Source of the DNA: Chloroflexus aurantiacus J-10-fl
Lineage (GTDB): Bacteria > Chloroflexota > Chloroflexia > Chloroflexales > Chloroflexaceae
Reading direction: 5' to 3'
Length of the DNA stretch: 64,000 nucleotides
Assembly: GCF_000018865.1 (NCBI RefSeq)
Contig: NC_010175.1
Span: 248,001-312,000, forward strand
How positions within the stretch are numbered: position 1 is the stretch's first letter; the number at the start of each line of letters is the position of its first letter. Below, in pieces: positions 1 through 64,000 of this stretch. The notes under the pieces are model-generated. The model did no database searches. It saw only the letters and a program-made list of their open reading frames with translations, and was not told the origin of the DNA. The position numbers were made by a program, and so were the translations under genes.

Positions 1-317
1 GAGATGAGTAGAACCGCCAGACTGAATAGCGCCGGAAAGACCAGACCAATCGCCGCATCTTCGTGCATCAGCCGACTGCCACTCATCAGCTCCACCAGCC
101 ATACTGTCAGTACGCCCATCGCAACAGCGCCGGCAAACAGGAGCGGCGAGGAGAGATTGCCGCTGATCAGATACGCCAGCACGATGCCGAGCAACACGGT
201 ATGGCTGATGGCATCGCTGAGCATCGCCATCCGGCGTAAGACCAGAAAGACACCGGGAAGCGTGCAGGCAGCCGCAATGATCACCGCAATTAATTGCACT
301 TCAAGTTGAGGACTCAT
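1..317 (-). CDS. troD: Metal ABC transporter permease, TroD-like (partial)
   Basis: N-terminal part (about 105 residues) of a second ABC-3 family membrane permease; the rest runs off the left edge of the window. Translation on the minus strand from an ATG at 317 gives a protein beginning MSPQLEVQLIAVI, followed by hydrophobic helices and the LRRMAMLSDAISHT segment typical of Mn/Zn/Fe chelate permeases. It starts 12 bp after the stop of the preceding permease gene and has GAGG a few bases upstream, so it is the last visible gene of the same operon. Two permeases next to one ATPase and one binding protein match the TroABCD layout. Function beyond divalent metal uptake is inferred from the family. 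Confidence 0.8.
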   Translation of the reverse strand, partial: MSPQLEVQLIAVIIAAACTLPGVFLVLRRMAMLSDAISHTVLLGIVLAYLISGNLSSPLLFAGAVAMGVLTVWLVELMSGSRLMHEDAAIGLVFPALFSLAVLLI

Positions 318-329
318 GCGCTACCTCGT

Positions 330-1205
330 TCAATCAAAGGCGATCACTCGCTGGCGCCGTATGTGACGCCAGATCAGGCCACGCTCAGGAGCCAGCAGCA
401 GCGAGATCATGGTGAACAGACTCATCACGAGCACAATCAGCGGGCCGGTGGCCAGACCTTCGCCCAGGGTGCTGATCCACGCCCCGATGAGCGAAGCCAG
501 TGCCCCAAAACCGGCAGCCAGCACGACCATATATTCGAGCCGATTTGTCCACTGACGGGCGGCCACAGCAGGCGCGATTAGCATTGCACTCATCAGCACA
601 ACGCCAACCGTTTGCAGGCCGATCACGATTGCCACGACGATAATCCCGGTCAGCAGCACTTCAAACCGACGCACCGGCACGCCGAGACTACGGGCAAAAT
701 CGGGGTCGAAACTGATCAGCTTCACCTGGGGCCAAAAGATCAGGACCAGGGCAAGTGCAGGTAAACCGATAGCCAGCATGGCCCAAAGATCACGCTCGAT
801 CAATGCCGCCGCCTGCCCGAAGAGAAAACTCTTCAAACCGGCCTGGGCAGCGTGAGGCTGCCGTTGCAAATACGAGAGCAAAACCAGGCCGAACCCGAAA
901 AACACGGCCAGGGTCAGGGCCAGCGCAGCATCATCTTTTATGCGTGTGGTACGCACGACCGCCAGCAACCAGAGTGCCGCCACCAGGGCAGCAACGGCAG
1001 CGCCAATGAGGAGAGAGAATGGATCGCGCTGACCGGTGATCAGAAAGGCAAGCGCAATGCCGGGCAGCGCAGCGTGTGACATTGCATCGCCGAGCAATGC
1101 CTGACGGCGCAGAACCGCGAAGCTGCCGAGGAAACCACTGATCGCGCCGATCAGCATTGCCCCCAGGGTGACATTGCGGAAGGTGTAGTCGGTAAACAGT
1201 TCCAT
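330..1205 (-). CDS. troC: Metal ABC transporter permease, TroC-like
   Basis: Integral membrane permease of the ABC-3 family, about 291 residues with roughly eight hydrophobic segments. The cytoplasmic segment AVLRRQALLGDAMSHAALPG near residues 35-60 is the conserved region that contacts the ATPase in this family. I place the start at the ATG at 1205 because GGAG lies about 7 bases upstream; a TTG at 1229 overlapping the ATPase stop codon by 4 bases is the alternative and would add 8 residues. It lies between the ATPase and a second permease in a compact minus-strand operon. Together they should move Mn2+, Zn2+ or another divalent metal across the inner membrane. Confidence 0.88.
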   Translation of the reverse strand: MELFTDYTFRNVTLGAMLIGAISGFLGSFAVLRRQALLGDAMSHAALPGIALAFLITGQRDPFSLLIGAAVAALVAALWLLAVVRTTRIKDDAALALTLAVFFGFGLVLLSYLQRQPHAAQAGLKSFLFGQAAALIERDLWAMLAIGLPALALVLIFWPQVKLISFDPDFARSLGVPVRRFEVLLTGIIVVAIVIGLQTVGVVLMSAMLIAPAVAARQWTNRLEYMVVLAAGFGALASLIGAWISTLGEGLATGPLIVLVMSLFTMISLLLAPERGLIWRHIRRQRVIAFD

Positions 1206-1225
1206 AGCCGCTCCGGTTACGCTGA

Positions 1226-2002
1226 TCAATCGCCTGGTGCCGGGGTTGGCCGGGCAGCGGGTGCAGTGTCGGTGGGTGTATGCAACAGGGCGAGACGACC
1301 ACCATACGTTGCCCGCAGATTCGCCTCGGTAAAGACCTCGGCAACCGGGCCGGCAGCAATTCGCCGCACGTTAATGAGCGCAACGTGATCGAAATACTCG
1401 GTCACGGTCTGCAAATCGTGGTGCACGACGACAACCGTCTTGCCGGCAGCTCGCAGGTCGCGTAAAACGTTGATGATGGCGCGCTCGGTCACGGCATCAA
1501 CGCCTTGAAACGGTTCATCCATCACGTAGATTTCAGCCGCCTGTGCCAGCGCACGGGCCAGGAAGACACGCTGCTGTTGACCACCCGAAAGCTGACCGAT
1601 CTGGCGATGGGCGAAATCGGCCATCTGGACCTGGGCAAGGGCGGCCAGCGCCGCGTCCCGCTCAGCCCGGCCCGGACGACGGAACCAGCCGAGATGTCCG
1701 TAGCGTCCCATCAACACCACATCAAGCACTGTCGTCGGAAAGTCCCAATCAACGCTGCTGCGTTGCGGCACGTAAGCGATCAGATGCCGTTGCTGGTGGT
1801 ATGGCCGGCCAAATACACGCACACTTCCCGCTGCTGGTCTGACCAGCCCTAGCATGGCTTTGAGGAGCGTCGTCTTGCCGGCACCATTGGGGCCGACAAT
1901 CGCCATCAACACGCCACGGGGAACCTGAAGATCAACGTCCCATAAAACCGGTTTATCACCGTAGGCAACGGTCAAATCTTTGATGTCAACTGCAACTTCC
2001 AT
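1226..2002 (-). CDS. troB: Metal ABC transporter ATP-binding protein, TroB-like
   Basis: Cytoplasmic ATPase of the metal uptake system, about 258 residues. Walker A GPNGAGKT, the signature LSGGQQQR, and Walker B IYVMDEP are all present, followed by the switch His in VVVHHDL. A longer frame to 2038 exists, but the ATG at 2002 has GGAGGG directly upstream and gives the normal N-terminus ([19 protein letters not shown]), so I use it. The gene sits 13 bp downstream of the binding-protein stop, which implies co-transcription. Specificity cannot be read from this subunit; it follows from the binding protein. Confidence 0.92.
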
Positions 2003-2015
2003 TGCACCCTCCGCT

Positions 2016-2933
2016 TTAGGGCATGAGCGCAGCCACAATCGTCTGCATATTGTGGCGCATCATGCCGAAATAGGTACCTGCCGGGCCATTAGCATCACCG
2101 AGTGAGTCAGAATACAACTCACCACCGACCCGCACCTCGTGGCCGGCTGCACGGGCAGCACTCTGAACCGCTTCAATTGTGCGCGGCGAGACACTCGTCT
2201 CGACAAAGATCGCCGGGATGCGTTCCGTTACCACGAGCGTCGTGAGATCACGGATGGTTGCGGCACTGGCTTCGCTGGCCGTACTGATACCCTGCACAGC
2301 CTCAACCCGAAAACCGTAAGCCTGCCCAAAGTAGTTAAACGCATCATGAGCCGTCACCAGAATCCGCCGTTCAGGAGGTACCTGTTCGGCCAGCGCACGC
2401 AGATCGGCGTCAAGCGCCTGTAAATCGTTGAGATACTGCTCACTACGCTGCTGATAAACTTCCCGACCGTCCGGATCAAGATCAATCAACGCATCACGGA
2501 TCGCAATGACCGCATAGCGCCAGCGCTGTGGATCGTGCCAGACATGCGGATCATACGCCTTCTCATCATCTTCCCAGCGCAAACGCATCTCTACCGGTAC
2601 AGCTTCAGCGACTGCAACGACCGGGATCGTTCCACTGCGTTTAATAGCTTGAAAAACCCGCTCAAGGTTCGCTTCCAGATGAAGGCCGTTGTAGAGGATC
2701 AGACGCGCTTCTTGCAAAGCAAACAGATCACTCTCGGTGGCAATGTAGGTATGGGGATCGATGCCAGGACCAAGCAGCGTGTGGAGCGTCACCCGATCAC
2801 CGGCAATCGCCTGTACTGCATCGCCTATCGGGCCGGTGGTAGCAACGACTCGCAGACGGCCATCAGTAACCGGTGCTGTACAGCCGGTTAGGATGAGTAG
2901 TAAAATAGTGATTAAGGAACATCGAAGAATCAT
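2016..2933 (-). CDS. troA: Metal-binding lipoprotein, TroA-like
   Basis: Substrate-binding lipoprotein of the ABC metal transporter, 305 residues. A short signal peptide ends in the lipobox LTGC (Cys18), so the protein should be lipid-anchored. The cluster A-I fold is clear: GPGIDPHTY (His61), YDPHVWHDP (His130/His133), [11 protein letters not shown] (His196), AIFVETS (Glu245) and GELYSDSLG (Asp276). The His/His/His/Asp spacing and the [10 protein letters not shown] segment resemble Treponema TroA, so Zn2+ or Mn2+ is likely; I cannot separate the two by eye. It is the first gene of the operon and follows a promoter with an overlapping palindrome. No good Shine-Dalgarno sequence is visible upstream of the ATG at 2933. 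Confidence 0.9.
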
Positions 2934-2944
2934 ATGTACTAACC

Positions 2945-2960
2945 CTAAAATAAATTTTAG
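2945..2960. promoter_or_regulatory. Palindromic operator, DtxR/MntR-like
   Basis: A perfect 7-bp inverted repeat, CTAAAAT-AA-ATTTTAG, lies just downstream of the predicted transcription start. The surrounding minus-strand sequence TTAGGTAAGGCTAAAA resembles DtxR/MntR-family boxes (TTAGG...CTAA). Metal-dependent repression of the operon is the likely role; this is inference from position and motif, since no regulator gene lies in the window. Confidence 0.5.
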
Positions 2961-2969
2961 CCTTACCTA

Positions 2970-2998
2970 AATCTACCAGATACGAGATAGATTGTCAA
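2970..2998 (-). promoter_or_regulatory. Promoter of the tro-type operon
   Basis: On the minus strand a perfect -35 TTGACA (2998-2993) is followed after 17 bp by TAGATT (2975-2970) as the -10. It points at the metal transporter operon and predicts a leader of about 30 nt before the ATG at 2933. Confidence 0.7.
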
Positions 2999-3034
2999 GG
3001 GTGGACAAGAGTCTCTCTATAAGACGCAACAATT

Positions 3035-3490
3035 GGGACACGGATGGACGCGGGTTGGGCGGATGTGCGCGGATATGGCAGAAGTACCGGTCATCCGCAG
3101 GGTGGGTATTACCGGTGGGACACGGATGCACGCGGATTGGGCGGATGTGCGCGGATATGGCAGAAGTACCGGTCATCCGCAGGGTGGGTATTACCGGTGG
3201 GACACGGATGCACGCGGATTGGGCGGATGTGCGCGGATATGGCAGAAGTACCGGTCATCCGCAGGGTGGGTATTACCGGTGGGACACGGATGCACGCGGA
3301 TTGGGCGGATGTGCGCGGATATGGCAGAAGTACCGGTCATCCGCAGGGTGGGTATTACCGGTGGGACACGGATGGACGCGGGTTGGGCGGATGTGCGCGG
3401 ATATGGCAGAAGTACCGGTCATCCGCAGGGTGGGTATTACCGGTGGGACACGGATGGACGCGGGTTGGGCGGATGTGCGCGGATAGGTCG
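3035..3490. repeat. 82-bp tandem repeat, about 5.5 copies
   Basis: Near-identical 82-bp units start at 3035, 3117, 3199, 3281, 3363 and 3445 (the last truncated). Units 1, 5 and 6 carry a GGATGGACGCGGGTTGGGCGG variant, units 2-4 GGATGCACGCGGATTGGGCGG. Because 82 is not a multiple of three, all three plus-strand frames stay open with the same peptide, so the open frames here are not genes. No spacers, so it is not a CRISPR array. Confidence 0.9.
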
Positions 3491-3565
3491 GAAGCGCTGG
3501 TAATCCGTACCTGATATTACGCATTACAAAGATTGCCGATGGGCGCTTATCTGGAACCTATCCCG

Positions 3566-4402
3566 TTATCGGGGTCTGCCATACTGGCCGAGACGACGAC
3601 GGGGAACAAAACCGGACGAACGGTAGAGATGATAGGCAGCGGTATTCTGCTCTTCGACTTCGATGCGGATGTCTTGATAACCGGCTGCCTGCAAGCGATG
3701 GAGAGTCGTCAGGAGCAGCAATTTGCCATATCCACGCCCCTGTAGATCACGACACACACCAAAGGTTGTAATGATGATCGTCTGTTCGGCCCGCAACAGT
3801 CGCAATGCCGCCACCGGGTGCCCGGCCATTTCAGCGATAACGAAGCGATGGCGGGGATGAGTAATCCGATCAGACACAAAGGCTGACACCTGTTCGACCG
3901 GATCACCGAACGCACTGACAATGATCGAGGTCAGGGTAGCAACATCGTCTTTTTCAGCCAGACGTACCTGCCAGTCGTCAGGCGCTTCGGGTAGTGGCGG
4001 CAGTTGTGCCGGATCGAGCTGCAACTCGACTTCGACATTCAGCCGATGGAGATCGAGTGCAGCCACAAATGGAGCCACACAGGACCCTGCTTCATCAGCC
4101 AATGCAATCCAGTTGCCACCACGCGCATAGGCCCAGCGCTCAATCTGTTCGATCAATTGACGACCAAACCCGCGTCGGCGCCAGGCAGGATCGACGGCGA
4201 TCACTGCTTCGATAGCGAAGTAGCCATACATCACCACGCCACCAACCAGCGTCTCGCCGATCCGGGCCGCAGCCATTGTCGGCGTCCAATCGCCATCAAG
4301 GTATACCGGCAATTCAATGTTATCAGCGCGATTGCAACGCGCAAAGAGTTCAACGAGAGCCGGCCAATCGGCGGCGGGGATGATGGCAATGTCGAGTGTC
4401 AT
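3566..4402 (-). CDS. GNAT acetyltransferase with two GNAT domains
   Basis: Cytoplasmic acyl-CoA-dependent N-acetyltransferase of about 278 residues with a duplicated GNAT fold. The first domain has the acetyl-CoA loop AVDPAWRRRGFGRQLIEQIERWA; the second, near the C-terminus, has RDLQGRGYGKLLL followed by AAYHLYRSSGFVPRRR, the usual motif A/B arrangement. The frame extends upstream to 4570, but the added 56 residues look unlike protein and the ATG at 4402 (MTLDIAIIPAADW) starts a typical GNAT domain, so I use it; the ribosome site there is weak. It stands alone between the tandem repeat and a terminator. The substrate is unknown. Confidence 0.82.
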   Translation of the reverse strand: MTLDIAIIPAADWPALVELFARCNRADNIELPVYLDGDWTPTMAAARIGETLVGGVVMYGYFAIEAVIAVDPAWRRRGFGRQLIEQIERWAYARGGNWIALADEAGSCVAPFVAALDLHRLNVEVELQLDPAQLPPLPEAPDDWQVRLAEKDDVATLTSIIVSAFGDPVEQVSAFVSDRITHPRHRFVIAEMAGHPVAALRLLRAEQTIIITTFGVCRDLQGRGYGKLLLLTTLHRLQAAGYQDIRIEVEEQNTAAYHLYRSSGFVPRRRLGQYGRPR

Positions 4403-4794
4403 ATGGTTGTTGATAATCCTTTCGGCGGCTGTGTCTCCGGCAAGGCAACGATCATATTGTAACGTCAAATTGGGTGACAATGTATGCGTAACACCACATC
4501 TGGAATTAGCGCCAACATGGCCAACTGTCCAACCCTGACCATGGGAGTGCACCTCCGGCTCACCCACCATCTGGACTAGTATGCACTGCTAACACCCCTG
4601 AACCAGCGACTCTCTTCCCGGGCGCTTTTGATGACCTGTACGTCGCGTGGTTACCGCTATGATGCATCATAGCACATCGTAAAAGGCTGGCAGACAACGT
4701 CTATCCAGGACATCTCTATATTCGCATCCGAACACAATAAAAAAACCGACGCTGGTGGCGTCGGTCAGATCAGGTGTATTGGCAAAAACCGGTA
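4403..4794. other. Intergenic spacer, terminator only
   Basis: No gene seen. The only structure is the minus-strand terminator near 4737-4765. Confidence 0.6.
4737..4765 (-). terminator. Rho-independent terminator of the ScdA-N-like gene
   Basis: An 8-bp stem ACCGACGC (4745-4752) / GCGTCGGT (4758-4765) with a 5-nt loop, followed on the minus strand by a run of seven T. It lies about 30 bp past the stop of the small minus-strand gene ending at 4795. Confidence 0.85.
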
Positions 4795-5025
4795 TCAGGC
4801 ATACTCCGCAACACTGTGCCGGGCGGCGCGAGCGGCACGCCGACGCATACCGGCGTCGAGCTGCGCGAAGAACTCGTCAGGAGTGACGCTGGCAGCGGCA
4901 CAGGCATCGGCAAAGCGCAGGTTGCTGCGATCAATCCGATTCTCACGCAAAAAGGCGCGAGCTTCCGGGCCAAATGTCTGCAAGACTTCTTCGACAGTGA
5001 GTTGCTCAAATGTTCCGTTGCGCAT
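4795..5025 (-). CDS. Small ScdA-N/DUF1858-like protein
   Basis: A 76-residue soluble protein beginning MRNGTFEQLTVEEVLQ. Strong AAAGGAGT upstream of the ATG at 5025 and a terminator downstream make it a real single-gene unit. The pattern (TVEEVL...ENRIDRSNLRFADACAAASVTPDEFFAQLDA) resembles the N-terminal domain of the di-iron repair protein ScdA/RIC (DUF542) or the related DUF1858 fold. The Cys-Cys-Gly of that family at the ID..G position is replaced here by Arg-Ser-Asn, so the redox or metal role is doubtful; one Cys remains in DACAAA. Its upstream region carries two matching dyad sites, suggesting regulated expression. Family assignment is tentative. Confidence 0.6.
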   Translation of the reverse strand: MRNGTFEQLTVEEVLQTFGPEARAFLRENRIDRSNLRFADACAAASVTPDEFFAQLDAGMRRRAARAARHSVAEYA

Positions 5026-5097
5026 AGTTGTACTCCTTTAATCTATCAAGACTATCTTCGTCGCGACGGCTTCATTGCCGATTGCGCTTTCATCATA

Positions 5098-5147
5098 TCG
5101 TACAATATGCACAATTTCAAGAGTTTTGATTTGTACATTTTGCACAA
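5098..5147 (-). promoter_or_regulatory. Two 17-bp dyad operators upstream of the ScdA-N-like gene
   Basis: Site A at 5131-5147 reads TTGTGCAAAATGTACAA on the minus strand; site B at 5098-5114 reads TTGTGCATATTGTACGA. Both are imperfect 7-3-7 palindromes sharing TTGTGCAnnnTGTAC, with centres 33 bp apart, close to three helical turns. This arrangement is typical of cooperative dimer binding by a regulator such as a CRP/FNR-class protein; the regulator is unknown. Confidence 0.5.
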
Positions 5148-5169
5148 ATTACAACAGATAACCAGCGCG

Positions 5170-6263
5170 GAGAAGGCTGAATAGTTTGATCTCGTTCACC
5201 GAACGTGAACGGGTACCGATCTGATGGGCAACGGTCACGAACGTGCTATCGATGATCATCGCTCTTGCCGATCTGCCACCCATCAGTATTCCTGCACTAT
5301 GCTGCACAGGTAGGGACCGTATCAGTAACAGAGCACGGATCGGCAGATAGAGACGTGGATGTGTCGTGGCTGGGACGAGTCAGGAAGGTTCATTTTCGCG
5401 CTGCGCGGCAGAGGAGTCGGGGTGAGGGTCGACGAGTCGGCGGGTTAACACCCTGCCTCGCGCCGTGGAAGGCCGGCAGAGGTGGCCTGGCAGCAGGGAG
5501 CGGTGCCGGGCGTGCTGCTGGATAGCCCCGGTAGGGCGTGCTATCGGCGGGGCAGCACAGATCGGCGGGTTGTGGGGGCAGAAGGGGACGTTGTGCCCGA
5601 CCGTGGCGCAGGCTTCCTGCTTGCGCAGTATCGGCCATGTCCATCACCTGGCGGCAGTGGCGGGAATGCCTGCACGCGAGCTGGACGCCCGCGCCACAGG
5701 AACGGCATCACTGTCGTGCTGATAACACAGCAGGACGCTGTGGAGCGCATGACCACAGGGTGTGCTTAGCGCACAATGCGCCGTATCCATCACGATGTAC
5801 TATGCGGTATCCTAACGGCTGCTGGGTGACATGTGGGTAATCATAGCGCGCTGCGCGGCAGAGGGGCCGGGGAGAGAGTTCATCGTATCTCCAGACCCTA
5901 TCTCCCGCATACGCTCGCGTATTCCTTCGATAACAATCCGTGGGAATTATCTGAATAATGCGGAGGAGGGGGTTCCATAGGGACGGGTTCAGAACCCGCC
6001 CCTACGGACGATGCATGTGCCGGCGATGATGATATTGCCAGCCTGATTGACAGACAAGACCAGGCTTCAGAACCCGCCCCTACGGACGATGCATGTGCCG
6101 GCGATGATGATATTGCCAGCCTGATTGACAGACAAGACCAGGCTTCAGAACCCGCCCCTACGGACGATACACGTGCCGGTTCACGTGACTATACGAGGGT
6201 GTGGCGAAGGGGGATGCCTTAAATCGCGTGCCATGTTTGACGACTGCGCACTGGTCGTCATCT
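5170..6263. other. Repeat-rich non-coding spacer
   Basis: About 1.1 kb without a convincing gene. Short open frames at 5265-5840 have poor codon structure and no ribosome sites. The right part holds a palindrome and 78-bp tandem repeats. Segments resemble the spacer at 59.3-60.1 kb, for example GTGACATGTGGGTAAT at about 5827 and 59966, so this is probably accumulated dispersed intergenic repeat. Confidence 0.6.
5978..6185. repeat. Palindrome followed by 78-bp tandem repeat
   Basis: A 13-bp inverted repeat with one mismatch (5978-5990 / 5992-6004, TAGGGACGGGTTC / GAACCCGCCCCTA) starts a 78-bp unit at 5991. The unit repeats at 6069 and in part at 6147. The palindrome core recurs at 59534-59562, and the sequence after it (TTCAC...CATCGCGTGC-like) is also shared, which marks a dispersed composite repeat. 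Confidence 0.8.
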
Positions 6264-7088
6264 TCAGCGACCTATCTCGTGCGACGTCTCGACTACGTCA
6301 TTCCGTTCACCAGTGACACGCTCGTCATTTTGGAGGGCGTACTCGCTGGCCCAGGCCTGAATACCTGCCCAATCGCGCAATGCAGCCTGATGAACACTCT
6401 CCGGTCGCCAGATTCGCTGAATGTAATCACGATCAATCTGAGCCGGATGGAGACTCTTGAATGGAACGACCGTTGTGGTTTCGCCCTTCCCCCACTCTTC
6501 TTCTTCACCGGGACCGAGCGGGAGTGCCAGCTCGTGAAAGGTTACCAGATCGGGATGGGAGGATCGGTCGATCAGATGGTCAGCCGCTTCACACACCCTT
6601 CCGTGATCGAGCAAGACATTGAGCAAGACATCGCTCATCCGTGAGCGCACCGATAACTGAACCAGCCGTGCCATCTCTACCCGCACCAGCAGGTCAAGGT
6701 AGCCGCGCACCGCCATTCGGCTCCGATCATTGATTCCCCAGCGCAAACCAATTCCCGCTGCAGCAGTAGCAGCAGCATTGCGACCAAGGCTGCCGGCTAC
6801 TGTTTGCGCAACCGGGCCACTGGTCACAGGGTAGAAAAGGATGGTCTCACCCAGTGCCCAGTGCCGCACAATCTCAGCACCGCCTTGCCGCTGATGCTTG
6901 ATTTCGATTTGAGGAATACCGGCAATGCCTAAACGGGCATCGAGTTCATCGTCGCGCCCGACTTCAATATGGAAACCGATGTAAGGAGTAAAACGCTTGC
7001 CACCAATCGGGCGGGCCATGCTTTTGCCATTTGCATACTGGAGAGTAATGGCTTCGGTAACGACTTGAACTCGATTGCGCCCAATCAT
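6264..7088 (-). CDS. Uncharacterised protein, no family recognised
   Basis: A 274-residue soluble protein starting MIGRNRVQVVTEAITLQYANG at the ATG at 7088, chosen because GAGGAG lies just upstream; the frame continues to 7277 but the extra residues lie across the promoter. I recognise no catalytic motif and no membrane segment. A Gly/Ala-rich middle (GSLGRNAAATAAAGIGLRWG) precedes a region rich in charged helices, and the end is acidic (GPGEEEEWGKGE). A clean sigma70-type promoter precedes it, so it is expressed as its own unit. It stands between spacer repeats and the large secreted protein gene, and could be lineage-specific. No function is proposed. Confidence 0.7.
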   Translation of the reverse strand: MIGRNRVQVVTEAITLQYANGKSMARPIGGKRFTPYIGFHIEVGRDDELDARLGIAGIPQIEIKHQRQGGAEIVRHWALGETILFYPVTSGPVAQTVAGSLGRNAAATAAAGIGLRWGINDRSRMAVRGYLDLLVRVEMARLVQLSVRSRMSDVLLNVLLDHGRVCEAADHLIDRSSHPDLVTFHELALPLGPGEEEEWGKGETTTVVPFKSLHPAQIDRDYIQRIWRPESVHQAALRDWAGIQAWASEYALQNDERVTGERNDVVETSHEIGR

Positions 7089-7130
7089 AATGTTTGCTCC
7101 TCTTCCTTGCACGTACGGTATCCTGGCGCA

Positions 7131-7159
7131 ATAATAGCACATATGTTCTTTTTTGTAAA
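7131..7159 (-). promoter_or_regulatory. Promoter of the orphan gene at 6264-7088
   Basis: Minus-strand -35 TTTACA (7159-7154), 17-bp spacer, -10 TATTAT (7136-7131). The predicted start is about 35-40 nt before the ATG at 7088, which excludes the longer reading of the gene. Confidence 0.65.
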
Positions 7160-7239
7160 GAGATTTGGCAATTGGTAGAAGGCGAAAGAATATCTCATAT
7201 ATCGCGGGATACGTCAACCGGTCTGATATAACACAAAGC

Positions 7240-7274
7240 CCCCTGCCAGCACTATCAACAGATACTGGCAGGGG
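7240..7274 (-). terminator. Terminator hairpin of the large secreted protein gene
   Basis: A perfect 10-bp stem CCCCTGCCAG (7240-7249) / CTGGCAGGGG (7265-7274) with a 15-nt loop lies 20 bp past the stop at 7295. On the minus strand it is followed by CTTTGTGTT, a weak T-rich tail. Confidence 0.6.
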
Positions 7275-7294
7275 CACGTCGATCCATCAACGCT

Positions 7295-10200
7295 CTACGG
7301 CGCTGCTCGCATAATCACCGGGACGAAGATGCGCATTGGTTCGACCACAATCTCGTAGGTATAGCTCGCGGTCTGACCATTGCTATCAGTGACGATGATA
7401 GTGAACGTATACGTTCCTACTTGCGTCACCTGACCTTCCAGCCGTCCATCTGCCAGCAGTACCAGACCGGATGGAAGCTGTCCAGTGCTCTGGTAGACGT
7501 AGCTACCACTACCACCAGATGCGTTCAGTTGGGTTTGTACCAGGCTGCCAACCGCAATTGATGGCGGCAGACTCAATTCAAGATGAGGTGCTTCGCCAGG
7601 TGTCGGCACCGGGCTGGGTGTCTCCGTCGGCACCGGGCTGGTCGTTACCGTCGGTACCGGGCTGGTCGTTACCGTCGGCACCGGGCTGGTCGTTACCGTC
7701 GGTACCGGGCTGGTCGTTACCGTCGGCACCGGGCTGGTCGTTACCGTCGGTACCGGGCTGGTCGTTACCGTCGGTACCGGGCTGGTCGTTACCGTCGGCA
7801 CCGGGCTGGTCGTTACCGTCGGCACCGGGCTGGTCGTTACCGTCGGCACCGGGCTGGTCGTTACCGTCGGTACCGGGCTGGTCGTTACCGTCGGCACCGG
7901 GCTGGTCGTTACCGTCGACACCGGGCTGGTGCTTGCCGTTGGTTCTGGTGTCGCGCTCGCCGTCGCCGACGGGCTAGGTGTCGTGCTCGCCGTTGGCTCT
8001 GGGGTCGTGCTCGCTGTCGCCGATGGGCTGGGCGTCACGCTCGCCGTGGCCGATGGGCTGGGCGTCACGCTCGCCGTTGGCTCTGGGGTCGTGCTCGCTG
8101 TCGCCGATGGGCTAGGCGTCGTGCTTGCCGTCGCCGACGGGCTGGGCGTCGTGCTTGCCGTCGCCGATGGGCTGGGCGTCGTGCTTGCCGTTGGCTCTGG
8201 GGTCGTGCTCGCCGTGGCCGACGGGCTGGGGGTCACGCTTGCCGTCGCCGATGGGCTGGGGGTCACGCTTGCCGTGGCCGATGGGCTGGGCGTCGTGCTT
8301 GCCGTCGCCGACGGGCTGGGCGTCACGCTCGCCGTTGGCTCTGGTGTTGCGCTCGCCGTCGCCGATGGGCTGGGCGTCGTGCTTGCCGTGGCCGATGGGC
8401 TGGGCGTCGTGCTTGCCGTGGCCGATGGGCTGGGCGTCGTGCTTGCCGTCGCCGACGGGCTGGGTGTTGTGCTCGCCGTGGCCGACGGGCTAGGTGTTGT
8501 GCTTGCCGTGGCCGACGGGCTAGGTGTTGTGCTTGCTGTCACCGATGGGCTGGGTGTTGTGCTTGCCGTCGCCGATGGGCTAGGCGTCACGCTCGCCGTC
8601 GCCGATGGGCTGGGCGTCACGCTCGCCGTGGCCGATGGGCTGGGCGTCACGCTCGCCGTTGGCTCTGGTGTTGCGCTTGCCGTCGCCGATGGGCTGGGCG
8701 TCGTGCTTGCCGTTGGCTCTGGTGTTACGCTCGCCGTGGCCGACGGGCTGGGCGTCGCGCTCGCCGTGGCCGACGGGCTGGGCGTCGTGCTCGCCGTGGC
8801 CGATGGGCTGGGCGTCGTGCTCGCCGTGGCCGACGGGCTGGGCGTCACGCTCGCCGTGGCCGACGGGCTGGGCGTCGTGCTCGCCGTTGGCTCTGGTGTT
8901 GCGCTTGCCGTCGCCGATGGGCTAGGCGTCATGCTCGCCGTGGCCGACGGGCTGGGCGTCACGCTCGCCGTGGCCGATGGGCTGGGCGTCGTGCTCGCCG
9001 TGGCCGACGGGCTGGGCGTCACGCTCGCCGTGGCCGACGGGCTGGGCGTCGTGCTCGCCGTTGGCTCTGGTGTTGCGCTTGCCGTCGCCGATGGGCTAGG
9101 CGTCGTGCTCGCCGTCGCCGATGGGCTGGGCGTCGTGCTCGCCGTTGGCTCTGGGGTCGTGCTCGCCGTCGCCGATGGGCTGGGCGTCGTGCTCGCCGTT
9201 GGCTCTGGTGTTGCGCTTGCCGTTGCCGATGGGCTGGGCGTCACGCTCGCCGTGGCCGATGGACTGGGCGTCACGCTTGCCGTCGCCGATGGGCTGGGTG
9301 TTGTGCTTGCCGTTGGCTCTGGGGTCACGCTCGCCGTTGGCTCTGGCGTCGCGCTCGCCGTTGGCTCTGGCGTCACGCTTGCCGTTGGCTCTGGCGTCGC
9401 GCTCGCCGTTGGCTCTGGCGTCACGCTTGCCGTTGGCTCTGGCGTCGCGCTCGCCGTTGGCTCTGGTGTCACGCTTGCCGTTGGCTCTGGTGTCACGCTT
9501 GCCGTTGGCTCTGGCGTCGCGCTCGCCGTGGCCGATGGGGACGGCGTTGGTGATGGTGCCGCGGCGATATTGGTCAGGGTAAAGTCAGTGCTGGCATTCG
9601 CAACGCTTGCCGTCACTGTATAGGTTCCGGCCACGTTGTTGGCACGCACCGGCACCTGTACCAGACCATTCGCGTCACTTACCGCACCATTGCCTGCCGG
9701 GAAAACAGCACTGGCACCACTGGCCGGTGCAGTGAAGCTCACATAAACGCCAGACAGCGGGTTGCCATTCTCATCGCCCACCCATACCTCTAGCGGCTGA
9801 GCAAAATCGGTATCCACGACCGCACTCTGGTTATTACCACCGCGCTGCTCTACCACCAGCGGTGGCAGGGCAACCAGCGAGACCGTCTTGGACGTGTAGA
9901 CAATCTGGAATGGATAGCCATCTACATCAATCACCGCACCATTGGGAAGACCCTGGAAGGTACCGAGAATCCCCCCTGAACCGGCACTCGCATGCTCAAG
10001 GATTGTCCAGATGTCGCCGGCAACCGGGGTGTAACCAGGTACCAGCGCCAGCGAGAGCGTTGCACCGGCAGGATTGCCCGTTCCCACCAGTTCAATACTG
10101 GCGTTTCTGGTGCTGTTATTCGAGGTGTTAATGAGCACCAGTTTATCGCCGCCAGGACCGATTTCAAAGTGGAGGCTGATATTCGGGCTATGGAGACGAA

Positions 10201-11236
10201 CACCGTCGCCATTACCTGCGATGGAAAGCGTTCCCCGCCCGCGAATGACGGCACCGGTATTGAGATCGCGTTGATCACCAACCCCGATCTCGCCACCGCC
10301 AGAGGTGGGATTATACACAATTGCCCCTACCGTCCCGCTACCGTAGAGGTTTAGCCTGCCACTGCCCTGATTGCGAACAAATGAACCGATATTCGAGCCA
10401 CTTGCAGTCAGATTAATTGTCAAATCACCCGCCCCGTTCTTGCGCAGATTCCGCGAGGCTGCGGGATCGGTGATTTTGGCGAAGATGACATCACCTTCAA
10501 CCGTTATCTCCCGGTTACCGGGCAGACTCCAGGGAGTGCTGAAGCTGAGACGATAATCACCGCTGTCGAGGGTGAAATTATTGTTTAGCTGGGAGATTTC
10601 ATTGGTAATGATGCGATCTGATCCTGCATTAATCAGACGCCCGCTGAGCAGTTCGAGTTTCGAGGTACCAAAAGCCTGATTGTGAGCAATGACTATTGCC
10701 CCACCATTAATCGTCGTTCGTCCCCGGTGCTCATTAGCGGCGAGCAGATAGAGTTCACCCTCACCGGTTTTGGTGATGCCACCACTGCCGCGCAGGAGAT
10801 TGTTGGGGCTGAAGATAAGGAGGCTACTATCAGCAGCAATATCGAATGAAATGATTTTCTGTAGCTCAATTGGCACATAAATAACATGATTACCGCTCAG
10901 AACACGAATAGCTCCGGCACCGGCGGGTGGGAAATAGAGACTGCCGTTGCTATTTGTCATGAGCAAGTAAGGCATCGGACTATCGAAACGCACTTCCCCA
11001 ATTTCAAAAGTACCGTCGAGATCAATTGCCAGTGGAAATGGCGTATACGGAAACACCGCCACATCGTGACGGCTCGACGGTACACCTCCACTCCATTTGG
11101 TCGGATCACTCCAACTTCCATTTCCCCCAATCCAGGTACTGGTTGCCGCAAAAACCGGACTGAACACGAGCGACCAGATCAAGAGTAGAATGACTGCTAA
11201 TGTCGATAGCAGTGCTCGCGGTATCGGGCGGTTCAT
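7295..11236 (-). CDS. Large secreted protein with Thr/Pro/Ser repeat stalk
   Basis: About 1313 residues, surface-exposed or secreted by inference. Order: signal peptide (MNRPIPRALLSTLAVILLLI, ending near VFA-AT), a beta-helix passenger-like region opening TSTWIGGNGSWSDPTKW, a bacterial Ig-like (Big_1) domain around EVWVGDENGNPLSGVYVSF, then a very long stalk of TASxTPEP (8 residues) and TASxTPSPSA (10 residues) units, about 13 copies of SPVPTVTT, a putative-Ig domain (LELSLPPSIAVGS...TYTFTIIVTDSNG) and the tail MRIFVPVIMRAAP. I start at the ATG at 11236 because GGAGAGGAG precedes it. The stalk is compositionally suited to O-glycosylation. A similar LPVIMR-type tail ends the secreted protein at 21002-23686. 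Confidence 0.88.
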   Translation of the reverse strand: MNRPIPRALLSTLAVILLLIWSLVFSPVFAATSTWIGGNGSWSDPTKWSGGVPSSRHDVAVFPYTPFPLAIDLDGTFEIGEVRFDSPMPYLLMTNSNGSLYFPPAGAGAIRVLSGNHVIYVPIELQKIISFDIAADSSLLIFSPNNLLRGSGGITKTGEGELYLLAANEHRGRTTINGGAIVIAHNQAFGTSKLELLSGRLINAGSDRIITNEISQLNNNFTLDSGDYRLSFSTPWSLPGNREITVEGDVIFAKITDPAASRNLRKNGAGDLTINLTASGSNIGSFVRNQGSGRLNLYGSGTVGAIVYNPTSGGGEIGVGDQRDLNTGAVIRGRGTLSIAGNGDGVRLHSPNISLHFEIGPGGDKLVLINTSNNSTRNASIELVGTGNPAGATLSLALVPGYTPVAGDIWTILEHASAGSGGILGTFQGLPNGAVIDVDGYPFQIVYTSKTVSLVALPPLVVEQRGGNNQSAVVDTDFAQPLEVWVGDENGNPLSGVYVSFTAPASGASAVFPAGNGAVSDANGLVQVPVRANNVAGTYTVTASVANASTDFTLTNIAAAPSPTPSPSATASATPEPTASVTPEPTASVTPEPTASATPEPTASVTPEPTASATPEPTASVTPEPTASATPEPTASVTPEPTASTTPSPSATASVTPSPSATASVTPSPSATASATPEPTASTTPSPSATASTTPEPTASTTPSPSATASTTPSPSATASATPEPTASTTPSPSATASVTPSPSATASTTPSPSATASVTPSPSATASMTPSPSATASATPEPTASTTPSPSATASVTPSPSATASTTPSPSATASTTPSPSATASATPSPSATASVTPEPTASTTPSPSATASATPEPTASVTPSPSATASVTPSPSATASVTPSPSATASTTPSPSVTASTTPSPSATASTTPSPSATASTTPSPSATASTTPSPSATASTTPSPSATASTTPSPSATASATPEPTASVTPSPSATASTTPSPSATASVTPSPSATASVTPSPSATASTTPEPTASTTPSPSATASTTPSPSATASTTPSPSATASTTPEPTASVTPSPSATASVTPSPSATASTTPEPTASTTPSPSATASATPEPTASTSPVSTVTTSPVPTVTTSPVPTVTTSPVPTVTTSPVPTVTTSPVPTVTTSPVPTVTTSPVPTVTTSPVPTVTTSPVPTVTTSPVPTVTTSPVPTVTTSPVPTETPSPVPTPGEAPHLELSLPPSIAVGSLVQTQLNASGGSGSYVYQSTGQLPSGLVLLADGRLEGQVTQVGTYTFTIIVTDSNGQTASYTYEIVVEPMRIFVPVIMRAAP
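7600..9560 (-). repeat. Coding minisatellite (24- and 30-bp units)
   Basis: Within the secreted protein gene, 24-bp units coding SPVPTVTT run from about 7605 to 7930, then more than fifty 24-bp (TASxTPEP) and 30-bp (TASxTPSPSA) units run to about 9560. Units differ mainly by synonymous changes and a V/A/T/M choice at one codon. The plus strand stays open through the array for 564-656 codons as a by-product. Confidence 0.92.
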
Positions 11237-11257
11237 GGCTCCTCTCCAGAACTGCAA

Positions 11258-11574
11258 TGTAGTGCTCCAGTTGAACCGAATTTTAACCGAACTCTGTACC
11301 GAATCATTACCGAAACCCCTGCTACGACCGGTGCAGATGAAAACATGAAAAAAGTGTTATCCAGGCGGCAGGAGATGACGATAAATGAGAGGTATGTTCA
11401 GGAAAGGAGGTGATGAGGATCAGAATTGCGACAATCCGTCGTAAGACTGATGTTGAATGAAGGCTAGAGGCTTACAAACATTTCATCTTGAAGTTGAATA
11501 TTTTGTTAGAAAGGGGAATAAAGTCGCACTATTCTTATTTATTATAGTATTATTTTTTGTAGTAGAGAAGTGTT
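11258..11574. other. Intergenic region between divergent genes with an orphan SD
   Basis: Divergent spacer between the secreted protein gene and rarD. It contains AAAGGAGGTGATG at 11403-11415, a full match to the 16S anti-Shine-Dalgarno, but with an ATG too close to it to be normal. No recognised gene follows it. Confidence 0.4.
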
Positions 11575-12486
11575 ATGACCAACAAAACCACGTTACAAGG
11601 CATCAGTGCAGCTATCGCTGCATACGCGCTCTGGGGATTGCTCCCGGTCTACTGGAAAGCGCTCAACGGGGCATCGGCCACCGAAATTCTCGCCCATCGC
11701 ATGATCTGGTCGCTCCTCTTCCTGCTTGGCGTGCTGGCGATCCGCCGGCAGTGGGAGTGGATTACGGTGATACGGCAACAGCGTCGTCTGCGGCTGACGT
11801 ATCTGGCAAGTGCGATTCTGCTGGCGGCAAATTGGGGTATTTATGTCTGGGCAGTCCAGATCAATCGGGTCGTCGAAGCCAGTTTAGGCTATTTTATCAA
11901 CCCGCTGGTCAGTATTGCGCTGGGTGTGCTGGTCTTGCGGGAACGGTTACGTCCGGCCCAGTGGCTGGCCATCGGTATTGCTGCTGCCGGGGTTGCCTGG
12001 CTGACCTACAGTGCCGGTGCGCTGCCCTGGATCGCATTGGCGCTGGCGTTATCGTTTGGTCTCTACGGTCTGTTACGGAAGCAGACGCCACTCGGTTCGT
12101 TTGAGGCATTGACGGTGGAGACGTTATGGATGTTTCCCCCCGCTCTCCTCTGGTTGAGCTGGCTGGCCGGTGCCAACGGCGGGATTCATCACGATACCGG
12201 CCTGTGGATGCTCTTGATCAGCACCGGTGTTGTGACTGCGGCACCGCTGCTCTTTTTCGGGGCAGCAACCCGACGCATCCCGCTGACGACAATCGGCATT
12301 TTGCAGTACCTGGCACCGACCCTTCAGCTCGTGCTGGGTGTGCTGGTCTACGGCGAACCCTTCTCAACTGCCCAACTGATCGGCTTTGGCGCAATCTGGA
12401 CGGCACTGGCCATTTATACGCTTGATAGCTTTATCGCTGTTCGGCACTACCGGGCGAAATTATCACAAGAGGCGATACAGCGGTAG
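11575..12486 (+). CDS. rarD: RarD-family EamA transporter
   Basis: Ten-helix inner-membrane transporter of the drug/metabolite superfamily, 303 residues, with two EamA halves. The opening ([21 protein letters not shown]) and the segment [27 protein letters not shown] are characteristic of RarD. The family is named for a chloramphenicol-sensitivity phenotype; the real substrate is not established. The gene stands alone on the plus strand and its last 40 bp overlap the 3' end of convergent cofC. The ATG at 11575 has only a weak GAGAAG upstream. Confidence 0.9.
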
Positions 12487-13064
12487 TATTGCTGCAAGCG
12501 CTCACCGTCATCGAGATCGAAGGCCAGGGTCGGTGTGCTGATCAGGCTGGCCCGCAAGCCGAGCCGGGCAGCCGTGCGCAGATGATAGCCGGCACTATCC
12601 GGCCCAAAGCCAAACGGCAATTGCGACGGCAGGTGCAGCCCTAACGCATTTGTCCCTTGACCATGCTGGTCAGGGGCAACCACCACGTCGTTGTCGGTGA
12701 GCGCTTCGCTGAGCAAGATCAGATCACGTACTGTCACAAAGGGTAAATCGCCGGCAAGAACCATCATGATCTGCACACCGGCAGCCTGAATTCGCTGCCG
12801 CGCCTCGGTCAGGGCTGCATTCAACTCTTCCTGGTTATCGGGGAGCCACTCAATCCCCTCGCTATCGGTTGCCAGGGTTGGTTCAGGGCTGACCAGCCAG
12901 ATACGGGCCGGGATTGACAGGTAGCTAACGGCCTGGCGCGCCGTTGTGATCACATGGCGCACCATTGTCACCACGAGCTGTTGGCGATCCGCCGGATCGA
13001 GCAGATCGATCAGGCGCGATTTCGCCAGGTGTAGACGCTTGATGGGAATGACAATACCGATCAC
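12447..13064 (-). CDS. cofC: 2-phospho-L-lactate guanylyltransferase (CofC)
   Basis: Cytoplasmic nucleotidyltransferase of coenzyme F420 synthesis: it activates phospholactate (or phosphoenolpyruvate in many bacteria) with GTP for CofD. The 205 residues open with the CofC signature [14 protein letters not shown], followed by [13 protein letters not shown] (metal-binding Asp) and [12 protein letters not shown]. The start is a GTG that overlaps the cofD stop codon by 4 bases, indicating translational coupling. The 3' end overlaps rarD by 40 bp in convergent orientation. cofE and fbiC are not in the window. Confidence 0.93.
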
Positions 13065-14017
13065 ACTAACGACCTCGCTGTGGACGGCGCAATGAGGCTG
13101 GCCAGTTCCAGCGTCGCACGGGCCAGGGCCATCTTTTCTGGCATACCGCGCATGATTGTGTCGGTAACCAGCGTTGCAATCCCGCGAGACTGAATAGCCG
13201 GCGCCAGCTCCGCATCAATGGTGTCGATCACGATCCCATCGATCAGGTCGGCATACGTCTCGGCCACACCGAGCGCAGTCGGGGTGAGACCAACCGCTTT
13301 CATCAGTGGGACAGCCGGACCCTTGATTGCTGCGCCACCAACAATCGGACTAACTGCCACCACCGGCGTATTCGTTGTCGTCAGAGTGGTACGCACTTCA
13401 GGAATGGCCAGAATTGGCCCTACACTCACCACCGGATTGCTCGGCGCGATAATAATGACCTCTGCACTCATTAGCAAAGGCAACAAGGCAGGAGCTGGCC
13501 GAACCGGGCCGGCAGCGTGCAGGCGCACGCCGTGTACGACCGGTTGACAGCGCTCGCGGACAAAATACTCTTCAAAATGCAGTTCGCCCTGATCGGTAAG
13601 GACGTGGGTAGGCGCCGGATCATCACTCATCGGGATGATTGAGACAGCCACACCCAATGCCTGCCGAATCTCATCGGCGACTTGCGAGAGGGTCGCACCG
13701 GCCTGCAACCGCGCCGTCCGGTAGATATGCAACGCCAGATCGCGATCACCGAGCTTAAACCAGGTAGGAGCGCCGAGCCGGGCCAGCCATTGCATACAGG
13801 CATCGGTATCACCGGCAATCCCCCAGCCCTGGTTGCGGTCAATCACATCTGCCAGCGTACAGGTGACGATATCGAGATCGGGGGAGATATATAAGCCGTG
13901 CAGCACCATATCGTCGCCGGTATTGACGACAGCCGCGATCCGTTCTGGGGCAACAACTGCTGCCAGCCCTTCGATAAAGCGAGCGGCACCAACGCCGCCG
14001 GAAAGTACAACTATCAT
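13061..14017 (-). CDS. cofD: 2-phospho-L-lactate transferase (CofD)
   Basis: Transfers the phospholactyl (or enolpyruvyl) group from the GDP-activated donor made by CofC to the deazaflavin Fo, giving F420-0. The 318 residues begin [18 protein letters not shown], the CofD glycine loop, followed by [18 protein letters not shown] and [10 protein letters not shown] motifs that bind Fo and metal in this family. Length is normal. It forms a two-gene unit with cofC. The ATG at 14017 has a poor ribosome site. Confidence 0.94.
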
Positions 14018-14045
14018 AGGTACGCTGCGGAGTCTACAAAAGGAA

Positions 14046-14070
14046 ACCGGCGTGATCCAACCACGCCGGT
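14046..14070 (-). terminator. Terminator of the thioredoxin/TPR gene
   Basis: A perfect 9-bp stem ACCGGCGTG (14046-14054) / CACGCCGGT (14062-14070) with a 7-nt loop, followed on the minus strand by TTTCCTTTTG. It separates the gene ending at 14084 from cofD. Confidence 0.8.
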
Positions 14071-14083
14071 ATCATCGGGTTCG

Positions 14084-14935
14084 TTAGAACAACAGATTCG
14101 CCAGTCGCCGCCGGGCCGGGCCTACCAGCGGATGGTCGTCACCGAGCAGAGCAAAGAGGGCGAGCAGTGCCTTGCGGGCACCATCATCCCGGAACGCTCG
14201 ATCACGAGCGACCAGTGTTAACAGATGCTCTATCGCGGTGGCATAATCACCACTCCGCACTGCAATCGCTGCCTGGCGGTACAGCCCTTCGCTACCATCT
14301 GCCGGCTCTGCCGGCGCATTGACCAGATCGGCGATAGCCAGACCGGCAATCGCCCGGCCACCGAAGGGACCACCTGCCGGAACCTGCTTGAGCGTCGTAA
14401 TGCCTTCGGGATCGCCGCGCAAAGCGAGCAGCCGCCCCAGATGGAAGAGCGCCGCCTCGTTATTTGGGTCTTGCCCCAGGATCAGGCGATAACGGGCAAT
14501 CGCCTCAACCGGATTGGTTGCTTCGAGCGCCTGTGCCATCGCCAGCAGATCGGCATTACGGTCAGGCACGATCCGCTTCAGCCAGGTACGTACCTGACTC
14601 TCCGGCAACGCACCGGTAAACTCATCAACGATTTTGCCCTGATAGACCGCTTTGACGGCGGGAATACCCTGAACCCGGAACATCTGGGCCAATCGTGGGT
14701 TTTCATCCACGTTAATCTTTGCTAACACCCACGTCCCACCTGCTTCGCGTGCGAGCCGTTCAAGCGTCGGCCCAAGTACACGGCAGGGACCACACCACGG
14801 TGCCCAGAAATCGATGACGACCGGCGTCTGCTGTGAGCGTTGGAGCACCTCACGCTCAAAGGTTGCCTCGGTCACATCAATGACGACAGCCTGGGCAGTA
14901 GCTGGATTGGCTTTGTTCGATACTCCGGTGATCAT
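14084..14935 (-). CDS. Thioredoxin domain plus TPR protein, CnoX/YbbN-like
   Basis: A 283-residue cytoplasmic protein: a thioredoxin fold with the intact active site WAPWCGPC near residues 43-50, followed by a helical TPR-like region (AIARYRLILGQDPNNEAALFHLGRLLALRGD). This architecture is that of CnoX (YbbN), a chaperedoxin that protects proteins from oxidation and hands them to chaperonin. E. coli CnoX has SxxC; here both Cys are present, as in the redox-active members. AAGGAGAA sits before the ATG at 14935. A terminator follows the gene, so it is monocistronic. Confidence 0.9.
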   Translation of the reverse strand: MITGVSNKANPATAQAVVIDVTEATFEREVLQRSQQTPVVIDFWAPWCGPCRVLGPTLERLAREAGGTWVLAKINVDENPRLAQMFRVQGIPAVKAVYQGKIVDEFTGALPESQVRTWLKRIVPDRNADLLAMAQALEATNPVEAIARYRLILGQDPNNEAALFHLGRLLALRGDPEGITTLKQVPAGGPFGGRAIAGLAIADLVNAPAEPADGSEGLYRQAAIAVRSGDYATAIEHLLTLVARDRAFRDDGARKALLALFALLGDDHPLVGPARRRLANLLF

Positions 14936-15034
14936 GCCTGTTTTCTCCTTGCACCGATATAGTTTTCACTGTAACGTAGTGTACCAGAAAGCTGTTGAAG
15001 ATGTGTCTACAAAGTGTAAGAAGAGTGTCAATCT

Positions 15035-15784
15035 TCACCTGCGCTGCAACTCCTGACGCAACAGGAAGATATAACCTACCCCCACAATGCCGGCAAAGGT
15101 AAACCACTGCAACGCATAGCTCAAGTGCGGCCCTTCGTCGAGGCGGTACGGATCGGGCGGACGGGGCAACGCACTGCTCCCATCGGGCAATTGCTCGATG
15201 AAGAGCGGTAAGAGCGGCGCACCGACCTGCTGCTGGATTGCCGGTACATCCACCCGTAACCAGGCATTGATGCGCGTTTCACCCGGTAACGGTAGATCGC
15301 GCCCGGCCAACGGACTATCAGGCCGTACCTGCGGTGCCCGCGCAATGCCTTCAATGGTCACCGGACGAGTAACAGCGTAGGCAGTAGCCGCACCCTGGGC
15401 CGAGGGAATCCACCCCCGATCCACCAGCACGGCTTGATCACTACCGGCAATCTGCAACGGGGTCAGCAAATGCACACCATCAACGCCGCTATCGGAACGG
15501 CGTCCACGCAGCACAACGCTCTCTTCATTACGGAACGTGCCACTCACCACCACCCGCCGCCCGATAACTGTGGCAGGATCAGTTGCAGGTGTCAGCGGAA
15601 TCGCCGGTTGGGAAAGTGCAGCAAGCCGGGCAGCATTCGCTGCGCGCCGCTGCGCCAGTCGATCAAGCTGCCAGAAACCAAGCGTTATCAGGGTGACAAA
15701 AATGATCAGCGCGAACAGATGCTTGGCGATCCACCAGCCGCGCAAAAGACGATGAACGCGAGGAGAGGTTGTTGATGTCATCAT
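15035..15784 (-). CDS. SURF1-family protein
   Basis: Membrane protein of about 249 residues with one hydrophobic helix near each end and a large extracytoplasmic domain, the SURF1 layout. Motifs: FVTLITLGFWQLDRLAQRRA, VSGTFRNEESVVLRGR, AVLVDRGWIPSAQG and the C-terminal HLSYALQWFTFAGIVGVGYIF. SURF1 proteins help assemble cytochrome c oxidase, probably in haem delivery, so an oxidase should be encoded elsewhere. I use the ATG at 15784; a TTG at 15796 and an ATG at 15781 are alternatives. No neighbour shares its pathway. Confidence 0.88.
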   Translation of the reverse strand: MMTSTTSPRVHRLLRGWWIAKHLFALIIFVTLITLGFWQLDRLAQRRAANAARLAALSQPAIPLTPATDPATVIGRRVVVSGTFRNEESVVLRGRRSDSGVDGVHLLTPLQIAGSDQAVLVDRGWIPSAQGAATAYAVTRPVTIEGIARAPQVRPDSPLAGRDLPLPGETRINAWLRVDVPAIQQQVGAPLLPLFIEQLPDGSSALPRPPDPYRLDEGPHLSYALQWFTFAGIVGVGYIFLLRQELQRR

Positions 15785-15985
15785 GTGAGTACTCAAACGT
15801 CGTGCGTGTATACTTCGTCTGAGTGAGCAAGACTTCCTCTCTCATGATGCATCCATGCAGATGAAGGTAACATCTTGCCCACTTTCATAAGGAATGATAC
15901 CACGTTCAGATGGTGTGCCGTCTACCAGCTCCGCTGCATAGTGCCCACAGATCGATCCCTCCCCCTCATGCGGTACAATATCTTC

Positions 15986-16005
15986 GATAGTCGCTACTGA
16001 CTATC
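15986..16005. promoter_or_regulatory. Dyad in the ktrA leader
   Basis: A perfect 7-bp inverted repeat GATAGTC / GACTATC with a 6-nt loop lies 35 bp upstream of ktrA, just after a TACAAT hexamer at 15974-15979. It could be an operator or a leader hairpin. Confidence 0.35.
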
Positions 16006-16039
16006 AGGACAGCGAAAAAACACAAGGAGGAAGAGTCGC

Positions 16040-16711
16040 ATGGCACGCAAGCCTAGTCGGCTCGAATTTGCCGTAATCGGTCTTGGTCGCTTTGGGCGCA
16101 GTGTAGCGCTGAATTTAATCGAACGAGGCCACACTGTGCTGGGTATTGATCGCGACCCCAACATCGTGCAACAACTGGCCGACCGTATGACCCAGGTGGT
16201 TGCCCTGGACTCCAGCAACGAAGACGCGCTGCGGGCGGTTGACATTATGTCATTCGACACCGTTGTGGTCGCGATTGGCTCGCAATTTGAGGCCAACCTG
16301 ATGACCACGGTCGCGCTCAAGAGTCTGGGTGTCAAACGAGTTGTTTGTAAAGCGCTGAACGAACGTCAACAGTACATCTTAACCAGGGTCGGTGCCGATA
16401 TGGTGGTGCTACCCGAACATGAAGCTGGTGCCCGGCTGGCCTGGCAACTGTCAGAACCCCATGTCCTGGAGCATCTTAATCTCGGTTCCGGCTTTAGCGT
16501 CGCCGAAGTGCGAGTTCCGGCTCCATTGGTCGGCCAGACCCTGATGCAGAGTGGATTACGTCGGCGATATGGTATTAATGTGCTGGCCGTTAAACACAAC
16601 GGCAAGATGATTGTCACCCCACCACCCGACTATGTCTTCAGCCGCGATGATCGGATTCTGATTATTGGCGCCGATTCGAGTATCAGCACCTTCTGCGATC
16701 TATCATCATGA
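16040..16711 (+). CDS. ktrA: K+ channel regulatory subunit KtrA/TrkA-like
   Basis: Peripheral cytoplasmic RCK protein of 223 residues that binds nucleotide and gates the KtrB/TrkH pore encoded next to it. The RCK_N Rossmann motif is VIGLGRFGRSVALNL, with the nucleotide-binding acid in LGIDRDP; RCK_C covers the last 80 residues (VRVPAPLVGQTL...DRILIIGAD). A single RCK unit matches KtrA rather than the double-length TrkA. AAGGAGGAAG precedes the ATG. Its stop overlaps the next start as ATGA. Confidence 0.93.
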   Translation: MARKPSRLEFAVIGLGRFGRSVALNLIERGHTVLGIDRDPNIVQQLADRMTQVVALDSSNEDALRAVDIMSFDTVVVAIGSQFEANLMTTVALKSLGVKRVVCKALNERQQYILTRVGADMVVLPEHEAGARLAWQLSEPHVLEHLNLGSGFSVAEVRVPAPLVGQTLMQSGLRRRYGINVLAVKHNGKMIVTPPPDYVFSRDDRILIIGADSSISTFCDLSS

Positions 16712-18084
16712 CAGCACTTGTTACTGGCCGCAATCTGGCTCGATTGCGGCGTAAGCCGATCCCACCACCTCTCCGGCTGGTCGGTGGGTTAGCCTTGTTA
16801 ATCGTTATTGGCACGCTGCTACTGCTGCTTCCAATTAGCAGTACCCGGCCACTCACATTTATGGAAGCCCTGTTTACGGCGGCTTCAGCGTTAAGCGTGA
16901 CCGGTTTATCGGTCATTACGCCGGTACAAGACCTCTCGCTGGTAGGGCAAATCTTGCTGATGTTGCTTATCCAGATTGGCGGTGTCGGGTTCATGGTGGT
17001 AGCCGTGATCATCTTCCGCCTGCTCGGTCGGCGAATCAGCTTTACCGACCGGATTGCCCTAAGCGACTCGCTGGGTCTGCTCTCGCCGGCAGCAATCGTC
17101 ACGCTCACGCGGCGCGTGCTGATCACCGTAGTAACTATCGAAGCCATTGGCGCCATGCTGCTCTACATCCACTGGCGTACCGATCCCCGCCTCAGTGAAG
17201 GTCAGGCATTCTTCTATGCCCTGTTCCACGCTGTTTCTGCATTTTGTAACGCTGGATTTGACCTCTTCACCGGCACGCCCGGTTTTGAAAACGGTATTCC
17301 ACGTGATAGTATTACTCTGTTTATTATGGGAATGCTGATCCTGACCGGCGGTCTGGGGATTCCAGTGATTGCAGACCTGATTTCGTATGCCAACGAACGC
17401 AAGCTCTCGCTGCACACGCGCATCACCCTGCTCGTGGTGAGCTTCCTGGTCGGGATAGGCACGTTCGGTCTCTGGCTCAGTGAGGGCTTCGACGCCGACG
17501 GCACCCTCCACGGCCAACCGCTCGACCGCCAGCTTATTGTGACCACCTTTCAATCGATCTCAGCCCGTACTGCCGGCTTTTCCGGCATGGATAGCTTTGA
17601 ATCGTTGACGCCTGCCAGTCAGTTGTTGCTCATTGCACTCATGTTCATTGGTTGTGCGCCGGCATCAATGGGAGGCGGCATCACGACCGGCACCTTTGCC
17701 GTACTGTCAATCTCGCTGTGGAGCTACGCCCGTGGCTTGCCAACCGCGCAGTTTGCCGGGCGCAGCCTGGCTACCGGCATGGTACGCCGGGCCGCCGCCG
17801 TGCTCACCATCTCTCTCTTTGTTGTTCTCCTTGCATCCTGGCTCATTGTCGCCACCCATGATGCAACTCTTGACCAGGTTGTGTTTGAGGTGGTGTCGGC
17901 ATTTGCCACCTGTGGCCTCACCCTCGGTTTTACCAGTGAGCTAAACACGTTTGGTCAGCTTATCATCATTGCGGTGATGTTTTGGGGACGCCTGGGGGCA
18001 CTTACCATCATTACCGCCATAGCCCGCCAGAGCGCGACTCCACAACAGATCACCTATCCCGAAGAGCAAATCCTGATCGGATAA
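16708..18084 (+). CDS. ktrB: K+ transporter pore subunit KtrB/TrkH-like
   Basis: Integral membrane K+ uptake protein of 458 residues with four pore-loop repeats. Selectivity glycines are visible in SALSVTGLSVITP, SAFCNAGFDLF, SARTAGFSGMD and SAFATCGLTLGF. The mid-protein segment GGGITTGTFAV belongs to the gating loop region. It is translationally coupled to ktrA by a 4-base overlap and followed after 3 bp by hemW, so all three are probably one transcript. Na+ coupling is possible but not readable here. Confidence 0.94.
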   Translation: MTALVTGRNLARLRRKPIPPPLRLVGGLALLIVIGTLLLLLPISSTRPLTFMEALFTAASALSVTGLSVITPVQDLSLVGQILLMLLIQIGGVGFMVVAVIIFRLLGRRISFTDRIALSDSLGLLSPAAIVTLTRRVLITVVTIEAIGAMLLYIHWRTDPRLSEGQAFFYALFHAVSAFCNAGFDLFTGTPGFENGIPRDSITLFIMGMLILTGGLGIPVIADLISYANERKLSLHTRITLLVVSFLVGIGTFGLWLSEGFDADGTLHGQPLDRQLIVTTFQSISARTAGFSGMDSFESLTPASQLLLIALMFIGCAPASMGGGITTGTFAVLSISLWSYARGLPTAQFAGRSLATGMVRRAAAVLTISLFVVLLASWLIVATHDATLDQVVFEVVSAFATCGLTLGFTSELNTFGQLIIIAVMFWGRLGALTIITAIARQSATPQQITYPEEQILIG

Positions 18085-18087
18085 CCT

Positions 18088-19269
18088 ATGCGTCACCTGT
18101 ACCTGCACATTCCCTTCTGTCACCGGCGCTGCTCCTATTGCGATTTTAACACCTACGCCAACATGGAGCACCGGATTGAAGCGTATGTTGATGCGCTGTG
18201 CCAGGAGCTGGCAATGTTGCGCGATCAGCTACCGCCATTGCCGGCATCGCCCGAAGCGGCGGCCTTACGCCCCAGCATCTTCTTCGGCGGGGGCACACCC
18301 AGCATGCTCTCGCCGGCGCAGATCGAACGCATTCTGCAAGCCGCAGCGGAGATCGTGCCACTGACAGGAGCGGAAATCTCGCTCGAAGCCAATCCTGGCA
18401 CCGTCCTGGGTCGCGATTACCTGCGCGATCTGCGTAGTCTGGGGATCAATCGCCTCAGTATGGGGGTACAGAGTCTGCATGACCCGACGCTACGGATGCT
18501 GGGCCGCATTCACACAGCAGCCGAGGCTTATGCCAGTTTCAATGACGCCCGTGCGGTTGGGTTTGAATCGATCAACCTGGATTTTATCTTCGGCTTGCCG
18601 GGGCAGGATATTGAGCAATGGCGGGCAACCCTCACCGAGATTATCCGATGGGAAGTAGACCATATTGCCCTCTACTCGCTCATCCTGGAAGAGAACACAC
18701 CGCTTTACGCGCAGGTCACCGCCGGACGCTTGCAGATTCCCGATGACGACCTGACCGGTGCAATGTACGAACTGGCGATGGAGATGCTTGGCGCTGCCGG
18801 CTATCGCCACTACGAAATCTCAAACTGGGTGCGCCCATCTGTATCCGACCGCCCCGATGCACCACCGGCCCTGGCCTGTCAGCACAACCTGGCCTACTGG
18901 CTCAACAGCGACTATCTTGCCGCCGGTGCCGGCGCCCATGGCCACGTCTTTCCGCAACGTTACGCGAATCTACGCCCTATCGACAGCTACATCACGGCTG
19001 TGCAATCTGGTCGGCGACCAATCGCCGAAACCACCCTGCTCACATCCGCCGATCTGGCAGCAGAGACCATGTTCATGGGGCTGCGTCTCGACATCGGGGT
19101 CGGATTTGCCCACTTCGCCGCCCGTGTCGGACAATCACTGCTGGATTACTACGGCCCAACGCTCGAACAGCTCAGTCAGCAGGGATTGATCGAATGCAGC
19201 GCACAGCGGGTCTATCTCACCCCGCGTGGACGGATGCTCGGCAACCAGGTCTTTGCACATTTTGTGTAA
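18088..19269 (+). CDS. hemW: Radical SAM protein HemW
   Basis: Cytoplasmic radical SAM enzyme of 393 residues, the haem chaperone HemW (formerly HemN-like). The cluster motif is HIPFCHRRCSYCDFNTY (CxxxCxxC) at residues 6-22; FFGGGTPSML and LEANPGT follow, then the HemN C-terminal domain (LGLRLDIGVGFAHF-like). The HIPFCxxxCxYCDF form separates HemW from true coproporphyrinogen dehydrogenase HemN, which has a further upstream Cys. HemW inserts haem into respiratory proteins. It trails the ktr genes by 3 bp without a functional link that I know. Confidence 0.93.
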   Translation: MRHLYLHIPFCHRRCSYCDFNTYANMEHRIEAYVDALCQELAMLRDQLPPLPASPEAAALRPSIFFGGGTPSMLSPAQIERILQAAAEIVPLTGAEISLEANPGTVLGRDYLRDLRSLGINRLSMGVQSLHDPTLRMLGRIHTAAEAYASFNDARAVGFESINLDFIFGLPGQDIEQWRATLTEIIRWEVDHIALYSLILEENTPLYAQVTAGRLQIPDDDLTGAMYELAMEMLGAAGYRHYEISNWVRPSVSDRPDAPPALACQHNLAYWLNSDYLAAGAGAHGHVFPQRYANLRPIDSYITAVQSGRRPIAETTLLTSADLAAETMFMGLRLDIGVGFAHFAARVGQSLLDYYGPTLEQLSQQGLIECSAQRVYLTPRGRMLGNQVFAHFV

Positions 19270-19352
19270 AAAAGACATCATTTGTACCGCAATCGATCAT
19301 ATCATGCCCCCTGGATTGCGAGAGTATGTCAAGCGGGGTCCACACTCTCTGC

Positions 19353-19358
19353 TATAAT
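19353..19358 (+). promoter_or_regulatory. Perfect TATAAT close to the dusB start
   Basis: TATAAT ends 6 bases before the ATG at 19365, so initiation would fall on or next to the start codon and give a leaderless mRNA. The -35 region is weak (TGTCAA at 19 bp). Confidence 0.5.
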
Positions 19359-19364
19359 GATGGT

Positions 19365-20417
19365 ATGAACAACAACATAACGCTCGAAGAAATTGCGCGC
19401 CTGCCCACGTCATATCAGGTCGCGCACATCCGAATCGAACCAAATATCATCCTCGCCCCGATGGCCGGGGTCACCGATAGCATCTTTCGCCGCATGATCT
19501 TGCGGCTGGGTGGCTGTGGCCTGGTGAGTACCGAGATGACCAATGCGGCCAGTGTTAGCCCCAAAGCCCTGCGCCGACATCGGTTGCTCGACTATTTGCC
19601 TGAAGAGCGGCCTTTGACGATGCAAATCTCCGGCAACGATCCTGATCTGGTGGCAAATGCGGCGCGGGTCGTCGAACAATTGGGGGCCGACATTATCGAC
19701 ATCAACTGTGGCTGCCCATCACCCAAAGTGACCGGTGGTGGCCACGGATCAGCGCTGCTGCGCGATCTACCGAAGATGGAACGGCTCTTGCGCGCCGTGC
19801 GCGAGGCGGTCCAGATTCCGGTCACCCTCAAGTTTCGTGCCGGCTGGGACGAACAGAGCCTCAACTTTATTGAAGCCGGGAAGCGGGCTGAAGCAGCCGG
19901 CGTATCTGCACTGGCCCTGCATCCACGGACGCGCGAACAGGGGTACAAAGGTCAGGCCGACTGGTCGCGGGTAGCTGCACTCAAACAGGCCGTCTCCATC
20001 CCGGTGATCGGAAGTGGCGACGTGACCAGCGCTCACGACGCGCTTATCCGTCTGCGCGACAGCGGTGCCGACGGTGTCATGATCGGACGGGGAGCAATGG
20101 CCAACCCCTGGATATTTCGCCAGATCGCCGATCTGAGGCGGGGAGTGACGCCATACGTACCGACGCCGGCAGACAAACGCAACCTCTTGATCGAATACAT
20201 GACCATTTGCGCCGAGGAACTGCCAGAGCGGCTGGCGCTTAACAAGATCAAACAGTTGATCGGTCAGTTTCATGTTGGCCTGCCCGGCAGCAACCACCTG
20301 CGGGTAGCCGTTCACACATCAACCAGCCTGGCCGAGGCACGTGACGCCATCGAACGATTTTTTGCCCCATTCCTCGAATCAGACCGAGTCGTGCAGGAAA
20401 TGGTAGCGGCGGATTAG
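19365..20417 (+). CDS. dusB: tRNA-dihydrouridine synthase
   Basis: FMN-dependent enzyme that reduces uridine in the tRNA D-loop, 350 residues. The TIM-barrel opening is IILAPMAGVTDSIFRRM, followed by DINCGCPSPKVTGGGHGSALL with the catalytic Cys, LKFRAGWDE, and the FMN phosphate site VIGSGDVTS...DGVMIGRGAMANPWIF. The frame runs back into hemW (to 19194), but a perfect TATAAT just upstream makes MNNNITLEEIA at 19365 the sensible start. The C-terminal helical domain is of bacterial DusB type. Probably monocistronic. Confidence 0.92.
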   Translation: MNNNITLEEIARLPTSYQVAHIRIEPNIILAPMAGVTDSIFRRMILRLGGCGLVSTEMTNAASVSPKALRRHRLLDYLPEERPLTMQISGNDPDLVANAARVVEQLGADIIDINCGCPSPKVTGGGHGSALLRDLPKMERLLRAVREAVQIPVTLKFRAGWDEQSLNFIEAGKRAEAAGVSALALHPRTREQGYKGQADWSRVAALKQAVSIPVIGSGDVTSAHDALIRLRDSGADGVMIGRGAMANPWIFRQIADLRRGVTPYVPTPADKRNLLIEYMTICAEELPERLALNKIKQLIGQFHVGLPGSNHLRVAVHTSTSLAEARDAIERFFAPFLESDRVVQEMVAAD

Positions 20418-21001
20418 CCGTTTGCCGGATAAGCGGTAGCCGGTGACACGGAAACCTGTTCACCGACTACCTGACCTGAACGACAGTTGAGCAGAGCCTG
20501 CCGACCAACACCCCAATCATTCTCTAGGGTAGATCAACCTGCTTATCAGCAGCCTGATCGTCCTCTCGTGATCTTCAGGCAGCCGGACAACCCATCCACC
20601 TTACACTGCCAGCGATTACACCCGGTGGTGGCGCATCTGGCATGCTAATTATCACCATCACCAAACAAGTGAACTATAGCCTTCACCAACAACACTATAA
20701 GATCACCTTCAACAGGCACATCTAAAAACATTCTCTGCAACCTTAGTGTTGGTAATACACTCGTTACGAGCTATTACTAGAATGCCAACCATAGAAAAAG
20801 AGTAATTCACTTAGCAATCGTCGTATAGATACTATTCACCATGCAACTTTTGCAGCGTATTATTTGACATGACCAACATATAAACCTGACAGGCTATGGT
20901 ATCGGCAACACCTTCCCGTCTTTTACTTAGGGTATCCACTTAGAGAGGAGTGACTCACTTACTAAAGGCTTAACCTAATTATCAACAAAGGGAGAACCTA
21001 T
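20418..21001. other. Intergenic region upstream of the Ig-repeat secreted protein
   Basis: No gene seen. An 11-bp imperfect hairpin (GTAGCCGGTGA / TCACCGACTAC, about 20432-20466) follows dusB and may end its transcript, although it lacks a T run. The right half is A+T-rich compared with the surroundings and is likely the promoter region of the secreted protein gene; a TTGACA occurs at 20864-20869 without a matching -10 at normal spacing. Confidence 0.4.
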
Positions 21002-23686
21002 ATGAAACGATTCCTGATCCGTTTCTGGGTTTTCTTGCTGATTGTCACGCTACTGCGTGTTGACCAGCCTATGCACGTAGTTCAGGCAGCAGGGTTTGTT
21101 GTTAATAGTCTGGCCGACGATACCGTAGATAATGACCTTTGTACTCTTCGCGAAGCGATTCTAACCTCTAACAATATCCCTCCAAACGATGATTGCGGCC
21201 CCGGCAGTGCTGATGATGATGTTATCACGTTTAGCGTAAGTGGAACAATAGTTCTAAATACGCCGATGGTAAATATTACCAGTGGACAAGGGGCATTGAC
21301 CATTGATGGCGGCAGAAATATCGTCATCAGTGGAAACAATCTTGCTATATTTACCGTCGCTGTCGGTGCGGATCTCACCCTAAGCAACCTGACAGTTACT
21401 GATGGCAATGCGACGCTTGGTGGAGCGATCAATAACCTGGGAGGTACAGTAAATATTATCAATAGTACCTTCTCCAACAATGATGCATCAAATCTGGGTG
21501 GAGCAATTTACAATACAGGTGGTATCGTCACAATCACCAGTAGCACTTTTACCAATAACAGTTCAGCTACTCTCGGTGGAGTTATTTATAATACAGGTGG
21601 CACGGTAACTATCACTAATAGCACCTTCTCTAATAATAACGCAGCTTTACTTGGCGGAACCATTTACAACGTTAGCGGAACTATCAATCTTTACAATACT
21701 ATCGTTGCAAATAGTGGTAGCAGCGGTGATTGCGTGAACCTGGGCACAATTGGGGCTGCCTATAATAACCTGATTGAAGATAGCACCAATGCCTGTGGCT
21801 TGATAAATGGTGTGAATGGTAACATTATCGGGTCTGATCCTGATTTAGGCCCCCTGACAGGTGCTCCCGCCTACTTTCCTCTAAATACCGGTAGTCCGGC
21901 GATTGACAATGGGAGCAATGCTTACTGTGCAGCAACCGATCAGCGCGGCGTTTTACGGCCACAGGATGGCGATGGAAACAGCAGTGTGGTTTGCGACATC
22001 GGTGCATATGAAGTAGATATTGCCACCCGGACGGTGGTGAACATCACCCGCGCCGGAGCTGATCCCACCAACGCCGCTACGGCGACCTTTACCGTCACCT
22101 TCAGCGAGCCGGTCACCGGCCTGGACAGCGCCGACTTCAGCCTCACCACCACCGGCAGCATTAGTGGCGCGAGTGTCGGCAGCGTGAGCGGCAGTGGCGC
22201 GTCCTACACCGTTACCGTCACTACCGGTAGTGGCGATGGTACTCTGCGGCTGGACATTCCAACCGCTGCCACCATCACCGACCTGGCCGGCAATACCGTC
22301 GGCGGGCTGCCGTTCACCGGCGGCGAGAGCTATACCATCGACAAGACCACCCCGACGGTGGTGAACATCACCCGCGCCGGAGCCGATCCCACCAACGCCA
22401 CTACGGCGACCTTTACCGTCACCTTCAGCGAGCCGGTCACCGGCCTGGACAGCGCCGACTTCAGCCTCACCACCACCGGCAGCATCAGCGGCGCGAGTGT
22501 CGGCAGCGTGAGCGGCAGTGGCGCGTCCTACACCGTTACCGTGGCCACCGGCAGTGGTGATGGCAGTCTGCGACTGGACCTCAACCCATCCGGCACCGGG
22601 ATTACCGACAGCGCCGGGAATGCGATTAGCGGTGGCTTCACCGGCGGCGAGAGCTATACCATCGACAAGACCACCCCGACGGTGGTGAACATCACCCGCG
22701 CCGGAGCCGATCCCACCAACGCCACTACGGCGACCTTTACCGTCACCTTCAGCGAGCCGGTCACCGGCCTGGACAGCGCCGACTTCAGCCTCACCACCAC
22801 CGGCAGCATCAGCGGCGCGAGTGTCGGCAGCGTGAGCGGCAGTGGCGCGTCCTACACCGTTACCGTCACTACTGGCAGTGGTGATGGCAGTCTGCGACTG
22901 GACCTCAACCCATCCGGCACCGGGATTACCGACAGCGCCGGGAATGCGATCAGCGGTGGCTTCACCGGCGGTGAGAGCTACACCATCGACAAGACCACCC
23001 CGACGGTGGTGAGCATCACCCGCGCCGAAGCTGACCCCACCAACGCCGCCACGGCGACCTTTACCGTCACCTTCAGCGAGCCGGTCACCGGTCTGGACAG
23101 CACCGACTTCAGCCTCACCACCACCGGCAGCATCAGCGGCGCGAGTGTCAGTAGCGTGAGTGGTAGTGGCGCGGCCTACACCGTTACTGTCACGACCGGC
23201 AGCGGCGATGGCAGCCTGCGGCTGGACATTCCAACCGCTGCCACCATCACCGACCTGGCCGGCAATGCCGTCGGCGGGCTGCCGTTCACCGGCGGTGAGA
23301 GCTATACTGTGGATCGGAGCCTGCTGACCGTCACCATTAACCAGGCTCCTGCACAGACAGACCCGGCCATTAGCAGCCCGATCCGCTTCATCGTGATCTT
23401 CAATAAGCCGATTAACCCGACCACCTTCACCGCCAGCGATATTACGCTCGGTGGTAGTGCACCCGGCACACTGACTGTCACCATCACCGAGATTGCGCCA
23501 AACAACGGCACTACCTTCGAGGTAGTAGTCAGTGGGATGAGCGGCAACGGTACGGTCATCGCCAGTATTCCGGTGAATGTCGTGCAAGACCTGGCAGGGA
23601 ACGGTAATACGGCCAGCACCAGTACTGACAACGAGGTGACCTACCAGCCTGAAATTCGTATCTATTTGCCGGTGATTATGCGGTAG
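21002..23686 (+). CDS. Secreted beta-helix/Ig-repeat protein
   Basis: An 894-residue exported protein. Order: signal peptide (MKRFLIRFWVFLLIVTLLRV), a CSLREAI-type domain (VNSLADDTVDNDLCTLREAIL), a right-handed beta-helix with N-rich rungs (NSTFSNN repeats), four bacterial Ig-like repeats of 108 residues each (PTVVNITRAGADPTNA...ESYTIDK), a fifth divergent Ig-like domain, and the tail EIRIYLPVIMR. The repeats contain the GLDSADFSLTT motif seen in adhesin-like Ig domains. AGGGAGAA precedes the ATG. The protein has no membrane anchor; its tail resembles that of the protein at 7295-11236, so both may use one export or sorting route. Adhesion or cell-surface function is inference. Confidence 0.88.
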   Translation: MKRFLIRFWVFLLIVTLLRVDQPMHVVQAAGFVVNSLADDTVDNDLCTLREAILTSNNIPPNDDCGPGSADDDVITFSVSGTIVLNTPMVNITSGQGALTIDGGRNIVISGNNLAIFTVAVGADLTLSNLTVTDGNATLGGAINNLGGTVNIINSTFSNNDASNLGGAIYNTGGIVTITSSTFTNNSSATLGGVIYNTGGTVTITNSTFSNNNAALLGGTIYNVSGTINLYNTIVANSGSSGDCVNLGTIGAAYNNLIEDSTNACGLINGVNGNIIGSDPDLGPLTGAPAYFPLNTGSPAIDNGSNAYCAATDQRGVLRPQDGDGNSSVVCDIGAYEVDIATRTVVNITRAGADPTNAATATFTVTFSEPVTGLDSADFSLTTTGSISGASVGSVSGSGASYTVTVTTGSGDGTLRLDIPTAATITDLAGNTVGGLPFTGGESYTIDKTTPTVVNITRAGADPTNATTATFTVTFSEPVTGLDSADFSLTTTGSISGASVGSVSGSGASYTVTVATGSGDGSLRLDLNPSGTGITDSAGNAISGGFTGGESYTIDKTTPTVVNITRAGADPTNATTATFTVTFSEPVTGLDSADFSLTTTGSISGASVGSVSGSGASYTVTVTTGSGDGSLRLDLNPSGTGITDSAGNAISGGFTGGESYTIDKTTPTVVSITRAEADPTNAATATFTVTFSEPVTGLDSTDFSLTTTGSISGASVSSVSGSGAAYTVTVTTGSGDGSLRLDIPTAATITDLAGNAVGGLPFTGGESYTVDRSLLTVTINQAPAQTDPAISSPIRFIVIFNKPINPTTFTASDITLGGSAPGTLTVTITEIAPNNGTTFEVVVSGMSGNGTVIASIPVNVVQDLAGNGNTASTSTDNEVTYQPEIRIYLPVIMR
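22031..23326 (+). repeat. Four 324-bp coding repeats
   Basis: ACGGTGGTGAACATCACC-type unit starts occur at 22031, 22355, 22679 and 23003, an exact 324-bp period (108 codons). Units 2 and 3 are almost identical in DNA; units 1 and 4 share an alternative 3' section (GGLPFTGG). This indicates recent duplication or gene conversion. Confidence 0.9.
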
Positions 23687-23710
23687 GATCGTGGCTTCAT
23701 CGCTCCCTGG

Positions 23711-23748
23711 CCCCTCCCTTCTCCAGGCTTCCGGGAGAGGCGAGGGGT
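23711..23748. terminator. Possible terminator/repeat after the Ig-repeat gene
   Basis: An imperfect inverted repeat (CCCCTCCCTTCTCC / GGGAGAGGCGAGGGG) lies 25 bp past the stop. No T run follows, and CCCCTC-type palindromes are common in spacers of this window, so it may be only a dispersed repeat. Confidence 0.35.
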
Positions 23749-23967
23749 CAGGCTATTGCGCAGCATCATCATAAATCAACAACCCGCCTTTGGTCACACA
23801 TTTGCCACCTGCAAGCTGCAAGTTTCATAGCCACTGCTCACCGGCGCGATCCTGCGGCCTGCACTCTCAGAACAATCACACTGCCCTGATGTGAGAGACC
23901 TGAAGACCTGCCAGTTGTGATACTATGAAATACAGTGAAAGAGCGAAGAAAGCAGACAGGCAGTAGT

Positions 23968-24450
23968 ATGCATGACGGGTATCTGTTTACACTGGGGATT
24001 TGTGGCAGCGCTGAAGAGGATGATCCGGGGCCGGTAATGTTAAACAGTTTGCTGGCCGCGCTACCGCCGGTCAAACGAGCTGCGTTTTTAGGGACAATCC
24101 CATCAGATCAACCCGATCAGCTTATTGCTGAGATAATCACCGACATGCGTGACGCCGAGTTGATCGTGATCGTCACTCCGGCTACCACACCACAGCTCCC
24201 GAACCGCCTCAACAACCTCTTGCGTGCAGCTTACGCTGCCGGGGTTGGCGGTCGCTTTGCCACACTCATCGCCGTCGGCCCATATGCCGCTGCTGTGTTG
24301 CCCGCATTGCAGGCTGCGGCAGCCACGTGCGGTCTGCGGATAGCCAGCACCTGCGCTGCCAACACTGACGATGAACCACCCCTGGCCGATGTACAGGCGG
24401 CTTACGCTACTGCACGCGCTGCTCTCGCCCCGCACGCATTGCCACACTGA
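23968..24450 (+). CDS. Flavodoxin-like FMN reductase-type protein
   Basis: A soluble protein of about 160 residues that looks like the NADPH-dependent FMN reductase/flavodoxin-like fold: a beta strand then glycine loop (FTLGICGSAEEDD), a second strand near AELIVIVTPATTP at the position of the isoalloxazine-contacting loop, and RFATLIAVGPYA. The family is tentative because the phosphate loop is not canonical (GSxR is absent). I start at the ATG at 23968; a GTG at 23935 would add 11 residues. It ends 9 bp before the acyltransferase gene and is likely co-transcribed with it. Confidence 0.55.
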   Translation: MHDGYLFTLGICGSAEEDDPGPVMLNSLLAALPPVKRAAFLGTIPSDQPDQLIAEIITDMRDAELIVIVTPATTPQLPNRLNNLLRAAYAAGVGGRFATLIAVGPYAAAVLPALQAAAATCGLRIASTCAANTDDEPPLADVQAAYATARAALAPHALPH

Positions 24451-24459
24451 AAAGAGCAC

Positions 24460-25275
24460 ATGCAGGCTATGACGACCCCACGCATTCCGGCAAACAAAAT
24501 CTGGATCGCCGATGAAGCCATCTACTACCTGCTCGCACGTCCGGCGCTCAAACGGAGCTTCGATCACGTCTGGTTTGCTCAATACGGCCCGCGTCCCGAC
24601 CCACGTCACGGCCCGTACATCTTCTACCTTAACCATTCAGCGTGGTGGGATGGGTACATGATGATGCTGATCCATCGCGCCATCATGCACCGTGCGTTTG
24701 ATAGTTATGTCATGATGGAAGAGCGTCAACTACGTGCTTACCGCTTCTTCACCTGGTGCGGTGCATTTTCTATTGAACGACGCGATCCTGATGATGCGCA
24801 ACGCTCGCAGCTCTACGCTGCGAATCTGTTACGCGAACGGCGAGATCGAGCACTCTACATCTTTCCGCAGGGACGGATCGAGGCAAACGACTATCGGCCA
24901 CTGACCGTTTATCCCGGTATTGCCCGCATCGCTGCACTGGTCGGCGATGTAACCCTCTGCCCGATTGCTTTACGCTACGAATTTCTGGGCCAGCAATGGC
25001 CACACGCTTTCGTCCAGATTGGCCCTGCCCATCCACCGGCCAGTCGCGATGATATTGAAGCAATCCGGCGCGATGTGGCAATGCGCCTGACGGATGCGGT
25101 TGACCGATTACGTACTGATGTGATCGAGCAGCGGCTCGGTCGCTTTCAGCCGCTGCTCAGTGGACGCTGGGGCATTGACCGCACCTGGGACGCAGTCAGG
25201 GGTTGGTTTCGGCGACGCGGCGGAGACGACGGGCCAGCCGCGGTAGCAGCCAATCGCCTGCGAGCACGATCATAA
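24460..25275 (+). CDS. PlsC-type acyltransferase
   Basis: About 271 residues with the lysophospholipid acyltransferase fold. The catalytic HX4D is NHSAWWDG near residue 52, and the substrate motif is ALYIFPQGRIE (FPEG-like). These enzymes move an acyl group from acyl-CoA or acyl-ACP to a hydroxyl at the membrane face. The gene ends with an 80-bp convergent overlap of the CruF gene. In green bacteria the carotenoid-glucoside acyltransferase CruD belongs to the same superfamily, so this could acylate hydroxy-gamma-carotene glucoside; that is a context-based guess. An ATG at 24469 is an alternative start. Confidence 0.8.
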   Translation: MQAMTTPRIPANKIWIADEAIYYLLARPALKRSFDHVWFAQYGPRPDPRHGPYIFYLNHSAWWDGYMMMLIHRAIMHRAFDSYVMMEERQLRAYRFFTWCGAFSIERRDPDDAQRSQLYAANLLRERRDRALYIFPQGRIEANDYRPLTVYPGIARIAALVGDVTLCPIALRYEFLGQQWPHAFVQIGPAHPPASRDDIEAIRRDVAMRLTDAVDRLRTDVIEQRLGRFQPLLSGRWGIDRTWDAVRGWFRRRGGDDGPAAVAANRLRARS

Positions 25276-26083
25276 TCAAACCACCAATCAGGGCGGGCAA
25301 GACCTGACCACGGGCAAGATTGACTACGACAAACATCGTCAGATTGGTCAGGTAGAGCACTGGTGGCAGCCAGATCATAAACGGCTGTGGCGTATGACCA
25401 CGGCGAGCGGCTGATCGTCGCTGATGGAGCAACACCCACGACAGGATCAGACTCGTCACCCACCACGCGATAAAGTTGGAAGCCGGAATGCCGTAATAGA
25501 CTCCACCCTCTGCGCTTGACCAGACCCAGTAACGGTTGATATAGACGGCAAACGGCTCAATAGTTACGTCAAGTAACAACGCGAATGATGCCGCCGTCAG
25601 CACGCGAGTTGGATTAAGCTGATGATCATTGACCGGCTTACCATCGCGGTGGCCGATGCGCTCGGCCACACCAACTGCCGCAACCACGATCAAGAGCCAG
25701 GCAAACGGGATTGCCAGTGGCACCACGCCAAAAATTTGTGGTTGCAGCACATCGGTGTACGAATAGCTACCAAAAGGGAAGCCTGTGGTTGCCCCCACAT
25801 GCTCAACCGCCCAGGATACGACCAGGATCAGACCAGCAGCAATCGCCCCCCACCACCGATAACGAACCGTCAACCAGAATCCCATGAGCGTGCCTTGCAA
25901 AATAAGCAGCGCTCCTCCCATCCACGTTCCCCAGACCGGCACCTTATCAAGGGCCACCAACACGATTGCAAAGGGATAAATGAAAAGGTAGACAGCAAAG
26001 AGCGTGACAACAGCACGACGCAAATTCTGTAGTATAGACTGATCGGAAAACATAGAGTAGTATATCCCTGATAAATGGGTCAT
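25196..26083 (-). CDS. cruF: Carotenoid 1',2'-hydratase, CruF-like
   Basis: Integral membrane protein of 295 residues with about seven helices, family DUF422/CruF. Diagnostic segments are EHVGATTGFPFGSYSYTD, FGVVPLAIPFAWLL and the acidic TIEPFAVYINRYWVW. CruF hydrates the end of gamma-carotene or related carotenoids, giving the hydroxyl that is later glycosylated and acylated; hydroxy-gamma-carotene glucoside esters are known in Chloroflexus. The 3' end overlaps the acyltransferase gene by 80 bp in convergent orientation. MFSDQSILQNLRR at 26053, which has AGGGA upstream, is an alternative start. Confidence 0.75.
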   Translation of the reverse strand: MTHLSGIYYSMFSDQSILQNLRRAVVTLFAVYLFIYPFAIVLVALDKVPVWGTWMGGALLILQGTLMGFWLTVRYRWWGAIAAGLILVVSWAVEHVGATTGFPFGSYSYTDVLQPQIFGVVPLAIPFAWLLIVVAAVGVAERIGHRDGKPVNDHQLNPTRVLTAASFALLLDVTIEPFAVYINRYWVWSSAEGGVYYGIPASNFIAWWVTSLILSWVLLHQRRSAARRGHTPQPFMIWLPPVLYLTNLTMFVVVNLARGQVLPALIGGLIMIVLAGDWLLPRLARRLRRVAETNP

Positions 26084-27166
26084 ACCATTCGGTAGCCCCT
26101 ATAGTTGATTATAGATTCGCTTTCATGGCCTGTCAAAGCCATGGCGTTATATTGAAATCTGACGGTGAAGACAGCGACTAATGAACCGGCCAGAGCCTGA
26201 GAATAGCAGAGTCACGGCCAGACAGATAGATTCCAGCGCTAACGTTAGAAGGTCATTGAAAATGAGAATTTGCTTAGTACCTTTTCCACGTGATTGACGG
26301 GCAGATACCCGGTACGACGCAAACCCAAAGCACACTCACTGATGAACCCTTATCCGCTTCGCATGCCACGTAATATCACACCTTCATTGATACTAGAACT
26401 TATTTCACAAAAGCTGTGCAGTCGTGCTCCCAGATGGTCGCCCAAGCGCATGAACACTTGCCAATCGCTAACGTCAGCTTATTCTGCTGCCAGGCTGCTG
26501 GTATGGCAGCGAGGAGGGCTGACGACGATCTCCAGTGCCATCGCACGCTGAATTGGGTGCCTTGCCCGCTCGTCATGCCCGTGTCGCGGCGTTTGGAGTG
26601 CGGCAGCATGGCTGCCGCAGCAGCCGCGCTCATGATCAAACGCGTGGCACGCCGTTGACCCTGCTGGTCACGGGGATGCGGTAGGTGCTCGTCGCAATCA
26701 TAGAGTCGGTCAGGGATGAATGAGATGCCTTCTCATAGCCGTTTTTTGAAATTGATACTACTGATAATCGTTATTCATCAGTCCAATGATGGCATTTGAC
26801 CCTTTCCGAGGGGTGGGATTCCCACCCGAACGCTTCCATCACCCGTACCACCGTCACCAAATGAGAGCGGAGGAAGGCTGAGGAGCAGGCATCCAGCCTG
26901 CTCCACGAGTGGCACACATGTTATATGCCACAACAAAGTATTACCACGGCACAGTTTTACGAGATACGTTCGACAAAGCAACAAACTACTTATGAATTTT
27001 CTGCTTTATTCCTCATCCTGAACAGCTATTTCTTGACAAAACTGTTATTGTGTTTAGGTACCATTTGTGCTAAACTGAATTTAGGAGAAAAGTACTATTG
27101 TCACCGGCGCCACCTCTCAACTGACAACCTTTGCAACGGCGCAGGGTAGGGGTCAGGGGGTGTCTC
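26084..27166. other. Non-coding spacer with MITE-like element and hairpins
   Basis: About 1.1 kb without a gene. It holds the element at 26394-26760, a GGGTGGGA/TTCCCACCC palindrome near 26814-26830, and a perfect 9-bp hairpin GGAGCAGGC / GCCTGCTCC at 26882-26904. A TTGACA at 27033-27038 may belong to the promoter of the receiver gene, but its -10 is unclear. Confidence 0.6.
26394..26760 (+). mobile_element. MITE-like element, copy A
   Basis: Starts TAGAACTTATTTCA and ends TTGAAATTGATACTA, a degraded inverted copy. Inside it shares long stretches with copies B and C: AAGCTGTGC, GGCTGCTGGTATGGCAGCGA, CTTGCCCGCTCGTCATG, and the palindrome GCGGCAGCATGGCTGCCGC at 26600-26618. It has no coding capacity, so it would depend on a transposase encoded elsewhere. 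Confidence 0.6.
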
Positions 27167-27586
27167 ATGGTTAACACAAATGGTCATCCGGTGCGGATTC
27201 TCCTCGTTGAGGATGATAATAATATCGGGCGGATTATTGAACTGGCAATGCGCAGCATTAATACGCCCTACGAGTTTGAGTCGGTTCTCAGTGCGGAAGA
27301 AGCACTCGAACGCTGGGAGGCGCAGCCATTCGACTTGCTAATCAGCGATTACAATCTGCGGGGCATGAATGGTGTGCGATTAGTCAAGACGTTGCGTGAA
27401 CGAGGCTATTATCCGGCAACCCTCATGGTTACCGCCTACGATTCAGCAGAAGTTCGCGAGGCTGTGAAGGAAGCTGCTATTGATAGCTACATGACCAAGC
27501 CCTTCTTTATCGATGAACTGATCGAGAACATTAAGCAACTTCTGCCTGGCAGTAAACAAATGCGAGAACGGATTATTAACGGTTAG
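27167..27586 (+). CDS. Single-domain response regulator (CheY-like)
   Basis: A receiver-only protein of about 139 residues. Acid pocket EDD (ILLVEDDNN), phosphoacceptor Asp in LLISDYNLRG, switch Thr in MVTAYDS and Lys in YMTKPFF are all intact, so phosphorylation is expected. No output domain is present; it would act by protein contact or in a phosphorelay. The partner kinase is not adjacent; the nearest histidine kinase in the window is at 51.8 kb. I start at the ATG at 27167 with GGGGG 9 bases upstream; the frame extends to 27131. Confidence 0.88.
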   Translation: MVNTNGHPVRILLVEDDNNIGRIIELAMRSINTPYEFESVLSAEEALERWEAQPFDLLISDYNLRGMNGVRLVKTLRERGYYPATLMVTAYDSAEVREAVKEAAIDSYMTKPFFIDELIENIKQLLPGSKQMRERIING

Positions 27587-27637
27587 TTTCCGTCACCAAC
27601 TACCTGCAACCTCGCAAAAGGCTCAATAGCGCTCATC

Positions 27638-27660
27638 GGGGCAACCCTGGCGGTTGCCCC
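27638..27660. terminator. Hairpin between convergent genes
   Basis: A perfect 9-bp stem GGGGCAACC / GGTTGCCCC with a 5-nt loop, placed between the receiver gene and the convergent HAD gene. No T run is visible on either side, but the position suits a shared terminator. Confidence 0.5.
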
Positions 27661-27668
27661 GTTACATC

Positions 27669-28721
27669 TCAATCCAGCAGTGCAGGTGTCCGGTGAAGCG
27701 GCAGCAGACCGGCGGTCTGTTGTTCAGGAGAGGGTAACGCAGATTCAGCCGGTTTATCCGAGGCGGCCATTAAGAGAGCACCCTGCGCCTGTAGCCGTCG
27801 TCCCAGCGTAAACAGCTCATTACTCAACGTCAACCGTCCATCTGCCATACGCGCCGCGGTCGTGACCAGTTCAGCCCGTCGAAACTGGGTGAACGGTGTA
27901 GGGTTACCGGCCTCAATCTGCTCGATCAATTGCCGGCGTAATGCCTGCAACTCAACCGGCACCTGCTGAGCAGCGATCAGCAATTCGAGCAGCGTTGGTG
28001 ATAGCCCGGCTGCTAATTGCACTTCAATTGCCGGTAGATCGAACACATCAACTGTGGCGAAGAGAGCCATCGCCACGGTATAGTCTTGATTATCGAGCGT
28101 AATTGCGTGCCATTCGCGGCGACACAAAGTGGTGTAGTATTGACGAAAAACGGTGCGATCAAACCGATCCCCTAATAAATCCGTTGCTACGATCAGGGCC
28201 GCTTCAGCCCGTGCATCGTCAATCGCTCCGTCAGAACGCCCACGTGGCCCCAGCAAGGTCTTATCGATATCGATTAACACCGCAGTCTGCGCCCACGGAA
28301 CCCCACGAGCCGTCAACGTGGCTGCCCACTCGTGCACAAGCGCCCAACGGGTCGCTGTTGCCACCACGCCCTCCCAATCGAGCGTCGCCGGTGCAACCGG
28401 GCGATCAACACCGATGAAGCCATATGCAGCGACCTCGGCAAGCGCCTGGAGGTGCAGGGTCAAGAGTCGATCATTCTCGGTATCCCCGATCACAACAACG
28501 TGTGTCAGCGGTGGCCCATTCCGCAACGCCTGAGCAGCACGTGCCAGTGCCAGAATGACCCGCGCATACGCCGTATCACGCTTCCGCGGCGTTGCATTGG
28601 CAGGTAAGCCGAGAAGCGTGCGCAGTGCCGGCAAGCCGGGCAAGCTGGCATCGCAAGGTTGTAAATCGCGATAAATGACGCGATCTTCGGTCAGATCAGC
28701 AATCGTTGCCCAGGCACTCAT
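27669..28721 (-). CDS. HAD-like protein of unknown substrate
   Basis: About 350 residues. The HAD nucleophile motif is VLIDIDKTLLGPRG (DxDxT) near residue 160, and an earlier stretch VVVIGDTENDRLLTLHLQAL resembles the acidic HAD motif IV (GDTxND), so the motifs appear in permuted or unusual order. The ATG at 28721 overlaps the asd stop codon by 4 bases (ATGA), so it is translationally coupled to asd. A longer frame to 28832 lies inside asd and is unlikely. The role is unknown; coupling to asd does not by itself imply amino-acid metabolism. Confidence 0.72.
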   Translation of the reverse strand: MSAWATIADLTEDRVIYRDLQPCDASLPGLPALRTLLGLPANATPRKRDTAYARVILALARAAQALRNGPPLTHVVVIGDTENDRLLTLHLQALAEVAAYGFIGVDRPVAPATLDWEGVVATATRWALVHEWAATLTARGVPWAQTAVLIDIDKTLLGPRGRSDGAIDDARAEAALIVATDLLGDRFDRTVFRQYYTTLCRREWHAITLDNQDYTVAMALFATVDVFDLPAIEVQLAAGLSPTLLELLIAAQQVPVELQALRRQLIEQIEAGNPTPFTQFRRAELVTTAARMADGRLTLSNELFTLGRRLQAQGALLMAASDKPAESALPSPEQQTAGLLPLHRTPALLD

Positions 28722-29767
28722 GCCAGCCACCCCTGTGCGTGCATCAATTCGGCATTGAGAATAGAGGCACCGGCGGCGCCACGAATTGTATTGTGACTCA
28801 GTGCAATCAGCTTGATATCGAACAATGAGCATGGACGGATGCGGCCCACAACCGTTGCCATACCACGTCCGGCATCGCGATCACGGCGTGGCTGTGGCCG
28901 ATCCGGCTCGTGGCGCACGATAATCGGTTGCTCTGGTGCGGTAGGCAGCCGCAATTCCTGGGGTAGAGCACGGAAATTACTTAGCACCGTCGCAATCTCT
29001 GCCGGATCAGCTTTGCGCTCCAGCTCAATTGAGAGACAGACCAGATGTCCCTCTAACACCGGTACCCGATTGCAATGGGCTGAGGTCGTGAACCCAGCCG
29101 GCACAATCGTCTCCCCCTCTAACCGACCGAGCATCTTTTGAGGTTCAATTTCCAGTTTTGGCTCTTCCCCACCGATATAGGGGATGACATTGTCAACCAC
29201 ATCGTAGCTGGGCACACCCGGATAGCCTGCACCAGAGAGAGCCTGCATACTTACCAACAGCATCCGCCGCACGCCAAACGTATCAAGCAGTGGGCGTAAG
29301 ACCATCGTTGCCGGCGTGGACGTACAGTTAGGATTGGTCACAATCGCCCCTGACCAACCACGGCGCCGGCGCTGTACCGGAATCAGGGCCAGATGATCGG
29401 GATTCACTTCAGGAATAATCAGAGGTACATCCGGCTCCATGCGATGATTCGAAGCATTGGAGCAGACAATATGCCCGGCTGCTGCCAGACGCTGTTCAAT
29501 CGGGCCGGCGACCGTGCTGGGGAGAGCAGAAAAGACGAGCTGAGCCGGTAGATCGGCATCGGCATCGAGCACGGTGAGATTGGCGACGGCTGCCGGCATC
29601 GGGGTGTCGAGTACCCATCGGCACACTTCGTGATATTTCTTCCCTGCACTGCGCTCGCTACCGGTCAATGCAACAACCTGAAACAATGGATGTCCTTCGA
29701 GTAATTGAATAAAGCGCTGGCCCACTGCACCGGTGGCACCAAGCACTGCAACCGGAATTGTTGCCAT
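28718..29767 (-). CDS. asd: Aspartate-semialdehyde dehydrogenase
   Basis: NADP-dependent reduction of aspartyl phosphate to aspartate semialdehyde, the branch point to Lys, Met and Thr. The 349 residues carry the NADP loop VLGATGAVGQRF at the start, the catalytic Cys in IVTNPNCTSTPATM, and AGYPGVPSYDVVDNVIPYIGGEEPK, which marks the archaeal/fungal class rather than the E. coli type. AGGAGG precedes the ATG at 29767. The gene is first in a two-gene unit with the HAD gene. Confidence 0.94.
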   Translation of the reverse strand: MATIPVAVLGATGAVGQRFIQLLEGHPLFQVVALTGSERSAGKKYHEVCRWVLDTPMPAAVANLTVLDADADLPAQLVFSALPSTVAGPIEQRLAAAGHIVCSNASNHRMEPDVPLIIPEVNPDHLALIPVQRRRRGWSGAIVTNPNCTSTPATMVLRPLLDTFGVRRMLLVSMQALSGAGYPGVPSYDVVDNVIPYIGGEEPKLEIEPQKMLGRLEGETIVPAGFTTSAHCNRVPVLEGHLVCLSIELERKADPAEIATVLSNFRALPQELRLPTAPEQPIIVRHEPDRPQPRRDRDAGRGMATVVGRIRPCSLFDIKLIALSHNTIRGAAGASILNAELMHAQGWLA

Positions 29768-30041
29768 CTGTAACCTCCTGGCGATAGCACATTGTCACCC
29801 CACATTATACCCGCTTCTGAACAGTTGCATACACAACAAAATCTGTTGTAATTTGCTCACCAAAGTTGTGAAAAAAGTCGGCAAAGGTATGGCATTTTAC
29901 CAAACGATGATGTATAATTTCCGTGATACCTGAAACATTTTTCATTTTTGCCCCGTTTCATGCTCCTCCCACGACGCAGGAGTCGTTCGTCAGGTAGTGT
30001 AATACGTGATCATTGTCGATCACAAAGGAGGGAGCAGCACT
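29768..30041. promoter_or_regulatory. Divergent promoter region of asd and the winged-helix gene
   Basis: A perfect TATAAT at 29913-29918 faces right toward the gene at 30042; its -35 is not clear. The rest is A+T-rich compared with the flanking genes. Confidence 0.4.
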
Positions 30042-30425
30042 ATGATCGACCCACTCGTCCAACGCTTGCTAGAGCAGGTGCTCGACACACCAACCAAGCT
30101 GCACATGCTCCTGATGTTCCATGAGCATCCACGCTGTGAATTGACCGCAGCCGCAATTGCCGAGCGGCTCTTCCGTGATATTTGGAGTGTAGAGCAGGCG
30201 CTTGAAGACCTGACTGCTGCCGGCTTCCTGTCAGTAGCCCAGGTCACAGGTGGTCAACCCGTGTATCGATACACACCGCCGCCGGAATGGCACGAGGCAA
30301 TTCGGCGTCTTGTCCGTAGTTACAATGATCCTATCGAGCGTGATATGATTCAGCGTACCATTCGTGATCTGTCAGTTTATGCTTCATTTCGACGCAGTGA
30401 GCTGGAACGGTTTGAGTTTGTCTGA
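30042..30425 (+). CDS. Small winged-helix domain protein
   Basis: A 127-residue soluble protein. Its first 75 residues look like a winged helix: KLHMLLMFHEHPRCELTAAAIAERL, VEQALEDLTAAGFLSV (recognition helix) and a wing GGQPVYRYTPPPEW. The C-terminal third is helical. AAAGGAGGGA precedes the ATG at 30042, and a strong hairpin lies downstream, so it is monocistronic. DNA binding is likely, but the target is unknown; protein-protein scaffold use of the fold is possible. Confidence 0.75.
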   Translation: MIDPLVQRLLEQVLDTPTKLHMLLMFHEHPRCELTAAAIAERLFRDIWSVEQALEDLTAAGFLSVAQVTGGQPVYRYTPPPEWHEAIRRLVRSYNDPIERDMIQRTIRDLSVYASFRRSELERFEFV

Positions 30426-30573
30426 CAGCACAGCAGGGGCAGTTCATACATCCCTCTGCACCCCTTCCTGAATGGGAATGCAGAGCTGAGCAAATTCTGG
30501 TTTGACCATAGCTTTGCCCAGCCACACGTTGGACGGTAACACTATTCACATCCGACAGATGAAGAAAACAGTT

Positions 30574-30613
30574 CAACACCTCTTACCGATAAGGTAAAGG
30601 TGTTGTTCTTATC
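30574..30613 (+). terminator. Terminator after the winged-helix gene
   Basis: Stem CAACACCT (30574-30581) / AGGTGTTG (30598-30605) extended by TTACC / GGTAA with one bulged C and a 5-nt loop, followed by TTCTTATC. It lies 150 bp past the stop at 30425. Confidence 0.6.
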
Positions 30614-30674
30614 TGCATTCCCATACGACATATTGTCTCCAGCGATCAGCAGAGGATGAGGCATAGTCTGTAAC

Positions 30675-31451
30675 CTACGGCCCGTAAGGAAACTGACCCG
30701 TCCCGCTCACCAGTTCACCTGGCGAATTACTGCTCCGTGATAGCGTCGTAAACTGTACCGTCTCGGTCAGTACATTACCGTAGATGTCAGTTATGCGTAG
30801 GGTAAAGGGGCCGAGTTCGCCATTGGCACACTGACACTGTCTGATGAAATAGTTGTATGTGGTTCGGTTCAGTTGTACCCATTGTCCCTGGGGTGTACGA
30901 TATTCCATGCGGGCAATCGGATTACGATGATGGCGAACCTGAAATGCCAGCCACCACGGATTACTGCCATCCTTAAGATGAAATTGCACCGGCCCGCTAA
31001 GTGGTGGACTGATCACACGCCAGGTGATCGGAACTCTTCCCCAGGCGCGTGGGGCAATGCGATCAAAGGCTTCGGGGCTGAGATCGAGATGGTTTTGCCC
31101 ACAACCGGGGTTGTCCGGGCACATATCAACAATCCGTACCACGACACTACCTTGCGGCCCGAAGACCTCAACATACGCACCGCAGTAATCGGCATTTCCG
31201 TAATTGAGGTAGCTGATCGCGGCAACCATCTTATCGCCTGGAATGGGATCAAATAGACAACTCCCGCTGCCATCGGCTTCGAGATAGAAGGTAGCTTCAC
31301 CGCTCAGCAGTGGATTTTGGGCCGGACGTACCACTAAAGGCAGATGAACACGATACGGAGGTTGGGTAAAGACTGGGTTGGCAATAAGCCAGAAAAACCC
31401 TGTCAGGCAGATTACGAGAGCGATCTGTAACCTTCCGGCAGACCATTGCAT
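30675..31451 (-). CDS. Secreted bacterial expansin-like protein
   Basis: A 258-residue exported protein: signal peptide to about residue 30, a linker containing YRVHLPLVVRP, an expansin D1 double-psi barrel (GEATFYLEADGSGSCLFDP, NYGNADYCGAYVEVFGP, VRIVDMCPDNPGCGQNHLDLSPEAF) and a D2/CBM63-like beta-sandwich (WWLAFQVRHHRNPIARMEYR...TYNYFIRQ). The Asp in VDMCP aligns with the essential Asp of Bacillus EXLX1, and HLDLS is intact. Expansins loosen cell-wall polysaccharide without hydrolysis. The start at 31451 has AGAGG upstream. It is unlinked to neighbours and unexpected in a phototroph without obvious plant contact, so horizontal origin is plausible. Confidence 0.85.
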   Translation of the reverse strand: MQWSAGRLQIALVICLTGFFWLIANPVFTQPPYRVHLPLVVRPAQNPLLSGEATFYLEADGSGSCLFDPIPGDKMVAAISYLNYGNADYCGAYVEVFGPQGSVVVRIVDMCPDNPGCGQNHLDLSPEAFDRIAPRAWGRVPITWRVISPPLSGPVQFHLKDGSNPWWLAFQVRHHRNPIARMEYRTPQGQWVQLNRTTYNYFIRQCQCANGELGPFTLRITDIYGNVLTETVQFTTLSRSSNSPGELVSGTGQFPYGP

Positions 31452-31518
31452 GCAGAACCTCTTTCAACCCCTCCCATGACCAGTGTGCTGAGGAGCATCG
31501 GATAGAAGTCACCGTCTA

Positions 31519-31551
31519 CCGCAGAGACAAAACCATGCTTCGTCTCTGCGG
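31519..31551 (-). terminator. Hairpin after pepF
   Basis: A perfect 10-bp stem CCGCAGAGAC / GTCTCTGCGG with a 13-nt loop lies 25 bp past the pepF stop. No T run follows. Confidence 0.45.
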
Positions 31552-31576
31552 GTTGGCTACCTCTTCACGTGTCAGT

Positions 31577-33394
31577 TTAGTCAGCACTCGCTACCAGTTG
31601 CTCTAACCGATCAACATACGAAGCCATTACGGCAAAGGTACGTTCAACCGGTTCAGGGGAAGCCAGATCAACACCAGCCCGCCGTAAAATATCGAGCGGG
31701 AAGCGCGAGCCACCGGCTTTCAAAAACTCGTTGATGTAACGCTCGGCAGCTCCAGCCTCGCCGGCAATAATCGGTGCAGCCAGCGCATGCGCACCGGCAA
31801 TGCCGGTTGCGTACTGGTAGACGTAGAAATTGGCGTACAAATGGGTTGAGAATTGGGCCCAGGTATTCCCGACCCGTGCTCGATCAACGACTACCTCGGT
31901 ACCGTAGCCCTCGGCGAAGAGATCGGCCATCAGGTCGTTAAAGATGGTAGCAGTCAAGGGTTGACCACGTTCGGCGCGCTGATGGATCGCCAGCTCAAAG
32001 CGTGCCAGCGTCGGCATGATGAAGAAGTAACGGTGAAAATTGGACATGGCCTCTTCGATAATGGCAATTTGCGCATTACGGTCAGTTAAAGTCTTGAAGA
32101 GATAATCACGCACCAGTGCCTGATTGAAGTTTGAAGCAACTTCAGCCAGAAAGAGGCCGTAATTTGTGTAGATCACGGGCTGAGTGCGTCGGGTATAGTA
32201 CGAATGCATCGAATGGCCTAATTCGTGGGCCAGGGTACTGAGACCGAAGATGTCATCGTTGTACGACATCATGATAAACGGGTGAGTGCCGGGCGCACCC
32301 GTCGAGAAGGCACCGGCCCGCTTACCACGATTTGGGTAGACATCGACCCAGCGCTGTTCACGCAGACCACGCCGCATAATCTGGACGTATTCCTGCCCCA
32401 GTGGCGCCATACCCTCGCAGATCCAATCGACGGCCTGCTCGTAGGGCACAACCAGCGGTGTCGCCAGGGGAGCTTTGGTATCGTAGACGTGTAACTCATC
32501 AACCCCCAGCGCTGCCCGTCGGACTCGCCAGTAGCGGTGCCAGATCGGCAAATGACGCTCGAAGGTCGCAATCAGGTTATGGAAGACTTCGAGCGGAATA
32601 AAATTCGGTTTCAAGGCAGCTTCCAGAGCCGAAGCGTAACGACGAGCACGGGCAATGAAAACATTCTGCTTCACCCCGGCAGCCAGACACTGGGCCATCG
32701 TATTTTCAACCGCAATGTGGGCATCGGCATAGCCTTCCCAGGCATTCTTGCGGAGTGTACGATCTGGATGCGTAATTAATGCGTTGATCGTACCCTGAGT
32801 GATTTCGTGGGCTTCCCCATTGCTATCGTATGCCGGTGGGAAACGCAGCTCGGCATTGGCCAATACGCCGTGTACGGCACTGGCGGCAGCGAAGGGATCA
32901 CGCACCTGTCCCAGCAACTCTTCCACCTCGGCTGAACGAATATGAGCTGCCCGCGCAATCAGACGCTCGAAATAGTGGTAGTAGGTGTTCAGATGCTCAT
33001 CACGCTCGGCCCACGCCAGCAACTGATCACCACCGATGGCCAGCAACTCCGGTTCACCAAATGCCAGGGCTGCACTGGCGCGTGCCTGCAAACCAATTGC
33101 CCGATCACGCATCGCACTTGCTTCGCGGTCATTGGTGTCAACGGTATAGAACATGGTAGCGAACACCGTAATCTGACCAACATTACGCAGGATGTCCTCA
33201 CTCAGCGCCAGAAACTCGCCAATCACCTGCGGCCCTTCCTGCAGGCGACCGCGAAACTGAGCAGCACTGGCGATCATGGCATCGGTCTCGGTGATTGCCG
33301 CTTCCCACGCCTCCTGTGACGGAAAAATGCTGTATGGATCCCACTTGTACTGATCGGGGATTGCGCTACGTTCTTTCACTGTCTGCATAGTCAT
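31577..33394 (-). CDS. pepF: Oligoendopeptidase F (M3 family)
   Basis: Cytoplasmic zinc oligopeptidase of 605 residues. The zinc site is [13 protein letters not shown] (HExxH), with the third ligand Glu about 25 residues later in [16 protein letters not shown]. The long helical N-terminal half, CFAT-like stretches and the C-terminal segment ([16 protein letters not shown]) match PepF. It degrades short peptides. ATG at 33394 or 33388; GAAGGG precedes the first. Monocistronic with a hairpin downstream. Confidence 0.94.
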
Positions 33395-33834
33395 TGTCCC
33401 TTCGATACGATAGCGGTTCGCAGGTATTATACTCTCCCAACGACAAACCGTATTTGCGGTATGGCCGATGGTGCCCGCAGCAACATATCAGCACGGGTAA
33501 CATACCTTCAGATCACAACTATATACAACTCGCCTCCACTGCATTCGATGCAAGCGACAGCATGACAAAGCCATCCGCACGTCGTTCATCCAGACAGGAG
33601 ACACACCTCATGCGATGCGGTTCGAATGACAAACGAGTGCCTGGAGGAGACAACATCCTTGCCTGAAAGCCAAAAGTTGTTGGCTCATGTTCAAACTCGG
33701 TGCAGTAGAGTACACTCATACGTGCCCTTGCGTCGTAGTAAAACCCAATGATTGACCGGCTGCACCACTTCTGAACATGAGCCAAGTTGTTTATCGTTAC
33801 AGTATCTCCATCATTGATTACCAAGGAGGTGACA
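33395..33834. other. Intergenic region holding a 106-bp inverted-repeat element
   Basis: No gene. The left part is unremarkable. The right part holds the inverted-repeat element at 33680-33785, which lies directly before the ion channel gene and may carry or interrupt its promoter. Confidence 0.5.
33676..33789. mobile_element. 106-bp inverted-repeat element with GTTG flanks
   Basis: Arms 33680-33705 and 33760-33785 begin with a perfect 14-bp inverted repeat (TTGGCTCATGTTCA / TGAACATGAGCCAA) and extend to GGTGCAG / CTGCACC. The element is flanked on both sides by GTTG (33676-33679 and 33786-33789), which could be a 4-bp target duplication. It has no coding capacity. Confidence 0.5.
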
Positions 33835-34563
33835 ATGTCATCGGAACAACGTGCCACCCTCTTGCATCGATTCGAGCGGATCAGCGAACTGCCGATGCTC
33901 TTGCTGTCATTTGGCTTCCTGATCATCTTCCTCCTGGTTGAGAGCAACGTGTTTGAAGCAACGATCACCCTGGTTCTTGATGGACTGCTCTGGCTCATTT
34001 GGGGGATATTCCTGGCTGAACTGGTGGCAAAACTCTACCTGGCACCTGATCGTCTACACTATCTACGCTCACATTGGTTTGAAGTCATCATCATCGTCTT
34101 ACCGTTCCTTCGCCCCCTGCGTCTGCTGTGGCTACCCATCGTGCTCGCTCGTCTCTGGAAGCAATCGCAGCGTGCTCTACGCCGCAAGATGCCGGCATTT
34201 ATCGGGGTAAGTAGCCTGGTTATGGTATTGATTACCGCGACCCTGATGTTCATCGCCGAGCGGGGTTCCGGTGGCCCGATCACATCATTCGCCGATGCCA
34301 TCTGGTGGGCACTGGCCACCATCACAACGGTCGGCTATGGGGACACCTATCCGGTGACCGCATTGGGACGGGGAATTGCCACATTTCTGATGATCGCGGG
34401 GATTGCTCTCTTCGGGCTACTAACAGCTAACGTAGCGGCCTTCTTTGTTGAAGAAGATACGGTTGATCGCAGTCAGGCCGATCTAGCAATGATTAACGAG
34501 CGTCTTGCCCGGATTGAGCAATTGTTGGCGGAGATAGTTCAGCGAGAGGCACGTGAGCGATAA
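33835..34563 (+). CDS. Voltage-gated-type K+ channel
   Basis: Membrane protein of about 242 residues with the six-helix channel layout. The selectivity filter TITTVGYGDTYPVT is intact, followed by the inner helix TFLMIAGIALFGLLTANVAAFF. An S4-like segment (FLRPLRLLWLPIVLARLWKQ) carries spaced Arg. A C-terminal coiled coil (AMINERLARIEQLLAEIV) would tetramerise the protein. I use the ATG at 33835 with AAGGAGGT directly upstream. The mobile-looking inverted repeat lies 50 bp upstream. Confidence 0.92.
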   Translation: MSSEQRATLLHRFERISELPMLLLSFGFLIIFLLVESNVFEATITLVLDGLLWLIWGIFLAELVAKLYLAPDRLHYLRSHWFEVIIIVLPFLRPLRLLWLPIVLARLWKQSQRALRRKMPAFIGVSSLVMVLITATLMFIAERGSGGPITSFADAIWWALATITTVGYGDTYPVTALGRGIATFLMIAGIALFGLLTANVAAFFVEEDTVDRSQADLAMINERLARIEQLLAEIVQREARER

Positions 34564-34568
34564 CAGTA

Positions 34569-34644
34569 TGGCGGGGCTGGCGCGACTCGAACGCGCAACC
34601 ATCGACTTAGAAGGTCGGTGCTCTATCCATTGAGCTACAGCCCC
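34569..34644 (-). tRNA. tRNA-Arg (anticodon UCU)
   Basis: Minus-strand cloverleaf: acceptor GGGGCTG / CAGCCCC, D arm TAGCTCAATGGATAGAGC, anticodon loop CTTCTAA (UCU), T loop GTTCGAGTC. The discriminator is G and CCA is encoded (34571-34569). It reads AGA/AGG, rare Arg codons in moderately G+C-rich genomes. Confidence 0.95.
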
Positions 34645-34706
34645 GTATGCCCATACTATACTGCAAACCGGGCAATTCTGGCAAGATCGATCCGGCAGTA
34701 GAATGC

Positions 34707-35801
34707 TTAATTCGCCGCAATCTGCTCAAAACTCAATTGATAATTTCGGGTTGCCACATCACCCAACCGTGACGGCCAGCGCCCGGTCAGAGCCTGGGTA
34801 ATCTTGCCGGCATGCTCGTGGGAATTCTCGATGAATAGCGTATAGCGCTGCTGAATCCCGGCGGCAACGGTACCGGCCAGATACAAACCCGGCACGTTCG
34901 TCTCCATGGTTGCCGGATTGTAGAGCGGAACTCGATTCGGCCCTTGCAAGACCACGCCAGCCTGTTCGAGCAGACGCTGATCACCACGAAAGCCGGTTGC
35001 CAGCAACACAAAATCGGTCGGGTGGTAGAAGTGATCAGTGGTTGGTTGACCATCTTCGTCAGTATGTGCCAGCACCACGCCGCCGCTATCGATAGCAACG
35101 GGTGTTGTGCGTGCTAAAAACCGAATTGTACCTGCCTCAACCTGCGCCAGAAAATCGGGCAATAACCAGTGCTTCACGCGCTGCGCATCTAGTTGTGATC
35201 GGCGATACGCCAGCGTCACCTGAGCACCGGCACGCCAGCAACGCAGTGCCGCCTCGACCGCCGAATTCTTGCCACCAACGATCAGCAACCGACGCCGAAA
35301 GTAGTCGTGTGGATCGCGAAAATAGTGACTGACGTGCGGTAAATCCTCACCGGGAATATTGAGCCGGTGCGGATAGTGCATATCGCCGATAGCCAGTACC
35401 ACACGCCGGGCACGATAACGACGCTCACCGCTATGCGGTCGGGTAATCAGCGTAAAACCCTCGTGGTCGGGAATCAGATCGCTTACCGGTTCGTAGCTCT
35501 GGATATGCAGATCGAACAGCTCGACGACCGACCGCAAATACGCCAGATACTCTTCGCCGGTAATCCGTTGTTGATGATTGTTTTGAATCGGCACCCCGGC
35601 AATTGCCAGCCGTTCGGTCGTGCTGAAGAAACTGGTATTGCGCGGCCACCACGTCATCGTATACCCAATCTGATGTGCATCGAACTGAATATAATCAACC
35701 CCGGCCTGTTTGAGACAGACCGCTACTTCGAGACCAATCGGGCCGGCACCAACGATTGCCACGTCGTGCTCAGCCGTAAGCGGTAATTCCTCGTAGTGCA
35801 T
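34707..35801 (-). CDS. YpdA-like flavin oxidoreductase
   Basis: A 364-residue FAD/NAD(P)-dependent oxidoreductase. FAD loop [16 protein letters not shown] near the start, NADP loop [18 protein letters not shown] in the middle, and C-terminal FAD contact [15 protein letters not shown]. The stretch [17 protein letters not shown] is typical of YpdA, the bacillithiol-disulfide reductase family, which lacks a CxxC. Which low-molecular-weight thiol this organism uses is unknown from the window. CGGAGGAAA precedes the ATG at 35801. Alone in its transcription unit; the sulfur cluster 5 kb away may be functionally related but is not linked. Confidence 0.82.
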
Positions 35802-36137
35802 GAACTCTTTCCTCCGTTGACGATATGAATTATTCCATGTGTATCATACCTGGAAACAGGTACGACCATCTCAACTTCGATGTACATGACTGACGGTAGA
35901 ACATCCTGGATGATCAACAAGTGTCCAGACCACGACCAGGAAGTTCACCGTAACGAATACCCTGCCTTCGCCACCACTGCTGAACAGAGCCACTTACCCC
36001 ACCACGACAATCCGCACAGGCTGCCGGGATTCCAGATCATGCGAACATGTGTTAAAAATCCCTATTGACACAAACGTTCGAGTGTGATATGGTAAAAGTG
36101 TAGTACGAGTAAGTACGTGCAAGGAAGAGGAGGGACC
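35802..36137. promoter_or_regulatory. Divergent intergenic region with promoter
   Basis: TTGACA at 36065-36070, a 17-bp spacer and TATGGT at 36088-36093 form a good promoter for the gene at 36138. The rest shows no gene. Confidence 0.6.
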
Positions 36138-36686
36138 ATGATGCTGACCACAGCAGATATTCCACAGGCCGATGTACTTTGGGATGTAGCGCGTGTCGCC
36201 GAAGCAATCGCTCGCGGGCGGATGACGGCTGAGGAGATTGGCGCCTATCTCGGCGCAAAAGGTCAGCGTCAAGGTCTTTACTACATGCAAGCCGCTCGCA
36301 TCATCGGGTTGATTGAAATCAGCGAGCAAACCGAAACAGCCCAACTCACCAAGTTCGGACTTGCCTTCACCCGTTATAACCGTGCCGATCAGCGCTCCGC
36401 ACTACGCCGCCAGCTCCTGCGCTACGAGCCAACCCGTTCTGTCATTGCCGCCCTCCGTAACGCCCCCGAAGGTCTGAGCCGCAACGATGTTGCCCGTATC
36501 CTGCAACAACTGGCTCCCCTGGCCGAATCAACCGCCCAACGACGCGCATCCACCGTCACCGCATGGCTTACCGAGATCGGGCTTGCCGACTGGCGTGATG
36601 ACCGGCTGTACTACTGTGGGCCATCGTTACCATTACCCTTACCGGCAACCCCACACAATTCAGCATCGTTCGCGCCGGGTGTGTGA
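36138..36686 (+). CDS. Winged-helix-like protein, function unknown
   Basis: About 182 residues, soluble. Two helix-turn-helix-like halves are visible: MTAEEIGAYLGAKGQRQGLYYMQAA followed by LTKFGLAFTRYN, and GLSRNDVARILQ...STVTAWLTEIGLADW followed by a DDRLYYC wing. This tandem winged-helix pattern is seen in small regulators and in N-terminal parts of restriction-associated proteins. GAGGAGGGA precedes the ATG at 36138. It has its own promoter and no partner gene. Role unknown. Confidence 0.7.
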   Translation: MMLTTADIPQADVLWDVARVAEAIARGRMTAEEIGAYLGAKGQRQGLYYMQAARIIGLIEISEQTETAQLTKFGLAFTRYNRADQRSALRRQLLRYEPTRSVIAALRNAPEGLSRNDVARILQQLAPLAESTAQRRASTVTAWLTEIGLADWRDDRLYYCGPSLPLPLPATPHNSASFAPGV

Positions 36687-36805
36687 CGAACCGGCATGGA
36701 AGACGGACAACACCGCATCTGGTAGCACAGGAAGCAGGGTGCAATGCCAGCATTGCTTCCTGGCGATATGACTGAGCATGAAATAAGGGGTATTAGCGCT
36801 CTGGT

Positions 36806-36975
36806 GCCTGCGTGGTATCACTGCGGGGCTTGAGCGACAGGGGCCGTCACGGTACGGATGCGAGAATCAGTGCTCGTGCGCCTGCGTGGTATCACTGCGG
36901 GGCTTGAGCGACAGGCCGTCACGGTACGGATGCGAGAATCAGTGCTCGTGCGCCTGCATGGTATCACTGCAGGAG
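36806..36975. repeat. Direct repeats of 72-74 bp
   Basis: GCCTGCGTGGTATCACTGC occurs at 36806 and 36880, and with one change (GCCTGCATGG) at 36952. The 74- and 72-bp units are almost identical, with GGGG against GG near the middle. Confidence 0.85.
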
Positions 36976-36998
36976 AAGGTACGTCTCTCAAGCTAATG

Positions 36999-37871
36999 TA
37001 GAACTTATTTCATACAAGCTGTGCTATCGTGTTTCCAGTCTATCGCCCAGGCGCCAACGCAGCATAGCCTGCTCCCTGGCTGCTGGTATGGCAGCGAGGA
37101 AGGCTGATCACTATCGTCGGTGCCATCACGTGCTGGGCTGGTTGCCTTGCCCGCTCGTCATGCGCGTGTTGCGAAGTTTGGAGTGCGGCAGCCATGCTGC
37201 CGCGCCAGCCGTGCTTACGATCTGGCGCGTGTCACGTGGTTGACCTGGCTGGAAACAAGGATGCTGTGTGTGCTCGTCACGATCATGGTTTCGGTCGGCA
37301 ATAGGAGATGTTTTTTGAAATAGGTTCTAGCCTGCTCCCTGGCTGCTGGTATGGCAGCGAGGAAGGCTGATCACTATCGTCGGTACCATCACGTGCTGGG
37401 CTGGTTGCCTTGCCCGCTCGTCATGCGCGTGTTGCGAAGTTTGGAGTGCGGCAGCCATGCTGCCGCGCCAGCCGTGCTTACGATCTGGCGCGTGTCACGT
37501 GGTTGACCTGGCTGGAAACAAGGATGCTGTGTGTGCTCGTCACGATCATGGTTTCGGTCGGCAATAGGAGATGTTTTTTGAAATAGGTTCTAGCCTGCTC
37601 CCTGGCTGCTGGTATGGCAGCGAGGAAGGCTGATCACTATCGTCGGTGCCATCACGTGCTGGGCTGGTTGCCTTGCCCGCTCGTCATGCGCGTGTTGCGA
37701 AGTTTGGAGTGCGGCAGCCATGCTGCCGCGCCAGCCGTGCTTACGATCTGGCGCGTGTCACGTGGTTGACCTGGCTGGTCACGGGGAGGCTGGATGTGCA
37801 TGTCACGTTCATAGAGTCTGTCAGAAGTGAATGGGCTAACTTCCAGTAAATGTTCTTTGAAGTAGGTTCTA
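36999..37871 (+). mobile_element. MITE-like element, copy B, internally triplicated
   Basis: Terminal inverted repeats: TAGAACTTATTTCA at 36999-37012 and TGAAATAGGTTCTA at 37316-37329 (one mismatch). A 263-bp segment (from 37067) is repeated in tandem at 37330 and 37593, each ending with the same GGTTCTA terminus; the last ends TGAAGTAGGTTCTA at 37871. Each unit carries the palindrome GCGGCAGCCATGCTGCCGC (37185, 37448, 37711). TA ends suggest a TA target, as for IS630/mariner MITEs. Non-coding. Confidence 0.75.
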
Positions 37872-38666
37872 CGGTGCTGCTGTTCATCCGTACAGCCCTC
37901 ACACACTGGATGGGACACCCGTTCAACCCAGGGCTGCCCGTGTTTCGTCATTTGGTGTGTGAAAGCTATGCTCCCGCACCGACAGGCGCAGAGCGCAGCG
38001 CGTATCCGTGCTGGTACGAGACCATGGCACAGGGTATGCATGAGCATGGACGGGAAGCCCACCCCACGGGAAGTTATCGGTACAGCGCCGACAACGTCGC
38101 ACACCGTTGTGCAAGGGTTGGGCAGACCGACAACGATTGAGCGCCTCGGCGATGATGCACCGTAGTGGTAAAGATGTGGTATCACGGATGGTCAAATAAG
38201 ACGAACGTGCTCTGCATGCATGTCGTCCCGTGATCCGCAGGGAAACCGCTGCGATCCGCACCTGATCGTGAGCAAGGCCGGAAGCGGCAGCATGGCTGCC
38301 GCACTCCATACCACGCGACCCGAACACCTCTGGCGGGCAACGGTATCGTCGCCGAAACTGATTCCCTGCGTGCGAAGCAGGAAAGCTGATTCGGCCTGCT
38401 GTGCGCAGGGATGATGGCAGGGTGATCGTCGGATCACGGCCAGAAACGCCAGTACACCAGATTTTCTATCACGCCACCCGGCAACGTGGAAGAGATGGAT
38501 CGCCACGCCCAGATCACTCTGGCACAACCTGGTGGGCTGATGCGCCGGGCCGGGCGGCGAGCGAACCGTACATTGGGTGTGACAGGAACTACTCACCAAA
38601 CCATATCAGAAGAGATGCACTGGTGAGAGCCGGCGGCGTGTGTTCTCAGCCACGTATTTGCACTAA

Positions 38667-39926
38667 TCACGCCACCTGCTCGGCCCGCACCGGTGCCGCC
38701 ACCTGCCAGTGCAACATTGCCATGCCGATCAGGCCGACGATTGCCAGTAAGACAAAGATCATCCCGTAGCCGGTAAAGGTTGCCAGCACCCCGACCAGAA
38801 CCGGCCCTGCCGCCGCTACCGGCGCTAATGCCAGATTCGCCACCCCAATGTAGGTCGTGCGTTCCGCAGGTGGGCTGAATGCAAAAACCAGTGTGAAGCC
38901 GGAGAGTTGATAACCGGCCTGAGCTGCACCGACCAGCGCAAAGATGATAAAGAACCACGTACTGACGGGGGCCAGCAATGCCAGCACTAACGCAGCCATA
39001 CCCATGCCGGCTGACAGCACCAGCACCTGTTTGTGCCCCCAGCGATCTGCCAGCGCTCCCAGCCCGATATTGCCGACCGCCTGAGCGGCCATCATCACGC
39101 CGGTGAACAAACCAATATCAGCCGCCGGTACGTGAAACCGCTCTAAGGCAGCCGCCGTGAGAAAGCTATGACCGGTCAAGCCAAAGGCAATCGCAGCCCG
39201 ACAAAAGAGGTAGCGGCGAAATGCAACATCGCGGCGGAGTAACGGCCCCAGGCCACGCAAGAAGACGTGAAAGGGACGGGTCGGTATCGGTGCCTGGGCC
39301 GGCTCTACCGTTAGTGCCAGGAAGACGTATGAAACCACCATCGCAGCAAAGCAGATCAGAGCCAGTATGCCTGCACTCTGGGGAAAAGGTTGTTGCGCCA
39401 GAATTGCTGCGGCGAGGGCACCACCACCGATCCCGAACAGACCACCCAGACCGGCCTGCAAACCAAAAAAGACACCCCAGCGCTGCGCCGGAATGATACG
39501 GGCAATCAAATCTTGCCAGGCGATTGAGGTTAGACCGGCACTCGTTGCGAAGATCGCGTATAAACTCAGCACAATCACCAACAGGACACTTGCCGGTAGA
39601 TCGGGCATTGTCAGTAGAATAATGCCCAGCGCCAGAAACGGTAGCCGTTCACCAATGGTCGCTATCAACACCCACGGTTTGCGGCGTGGTTGTGCGGCAA
39701 CGAGCGGTGCGGTAAATAAGCCCGGTAGCAACCAGCCGGCAAAAAAGATGGCCGGAATCAGTCCCTGCACCCAACGGGCATCGGTCAGGCGCTCGACAAT
39801 TAACGGCAATACCGTAAAACGCGAGACCAGGCTAATCCCAAACGTAAAGGCACTCCCATCGAGAACATTTAACCAGAAATTGCGCCGGGCATAGCGGGCC
39901 AACACCGCCTCTGACGACGAGGTCAT
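38667..39926 (-). CDS. MFS transporter
   Basis: A 419-residue membrane protein with twelve predicted helices and the MFS pattern of Gly-rich helix 1-4 segments and the central loop (AQAPIPTRPFHVFLRGLGPLLRRD). GALADRWGHKQVLVLSAG in the C-terminal half is the repeated motif A. I cannot name the substrate. ATG at 39926 with AAGGAA upstream. It is not linked in an operon. Confidence 0.9.
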   Translation of the reverse strand: MTSSSEAVLARYARRNFWLNVLDGSAFTFGISLVSRFTVLPLIVERLTDARWVQGLIPAIFFAGWLLPGLFTAPLVAAQPRRKPWVLIATIGERLPFLALGIILLTMPDLPASVLLVIVLSLYAIFATSAGLTSIAWQDLIARIIPAQRWGVFFGLQAGLGGLFGIGGGALAAAILAQQPFPQSAGILALICFAAMVVSYVFLALTVEPAQAPIPTRPFHVFLRGLGPLLRRDVAFRRYLFCRAAIAFGLTGHSFLTAAALERFHVPAADIGLFTGVMMAAQAVGNIGLGALADRWGHKQVLVLSAGMGMAALVLALLAPVSTWFFIIFALVGAAQAGYQLSGFTLVFAFSPPAERTTYIGVANLALAPVAAAGPVLVGVLATFTGYGMIFVLLAIVGLIGMAMLHWQVAAPVRAEQVA

Positions 39927-40300
39927 AGTAGCGTTCCTTACCTTGTTTCACCGCTGATCGTTCAATTATGACAGCTTCTATCGTAGCGCTGTCGTACCGA
40001 TCATGGATCGTTCGCCCGACGGATCGTGCTGGTTGAGCAGCAATCAGGGCAAAGCCCTGTGCGCTCATCTATCCAAATTTATCAATCCCTTCACCGGCCA
40101 GCACCCGACCGTTTGACGCGCTACCTGACCAGTCGCCACTTGCACGCTGCCATCATCGCATCAACCACTCCAACATCTGCCCCCAATCCTTACCAAACCC
40201 TAACAAAACCCTCGTAAGACTCTAACGCTGGCACGGTATGCTACAACTGAACAAAAAAAAGTATGTCGGTTCACGAAATTGACGAAAGGGTAAGTAAGCA
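39927..40300. other. Upstream region of the sulfur cluster
   Basis: Divergent spacer between the MFS gene and the sulfur cluster. No gene and no regulator-binding palindrome that I could identify; short CCTTACCAAACCC / CCTAACAAAACCC direct repeats near 40187-40211 might be operator half-sites. Confidence 0.3.
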
Positions 40301-41482
40301 ATGACATTCACACCAGAACAATCGACGGTTACTGAAATTTCTCCCCGCGATCTGTATGCCCGCTTGCTGAGTGCGCAACCACTCTTTATCCTCGACGTGC
40401 GCAACGAAGAGGAGTTTAAGCGAATGCCGGTTGAGGGTCACGCAACGCTGCGCACACTCAATCTGCCATATTTTGATTTCATCGAGGATGAAGAGGCTGC
40501 GCTGGCGCGCCTGCCAAAAGATGTTGAAGAGTTCATTGTCATTTGTGCCAAGGGCGGCGCTTCCCAGTACGTAGCCGAGGTGCTGAACAATCATGGTTAT
40601 CGTGCCGTATCGCTCAGCGAAGGCATGATCGGTTGGGGCAACTACTACGACGTCCGCGACGTGGTGAAGGCCGATTGGGGACGCATCGTTCAGATTGCCC
40701 GACCTGCCCGTGGCGATCTCAGCTTTGCCGTGATCAGCGATGGTCAGGCGGCACTGGTTGATCCACTGCGCCACATTCAGGTTTACCGCGAACTGATCGA
40801 GAACGCGGGTGCCCGATTAACTGCTATTCTCGACACCCACGTCCACGCCGATCACATCAGTGGCGGCCCTGCGCTCAGCAAAGAGACCGGTGCTCCGTAC
40901 TATATCCACCCCTACGATGCCATTCACCCCATCGACATGCTGCCGGCTGTGATCGCCTACGAGCCACTCCGCGATGGGCAAACCTTCCAGATCGGTCAGG
41001 TACGTATCACCACCATCTGGTATCCCGGCCACACCCTCGGTCAGGTGAACTTCCTCGCCGAGACGCCGGATGGCGGACGCTACCTTTTCACCGGCGACGG
41101 AATCTTCCTGCGCTCGTTCGGGCGCCCCGACCTCGGTGGTAAGGGTGAAGCCTGGACCCCCATCCTCTACCGCAGCATGTTCGAGTGGCTGCCCCGGCAT
41201 CTGACCGACGACACCGTGATCCTGCCGGCCCACTTCAGCACGCTCGATGAAGACGCCGGTAATGGTATCTTTGCCGCACCGTTTGCTCAAGTCCGTGCCC
41301 AAAACGACAGCCTGCAACCGCGGTCGCTCGAAGAGTTTACCAGCTACGTCCTGAGCCACCTGCCGGTCTTCCCACCAGAATACGTAGAAATCAAGCGCGT
41401 CAACATTGGCCTGGTCGAAGCCTGTGAGGGCAAAGCCAGCGAGCTTGAGCTAGGCAAGAATATCTGTGCACTGGCCGGGTAA
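40301..41482 (+). CDS. Rhodanese-metallo-beta-lactamase fusion (persulfide dioxygenase-like)
   Basis: A 393-residue cytoplasmic protein. Residues 10-125 form a rhodanese domain with active-site loop VICAKGGASQYVA (Cys near 84). Residues 135-360 form a metallo-beta-lactamase fold with THVHADHISGG (HxHxDH), a later His in YPGHTLGQ, FTGDGIFL (Asp) and LPAHF. The MBL part resembles ETHE1-type persulfide dioxygenases; the rhodanese-first order differs from the usual ETHE1-rhodanese fusions. It would oxidise a persulfide carbon-sulfur carrier to sulfite or relay sulfane sulfur. First gene of the sulfur cluster, 82 bp before tusA. Catalytic activity is inferred. Confidence 0.85.
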   Translation: MTFTPEQSTVTEISPRDLYARLLSAQPLFILDVRNEEEFKRMPVEGHATLRTLNLPYFDFIEDEEAALARLPKDVEEFIVICAKGGASQYVAEVLNNHGYRAVSLSEGMIGWGNYYDVRDVVKADWGRIVQIARPARGDLSFAVISDGQAALVDPLRHIQVYRELIENAGARLTAILDTHVHADHISGGPALSKETGAPYYIHPYDAIHPIDMLPAVIAYEPLRDGQTFQIGQVRITTIWYPGHTLGQVNFLAETPDGGRYLFTGDGIFLRSFGRPDLGGKGEAWTPILYRSMFEWLPRHLTDDTVILPAHFSTLDEDAGNGIFAAPFAQVRAQNDSLQPRSLEEFTSYVLSHLPVFPPEYVEIKRVNIGLVEACEGKASELELGKNICALAG

Positions 41483-41505
41483 CGGTGTACAAAGGTATGA
41501 GTACT

Positions 41506-41530
41506 GGCGGCAGATCACGCTACTGCCGCC
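41506..41530 (+). promoter_or_regulatory. Hairpin before tusA
   Basis: A perfect 8-bp stem GGCGGCAG / CTGCCGCC with a 9-nt loop lies between the fusion gene and tusA. A TACAAT at 41541-41546 follows. It may be a processing or stability element; there is no T run. Confidence 0.35.
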
Positions 41531-41564
41531 GAATATACAGTACAATACAAGGAAGGAGAATCAT

Positions 41565-41813
41565 ATGCCACACTTCGATCAAACGCTTGATGTCAAAGGG
41601 GCAAAATGCCCGATGCCACTGGTGAAGAGCCGTAAGGCAATTACCGAACTGCCGGTAGGTCAGGTTCTGCAAGTTATCTCGACTGACCGCGGCTCGGTAG
41701 CCGACTTCCAGGGCTGGGCCAAGACGGCGAAGAACGTCGAACTGATCGCCCAGGAGACGGTACAGGAGAATGGTCAGGAGCTGTACGTCCACTATCTCCG
41801 CCGCACCGCCTGA
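41565..41813 (+). CDS. tusA: TusA-family sulfur carrier
   Basis: An 82-residue sulfur carrier. The CPxP motif KGAKCPMPLVKSRKAI holds the persulfide Cys (residue 14); TDRGSVADFQGWA is the usual second conserved segment. I use the ATG at 41565 with GGAAGGAGAA upstream; the frame extends back to 41466 into the previous gene. TusA proteins accept sulfane sulfur from rhodaneses and pass it to DsrE-type partners, which is exactly the neighbour here, 51 bp downstream. Confidence 0.92.
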   Translation: MPHFDQTLDVKGAKCPMPLVKSRKAITELPVGQVLQVISTDRGSVADFQGWAKTAKNVELIAQETVQENGQELYVHYLRRTA

Positions 41814-41864
41814 CCCCACATTCGGTTGCGCTGGTAGATCAACACAGGCAGAGGATGGAAAACA

Positions 41865-42440
41865 ATGACAACACCAATGACAGAAACAGTTGACACGCAG
41901 GCGCTGCTGAGCAGGATTGCCGAACTGGAGCAGCGGGTAGCCGCGCTCGAACAATCACCGGCCCAGAGCATCGAAGATCGGCTGGCGATGGTCGTCTTCT
42001 CTGGCGATCTCGACAAAGCAATTGCCGCATTCATTATCGCTACCGGCGCTGCCTCGATGGGTCTGGAAGTAAGCATGTTCTTCACCTTCTGGGGCATTAG
42101 TGCCGTCAAGAAGCAGAAGGTCTTCAGCGGAAAGAACCTGCTCGAACAGGGCTTCACCGCTATGCTCCCCGGCAAACTGGGTGAACTCGGCCTGTCGCAG
42201 ATGAACTTCTTCGGCGCCGGCGCCCAGATCATTCGCAACCTGATGAAACAGCACGATGTCGCCTCGCCGGAAGAACTCTTCGCCATGGCCCGCGAACTGG
42301 GTGTACGGATGGTCGTATGTGATATGTCGCGTGAGCTGCTCGGGATTAAAGATGAAGAGCTGGTTGATGGATTGGAAACCGGTGGTGTAGCAACCTTCCT
42401 CGGCGACGCGGCCCGTGCCAAAGTAACGTTGTTCATTTAG
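41865..42440 (+). CDS. DsrE2/DsrE-DsrF-like sulfurtransferase
   Basis: A 191-residue protein: an N-terminal coiled coil (ALLSRIAELEQRVAALEQ) and a DsrE/DrsH domain (LAMVVFSGDLDKAIAAFIIATGAASMG, FFTFWGISAVKK, MNFFGAGAQIIRN). The Cys in VRMVVCDMS, near residue 160, is the expected persulfide site. This is the DsrE2 class, often membrane-associated, which pairs with TusA and rhodanese in sulfur oxidisers. It is followed by a strong terminator-like hairpin, so transcription may drop after this gene. Confidence 0.88.
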   Translation: MTTPMTETVDTQALLSRIAELEQRVAALEQSPAQSIEDRLAMVVFSGDLDKAIAAFIIATGAASMGLEVSMFFTFWGISAVKKQKVFSGKNLLEQGFTAMLPGKLGELGLSQMNFFGAGAQIIRNLMKQHDVASPEELFAMARELGVRMVVCDMSRELLGIKDEELVDGLETGGVATFLGDAARAKVTLFI

Positions 42441-42474
42441 AAGAGCAGGTAACATTAGCAAAGTCATTGATCGG

Positions 42475-42518
42475 CGACGGCGCGATCACTTCGCAAGCGG
42501 AGCGCGCCGTCGTTTCTT
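42475..42518 (+). terminator. Terminator or attenuator inside the sulfur cluster
   Basis: A perfect 10-bp G+C-rich stem CGACGGCGCG (42475-42484) / CGCGCCGTCG (42503-42512) with an 18-nt loop, followed by TTTCTT. It lies between the DsrE2-like gene and the next rhodanese, only 20 bp before the latter's start. Confidence 0.7.
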
Positions 42519-42537
42519 GTGAAAGGATATTGAGACC

Positions 42538-42900
42538 ATGTTTCGACAACTCTTTCGCCGTGATGTAGTCCAGAATCATATTGCCACCATGACGGTTCAG
42601 GAGCTGAAAACACAATTGGATGCCCGTGCTCCGATGGTATTGATTGATGTACGCCAGCCTGAAGAATTCGCCTACGACGGCCACGTCTCCGGTGCCCGTC
42701 TGCTCCCCCTGCCGGTGCTGGCCTCGCGCCTGAACGAACTACCGAAAGATCAGCCGATTGTCTGCATCTGTCGTTCAGGTAACCGCAGCCAGGTAGCCTG
42801 TGAAATGCTTCAGCGCCATGGCTTCACCAACGTTACCAACGTCGTTGGTGGTATGGTTGCCTGGCAGCGAGCCGGTTACCCGGTGAGTCGTCAGCATTAA
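42538..42900 (+). CDS. Single-domain rhodanese
   Basis: A 120-residue rhodanese. The active loop CICRSGNRSQVA carries the catalytic Cys, and the fold is complete (IDVRQPEEFAYDGHVSGARLLPLPVL). The six-residue loop CRSGNR fits sulfane sulfur transfer. It lacks a signal peptide, so it is cytoplasmic, and is similar in sequence to the lipoprotein rhodanese at 45305-45715. It probably exchanges sulfane sulfur with TusA/DsrE2. Followed after 27 bp by the phosphatase-like gene. Confidence 0.92.
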   Translation: MFRQLFRRDVVQNHIATMTVQELKTQLDARAPMVLIDVRQPEEFAYDGHVSGARLLPLPVLASRLNELPKDQPIVCICRSGNRSQVACEMLQRHGFTNVTNVVGGMVAWQRAGYPVSRQH

Positions 42901-42927
42901 GGTTGAATCGCTTTCGTTTTGCAAGAT

Positions 42928-43437
42928 ATGGACACCACTATGCAACATCAGGCTATATGCAATACACTCCAGCACCAGACCGAAGTTGCGCCGTTGCGCA
43001 GCTATGTGGTTACCGAGAACGTGCTACTGGCTGCCCAACCGCAGCCAGAAGACTGGCAACGGTTTGTTGAGGCCGGCTATCAAACCGTGCTCAACATTCG
43101 CAGCGATCCCGAACGGGCGGCGCAACAGGCTGCCAATGCCCGCGCTGCCGGGTTGCGCTACATTCACGCCCCGTGGCCGGCTTATGAACTGGAGCCAGAA
43201 CATCTTGCCGAATTTGCCCGCATTGTAGAAGACCCGGCCACCGGCAAACTGGTCTTCCACTGCCGCAGTGCCACGCGCGTCGGCCTGATCTGGATGCTCT
43301 ACCGGATGGTACATCAGGGCTGGAGCCGCGAGCAGGCTGAAGCCGAACTGCGGGCAGCCGGTTACGACGATGATGCCATCGAGACCTTCGATTTCTGCGC
43401 CGGCGATTTCTTTGAACGGGTCGGGTCACAGGCATAG
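42928..43437 (+). CDS. Dual-specificity phosphatase-like / BLH-type protein (DUF442)
   Basis: About 169 residues with the protein tyrosine phosphatase fold of the beta-lactamase hydrolase-like (DUF442) family. The P-loop is VFHCRSATRVGL (HCx5R). In other bacteria, for example the BigR/Blh operons, this domain occurs in sulfide or persulfide detoxification, usually fused to an ETHE1-type domain; here it stands alone next to a separate rhodanese-MBL gene. I use the ATG at 42928 (a TTG at 42919 is also possible). It lies 11 bp before the SulP gene. Enzymatic substrate unknown. Confidence 0.83.
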   Translation: MDTTMQHQAICNTLQHQTEVAPLRSYVVTENVLLAAQPQPEDWQRFVEAGYQTVLNIRSDPERAAQQAANARAAGLRYIHAPWPAYELEPEHLAEFARIVEDPATGKLVFHCRSATRVGLIWMLYRMVHQGWSREQAEAELRAAGYDDDAIETFDFCAGDFFERVGSQA

Positions 43438-43448
43438 GGAGGGGAATT

Positions 43449-45215
43449 ATGACGCCCGTTTCAGCTCATCGGCCCGATGTGCAGGCAGCGTTGCTGGCGA
43501 TGATCTATCGCTATCTCCCATTCCTCAACTGGCTGCGCCATTATCGTCGTGAACACCTGCCGAGCGATGTGGTTGCGGGCATTGTGACGGCGATCATGCT
43601 CATTCCCCAAAGCATGGCCTACGCTCAACTGGCCGGTCTGCCCCCACAGATCGGCCTCTATGCCTCTGTTGCACCACTCATTGTCTACGCGCTTCTCGGC
43701 ACCTCCGGCCAGCTCTCGGTCGGCCCTGTTGCCATCACCTCGCTCCTCGTGTTTAGCGGTGTCAGCAGTCTGGCCGAGCCAGGCAGCGCACGTTACATCC
43801 AGCTAGTGCTGTTACTGGCGTTCATGGTTGGTGCGATCAAGCTGACATTTGGTGTGCTCCGGTTGGGAGCGATCCTAAACTTTATTTCGCATCCAGTACT
43901 GACAGCGTTTACCAGTGCCTCCGCACTGATTATTGCTGTTGGTCAGCTCAAATATATTCTCGGCTACCGCATCGGCGGCGAACACATCCACGAGACCATC
44001 GGCCAGGCAATTGCCGGTTTAAGCCAGACGAATCTGGTCACACTGACCATCGGTCTGGTCAGCATTGGCCTCCTCGTCTTTTTCCGTCAGGGTTTACGGC
44101 CCCTGCTACGCCGGACAGGTCTCCCACCATTGGCGATCACGCTGATTGTAAGCGGCGCACCGCTGCTCACCGTCATCCTGGGCATCCTGGTCGCCCAAAC
44201 CCTCTTCCTGGATCAAACAGCCGGCATTGCGGTAGTAGGAGCAATTCCGGCGGGTCTCTCGCCAATCAGTGTACCGGCATTTTCCATGGCCGATGCGCAG
44301 GCGCTCCTGCCAACCGCCCTGACCATCGTGCTGGTCAGTGTCGTCGAGTCTATTGCGGTAGCGAAGGCCCTGGCCAGTAAACGCCGGCAGGCTATCGATC
44401 CCGATCAGGAACTGGTAGCACTGGGAGCTGCCAACATCACTGCCAGCTTCTTCAGCGGCTATCCGGTTACCGGTGGCTTTGCCCGCTCGGTGGTGAATGC
44501 ACAGGCCGGCGCCATCACCGGTCTGGCGTCACTCATCACTGCCCTCGGAATCGCGGTGATTCTGCTCTTCTTCACCCCAGTCTTCTACTATCTGCCGCAG
44601 GCAGTCCTGGCCGCCACTGTCATCGTCGCCGTTATCGGATTGGTCGATCTGCGTGAACCCCGCCGTATCTGGCGCACCAACCGTGGCGATGCCTTCACCT
44701 GGTTGATCACATTCCTGGCGGTCCTCACCCTGGGCATCGAGACCGGCATCTTCGTCGGAGTTGCCTCGGCGCTCATCCTCTACCTCTGGCGCACAAGCCG
44801 CCCTCATATCGCGATTGTGGGTCGGTTAGGTGACAGTGAAGTGTACCGCAACGTCGAACGGTATCAGGTCAAAACGTGGCCGCACGTAGTGGCAGTGCGG
44901 GTTGATGAGAGCCTCTACTTTGCCAATACCCGCTACCTCGAAAGTGCCCTGTTGCAGATTGTTGCTGAACGACCATCGGTAAAACACCTTGTGTTGATCG
45001 GCTCAGCGATTAACTTTATCGACTCCAGTGCACTCCATACGCTCGAACATCTCATTGACGAACTGCGCGATGCCGGCGTCGAATTCCATCTGGCCGACAT
45101 CAAAGGGCCGGTAATGGATCGGCTCAAGCAATCAGAATTGATTGACAAAATCGGTCACGACCATATTCATCTGACGACCCATACCGCTATGCTGGCATTG
45201 GGTTGCCAGGATTAG
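43449..45215 (+). CDS. SulP-family anion transporter with STAS domain
   Basis: A 588-residue membrane protein: SulP/SLC26 transport domain (LPSDVVAGIVTAIMLIPQSMAYAQLAGLPPQ... signature in the first helices; about 14 helices) and a C-terminal STAS domain (residues 470-585, with the NFIDSSALHTL loop). Family members carry sulfate, bicarbonate or other oxyanions. In this cluster it may remove or take up sulfite/sulfate made by persulfide oxidation, taking the place of the TauE exporter of similar operons; direction is not determinable. GGAGGGG precedes the ATG at 43449. Confidence 0.92.
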   Translation: MTPVSAHRPDVQAALLAMIYRYLPFLNWLRHYRREHLPSDVVAGIVTAIMLIPQSMAYAQLAGLPPQIGLYASVAPLIVYALLGTSGQLSVGPVAITSLLVFSGVSSLAEPGSARYIQLVLLLAFMVGAIKLTFGVLRLGAILNFISHPVLTAFTSASALIIAVGQLKYILGYRIGGEHIHETIGQAIAGLSQTNLVTLTIGLVSIGLLVFFRQGLRPLLRRTGLPPLAITLIVSGAPLLTVILGILVAQTLFLDQTAGIAVVGAIPAGLSPISVPAFSMADAQALLPTALTIVLVSVVESIAVAKALASKRRQAIDPDQELVALGAANITASFFSGYPVTGGFARSVVNAQAGAITGLASLITALGIAVILLFFTPVFYYLPQAVLAATVIVAVIGLVDLREPRRIWRTNRGDAFTWLITFLAVLTLGIETGIFVGVASALILYLWRTSRPHIAIVGRLGDSEVYRNVERYQVKTWPHVVAVRVDESLYFANTRYLESALLQIVAERPSVKHLVLIGSAINFIDSSALHTLEHLIDELRDAGVEFHLADIKGPVMDRLKQSELIDKIGHDHIHLTTHTAMLALGCQD

Positions 45216-45240
45216 CAGCTTATCAAAAGCACCACTCTGC

Positions 45241-45271
45241 GAGTGGGTGAAGGCAACACCTTCGCCCACTC
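45241..45271 (+). promoter_or_regulatory. Intercistronic hairpin between sulP and the rhodanese lipoprotein
   Basis: A 13-bp stem (one G-U pair) GAGTGGGTGAAGG / CCTTCGCCCACTC with a 5-nt loop. No T run follows; it may stabilise the upstream message or reduce readthrough. Confidence 0.5.
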
Positions 45272-45304
45272 ATTGAGTAGCTCTATGCCGAAAGGTTTTC
45301 GACC

Positions 45305-45715
45305 ATGAAATACCGTTTTCTGCTTCTGCTGATGATCGGCCTGGCATTATTAACTGCATGTGGTACCACCACTGCATCAACCTCGACCACCAGCACACCG
45401 GCGAACATTACCGTTGCCCGGCTGAAGAGCATGCTCGACCAGAACGAAACCTTCTTCCTGCTCGATGTACGCACACCCGCCGAATTTGTCCAGGATGGCC
45501 GGATCGCTCAGGCCACGCTCATCCCACTTCAGGAGCTTGAGCAACGGCTGAGTGAACTACCAACCGACAAAACCATCGTCTGTATCTGCCGTTCAGGAAA
45601 CCGCAGTTCAGTTGCCTGCAACCTCCTCAAAGAGCGCGGCTATCAGGCTATCAATGTGACCGGTGGGATGAATGAATGGAAGGCCGCCGGCTACCCGACG
45701 GTGTTCGGGCAGTAG
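45305..45715 (+). CDS. Rhodanese lipoprotein
   Basis: A 136-residue exported rhodanese. The signal peptide MKYRFLLLLMIGLALL ends in lipobox LTAC (Cys19), so the domain would face outside, tethered to the membrane. The active loop CICRSGNRSSVA and DVRTPAEFVQDGRIAQATLIP are intact. It could bring extracellular thiosulfate or polysulfide sulfur to the SulP side of the membrane. Its TAG stop codon is the first three bases of the TAGAAC terminus of a MITE-like element, so the insertion may have set the gene's end. Confidence 0.88.
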   Translation: MKYRFLLLLMIGLALLTACGTTTASTSTTSTPANITVARLKSMLDQNETFFLLDVRTPAEFVQDGRIAQATLIPLQELEQRLSELPTDKTIVCICRSGNRSSVACNLLKERGYQAINVTGGMNEWKAAGYPTVFGQ

Positions 45716-46025
45716 AACTCATAAAAGCTGTGCGGTCGTGTTACTAGACGGTCGCACAGGCGCATAGCGCTTACTAATTGCCACCTCTCAGGCTGCTGAT
45801 ATGGCAGCGAGGAGGGCTAACGAGCATCGCCAGAGCCATCGCTCGTTGGATTGGGTCATTACCCGCCTGTCATGCGCGTGTAGAAGCATTTGGAGTGCGG
45901 CAGCCGTGCTGCCGCGCCAGCCGTGCTTCGTGCCGAGAGTGTGTCACACGGTTGACCTTGCTGGTCACGGGGATGCTGTGGGTGCGCGTTACGATCATAG
46001 AGTCTGTCAGCAATGTATGAGACAC
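45713..46025 (+). mobile_element. MITE-like element, copy C (degraded)
   Basis: Begins TAGAACTCATAAAAGCTGTGC, related to the TIR of copies A and B with a short deletion. Shared blocks include GGCTGCTGATATGGCAGCGA, the palindrome at 45897-45915 and GGTCACGGGGATGC. The right terminus is not recognisable. Non-coding. Confidence 0.55.
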
Positions 46026-46035
46026 CTTACAGCAC

Positions 46036-46063
46036 AACAGGGTGTCCGTATGTGGACACCCTG
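46036..46063. terminator. Hairpin between convergent genes
   Basis: A perfect 11-bp stem ACAGGGTGTCC / GGACACCCTGT with a 6-nt loop, between the element and the convergent DUF35 gene. It lacks a T run, but the position suits a terminator for the mevalonate operon. Confidence 0.5.
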
Positions 46064-46089
46064 TCAGGAACACACGTGCGGCACTGAGG

Positions 46090-46485
46090 TTATACAAGGC
46101 GAGGGCGAAACTTATACCCGTACACCAAAACCCCATCTTCGCCAGAATCCATCAAACGGCGGGTAACCATCTCGACCGGCATACCGATTGCCAGATCGGC
46201 CTCATCACAGTCGGTCAACTGAGCCGTTACCAGCGGGCCTTCTTCCAGGCGCACCAGCGCAACCGGGTAGACCCCAAAACTGGCAAATCCTTCGGGAGCC
46301 TGTCGCAGCACGCTGAAGCTGTAGATTTCACCTCGCCCGCTCAACTGATACGGCTCCCAATCGTTCGGATCTTCGTCGAGCGCGGGTGGATGCGGCGGAA
46401 AACGAATCTCACCGGTATAACGGTGACGTTGTCCTTCGAGACGGTATCGCGGAACCCGATCCCGCCAGTGACGGGCTATCTTCAT
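46090..46485 (-). CDS. DUF35-family acyl-CoA-associated OB-fold protein
   Basis: About 131 residues of the DUF35 family (rubredoxin-like knuckle plus OB fold). The OB segment is GEIYSFSVLRQAPEGFASFGVYPVALVRLEEGPLVTAQL. In archaea a DUF35 protein bridges thiolase and HMG-CoA synthase and channels acetoacetyl-CoA, and its presence here in one operon with both supports that role. The zinc-binding Cys of the knuckle are absent: the N-terminal region has no Cys pair, so metal is unlikely. The ATG at 46485 has AGGAGGTC upstream and overlaps the preceding stop by 4 bases. Confidence 0.8.
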   Translation of the reverse strand: MKIARHWRDRVPRYRLEGQRHRYTGEIRFPPHPPALDEDPNDWEPYQLSGRGEIYSFSVLRQAPEGFASFGVYPVALVRLEEGPLVTAQLTDCDEADLAIGMPVEMVTRRLMDSGEDGVLVYGYKFRPRLV

Positions 46486-47108
46486 GGTGCCAGACCTCCT
46501 ATCAGGCCAACTATAGCAGCAAGGCCAACGGTAACACACAAGAACAGCAAAGTAATAACCAGCAGAATGATGGCAATGTAAAGCGCTTTCTGCGATGGCA
46601 GGTTCATGCCGGACTGGATTGCCAGATAGGTGAGATACACTCCATAAATGGAAAGACCGAGCAACAGAATATCGCCGACCAGTGGTATGACAGATACAAT
46701 GCTCTGAGCTACTGCCAGCGGTGACGAGAAGAGCGATAGGCCCCAGGCCAGCTCACCGAAGCTACCAGTACCGCCGAAAGCCCTGCCTAACAGATAGATG
46801 AAACCCCAAATAATAAGTGAACCGATAATCGTGCCGAAAATCCCTGCAAAGATAGCAATGATCGGATTACCCTGCTGAGCAATGGCCGCTTCAATGGCAT
46901 CAGGTGGCACACCTTGCGTCTCAAGTTGCGCACGCAACTCCCCAACTCGTAAAGGTGCTGTGATTGCAGCAAGGATACCGTTGATCACACTTGCAATGAC
47001 CGCATAGATCAACGCCCAGACCAGATTGTCACGCTCATGTTGCTCGAACGACTGAACCGACGGACGGGTAAGTACGGCGATGCTGCCATTGACCATTTCC
47101 TGAATCAC
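46482..47108 (-). CDS. Yip1-family membrane protein
   Basis: A 208-residue membrane protein with five predicted helices and the YIP1 fold: a cytoplasmic start (MVNGSIAVLTRPSVQSFEQHERD), then helices around VWALIYAVIASVINGILAA and IIGSLIIWGFIYLLGRAFGG. Start is a GTG at 47108 with AGGAGC upstream. It lies between thiolase-like and DUF35 genes, coupled to DUF35 by a 4-base overlap. No known role in isoprenoid synthesis; it may be a passenger, or may tie the enzymes to the membrane. The latter is speculation. Confidence 0.78.
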   Translation of the reverse strand: MIQEMVNGSIAVLTRPSVQSFEQHERDNLVWALIYAVIASVINGILAAITAPLRVGELRAQLETQGVPPDAIEAAIAQQGNPIIAIFAGIFGTIIGSLIIWGFIYLLGRAFGGTGSFGELAWGLSLFSSPLAVAQSIVSVIPLVGDILLLGLSIYGVYLTYLAIQSGMNLPSQKALYIAIILLVITLLFLCVTVGLAAIVGLIGGLAP

Positions 47109-47185
47109 GGGAGCGCTCCTTGGTTACAACAGGCGGAAAACAACCTTATTGTACCTGACGCAACCATTTCTGTGAAGGGGTGAAC

Positions 47186-48352
47186 TTACGATTCGCGAAT
47201 CAGAACATGGCTGACAGCAGTCGCCCCGATCCCGCCGAGTGACTGGCTCAGACCAATCCGGGCATTGCTCACCTGGGTCGGGCCGGCCTGCCCACTAAGC
47301 TGGCGAGTCAGTTCGATCACCTGATAGACCCCACTGGCGCCGCCCACATCACCGCGTGCTTTGTAACCGCCGAAGGTAGCAATTGGCGTCTTCCCGGTTG
47401 GGGTGATTGCGCCCTCGGCTGCATAGCGCGGTGCTGTTCCAGGTTCGTAGCAGCCAATTGCCTCTAAGGCAAGGGTGGCGGCAATTCCGTGCGGATCGGT
47501 CAATTCCCACACCTGCACATCACCAACACCCAGATGCGCCCGGCCAAGTGCAATATGGGCACTCGCCCGCGCTGCACTCAAGTCGAGCGGATTTCGCCGC
47601 CGATGGAGCGCCGGATGATCGGTGGCAACAGCCGAACCGGCAATGCGAATCCGTGGGCGGTCGAGTTCACGGGCAATCTGCTCACCCACAACGATCAGCG
47701 CAGCAGCACCGTCGGCCAGCGTACTGCAATCGAGCATGTTCAACGGTGAAGCGATCTGGGCGGCTTTCCGATATTTATTCGCATCAATCGCAAAGCGGTA
47801 CAGCGCCAGCGGGTTGTGCACACCGTTGGCGTGAGCATTGATCGGAAACGGCGCAAATGCATCGGCGGTATAGCCATACTCGTGCATATACCGGCGCATC
47901 AGCATCGCCCATTGTGCCGTCAATGTCACCCCGTGCAACGCCTCTTCAGTGCTGTCGGCAGCCATTGCCTGCGCAGCCTCGATCTCATCTTCGAGATGAT
48001 CGGTGACCTTATCAACCCCGATCACGAGTGCCACCGCCACGCCGTTTTGCACGGCCTGCACCGCCTGGTACAACGCCAGCGCCCCACTGGCACCAGCCGC
48101 CTCAACTCGATATGCCGGAATCGACGGTGACAGCCCCAGGATGCTGGCCAGATACGCACCAGCCTGGCTTTGACCGTAGAGTTCCTCGCTGAAGGCACTG
48201 CCAACATAGAGCGCTCCAATCTGATGCGGAGCAATCTCTGGCGCACTCGCCAGTGCCGCCCGCGCTGCCTCACTCACCAGATCGGCCAGCCCACGGCGAT
48301 AATGTTCGCCAACGGCGGTTGCCCCTATCCCTGCAATATAGACATTGGTCAT
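47186..48352 (-). CDS. Thiolase-superfamily protein lacking the usual catalytic Cys and His
   Basis: A 388-residue SCP-x/archaeal-type thiolase by fold. In active members a Cys sits in the VExACASG loop; here the loop is YRVEAAGASGAL, with Gly encoded by GGT where TGT would give Cys. The C-terminal GHP motif (His) is also changed: GGYKARGDVGGASGVYQ has Asp-Val. So Claisen condensation by the normal mechanism is unlikely. It sits 18 bp after HMG-CoA synthase and upstream of DUF35, the position of acetoacetyl-CoA thiolase in archaeal mevalonate operons. It may be a structural partner of the complex, or a thioesterase-like or other variant. The name thiolase describes the fold only. Confidence 0.82.
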   Translation of the reverse strand: MTNVYIAGIGATAVGEHYRRGLADLVSEAARAALASAPEIAPHQIGALYVGSAFSEELYGQSQAGAYLASILGLSPSIPAYRVEAAGASGALALYQAVQAVQNGVAVALVIGVDKVTDHLEDEIEAAQAMAADSTEEALHGVTLTAQWAMLMRRYMHEYGYTADAFAPFPINAHANGVHNPLALYRFAIDANKYRKAAQIASPLNMLDCSTLADGAAALIVVGEQIARELDRPRIRIAGSAVATDHPALHRRRNPLDLSAARASAHIALGRAHLGVGDVQVWELTDPHGIAATLALEAIGCYEPGTAPRYAAEGAITPTGKTPIATFGGYKARGDVGGASGVYQVIELTRQLSGQAGPTQVSNARIGLSQSLGGIGATAVSHVLIRES

Positions 48353-48370
48353 TGTTGCACTCCTGATAGA

Positions 48371-49420
48371 CTATCCCATCACCAGCTTACCGCGCCACTT
48401 CGCATAGATGGCGTAATCAATCATCACTGCCCGTTGCAGGTAGGCCGCGACAAGCGGTGCCCGCTCACGACGTTCCAGAACGGCTTCGGTAACAGTAAGT
48501 GCATAGGCATCGGAACCGGCCCCACTGCCGTAGGTCGTCATAAAAATCGTCTCACCCGGTTGGGCCACATCGAGGATAGCGCAGAGACCAAGCAGCGCTG
48601 CCCCGGAATAGGTGTTACCGATCTGAGGGCTGAGCAAGCCGGGGGCAATCTGTTTATCGGTGAAACCCAGGCGTTTGGCAACCGCTTGCGGAAACTTGGC
48701 ATTGGGTTGATGAAAGACGGCATAGGTGAAATCGGCTGCGGTGCGGTTGAGATGGCGTAACAATTCGGTAGCTGCTGACTGAATCTGATGGAAGTAAGCC
48801 GGTTCGCCGGTGAAGCGATTACCGTGCACCGGGTAGGGCCGATCGGCGCGACGGTAAAAGTCGGGCGTATCGGTCACGTATGACAACGTGGCATCAATGG
48901 TTGCCAGCGCCTCGCTGGCCGGACCAACGATCAACGCTGCGGCACCGGCGGAAGCAGTGTATTCCAGCGCATCACCGGGGCGGCCCTGCGCTGTATCGGC
49001 GCCGACGGCCAGCGCATAGCGTTGCATACCACTGCCAACCAGCGCCATCGCTGCGGTCAGCGCTTCAGAACCGGCTTTGCAGGCAAACTCCCAGTCAGCG
49101 GCGCTTACCCAGGGGCCGGCCCCCAGCGCATCGGCAACCACCGTCCCTGAAGGTTTCACGCTGTACGGATGGCTCTCACTACCGATCCAGACTGCACCCA
49201 ACGCCGTCGCCGGGATGGCGGCCCGGGCCAGCGCATTGCGAGCCGCTTCAATAGACATCGTAATCGTATCTTCGTCAGGACCCGGAACACTCTTCGCCTC
49301 GATTGGCGTTCCACTCTGCCCATCAGTCCAGACCCGGGCGATCTCGCGGGCAGCAATCCGGTACCGCGGGATATAGGCACCGTAGCCGACAATACCGACA
49401 GGATGCTGTGGTTTCATCAT
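48371..49420 (-). CDS. Hydroxymethylglutaryl-CoA synthase, archaeal type
   Basis: Condenses acetyl-CoA with acetoacetyl-CoA to HMG-CoA, 349 residues (archaeal length). The opening VGIVGYGAYIPRYRI, catalytic Cys in WEFACKAGSEALTAAM, and His in VFHQPNAKFPQAVAKRLGF are intact. The acidic general base region is near IGSESHPYSVKPSG. The start MMKPQHPVG at 49420 has GGAG about 10 bases upstream. It is second in the operon after HMG-CoA reductase, with an 18-bp gap to the thiolase-like gene. Confidence 0.92.
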   Translation of the reverse strand: MMKPQHPVGIVGYGAYIPRYRIAAREIARVWTDGQSGTPIEAKSVPGPDEDTITMSIEAARNALARAAIPATALGAVWIGSESHPYSVKPSGTVVADALGAGPWVSAADWEFACKAGSEALTAAMALVGSGMQRYALAVGADTAQGRPGDALEYTASAGAAALIVGPASEALATIDATLSYVTDTPDFYRRADRPYPVHGNRFTGEPAYFHQIQSAATELLRHLNRTAADFTYAVFHQPNAKFPQAVAKRLGFTDKQIAPGLLSPQIGNTYSGAALLGLCAILDVAQPGETIFMTTYGSGAGSDAYALTVTEAVLERRERAPLVAAYLQRAVMIDYAIYAKWRGKLVMG

Positions 49421-49581
49421 GAACTGTACTCCATGCAGATGTCAGGCATACCCAGACCGGCTCGCCTTCCGCAGGCGAACCAATACGTACCGAATCCTCA
49501 TCTGTTATCGGGAAACAGAGAGTCCCTTCACCGGCCAACCTGCCGGTGAACACAGGCGCATCATCACGCTGTTGGTGTCGG

Positions 49582-49604
49582 GGCGGCCTGCAGAACAGGC
49601 CGCC
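49582..49604 (-). promoter_or_regulatory. Intercistronic hairpin between mvaA and HMG-CoA synthase
   Basis: A perfect 9-bp stem GGCGGCCTG / CAGGCCGCC with a 5-nt loop, 13 bp after the mvaA stop. No T run, so it may be a partial terminator or stability element within the operon. Confidence 0.45.
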
Positions 49605-49616
49605 AGAGGTATCACA

Positions 49617-50936
49617 TTAGTTGTGCGTGGGGTTACCTATCGTGCGCCCTTCGAGTTCGGCAATGATCTCTTCAGCACGCGCCAGTTTGATATTCCGCTC
49701 GGCGACCATGCGCCGGGCAACTTCATCAACCAGGGTACCACTGGCACCGGCAGCCATCGCGATCTGGCGGGCATGCAGGCTCATATGTCCCTGTTGAATA
49801 CCCTCACAGGCCAGAGCACGCATCGCCGCCAGATTATTCGCCAGACCGGCAGCGACACAGACCTCGGCCAGTTCAGCAGCGCTACGCACACCGAGCAGTT
49901 TCAACGCGGCCTGGGCGGTGGGATGGACTTTGGTTGCGCCACCCACGATCCCTACCGCCAGCGGCATTTCGAGCGTACCAACCAGGTCACCCTGCGCATC
50001 ACGCTCCCAATGGGAGAGTGACGTATAGTGACCATTGCGGCTGGCGTAGGCATGCGCACCCGCCTCTACCGCACGCCAGTCGTTACCGGTTGCGACCAGC
50101 ACCGGGTCAATGCCGTTCATAATGCCCTTGTTGTGGGTTGCCGCCCGATAGGGATCGACCGCAGCAAACGCATAGGCCCAGAGAATGCCTTCAACAACCT
50201 CTTCGCCACTCAAACCATCGCGGGCCAGCGATGCTGCCGGCACCACACAACGGGCACGAGCCAGCCGACGGTCGGTCAGATTCGAGAGAATGCGCAGATA
50301 GACCTTACCACCGGTCATCTCGGCCAGCAGCGGTGCGACCGCCTCGGCCATCGTATTCACCGCGTTGGCACCCATCGCATCGCGGCAATCGATAATCAAA
50401 TGCACAACCAGCATCGGCCCCATCGGGCTGGTGGGGAAGAATCGTACCTCAACATCGCGTGCTCCGCCACCCAGACTGACCAGCGAACGACTTTGCGCAT
50501 TGGCCAGGGCAAGAATCTCTTCCTTACGCGACAAAATCGTTTGCCGGGCCTGATCGGGGTCGCGAACATTGACCAACTGCACCTGACCGATCATCAGTGG
50601 TTCGGTACTGCTCGTCTCAAACCCACCCCCGTCTCGCACCATCCGCGCCGCGTAGCTGGCCCCGGCCACAATTGACGGCTCTTCAACCACCATCGGAATC
50701 AGATAATCACGGCCATTGATACGGAAGTTGGTCGCGATACCGAGCGGCAGATTATAGGTACCGATCACATTCTCAATCATTTTATCGGCACGCTCAATCG
50801 TGAGCGCACCACCATGGCCGCCGTGCAAGGCGCGTAAGTCTTCATCGACTAATCCATCAAAGGATTTCACCATTTGCAGTCGCTCAAATGGATTAAGCTG
50901 ATAAAACCCTTGTAAGCGAGAACTCTTAGTCCCCAT
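49617..50936 (-). CDS. mvaA: HMG-CoA reductase, class II
   Basis: Reduces HMG-CoA to mevalonate (or the reverse), about 439 residues. Class II signatures: [29 protein letters not shown] (catalytic Asp), THNKGIMNG (Lys) and [15 protein letters not shown] (His). I use the ATG at 50936 because AAGGAGGCG lies upstream; the frame extends to 51020. It is the promoter-proximal gene of the operon mvaA - HMG-CoA synthase - thiolase-like - Yip1 - DUF35. Chloroflexus is known to make isoprenoids by the mevalonate route, so the biosynthetic direction is likely. Confidence 0.94.
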
Positions 50937-51104
50937 ATGAGGACGCCTCCTTCTCTCAATATATATTTGTCTTCCGCTGTTACGATACCACGACAATAGT
51001 CGCGAAATGGTTAACAACAACTGTCAAAACCTATCATACGCCTGTCTGGCTGCTGTCATGAGAGCTATACCGTGCGTATGTTGACGTATGGTACAATAGA
51101 GTAC

Positions 51105-51800
51105 GTGATATACAAACGTCTGTTCGCATTCATCATAAGCCTGTTCTACCTGAGCGCCTGTGCAACAACGCCATTGCCGCCGCTCTTATCTGACCTGCTC
51201 ACCCGCTCGCCGTCTGGCACGCAGGAGATGATCGCTTTTCTCTACTATGATGAACAGGGGGCGCGGCTGGTGAGCAGTCTGAGTGTCAGTGCGGATCGTC
51301 CGTTGCCACTCGACCCACCTGAGCGCCAGGTCTGGATCGGTGGTCTCGATCCACCGGCTGACATACCGCTGACCAATGAAGCTGGCGTGCAATATGGGCT
51401 GGTCATCGCCCAGGGAAACTGGCAATCTGCCGGCAACTACGGGCCAGGCGGACAATGGCCCTATACCCTCGTCACGCCATCGTTTCAATCCATCACCCCA
51501 GATAGAGTCGAACTGGCGCAACTCTTCAATGACAACCGCTACGAAGGACGCCTGGTGCAGATGAGAGCTGCACTGTTGCTGGCTGATGGTACCAGTTTAC
51601 TGGTCGACTCCATCGGGGCTGGCGGTATTCCGGCGGCCGGTGCCCGCCAGGTCAAACTTTTGCATGGTGAGAGTGATCAAGCAGCTTTGAGCCAATTACA
51701 GGCCAGGGGCAACGTGCGCTACGGTTACGTTGACGTGATCGGTGTCTGGCGGCAGGGGCGACTGGAGCCACTCCTGATCAGACCGCTGCCGTCAGAATAG
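51105..51800 (+). CDS. Putative lipoprotein, function unknown
   Basis: About 232 residues. Using the GTG at 51105 gives MIYKRLFAFIISLFYLSAC, a tidy lipoprotein signal with lipobox LSAC; the frame starts upstream at a GTG at 51072 or an ATG at 51078. The mature part is beta-rich (FLYYDEQGARLVSSLSV, PADIPLTNEAGVQYGLVIAQGNW) with two similar halves, perhaps an immunoglobulin-like or OB-like domain, but no family is recognised. Its end overlaps the histidine kinase gene by 23 bp in convergent orientation. Confidence 0.7.
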   Translation: MIYKRLFAFIISLFYLSACATTPLPPLLSDLLTRSPSGTQEMIAFLYYDEQGARLVSSLSVSADRPLPLDPPERQVWIGGLDPPADIPLTNEAGVQYGLVIAQGNWQSAGNYGPGGQWPYTLVTPSFQSITPDRVELAQLFNDNRYEGRLVQMRAALLLADGTSLLVDSIGAGGIPAAGARQVKLLHGESDQAALSQLQARGNVRYGYVDVIGVWRQGRLEPLLIRPLPSE

Positions 51801-53706
51801 CGCGTACCTGTTGCAGGAGCCGTTGCAAAGTGAACGGCTTCGCCAGAATCGGTGTTACGTCAGGCCCTACGTGTTCGCTGTCCACATAGGCCGAGATATA
51901 CAACACCCGTGCCTGCGGATACAACCCACGAAGCTGTCGATACAGTTCATCACCATTAAGCGTCGGCAGCATCACGTCGGTAATCAGAAGATCGATAGTT
52001 CCCTGGTGACTGGCAGCTAACCCCAACCCATACTGCGCATCTGTCGCCTCTATCACCTGATAGCCATGCAGACGTAGCGCACTGGCAATCAGGTGCAGTA
52101 CTGCCGGTTCATCTTCAACCACCAGCACCGTCTCGTGACCAAAGAGCTGATCTTTACTGAACGCAACATCTTCGCTAACCGCCGCTCCATCCTTCAGTGC
52201 CGGCAGGTACACGGTAAACGTTGCACCCTGACCGGGCAAACTCTGCACATCGATGTAACCGTGATGCTGCTTCACAATCGCCGCAACCGTCGCCAGGCCA
52301 AGCCCGGTACCTTTACCGGACGGCTTTGTGGTAAAGAATGGTTCAAATATCCGTGAACGGATCGCCGAATCAATCCCACAGCCGGTATCACTAATCTGCA
52401 AAGCGATGTAATCACCGGGGGGCACATCAGCAGGCCAGGGGAAGTCAGTGTCTTCAGGACTCACAAACGCGGTAGTGATGGTAATCGTGCCATTACCTTC
52501 GATAGCATCACGGGCATTGATCACCAGATTCAGCAGTATCTGTTCAATCTGACTGACATCCGCCTGTACCGGTGGCAGATCTGACGCAAGCTGAAGCTGA
52601 ATATCAATTCGTTCCCCGATAATCCGACGGAGAATCGCCACAAAATCGCTGATAACCCGACTAATGTGGATTGGCTTCATCTCCATTCGTTGCTGACGGC
52701 TAAACGTTAAAATCCGCCGGGTCAATGCGGTAGCCCGAATCCCAGCCGCCCGAATCTGATCAAAATCGCTGTACAACGGATTATCAGGCGTTACTTCAAG
52801 CATCCCCATCTCAGCGAACCCGATGATCGGCACCAACAGATTATTCAGGTCGTGGGCAATACCACTGGTCAGCGCCCCAATCGCCTCTAACTTCTGCGAC
52901 TGAAAGAGCTGCTCAGCAAGTTGTTGCTGCTCTTCTTCCATTTGCTTCCGTTCGGTCAAATCAAAATGGGCACCCAGCATATGCGTCGGGCGACCGTGCT
53001 GATCGTAAATCAGCGCCGCCTGCGAACGAATCCAGCGGTAGCTCCCATTCTTATGACGAAGGCGAAACTCAAGGGCAAAATCGGGCCAGGGCCGATGCAG
53101 ATAACGGTACAACAGGTTCAGACAACGTTCGCGATCATCGGGATGGATCAGCTCCTCCCACACGGTGAGGGAATCAACAAGCTCATCGGCAGCATAGCCA
53201 ATTTGCGCCTTCCACTCCGGCGAAAAGAAGACCCGATTGGTCTGCAAATCCCACTCCCACAACCCAATCTGGGCCGATTGCACTGCCAACTGCAACCAGG
53301 TTTGGGTACTGGAAAGCATGGCCTGCTGCAAGCGACTCACTTCCAGGGCCAGACGGCGGGCACGTAAAAGAATCTCTATCCGCGCCTGCAATTCGACCTT
53401 CTGGATCGGACTGATCACCAGCTCATCAACCGTCTGCCAGAGGTGATGCGTATGATACTTAACATCACCTCGCGTCGTGACCAGCAAGAAGGGGAGAAAG
53501 ATGGGATATGCCGCAGCACGCCGGGCCTGAATGGCCGCTTCAAACGTCGCCAACGCGGGGCCATCGACGATACAAAGCTGAAAGGAGCGCTGGAGATCGG
53601 CCTCACTATCAGCAATAATTGTTTGATAATGGTGCCCCAACCAGTCACGAAGCAATTCCCGATTTGCCGCATTGGCCAGTAAGAGCAAGATTGTGTCATC
53701 GGGCAT
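51778..53706 (-). CDS. Hybrid histidine kinase (pseudo-receiver, PAS, HisKA, HATPase, receiver)
   Basis: A 642-residue cytoplasmic sensor kinase. Order: an N-terminal receiver-like domain without the acidic pair ([26 protein letters not shown]), a PAS domain (residues 145-265; [23 protein letters not shown]...RWIRSQA), HisKA with [15 protein letters not shown], HATPase with [18 protein letters not shown] and KGTGLGLA, then a complete receiver ([21 protein letters not shown] in AKPFT). No membrane segment. The gene follows the KaiC-like ATPase gene by 159 bp on the same strand, so the kinase may read the KaiC-like protein, as SasA-type kinases do for KaiC, but this is inference. Confidence 0.9.
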
Positions 53707-53865
53707 GGTGCATCCTTTTCGTGCCTGCTATATCGTGCCCTCTGTTGTGGGTTGCCGCATGACAGCATGTACTCATTCTTTTGTATCGTCGGGTAGCGGA
53801 TCATTACCCTTTCGGAACTCCCATCCGAAGGTTGGCGAAACCATCCGGTAACTGCCGGGCCAATC

Positions 53866-55314
53866 TCACGCCTTATCAACCCACGTCGGCATTCCACTTA
53901 GAATACCGCGTAAATTGGTGAGCGGCTTCCCTACTTTAATCCCATAACGAGAAATCGCAAATTCGCGCAATGTCTTCTCAAAATCACCCAACCGTTTTTT
54001 CAAAACCCCGATGGCCTTGCGCAGCTCACCCTCAATCTCTAAAAAGCGCAAAAAGATGATATTGTCGCCCAGATAACTGGCGCCAATCTCAGTAACTTTG
54101 AAATCACCCACAATGTCGGTTGTATCCATGATTAAAAAGACCGTTACGCCTCGACTCTGCAAATATTTGCTCAGAGCATGCAACTGACTGATCAAGTCTT
54201 CACCGTGCATACACAGGCGGTAGCCGGTCACACTATCGATCATGACAACTTTAATCTGCTCTTGTTCGATAAAGTAGCGTACATGCTGGGCAAACTCTGC
54301 CGGGTTGTACTGAAGCGGCTCGATCTTCTCAATCCGCAGCAATTGTTGTTTTTGCATTGCCCGAACCGGAATATTCACCGCCTCACAACGCTGTTGCATA
54401 ATCTCGATCTCTTCTTCAAATGAGAAGACCATCGACCGCTCACCGCGACTGGCTGCCTCCTTCATAAATTGAAAACCAAGGGTCGTTTTACCCACCCCCG
54501 ACGGGCCGGTGATCAGTGTGATCGTGCCTCGTTCAACCCCACCGTTCAGCAACTCATCAAGTTCGGGTACTCCAGAAGGGATCAATGTGAAAGCATGGCC
54601 GGCCACCAACGGGGTTGGAATGATACGTGGGAATACCTGCAAGCCCTGAGTGGTCAAACGCATCGCATGACGACCACTCACAAACGATGAACCGCGCATC
54701 TTGCTGACGGTCAGATAGCGACCGGTATTGGTTAATTCGAGCGAGATGATACCATCAGCAATATACTGCAAATCATCATCAGGAAAGGCGGCACTATTCT
54801 CAGCCGAAAAGACAACTGTCGTTCGCTGTTCAGCGAGAAACCGCAGAAATGAGATAACCTGCTTGCGGAATTGAAAGGTATCAGGAGTGAGATAGCGAAA
54901 CTGAGTAATCGAGTCAAGGAAGACCCGTGTGGGTTGCAGACGTTGTACGGTCTCAACAATCTGGCGCGTAATCGGTTCTCGTTCTACTTCAGCCGGTGAG
55001 AAGATGTCGTAGATTTGGGTGTTGGCAAAAAAATCAGATGATGGACTGAGGTCGAGGATATGAACCTGATTGAGATTGATGCCTGTTTGCGCTGCATTCC
55101 AGCGAATTTTACTCTCGGTCTCTTCGAGGCTGATAAATAGCGTCGTTTCGCCATTTGCCGCGCCGGCAGCCAGGAAATGGAGGCCAAGCGTCGTTTTTCC
55201 CGTTCCCGGCCCGCCACGCACCAGGTAAGCGTAACGTGGCACCAATCCACCACCACAAATTTCGTCGAGGCCGGGGATACCAGTTGCGAGACGTTGCGTT
55301 GCTGCCTGTTCCAT
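53866..55314 (-). CDS. KaiC-like tandem RecA ATPase
   Basis: A 482-residue protein with two RecA/KaiC domains: GGPGTGKTTLGLHFL with catalytic LEETE in the first, GPSGVGKTTLGFQFM with FEEEIE in the second. Total length is shorter than cyanobacterial KaiC (about 520). The end (REFAISRYGIKVGKPL) follows the KaiC C-terminal layout; the Ser-Thr phosphorylation pair before it lies in the region TTDIVGDFKVTEIGAS, where the match is loose. No kaiA or kaiB is present. The downstream hybrid kinase suggests a two-component output. GGGGGATC precedes the ATG at 55314. Confidence 0.87.
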   Translation of the reverse strand: MEQAATQRLATGIPGLDEICGGGLVPRYAYLVRGGPGTGKTTLGLHFLAAGAANGETTLFISLEETESKIRWNAAQTGINLNQVHILDLSPSSDFFANTQIYDIFSPAEVEREPITRQIVETVQRLQPTRVFLDSITQFRYLTPDTFQFRKQVISFLRFLAEQRTTVVFSAENSAAFPDDDLQYIADGIISLELTNTGRYLTVSKMRGSSFVSGRHAMRLTTQGLQVFPRIIPTPLVAGHAFTLIPSGVPELDELLNGGVERGTITLITGPSGVGKTTLGFQFMKEAASRGERSMVFSFEEEIEIMQQRCEAVNIPVRAMQKQQLLRIEKIEPLQYNPAEFAQHVRYFIEQEQIKVVMIDSVTGYRLCMHGEDLISQLHALSKYLQSRGVTVFLIMDTTDIVGDFKVTEIGASYLGDNIIFLRFLEIEGELRKAIGVLKKRLGDFEKTLREFAISRYGIKVGKPLTNLRGILSGMPTWVDKA

Positions 55315-55684
55315 GATGATCCCCCACTACCACCAATCAACATAGCATCCATACTAATCTGTTTACAAGTCAGCGTCAAGGAGTTGTCAGGCAACATCTA
55401 TGTATCGATGGGTAATCAGAAATTATCTCAATACCGTCAGCACGTTACCAGACGCTTCCCTTCCAGCGGCAGTACGTATGATTTGTGCAAGCATACCGTC
55501 TACACCAGACCTGCTTCGCAGCAGAAGCATGTGCCTCCAGCCACCGGTCGCCCCCAATGCCGATAACCCCCTCGACATATTCCCCTCCGCACATAGCCAG
55601 CCTGACCGGTTTGTCACACACTCTGCATATATGGTGTAGGATAACAGGGTCACACGATTACGTGGAAAGACGAAAGGACAGATA
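55315..55684. other. Divergent spacer between kaiC-like gene and peptidase
   Basis: No gene seen. TTGTCA at 55611-55616 could be a -35 for the peptidase gene, but the -10 at normal spacing is poor. Confidence 0.35.
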
Positions 55685-56764
55685 ATGACGAACCGATTGC
55701 AACAATTACGGGCAACGCTGGCCGCACGCGAATTACCGGCAATGTTGCTCACTGCGCCAACCAGTCGCCGTTACATCAGCGGCTTCACCGGTAGCGCCGG
55801 TGCTTTGCTTATCAGTGCCGAAGCCGCCTTCTTGCTCACCGACGGTCGCTATCTGATACGAGCTGCGGCTGAAGCACCGCACTTTACCCTGCGTGAGGTA
55901 CGTCCTCCGGCCAGACCAATGACCGCCCTGATCGCTGATCTGGCGAGCGAACTGGGCATCAAACGATTGGGCTTTGAAGCGGCGGTTATGACCGTTGCCG
56001 AGCATCGTCAGTACACCGCCGCGCTTGGCAATGCTATCGAGCTGGTTCCCACCGAGAATATTGTGGAAGAACTACGGATGGTCAAGGATGAGGAAGAAAT
56101 TGCGCTGCTGCGCCGGGCCGCCGCCATCACCGATGCTGCCCTGGCCGCAGTGCTACCCGCACTCACCCCTACCATGACCGAGCGTGAAGCGGCATGGCGC
56201 CTCGAAGTAGCACTGCACGACCTGGGTGCCGAAGGGCCGTCTTTCCCGATTATCGTGGCTGCGGGTCGCAATAGTGCCCGTCCACATCATACGCCGGGTG
56301 ATGATGTTTTGGGGGAAGGCCAACCGATCATCATCGATATGGGGGCCCGTCTTGATGGCTACCACGCCGATTTGACTCGCACGATTGTGCTCGGTCAACC
56401 CGACGACACCTTTCGAGCAGTGTATGCGGCAACCCTCAAGGCACAACAGGCTGCCATGCAAGCCCTTCGCCCTGGATTACCGTGGTCTGAAGCTGATGCC
56501 ATCGCTCGCCGCGTTATCGGTGAGGCCGGCTACGCTGAAGGCATCGCGCACAGCCTCGGCCACGGCGTTGGTCTGGTGATCCATGAAGCACCCTGGCTCC
56601 GAATTACCGCCCCTGACGCACCTCCCAGTCCGCCGTTGCAGGCCGGAATGGTGACTTCTATCGAACCGGGCATCTACCTGCCGGAATGGGGTGGGGTGCG
56701 GATTGAGGATTTGGTCCTCATCACGACCAATGGTTACGAGGTGTTGTCACAGGCACCGAAGTAA
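55685..56764 (+). CDS. Xaa-Pro aminopeptidase (M24B family)
   Basis: Cytoplasmic metallopeptidase of 359 residues that removes an N-terminal residue preceding Pro. An N-terminal creatinase-like domain (PAMLLTAPTSRRYISGFTGSAGALL) is followed by the pita-bread catalytic domain with all five metal ligands: two Asp in IIIDMGARLDGYHADLTR, His in HSLGHGVGLVIHE, Glu in SIEPGIYLPEW and Glu in GVRIEDLVLI. Length and layout match Bacillus YpdF/PepQ-type enzymes, so Xaa-Pro dipeptidase is an alternative. No adjacent functional partner. Confidence 0.92.
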   Translation: MTNRLQQLRATLAARELPAMLLTAPTSRRYISGFTGSAGALLISAEAAFLLTDGRYLIRAAAEAPHFTLREVRPPARPMTALIADLASELGIKRLGFEAAVMTVAEHRQYTAALGNAIELVPTENIVEELRMVKDEEEIALLRRAAAITDAALAAVLPALTPTMTEREAAWRLEVALHDLGAEGPSFPIIVAAGRNSARPHHTPGDDVLGEGQPIIIDMGARLDGYHADLTRTIVLGQPDDTFRAVYAATLKAQQAAMQALRPGLPWSEADAIARRVIGEAGYAEGIAHSLGHGVGLVIHEAPWLRITAPDAPPSPPLQAGMVTSIEPGIYLPEWGGVRIEDLVLITTNGYEVLSQAPK

Positions 56765-59278
<2,514 letters not shown>

Positions 59279-59289
59279 CCCGACGGCGT

Positions 59290-59410
59290 GGCAGTGCTCC
59301 GCTCCAGCCGTGCCGGCACGTGCCGGATGGGTTGCCTTACACACGCATCATGTGCGTGGCGCAGGGTTTGGAGTGCGGCAGCCATGCTGCCGCGCCAGCC
59401 GTACACACGA
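59290..59410 (+). repeat. Partial MITE-like copy D (core only)
   Basis: Shares TTTGGAGTGCGGCAGCCATG and the palindrome GCGGCAGCCATGCTGCCGC (59375-59393) plus GCGCCAGCCGT with copies B and C, but lacks the TAGAAC/GTTCTA termini. Confidence 0.5.
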
Positions 59411-59533
59411 TCCGGCGCGGATTGCAGCGGACACCCGTGCCGGTACGTACCCCTGATGATGGGGATGGCTGAGCGCAGGCCGGCAGCCTGCCCCACAGCG
59501 TGCTGGTGCCGGTAGTGTGTAGGGGCGGGTTCG

Positions 59534-59562
59534 GTAGGGGCGGGTTCTCAACCCGCCCCTAC
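59534..59562. repeat. Dispersed palindrome GTAGGGGCGGGTT
   Basis: A perfect 13-bp inverted repeat with a 3-nt CTC loop. One extra arm lies just upstream (59519-59533). A near-copy is at 5978-6004. The following sequence ACGGACGGTGCCTGTGCCG also occurs after the near-copy, so the repeated unit is longer than the palindrome. Confidence 0.8.
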
Positions 59563-60384
59563 GGACGGTGCCTGTGCCGTTCACCTGACCTTCCAAGGGA
59601 TGCGGTGGACGGGAATGTCTTGCATCGCGTGCAATCGATGGTTGTTCAGAGGTAATCGCAGCCGCTACGCTCCCCGCTCCCGCACAGCGCTATGCCTTAC
59701 CCATACCCAGGTTGTCAACCGCTTCGCTCATCAGTCGAACCTATCTCATCGTGCGCGATCCTGGGCACTATCGCGTCGCCCTGCTGTCGCGTGGGTCGTA
59801 CGTCACGAACGGAAAGCGGATGATAGATGATAGCAGCGGAGGTAACCGTTGGATCAGACCACGGGGAAGACGTCCAGCCTGCGCACCAGCGGTCATGGCC
59901 AGCCCCTGCCGGCGGTGGATGGAATGCCTCCACAGGGAGCGCTTGCAGCTCGGCCTAACGCAGCGTGACATGTGGGTAATGCATAGCCCCAGCAGAGGGA
60001 GGTTGGGAGGGGATAAAGAATAATTTGCCCAGATTGCCGCCTGGGTAAGTACGTTCCTCCCCCCAACGGGGGGAGGTTGGGAGGGGGGCGGGATTTAGGT
60101 CATCGGGAGCTATCTGGAGAACGCCCACACCCCAGCGGAGCGAGGCCAGGCTGGAGTGTGATGCCGGGACGTGTAAACACCCCCACCCTCACCCGCCCCC
60201 GCCGGGGGCGGGAAGCAGCGGCACCGAATGACTCCCGCTGGTGCGGGCTGGTGCAGGTGATGAGCGCGCCGAAGGTGCGCGCTCCCAGGGGGCAGACTAT
60301 TGTCTGCGCACGGTGTGTATCGGTCAGGGCCAGGGTGATAGTTGTCTCTACTTCCAGATGTGGTAGAACGACTTCAACCCTCGC

Positions 60385-61560
60385 CTACTGCCGATCCATC
60401 CTCACGATCCATTGCCCCGGATTGCGGATTTCATCCATCGACGGCAGATTCTCCGGTCGCTCCCATACCCGGCTGGCAAACTGAATGCCACGCGCTGCGA
60501 CAACCGCATTGACAAACGCCTCGCCCTGCTGATATTGAGCCAGCTTCAGATCGAGACCGGTCAGACGGAAGACCATCTGGTCAAGCATGGTGCGCTGGCG
60601 TTGGCGCTGGGCAATCTGCTGCTCAATCTGGTTGAAGCTGGGCAACAACCGGCGACCAACTGCATTCATCACGTGATTCCCGTAGCCTTCGATCAGCGAC
60701 ATCAGCGCCTGAATCCGGTCAAAAACCGCTCGCTGCTCAGGTGTTAACACGGTCTCGATCCAGTGTTGACCACTCCCAATACCTTGCAAGAGGCGCATGA
60801 GCATATCGACCAGGCTATTGCCACTACTGAGCATTTGCCCACTGACGAGGGCAAAATTTTGCTCAAGTAGCTCGCGGAAGTACGTGCGCACCCATGGGTA
60901 GGCTTCAAACTCGAAGGCATGGGTCATTTCATGCAGCGTAATCCAGAGCCGGAAATCCTCGTCGCTCAGACCCAGTTGCTGTTGGACGCGGGCAATATTG
61001 GGTTCCACGAAATAGAGTGAGCCGCCGGTCGCCTCAGCCGACAGTAAACTGAGATCGTACTGACCGAGCACCCGTTGAGCCAGATAGCCGAGCAAGCCGC
61101 CAATCTGAACGCCCAGGAGCTTGCTGCTAACGTCATTCATCAGCACGCCGAGTGCACCCCGCCCACCGCCGTTCTTCTCGTACATCTCTTCAATCGGGCG
61201 AAAAAGCTGGCTAAATGAAACGATATTCGCTTCCAGCCATTCCCGCCGATCAAAGACAAAAATCCGACTTACCGGTTCAGGTAGCCGTACACCGAGATAG
61301 TCGGCGATCAGAGGTTCGCTGAGCGCCACCATCCGCGCATACTGCTCGCGCCGGAAAGCCCGATTATCCACCGGTGCCTGCTCCCATTGAGACAGCCGCA
61401 ACGCAGCCTGGCGAGCCTGCTCCCAATCGATCAGACCGCTGGCAGGGCGAGTGCTGTTACGGGCACGTGTTTCAAGGTAATAACGTGCGGCAAATCCGGC
61501 AGCTACACCCAACAACAAAGCTGTGCCAAAACGGCGCAAATCATTCTGATTACCGGCCAA
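60385..61560 (-). CDS. Zincin of the F420-associated DUF2342 family
   Basis: About 391 residues of the zinc-dependent peptidase-like family that co-occurs with coenzyme F420 synthesis (DUF2342). An N-terminal hydrophobic stretch (FGTALLLGVAAGFAARYYLE) may anchor it. The metal site is LHEMTHAFEFEAYPW (HExxH), and the third ligand region is MSLIEGYGNHVMNAVG with Glu. Start is a TTG at 61560 with AAAGGAGAC upstream; no in-frame ATG exists before residue 70. Its substrate is unknown. The cofC/cofD genes are 47 kb away in this window, so F420 is made, which fits the family's phylogenetic pattern. Confidence 0.85.
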   Translation of the reverse strand: MAGNQNDLRRFGTALLLGVAAGFAARYYLETRARNSTRPASGLIDWEQARQAALRLSQWEQAPVDNRAFRREQYARMVALSEPLIADYLGVRLPEPVSRIFVFDRREWLEANIVSFSQLFRPIEEMYEKNGGGRGALGVLMNDVSSKLLGVQIGGLLGYLAQRVLGQYDLSLLSAEATGGSLYFVEPNIARVQQQLGLSDEDFRLWITLHEMTHAFEFEAYPWVRTYFRELLEQNFALVSGQMLSSGNSLVDMLMRLLQGIGSGQHWIETVLTPEQRAVFDRIQALMSLIEGYGNHVMNAVGRRLLPSFNQIEQQIAQRQRQRTMLDQMVFRLTGLDLKLAQYQQGEAFVNAVVAARGIQFASRVWERPENLPSMDEIRNPGQWIVRMDRQ

Positions 61561-61662
61561 AGCAGTCTCCTTTCCAGCGCGAGCGGGGTAGGTTTAGTGT
61601 CTGTTAAGAGTCTATCATGATTGATCGCCTCCTGTCCAATCTGGCGATCCACACATAATGCC

Positions 61663-63531
61663 TTAACGCACCAGAATGCGTGTATCTCCCACTCGCCGGG
61701 TTATCCGCTGTTCGTCAAGGTATTCAAGAAACGCAACTGCATACCGTCGCGAGACGCCAAAATGGTCACGAAACGCTGCTACCGTTACCCCGCCCTGCGT
61801 TTCTACGGTAGTTCGCACCCACATCGTCATTGCTGTGCAGGTTGCCGGCAACAGATACAGGTCAGATGCGATCTTCACCAACAGACCATTATCACATGCC
61901 CACGCCAGTAATTCACTGTCGAGTTCAGCAGGTGGTGGAGCAGGGGGCATGTGGGCCAGCGCGCTTATGTAGCGATTGAGCGCACGTTGCTGATCTGCTG
62001 TTGGCTGTGGTGTGAAGTTGGTCAACCGTACCGTTGTTTCATCAGCACTGAGCCAGCCCTCTGCCATGGTGGTTGCCAGGACACTTTGCCAGAGTCGTGG
62101 TGTCAGTTGCAAGCGCTGGCGTACCTCCTCACGCGACATGCCCCGCCGCAGCGGAAAGCGTTGATGGTACGACGCCAGGAGATCACGTAAGGTTGCACGT
62201 AAACTGGCCCAACCCGCAGATGAGATCAGAACGTCGTCTCCCAATACGACCAGATGTCCCTCTGTGACGAGTGCCACCAGCACCGCCTCGGCCTCAGTAT
62301 CAGTGATACCGGCAGCAGCTAAACTCTCTGTGCGCAGCCGGGGCCGGCCATCGGCCAGGGTTTGGCGTAACCGCTCGGCGGGACTACCCTGGGATCGCAA
62401 TGTCAATGCCGCAATCACCTCGGAACGAAAGCGACGATGGCGTGGCGGATGCGGATCAATCACCACGCCACCTGCAACAGTGCGACTGGGTGAAGGCGTG
62501 CGCAGAATGAACCGGTCACCAACGGCGGCAACGACCGGAACTGTCAGCCGAATCTGTACCCATCCTTCGGTACCGGCGCTCAACTCATCGGTATCCAGCA
62601 GGGTAAGCCGACAGGGCGCTTCACTGCTCCCGATAAACAGATCGAGCGCAGCATTATGCGCGATTGGCGCCACATCACTAACAACGCGCACTCGTGCATC
62701 GAGTAAGGTCGTCGGCGTCAATGCGCCTGGCAAGGTCAGCACATGACCACGCCTGATGTCGCGGTGATGAACACCGGCCAGGTTCACGGCCACCCGCATG
62801 CCCGGTTTCCCCTGATCGATTGGTCGTTGATGGCTTTGTAAACCTCGAATGCGCGCACGTAATCCTGGCGGTAAGAGTTCGACCTCTTGACCAACTGAGA
62901 GGACACCATCGCGTAAGGTACCGGTCACGACCGTACCAAAACCGGTAATGGTAAAACTCCGATCAATCGCCAATCGCGGCACACCGCGCACCTGATCACG
63001 CGCCGGCAGCGTATCAAGTAAACGGTCGAGTGTTAGCAGCAGTTCGGCCAAACCGGCGCCAGTACGGGCCGAGACGGGCACTATCGGTGCTGATGCCAGT
63101 GTACTCCCGGCCAGCGCCTCGCGCACCTCTTCGCGCACCAGCTCCAGCCAGTCAGCATCGACCAGATCAACTTTGCTCAGCACCACAATCCCGTGGCGGA
63201 TCGCCAACAGATCGATAATCGCCAGATGCTCACGGGTCTGCGGCATCACTGCTTCATCGGCGGCAATGACGAGGAGCACCGCATCAATACCACCCACACC
63301 GGCGAGCATGTTCTTGATAAAACGCTCGTGTCCGGGGACATCGATCAAACTCACTTCCCGCCCACCCGGCAGGGTCAGCCAGGCAAATCCCAGATCGATG
63401 GTCATCTCGCGTTGCTGCTCTTCGCGCAAACGGTCGGGATCAATACCGGTTAATGCCTTGACCAGGGTTGACTTACCGTGATCGACATGACCGGCAGTTC
63501 CAATCACAAACATTGCCAGAAACTCTTGCAT
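61663..63531 (-). CDS. selB: Selenocysteine-specific elongation factor SelB
   Basis: Translation GTPase of 622 residues that delivers Sec-tRNA to UGA codons marked by a SECIS element. G1 GTAGHVDHGKSTL, G2 region EMTIDLGFAWL, G3 DVPGHERFIKNML and G4 LSKVDLVD identify SelB rather than EF-Tu (MTIDLGFA is a SelB signature). The C-terminal winged helices (about residues 420-620) bind SECIS RNA. M1 at 63531 or the ATG at 63513 may be used. selA, selD and tRNA-Sec are not in the window. It is divergent from the glycosylase gene with only 40 bp between them. Confidence 0.93.
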   Translation of the reverse strand: MQEFLAMFVIGTAGHVDHGKSTLVKALTGIDPDRLREEQQREMTIDLGFAWLTLPGGREVSLIDVPGHERFIKNMLAGVGGIDAVLLVIAADEAVMPQTREHLAIIDLLAIRHGIVVLSKVDLVDADWLELVREEVREALAGSTLASAPIVPVSARTGAGLAELLLTLDRLLDTLPARDQVRGVPRLAIDRSFTITGFGTVVTGTLRDGVLSVGQEVELLPPGLRARIRGLQSHQRPIDQGKPGMRVAVNLAGVHHRDIRRGHVLTLPGALTPTTLLDARVRVVSDVAPIAHNAALDLFIGSSEAPCRLTLLDTDELSAGTEGWVQIRLTVPVVAAVGDRFILRTPSPSRTVAGGVVIDPHPPRHRRFRSEVIAALTLRSQGSPAERLRQTLADGRPRLRTESLAAAGITDTEAEAVLVALVTEGHLVVLGDDVLISSAGWASLRATLRDLLASYHQRFPLRRGMSREEVRQRLQLTPRLWQSVLATTMAEGWLSADETTVRLTNFTPQPTADQQRALNRYISALAHMPPAPPPAELDSELLAWACDNGLLVKIASDLYLLPATCTAMTMWVRTTVETQGGVTVAAFRDHFGVSRRYAVAFLEYLDEQRITRRVGDTRILVR

Positions 63532-63565
63532 ATCGTTTACAATACTGCTAAGAGCATTGTACGAT
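63513..63565. promoter_or_regulatory. Compact divergent promoter of selB and the glycosylase gene
   Basis: Plus strand: TTGCCA (63513-63518), 18 bp, TACAAT (63537-63542), 29 bp before the ATG at 63572. Minus strand: the mirror hexamer TACAAT (63561-63556), 25 bp before the selB ATG at 63531; its -35 is weak. The two TACAAT hexamers form an inverted repeat, so RNA polymerases would compete for the 40-bp gap. Confidence 0.5.
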
Positions 63566-63571
63566 GAAACG

Positions 63572-64000
63572 ATGGAACACGCACTTCAGCATCTACGCAA
63601 CGTTGATCCAACGCTAGGGCACTGGATCGAACAGATTGGCCCATATACATTGCAACGGCAGCCGCACGGCTTTGCCACGCTGGCCTATGCCATCATTAGC
63701 CAGCAACTATCACTGGTAGCGGCCCGAACCATTCGCGACCGTCTCAACGAGCGATTGGGCAGCCTGGCACCGGAGACTATCATTGCGGCTGATGAGACAG
63801 TACTGCGCGCTGCCGGCCTCTCGGCTCAGAAGAGCAGCTACCTGCGCGACCTGGCCGAGCGCGTGATGAGTGGTCAACTCGACCTGAACCTGCTGCCAAC
63901 GCTCGACGATGAAACAGCCATCACACACCTGATGACCGTAAAGGGCATTGGGCGATGGACGGCTGAAATCTATCTGATGTTTGCCCTCGAACGACTGGAT
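63572..64000 (+). CDS. DNA-3-methyladenine glycosylase II, AlkA-type (partial)
   Basis: First 143 residues of a helix-hairpin-helix base-excision glycosylase; the C-terminus is cut by the window end. Start MEHALQHLRNVDPTLGHWI at the ATG at 63572 (an ATG at 63564 is in another frame). AYAIISQQLSLVAARTI and the HhH motif VKGIGRWTAEIYLMFALERLD are typical of AlkA/MAG; the catalytic Asp follows after the visible end. It removes alkylated purines from DNA. Confidence 0.9.
   Translation, partial: MEHALQHLRNVDPTLGHWIEQIGPYTLQRQPHGFATLAYAIISQQLSLVAARTIRDRLNERLGSLAPETIIAADETVLRAAGLSAQKSSYLRDLAERVMSGQLDLNLLPTLDDETAITHLMTVKGIGRWTAEIYLMFALERLD

Follow-up and report, generated by a model that had tools for sequence, protein, structure and literature searches.

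The seven genes at positions 40301–45715 of the Chloroflexus aurantiacus window, a stretch of 64,000 nucleotides, probably form a cassette for the oxidation of sulfane sulfur (persulfide) with a PhoB/OmpR-type regulator of its own, a reading of the sequence to which a probability of about 0.7 is given. The core of the cassette, consisting of a rhodanese-persulfide dioxygenase fusion (Rhd-PDO), TusA, a DsrE2-like protein, a DUF442 protein and a SulP transporter, is conserved in the Chloroflexales. Its individual parts are known, while their combination, the modified transporter site and the likely dedicated control switch look new; among the titles listed in literature searches, none was on this cassette.

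Organization of the Gene Cluster

Pfam and NCBIfam assignments of the open reading frames bear out the initial annotation of seven genes on one strand, the forward one. The first gene (40301–41482) encodes Rhd-PDO, an N-terminal rhodanese (Pfam, 31.6 bits) followed by a persulfide dioxygenase (PDO)-type metallo-beta-lactamase domain (MBL, 56.2 bits), and is followed by a TusA-type sulfur carrier with a single cysteine, C15 (41565–41813; 60.9 bits), and by a DrsE_2-family sulfur carrier with a single cysteine, C152, and without a convincing membrane helix (41865–42440; 166.8 bits). Next come a single-domain rhodanese with a CRSGNRS loop and no visible signal peptide (42538–42900), a stand-alone DUF442/TIGR01244-type sulfurtransferase (BLH_phosphatase in Pfam; about 42928–43437, with alternative starts at 42919 or 42940), a SulP-STAS anion transporter (43449–45215; Sulfate_transp 359.8 and STAS 66.5 bits) and another rhodanese with a signal sequence and the motif LTAC (45305–45715). 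The flanking genes, an MFS gene on the left and OB-fold (ChsH2-type) and Yip1 genes on the right, are all on the opposite strand, so that no CsoR- or BigR-type regulator adjoins the cluster, as had been noted before.

A GC-rich hairpin followed by a T-rich tail, resembling a terminator or attenuator, lies on the forward strand between the third and fourth genes (42472–42520) and is kept in all seven Chloroflexus loci, with energy z-scores of −1.1 to −3.6; none was found in the corresponding gap of locus L036. Given this conserved element, transcription of the cluster may be more complex than a single message. A sigma-70 promoter sought by consensus was rejected, as one site was found against 3.8 expected from shuffles.

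Conservation in the Chloroflexales and Beyond

Among 45 genomes with a SulP match, the loci of the cassette type and six further contigs were read. In 19 of 21 uncut loci DUF442 is followed directly by SulP; one of the exceptions carries TauE there. A separate search found a SulP orthologue of at least 71% identity in 22 of 120 genomes of the class, 19 of which adjoin DUF442 while three lie on broken contigs. The earlier proposal that SulP occupies the usual position of TauE is upheld, since a TauE/SafE gene takes that very place in Oscillochloris sp. ZM17-4 (L037, identical to L088; Pfam) and, by similarity, in L092. The lipoprotein-type rhodanese gene is adjacent in all six uncut Chloroflexus loci and in 2 of 15 uncut loci elsewhere; in L044 it lies about 5 kb upstream, and in G025 (L246) it is the third gene behind the repeat box described below, preceded by genes for a rhodanese and an FAD oxidoreductase. 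Of the two neighbours expected to be conserved, SulP thus is, and the lipoprotein is constant only within Chloroflexus.

Among the other genomes, TusA and DsrE_2 genes occur within 6.5 kb of Rhd-PDO in 43 of 80 loci, and in 14 of the 80 there is a molybdoenzyme that shares 50% identity or more with the one in L105. Single loci elsewhere add YeiH-type putative sulfate exporters, CsoR-type genes and SQR-like genes.

The SulP Transporter

The transporter scores above the TIGR00815 cut-off (487.9 against 380.45) and contains both PF00916 and PF01740. It belongs to a monophyletic clade, defined in this analysis, of 39 members (support 0.993), which is found beside predicted PDO genes in several phyla; such a neighbourhood is not exclusive to the clade, because five SulPs outside it (L105, L106, L153, L158, and L161) are also situated near Rhd-PDO. 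Among solved structures the H+/sulfate symporter AtSULTR4;1 is the nearest relative, and the clade has altered residues at the anion site that was mapped in that protein. The sulfate-binding Ser392 of AtSULTR4;1 is replaced by alanine in 27 of 39 members, including 20/20 of the Chloroflexales type, and glycine and alanine replace two serines at the sulfate site of the clade (Glu300, Gly343, Ala345, and Arg346 mark the C. aurantiacus protein).

These observations bear on the suggestion that SulP is a conventional importer of sulfate (or bicarbonate) driven by proton coupling and lies by chance behind a sulfur-trafficking operon, a suggestion that is unlikely but retains some force. It agrees with the nature of the nearest solved relative and with Glu300, which matches Glu347, the proton-coupling residue according to excerpts of the AtSULTR4;1 study (PMC8298490), and assimilatory sulfate reduction is described in excerpts of the genome paper (PMC3150298). 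Against it, the same AtSULTR4;1 excerpts report that S392A abolishes nearly all sulfate transport, the exchange seen in most of the clade (PMC8298490), and another SulP encoded in the genome is joined with a rhodanese in one protein. Plasmid neighbourhoods also track the type of SulP: all 11 plasmid-encoded SulPs with 43% identity or more stand beside MBL/Blh, against none of six at 21–29% identity, in a non-random sample of 17 of 440 records (8 from the 15 best hits listed, 9 from 40 spread rows) that were selected for their annotation and diversity. As to direction, the kept proton-coupling glutamate favours uptake rather than export, whereas TauE in the same gene place argues for export.

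The plasmids also correct the initial annotation, which had presented the arrangement as unusual: those of Sphingobium and Diaphorobacter likewise carry MBL, a stand-alone TIGR01244 (DUF442) gene and SulP separately, with DUF442 directly before SulP. The idea of a unique SulP-for-TauE exchange was dropped, since it is common on plasmids.

The Repeat Box and the Two-Component System

Upstream of the first gene, on the forward strand at 40189–40226, lie four 11-bp direct repeats (CTTAC-N6-CTTAC-N6-CTYGT-N6-CTTAC, with two mismatches in C. aurantiacus). This box is common to the seven Chloroflexus loci (three mismatches in L032) and to 17 other cassette loci (degenerate in L047). At up to one mismatch, 26 copies occur in 22 genomes, all of them bearing the regulator described next, and none in 93 others; the copies precede Rhd-PDO (20), TusA (1), rhodanese-RR-HK genes (4) and rhodanese-FAD-lipoprotein genes (1). 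At up to two mismatches, the box was absent from three regulator-bearing genomes (G040, G066, and G117), six boxes with two mismatches lay apparently away from cassettes (G025:C114, G060:C168, G028, G016, G005, and G003; surroundings inspected for the first two), and a reversed-pattern control gave seven matches.

A PhoB/OmpR-type two-component system, brought to light by a clustering of conserved open reading frames that was otherwise swamped by antisense frames, is present in 25/25 genomes with the cassette (DUF442) and in 2/95 others, as raw counts that ignore kinship. Its response regulator gene lies at C1:144835-145593 in C. aurantiacus, about 143 kb from the cassette, and the box is likely its binding site. 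The conserved upstream repeats together with the co-occurring two-component system suggest a dedicated regulator; the earlier remark that no regulator is adjacent therefore stands but is incomplete. A cysteine-based sensor in the histidine kinase was rejected, as the short loop that joins the two membrane helices contains no cysteine in the 12 aligned copies.

The repeat could instead be a Pho box and the regulator the PhoB of the phosphate regulon, so that the cassette would answer to phosphate rather than sulfur. PhoB is indeed the best NCBIfam match of the regulator, below the cut-off (235.8 against 296.2), and PhoB binds repeats with the same 11-bp period. This is nevertheless distinctly unlikely: at up to one mismatch a genome has one site or two, and every site belongs to cassette-type genes or to the regulator operon; of the 120 genomes of the class, 93 gave no regulator orthologue (E ≤ 1e-85), and these presumably need phosphate control as well; and in G025 and G060 the system is embedded in a group of molybdoenzyme, TusA and DsrE_2 genes.

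The Predicted Rhodanese-Dioxygenase Fusion

In Rhd-PDO the rhodanese (residues 16–113) precedes the MBL domain (141–281; Pfam), which is the architecture of Rho-PDO fusions. In CstB of the cst operon the MBL is followed by a C-terminal rhodanese and the CsoR-type CstR is adjacent; here the rhodanese is N-terminal and the neighbours are not regulators. PDO chemistry requires oxygen; some owners of the cassette, such as Candidatus Chloroploca asiatica (L086), are presumably anaerobes, which speaks against the oxidative reading. The MBL sequence THVHADHIS agrees with the motif T-H-h-H-A-D-H-h-T/S of type I/II PDOs (PMC6060420). H180, H182, D184, H185, H244, D266, and H311, including the 2-His-1-Asp iron ligands H180, H244, and D266, are invariant in the ten operon-type sequences of set A2.

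Instead of acting as a dioxygenase, the MBL might hydrolyse thioesters or persulfides, and sulfane sulfur would then be reduced back to sulfide by the FAD-type or CoA-disulfide-reductase-like proteins encoded in some loci. The best NCBIfam match of the MBL is hydroxyacylglutathione hydrolase, below threshold (63.3 against 200.8); L036, L037, L069, and L090 contain an FAD oxidoreductase gene, and L050 has a gene of the CoA-disulfide-reductase-rhodanese type. Such a role is quite improbable given the HADH motif, a PDB search in which PDO-type entries, including ETHE1, outranked glyoxalase II (1qh3), and the restriction of a reductase directly in the cassette to L036, L037, and L050 among 25 Chloroflexales loci.

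Sulfur Carriers, DUF442 and the Lipoprotein

The third gene was rightly labelled DsrE2-like rather than DsrE2, because its score against the DsrE2 equivalog NF047629 (83.8) is far below the cut-off of 210 and the most hydrophobic 19-residue stretch of its product contains two aspartates and one lysine; in Pfam it is a member of the wider PF13686 only. The DUF442 protein passes PF04273 (46.8 against 26.1) and stays under the cut-off of TIGR01244 (61 against 85.85 bits). It had been called phosphatase-like, which holds for the fold and fails for the function, because its loop is HC-X4-R, in C. aurantiacus and in 15/15 relatives examined, while phosphatase (PTP) signatures have X5; a phosphatase role was rejected on this ground. 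DUF442 and MBL are encoded separately, as had been stated, and not as the DUF442-ETHE1 fusion Blh (NF040641, 37.2 and 49.9 bits, cut-off 625). The last gene product is probably located outside the cytoplasm, on the outward side of the membrane, because of its signal sequence and LTAC, which we take to be a lipobox.

That the cassette delivers sulfur for biosynthesis (tRNA thiolation, molybdopterin, Fe-S) instead of oxidizing it is very improbable, for although rhodaneses, TusA and DsrE relatives have biosynthetic roles in other systems and G052 and G096 have retained TusA and DrsE_2 genes but nothing else of the cassette, the PDO motif, the PDO-linked SulP, the replacement by TauE and the neighbouring genes in other phyla (molybdoenzyme, SQR-like and CsoR-type) all speak against it.

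Comparison with Known Systems

Set against the available excerpts of published accounts, the cassette of C. aurantiacus resembles the yrkD-J/nreBC/sqr/pdo cluster of Bacillus licheniformis, which unites DsrE, rhodanese, the PDO homologue YrkH and TusA, includes TauE and is controlled in part by the two-component system NreBC (PMC9918477); it differs in having SulP for TauE, a stand-alone DUF442, a non-adjacent PhoB/OmpR-type system and no CsoR-type repressor, and in that SQR is not in the cluster. With the bigR operon and its Blh, as excerpted (PMC5823870), it shares a DUF442 sulfurtransferase, an ETHE1-type dioxygenase and a transporter, but DUF442 and MBL are separate, the MBL has an N-terminal rhodanese, SulP stands in place of TauE, TusA and DrsE_2 are added, and no BigR-type ArsR repressor is adjacent. 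Compared with the Rho-PDO fusion of cable bacteria and Bacillota in excerpts of PMC13047784, the C. aurantiacus fusion has the complete THVHADHIS, where the Desulfobulbales have HXQADY, and sits in a TusA-DrsE_2-DUF442-SulP cassette. SulP also adjoins a persulfide dioxygenase-type gene in the plasmid clusters and in the mto clusters of Methylophaga thiooxydans, where PDO, SqrB and sulP occur together (PMC6548844, in excerpt); YeeE/YedE (7/11) and ArsR-type genes (7/11) accompany the plasmid regions, whereas TusA-DrsE_2 and the two-component system are found in the Chloroflexales. The excerpts of PMC12998232 and PMC12345210 contain no case of SulP beside PDO.

Proposed Function and Significance

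If the cassette oxidizes sulfane sulfur, the rhodaneses and DUF442 would transfer sulfane sulfur that stems from thiosulfate or from the oxidation of sulfide to thiols. Its carriers would be TusA and the DrsE_2 protein, and Rhd-PDO would convert the carried sulfur to sulfite. The lipoprotein may take up sulfane sulfur outside the cell, and SulP would move a sulfur oxyanion, sulfite or thiosulfate more likely than sulfate. The initial annotation envisaged a path that leads from sulfane sulfur outside the cell to the transport of sulfite or sulfate, which is plausible. Control would fall to the distant two-component system through binding of the fourfold repeat.

Sulfite might be oxidized further by a membrane molybdoenzyme, a SoeABC candidate encoded elsewhere (C1:4299328-4303984) by a Mo subunit gene and a gene in which Fe-S and NrfD parts are fused. 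Of the 25 cassette genomes, 11 have it and 14 lack it (E ≤ 1e-100), which led to its rejection as a fixed partner. No repeat box was seen in the 300 bases before the Fe-S/NrfD gene copies of L171, L182, and L183, and a box at this gene was likewise rejected. A survey found SoeC in no Chloroflexi, whose NrfD-type subunits it filed with a tentative formate:quinone oxidoreductase, FqoC (PMC8076601). A more specific proposal, a Chloroflexales sulfane-sulfur regulon with a box-binding two-component switch and a SulP site changed from sulfate to a different sulfur oxyanion, for example sulfite or thiosulfate, is tentative, at somewhat less than even odds.

In excerpts of the C. aurantiacus genome paper, SQR is named for sulfide use and the word rhodanese is absent (PMC3150298). 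Taken together, the cassette would offer a path for sulfane sulfur past the SQR step, the box and the regulator that accompanies it provide a directly testable candidate for a control link, and the SulP clade makes it possible to test what SulP proteins carry in sulfide-oxidation clusters.

Gene content and protein families

The window is part of a single contig of 5,258,541 bases, and examination of positions 40301-45715 confirmed the seven plus-strand genes of the initial annotation, both in their positions and in all their family assignments: Rhd-PDO (a rhodanese-metallo-beta-lactamase, Rhd-MBL, protein of persulfide dioxygenase, PDO, type), TusA, DrsE_2, rhodanese, DUF442, SulP and a rhodanese lipoprotein. 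Among solved structures, the Rhd-MBL protein is closest to MBL-rhodanese and PDO-type proteins; ETHE1 ranks over the glyoxalase II entry 1qh3, and entry 3r2u is a CstB. The THVHADHIS stretch of the Rhd-MBL protein matches the motif that PMC6060420 gives for type I/II PDOs. The DUF442 protein carries an HC-X4-R loop, present in all 15 relatives read, and the DUF442 domain of Blh is a sulfurtransferase by measurement (PMC5823870).

A second Rhd-MBL gene with 47% identity (L065:7879-9036 (-); C. aurantiacus C1:4795881-4797035) was found in seven Chloroflexus genomes. The four genus copies read all keep H, H and D as the three iron ligands, but in each the remaining His/Asp residues of HxHxDH are gone, as is the PAH histidine. 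Three ORFs (window 37120-37323, 37646-37849 and 45778-46020) encode similar peptides containing FGVRQPCCRASRA, which suggests an intergenic repeat with one copy directly 3' of the cluster. Farther right, beyond OB-fold and Yip1 genes, thiolase-, HMG-CoA synthase- and HMG-CoA reductase-like ORFs were recognized by eye (window 47186-51020 (-)). An SQR-like gene with a small TusA-like gene 5' of it lies elsewhere (L172:6818-8383 (+); C1:753743-754852).

Conservation in the class and beyond

Searching 120 genomes of the class with DUF442 returned 28 matches, 25 strong (E <= 7.8e-45) and three weak (G082, G118, G019); no cassette genes were found around the weak match in G082. The strong loci show one gene order and one strand wherever the contig permits. 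Rhd-PDO is absent from L050 and sits at another contig end in G076 and G080 (L079, L080), and the single-domain rhodanese is present at its position in 13 of 25 loci. SulP is the next identified gene 3' of DUF442 in 19 of the 21 loci uncut by contig ends, across gaps of up to about 570 bases (L043); in L037 its place is taken by TauE (PF01925, 170.2 bits) together with an FAD oxidoreductase, and neither SulP nor TauE follows DUF442 in L050. A SulP query recovered 22 orthologues with identities of 71% or more; 19 adjoin DUF442 and three sit on broken contigs. The lipoprotein (window 45305-45715) adjoins the cluster in 6/6 uncut Chloroflexus loci vs 2/15 other uncut loci. The proposal that both genes are conserved neighbours thus stands for SulP, and for the lipoprotein within Chloroflexus only. 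Outside this order, SulPs of 41-56% identity adjoin MBL and rhodanese genes in three genomes (L176, L177, L178), the L176 MBL reading MBL-rhodanese-rhodanese (CstB-like); L180 and L181 were left out of this judgement because their contigs stop too early.

Genome contigs were also searched with the Rhd-PDO alignment, and the best 80 loci were kept. Named records with relatives of the cassette belong to Chloroflexus, Chloroploca, Oscillochloris and Roseiflexus. In 43 of the 80 loci, both TusA- and DrsE_2-type genes stand no more than 6.5 kb from Rhd-PDO; these loci come from Chloroflexota, Bipolaricaulota, Planctomycetota (Gemmatales), Acidobacteriota, Methylomirabilota, Bacteroidota, Actinomycetota and haloarchaea. 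The same best 80 include SulP matches in 10, TauE matches (28-100%) in 8, a molybdoenzyme gene sharing 50% or more identity with the L105 copy in 14, YeiH-type putative sulfate exporter genes in L096, L098 and L127, and CsoR-type genes in L096, L100 and L105. L096 also has an SQR-like gene.

The SulP clade and its anion site

In a FastTree tree, 39 SulPs, every one sampled from PDO-type loci, form one clade with support of 0.993. Among 17 plasmid records examined of 440 with a SulP match, an MBL or Blh gene lies within 5 kb in 11/11 with SulP identity of at least 43% (YeeE/YedE in seven of these regions, ArsR-type genes in seven), and an MBL gene in 0/6 with 21-29%. Five SulPs outside the clade (L105, L106, L153, L158, L161; 31-34% identity) also lie near Rhd-PDO, so the link is not exclusive.

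Alignment to AtSULTR4;1, a solved H+/sulfate symporter, equates its Gln112, Tyr116, Glu347 and Arg393 with Gln54, Tyr58, Glu300 and Arg346, retained in every clade member except L178b (Phe, Gln). At the Ser390 position, 37 of the 39 members have Gly. Ala stands at the Ser392 position in 27 of the 39, among them every one of the 20 Chloroflexales-type SulPs (19 plus L068). Ser392 to Ala leaves AtSULTR4;1 with almost no sulfate transport (PMC8298490). Judging from these residues, the clade may have changed substrate, a hypothesis only, since the same paper sees no clear pattern as to which residues determine selectivity.

The other C. aurantiacus SulP is a SulP-STAS-rhodanese fusion (L173:7525-9645 (+); C1:1725524-1727644); such a fusion adjoins the cassette SulP in L095, and further Chloroflexales genomes have long SulP frames (700-840 codons, 31-36% identity).

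Repeat box and two-component system

A block of 11-bp direct repeats 5' of Rhd-PDO (window 40189-40226) is common to seven Chloroflexus loci. The array CTTAC-N6-CTTAC-N6-CTYGT-N6-CTTAC recurs with at most two mismatches at about -180 to -60 in 16 of the 17 remaining cassette loci, and is degenerate in the seventeenth (L047). PhoB/OmpR-type response regulator and histidine kinase genes (RR-HK) immediately precede the cassette in L036 and L050; they lie 5.4-6.4 kb past SulP in L049, L051, L052 and L053, and inside a molybdoenzyme-NarJ-TusA-DrsE_2 group in G025 and G060 (L210:6723-7085, L179:9096-9926). There they stand between the molybdoenzyme-NarJ genes and a second TusA-DrsE_2 pair, which is divergent; in G025 an ArsR/SmtB-type gene also lies in between.

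Regulator orthologues (E <= 1e-85) occur in 27 of 120 genomes, namely all 25 with strong DUF442 matches, G066, which retains a SulP fragment, and G025; in 23 genomes, orthologues are 66-100% identical and next-best paralogues at most 57%. Within genus g2, G006 has no cassette, regulator or molybdoenzyme. G060 has all three, its cassette being of the TauE type, and G025 combines the regulator and molybdoenzyme with a rhodanese-FAD-lipoprotein set that follows a box.

Across all 120 genomes, the box with up to two mismatches gave 34 matches, and a reversed-pattern control 7. The 26 copies with at most one mismatch fall in 22 genomes, every one regulator-bearing, and precede Rhd-PDO (20), TusA (G072), rhodanese-RR-HK (G034, G048, G056, G086) or rhodanese-FAD-lipoprotein (G025). 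Of the eight with two mismatches, those in G000 and G046 belong to cassettes, while the other six are not known to. Box and co-occurring regulator together provide good evidence for a dedicated candidate regulon, with counts uncorrected for relatedness.

Relation to known systems and proposed pathway

Every individual part of the cassette is already known. SulP adjoining PDO has been published for Methylophaga (PMC6548844), and the nearest relative with a studied function is the Bacillus yrk cluster (PMC9918477). Our literature search found no description of the Chloroflexales cassette as a unit, of a SulP clade with an altered anion site, or of the repeat box with its associated two-component system.

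The molybdoenzyme is encoded in 11 of 25 cassette genomes and lacking in 14. In C. aurantiacus, its gene lies with a NarJ-like chaperone gene and a fused Fe-S/NrfD gene (L171:5894-11485 (-); C1:4298393-4303984), and the enzyme is 65% identical to its L105 counterpart; the Fe-S and NrfD membrane subunits are fused in this one gene. Its gene neighbours suggest a sulfur compound as substrate, perhaps sulfite as in SoeABC. The survey PMC8076601 counts against sulfite: it lists SoeC in no Chloroflexi and has a tentative formate:quinone group for that phylum.

Family knowledge makes the following enzyme steps most likely. SQR, thiosulfate or polysulfide would supply sulfane sulfur to the rhodaneses and DUF442, and TusA and the DrsE_2 protein would carry it to Rhd-PDO for oxidation to sulfite, although PDO chemistry depends on oxygen and some cassette owners are anaerobes. 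SulP would transport a sulfur oxyanion; TauE at its position argues for export, whereas its conserved proton-coupling Glu argues for uptake. The molybdoenzyme, in genomes having one, may take sulfite oxidation further.
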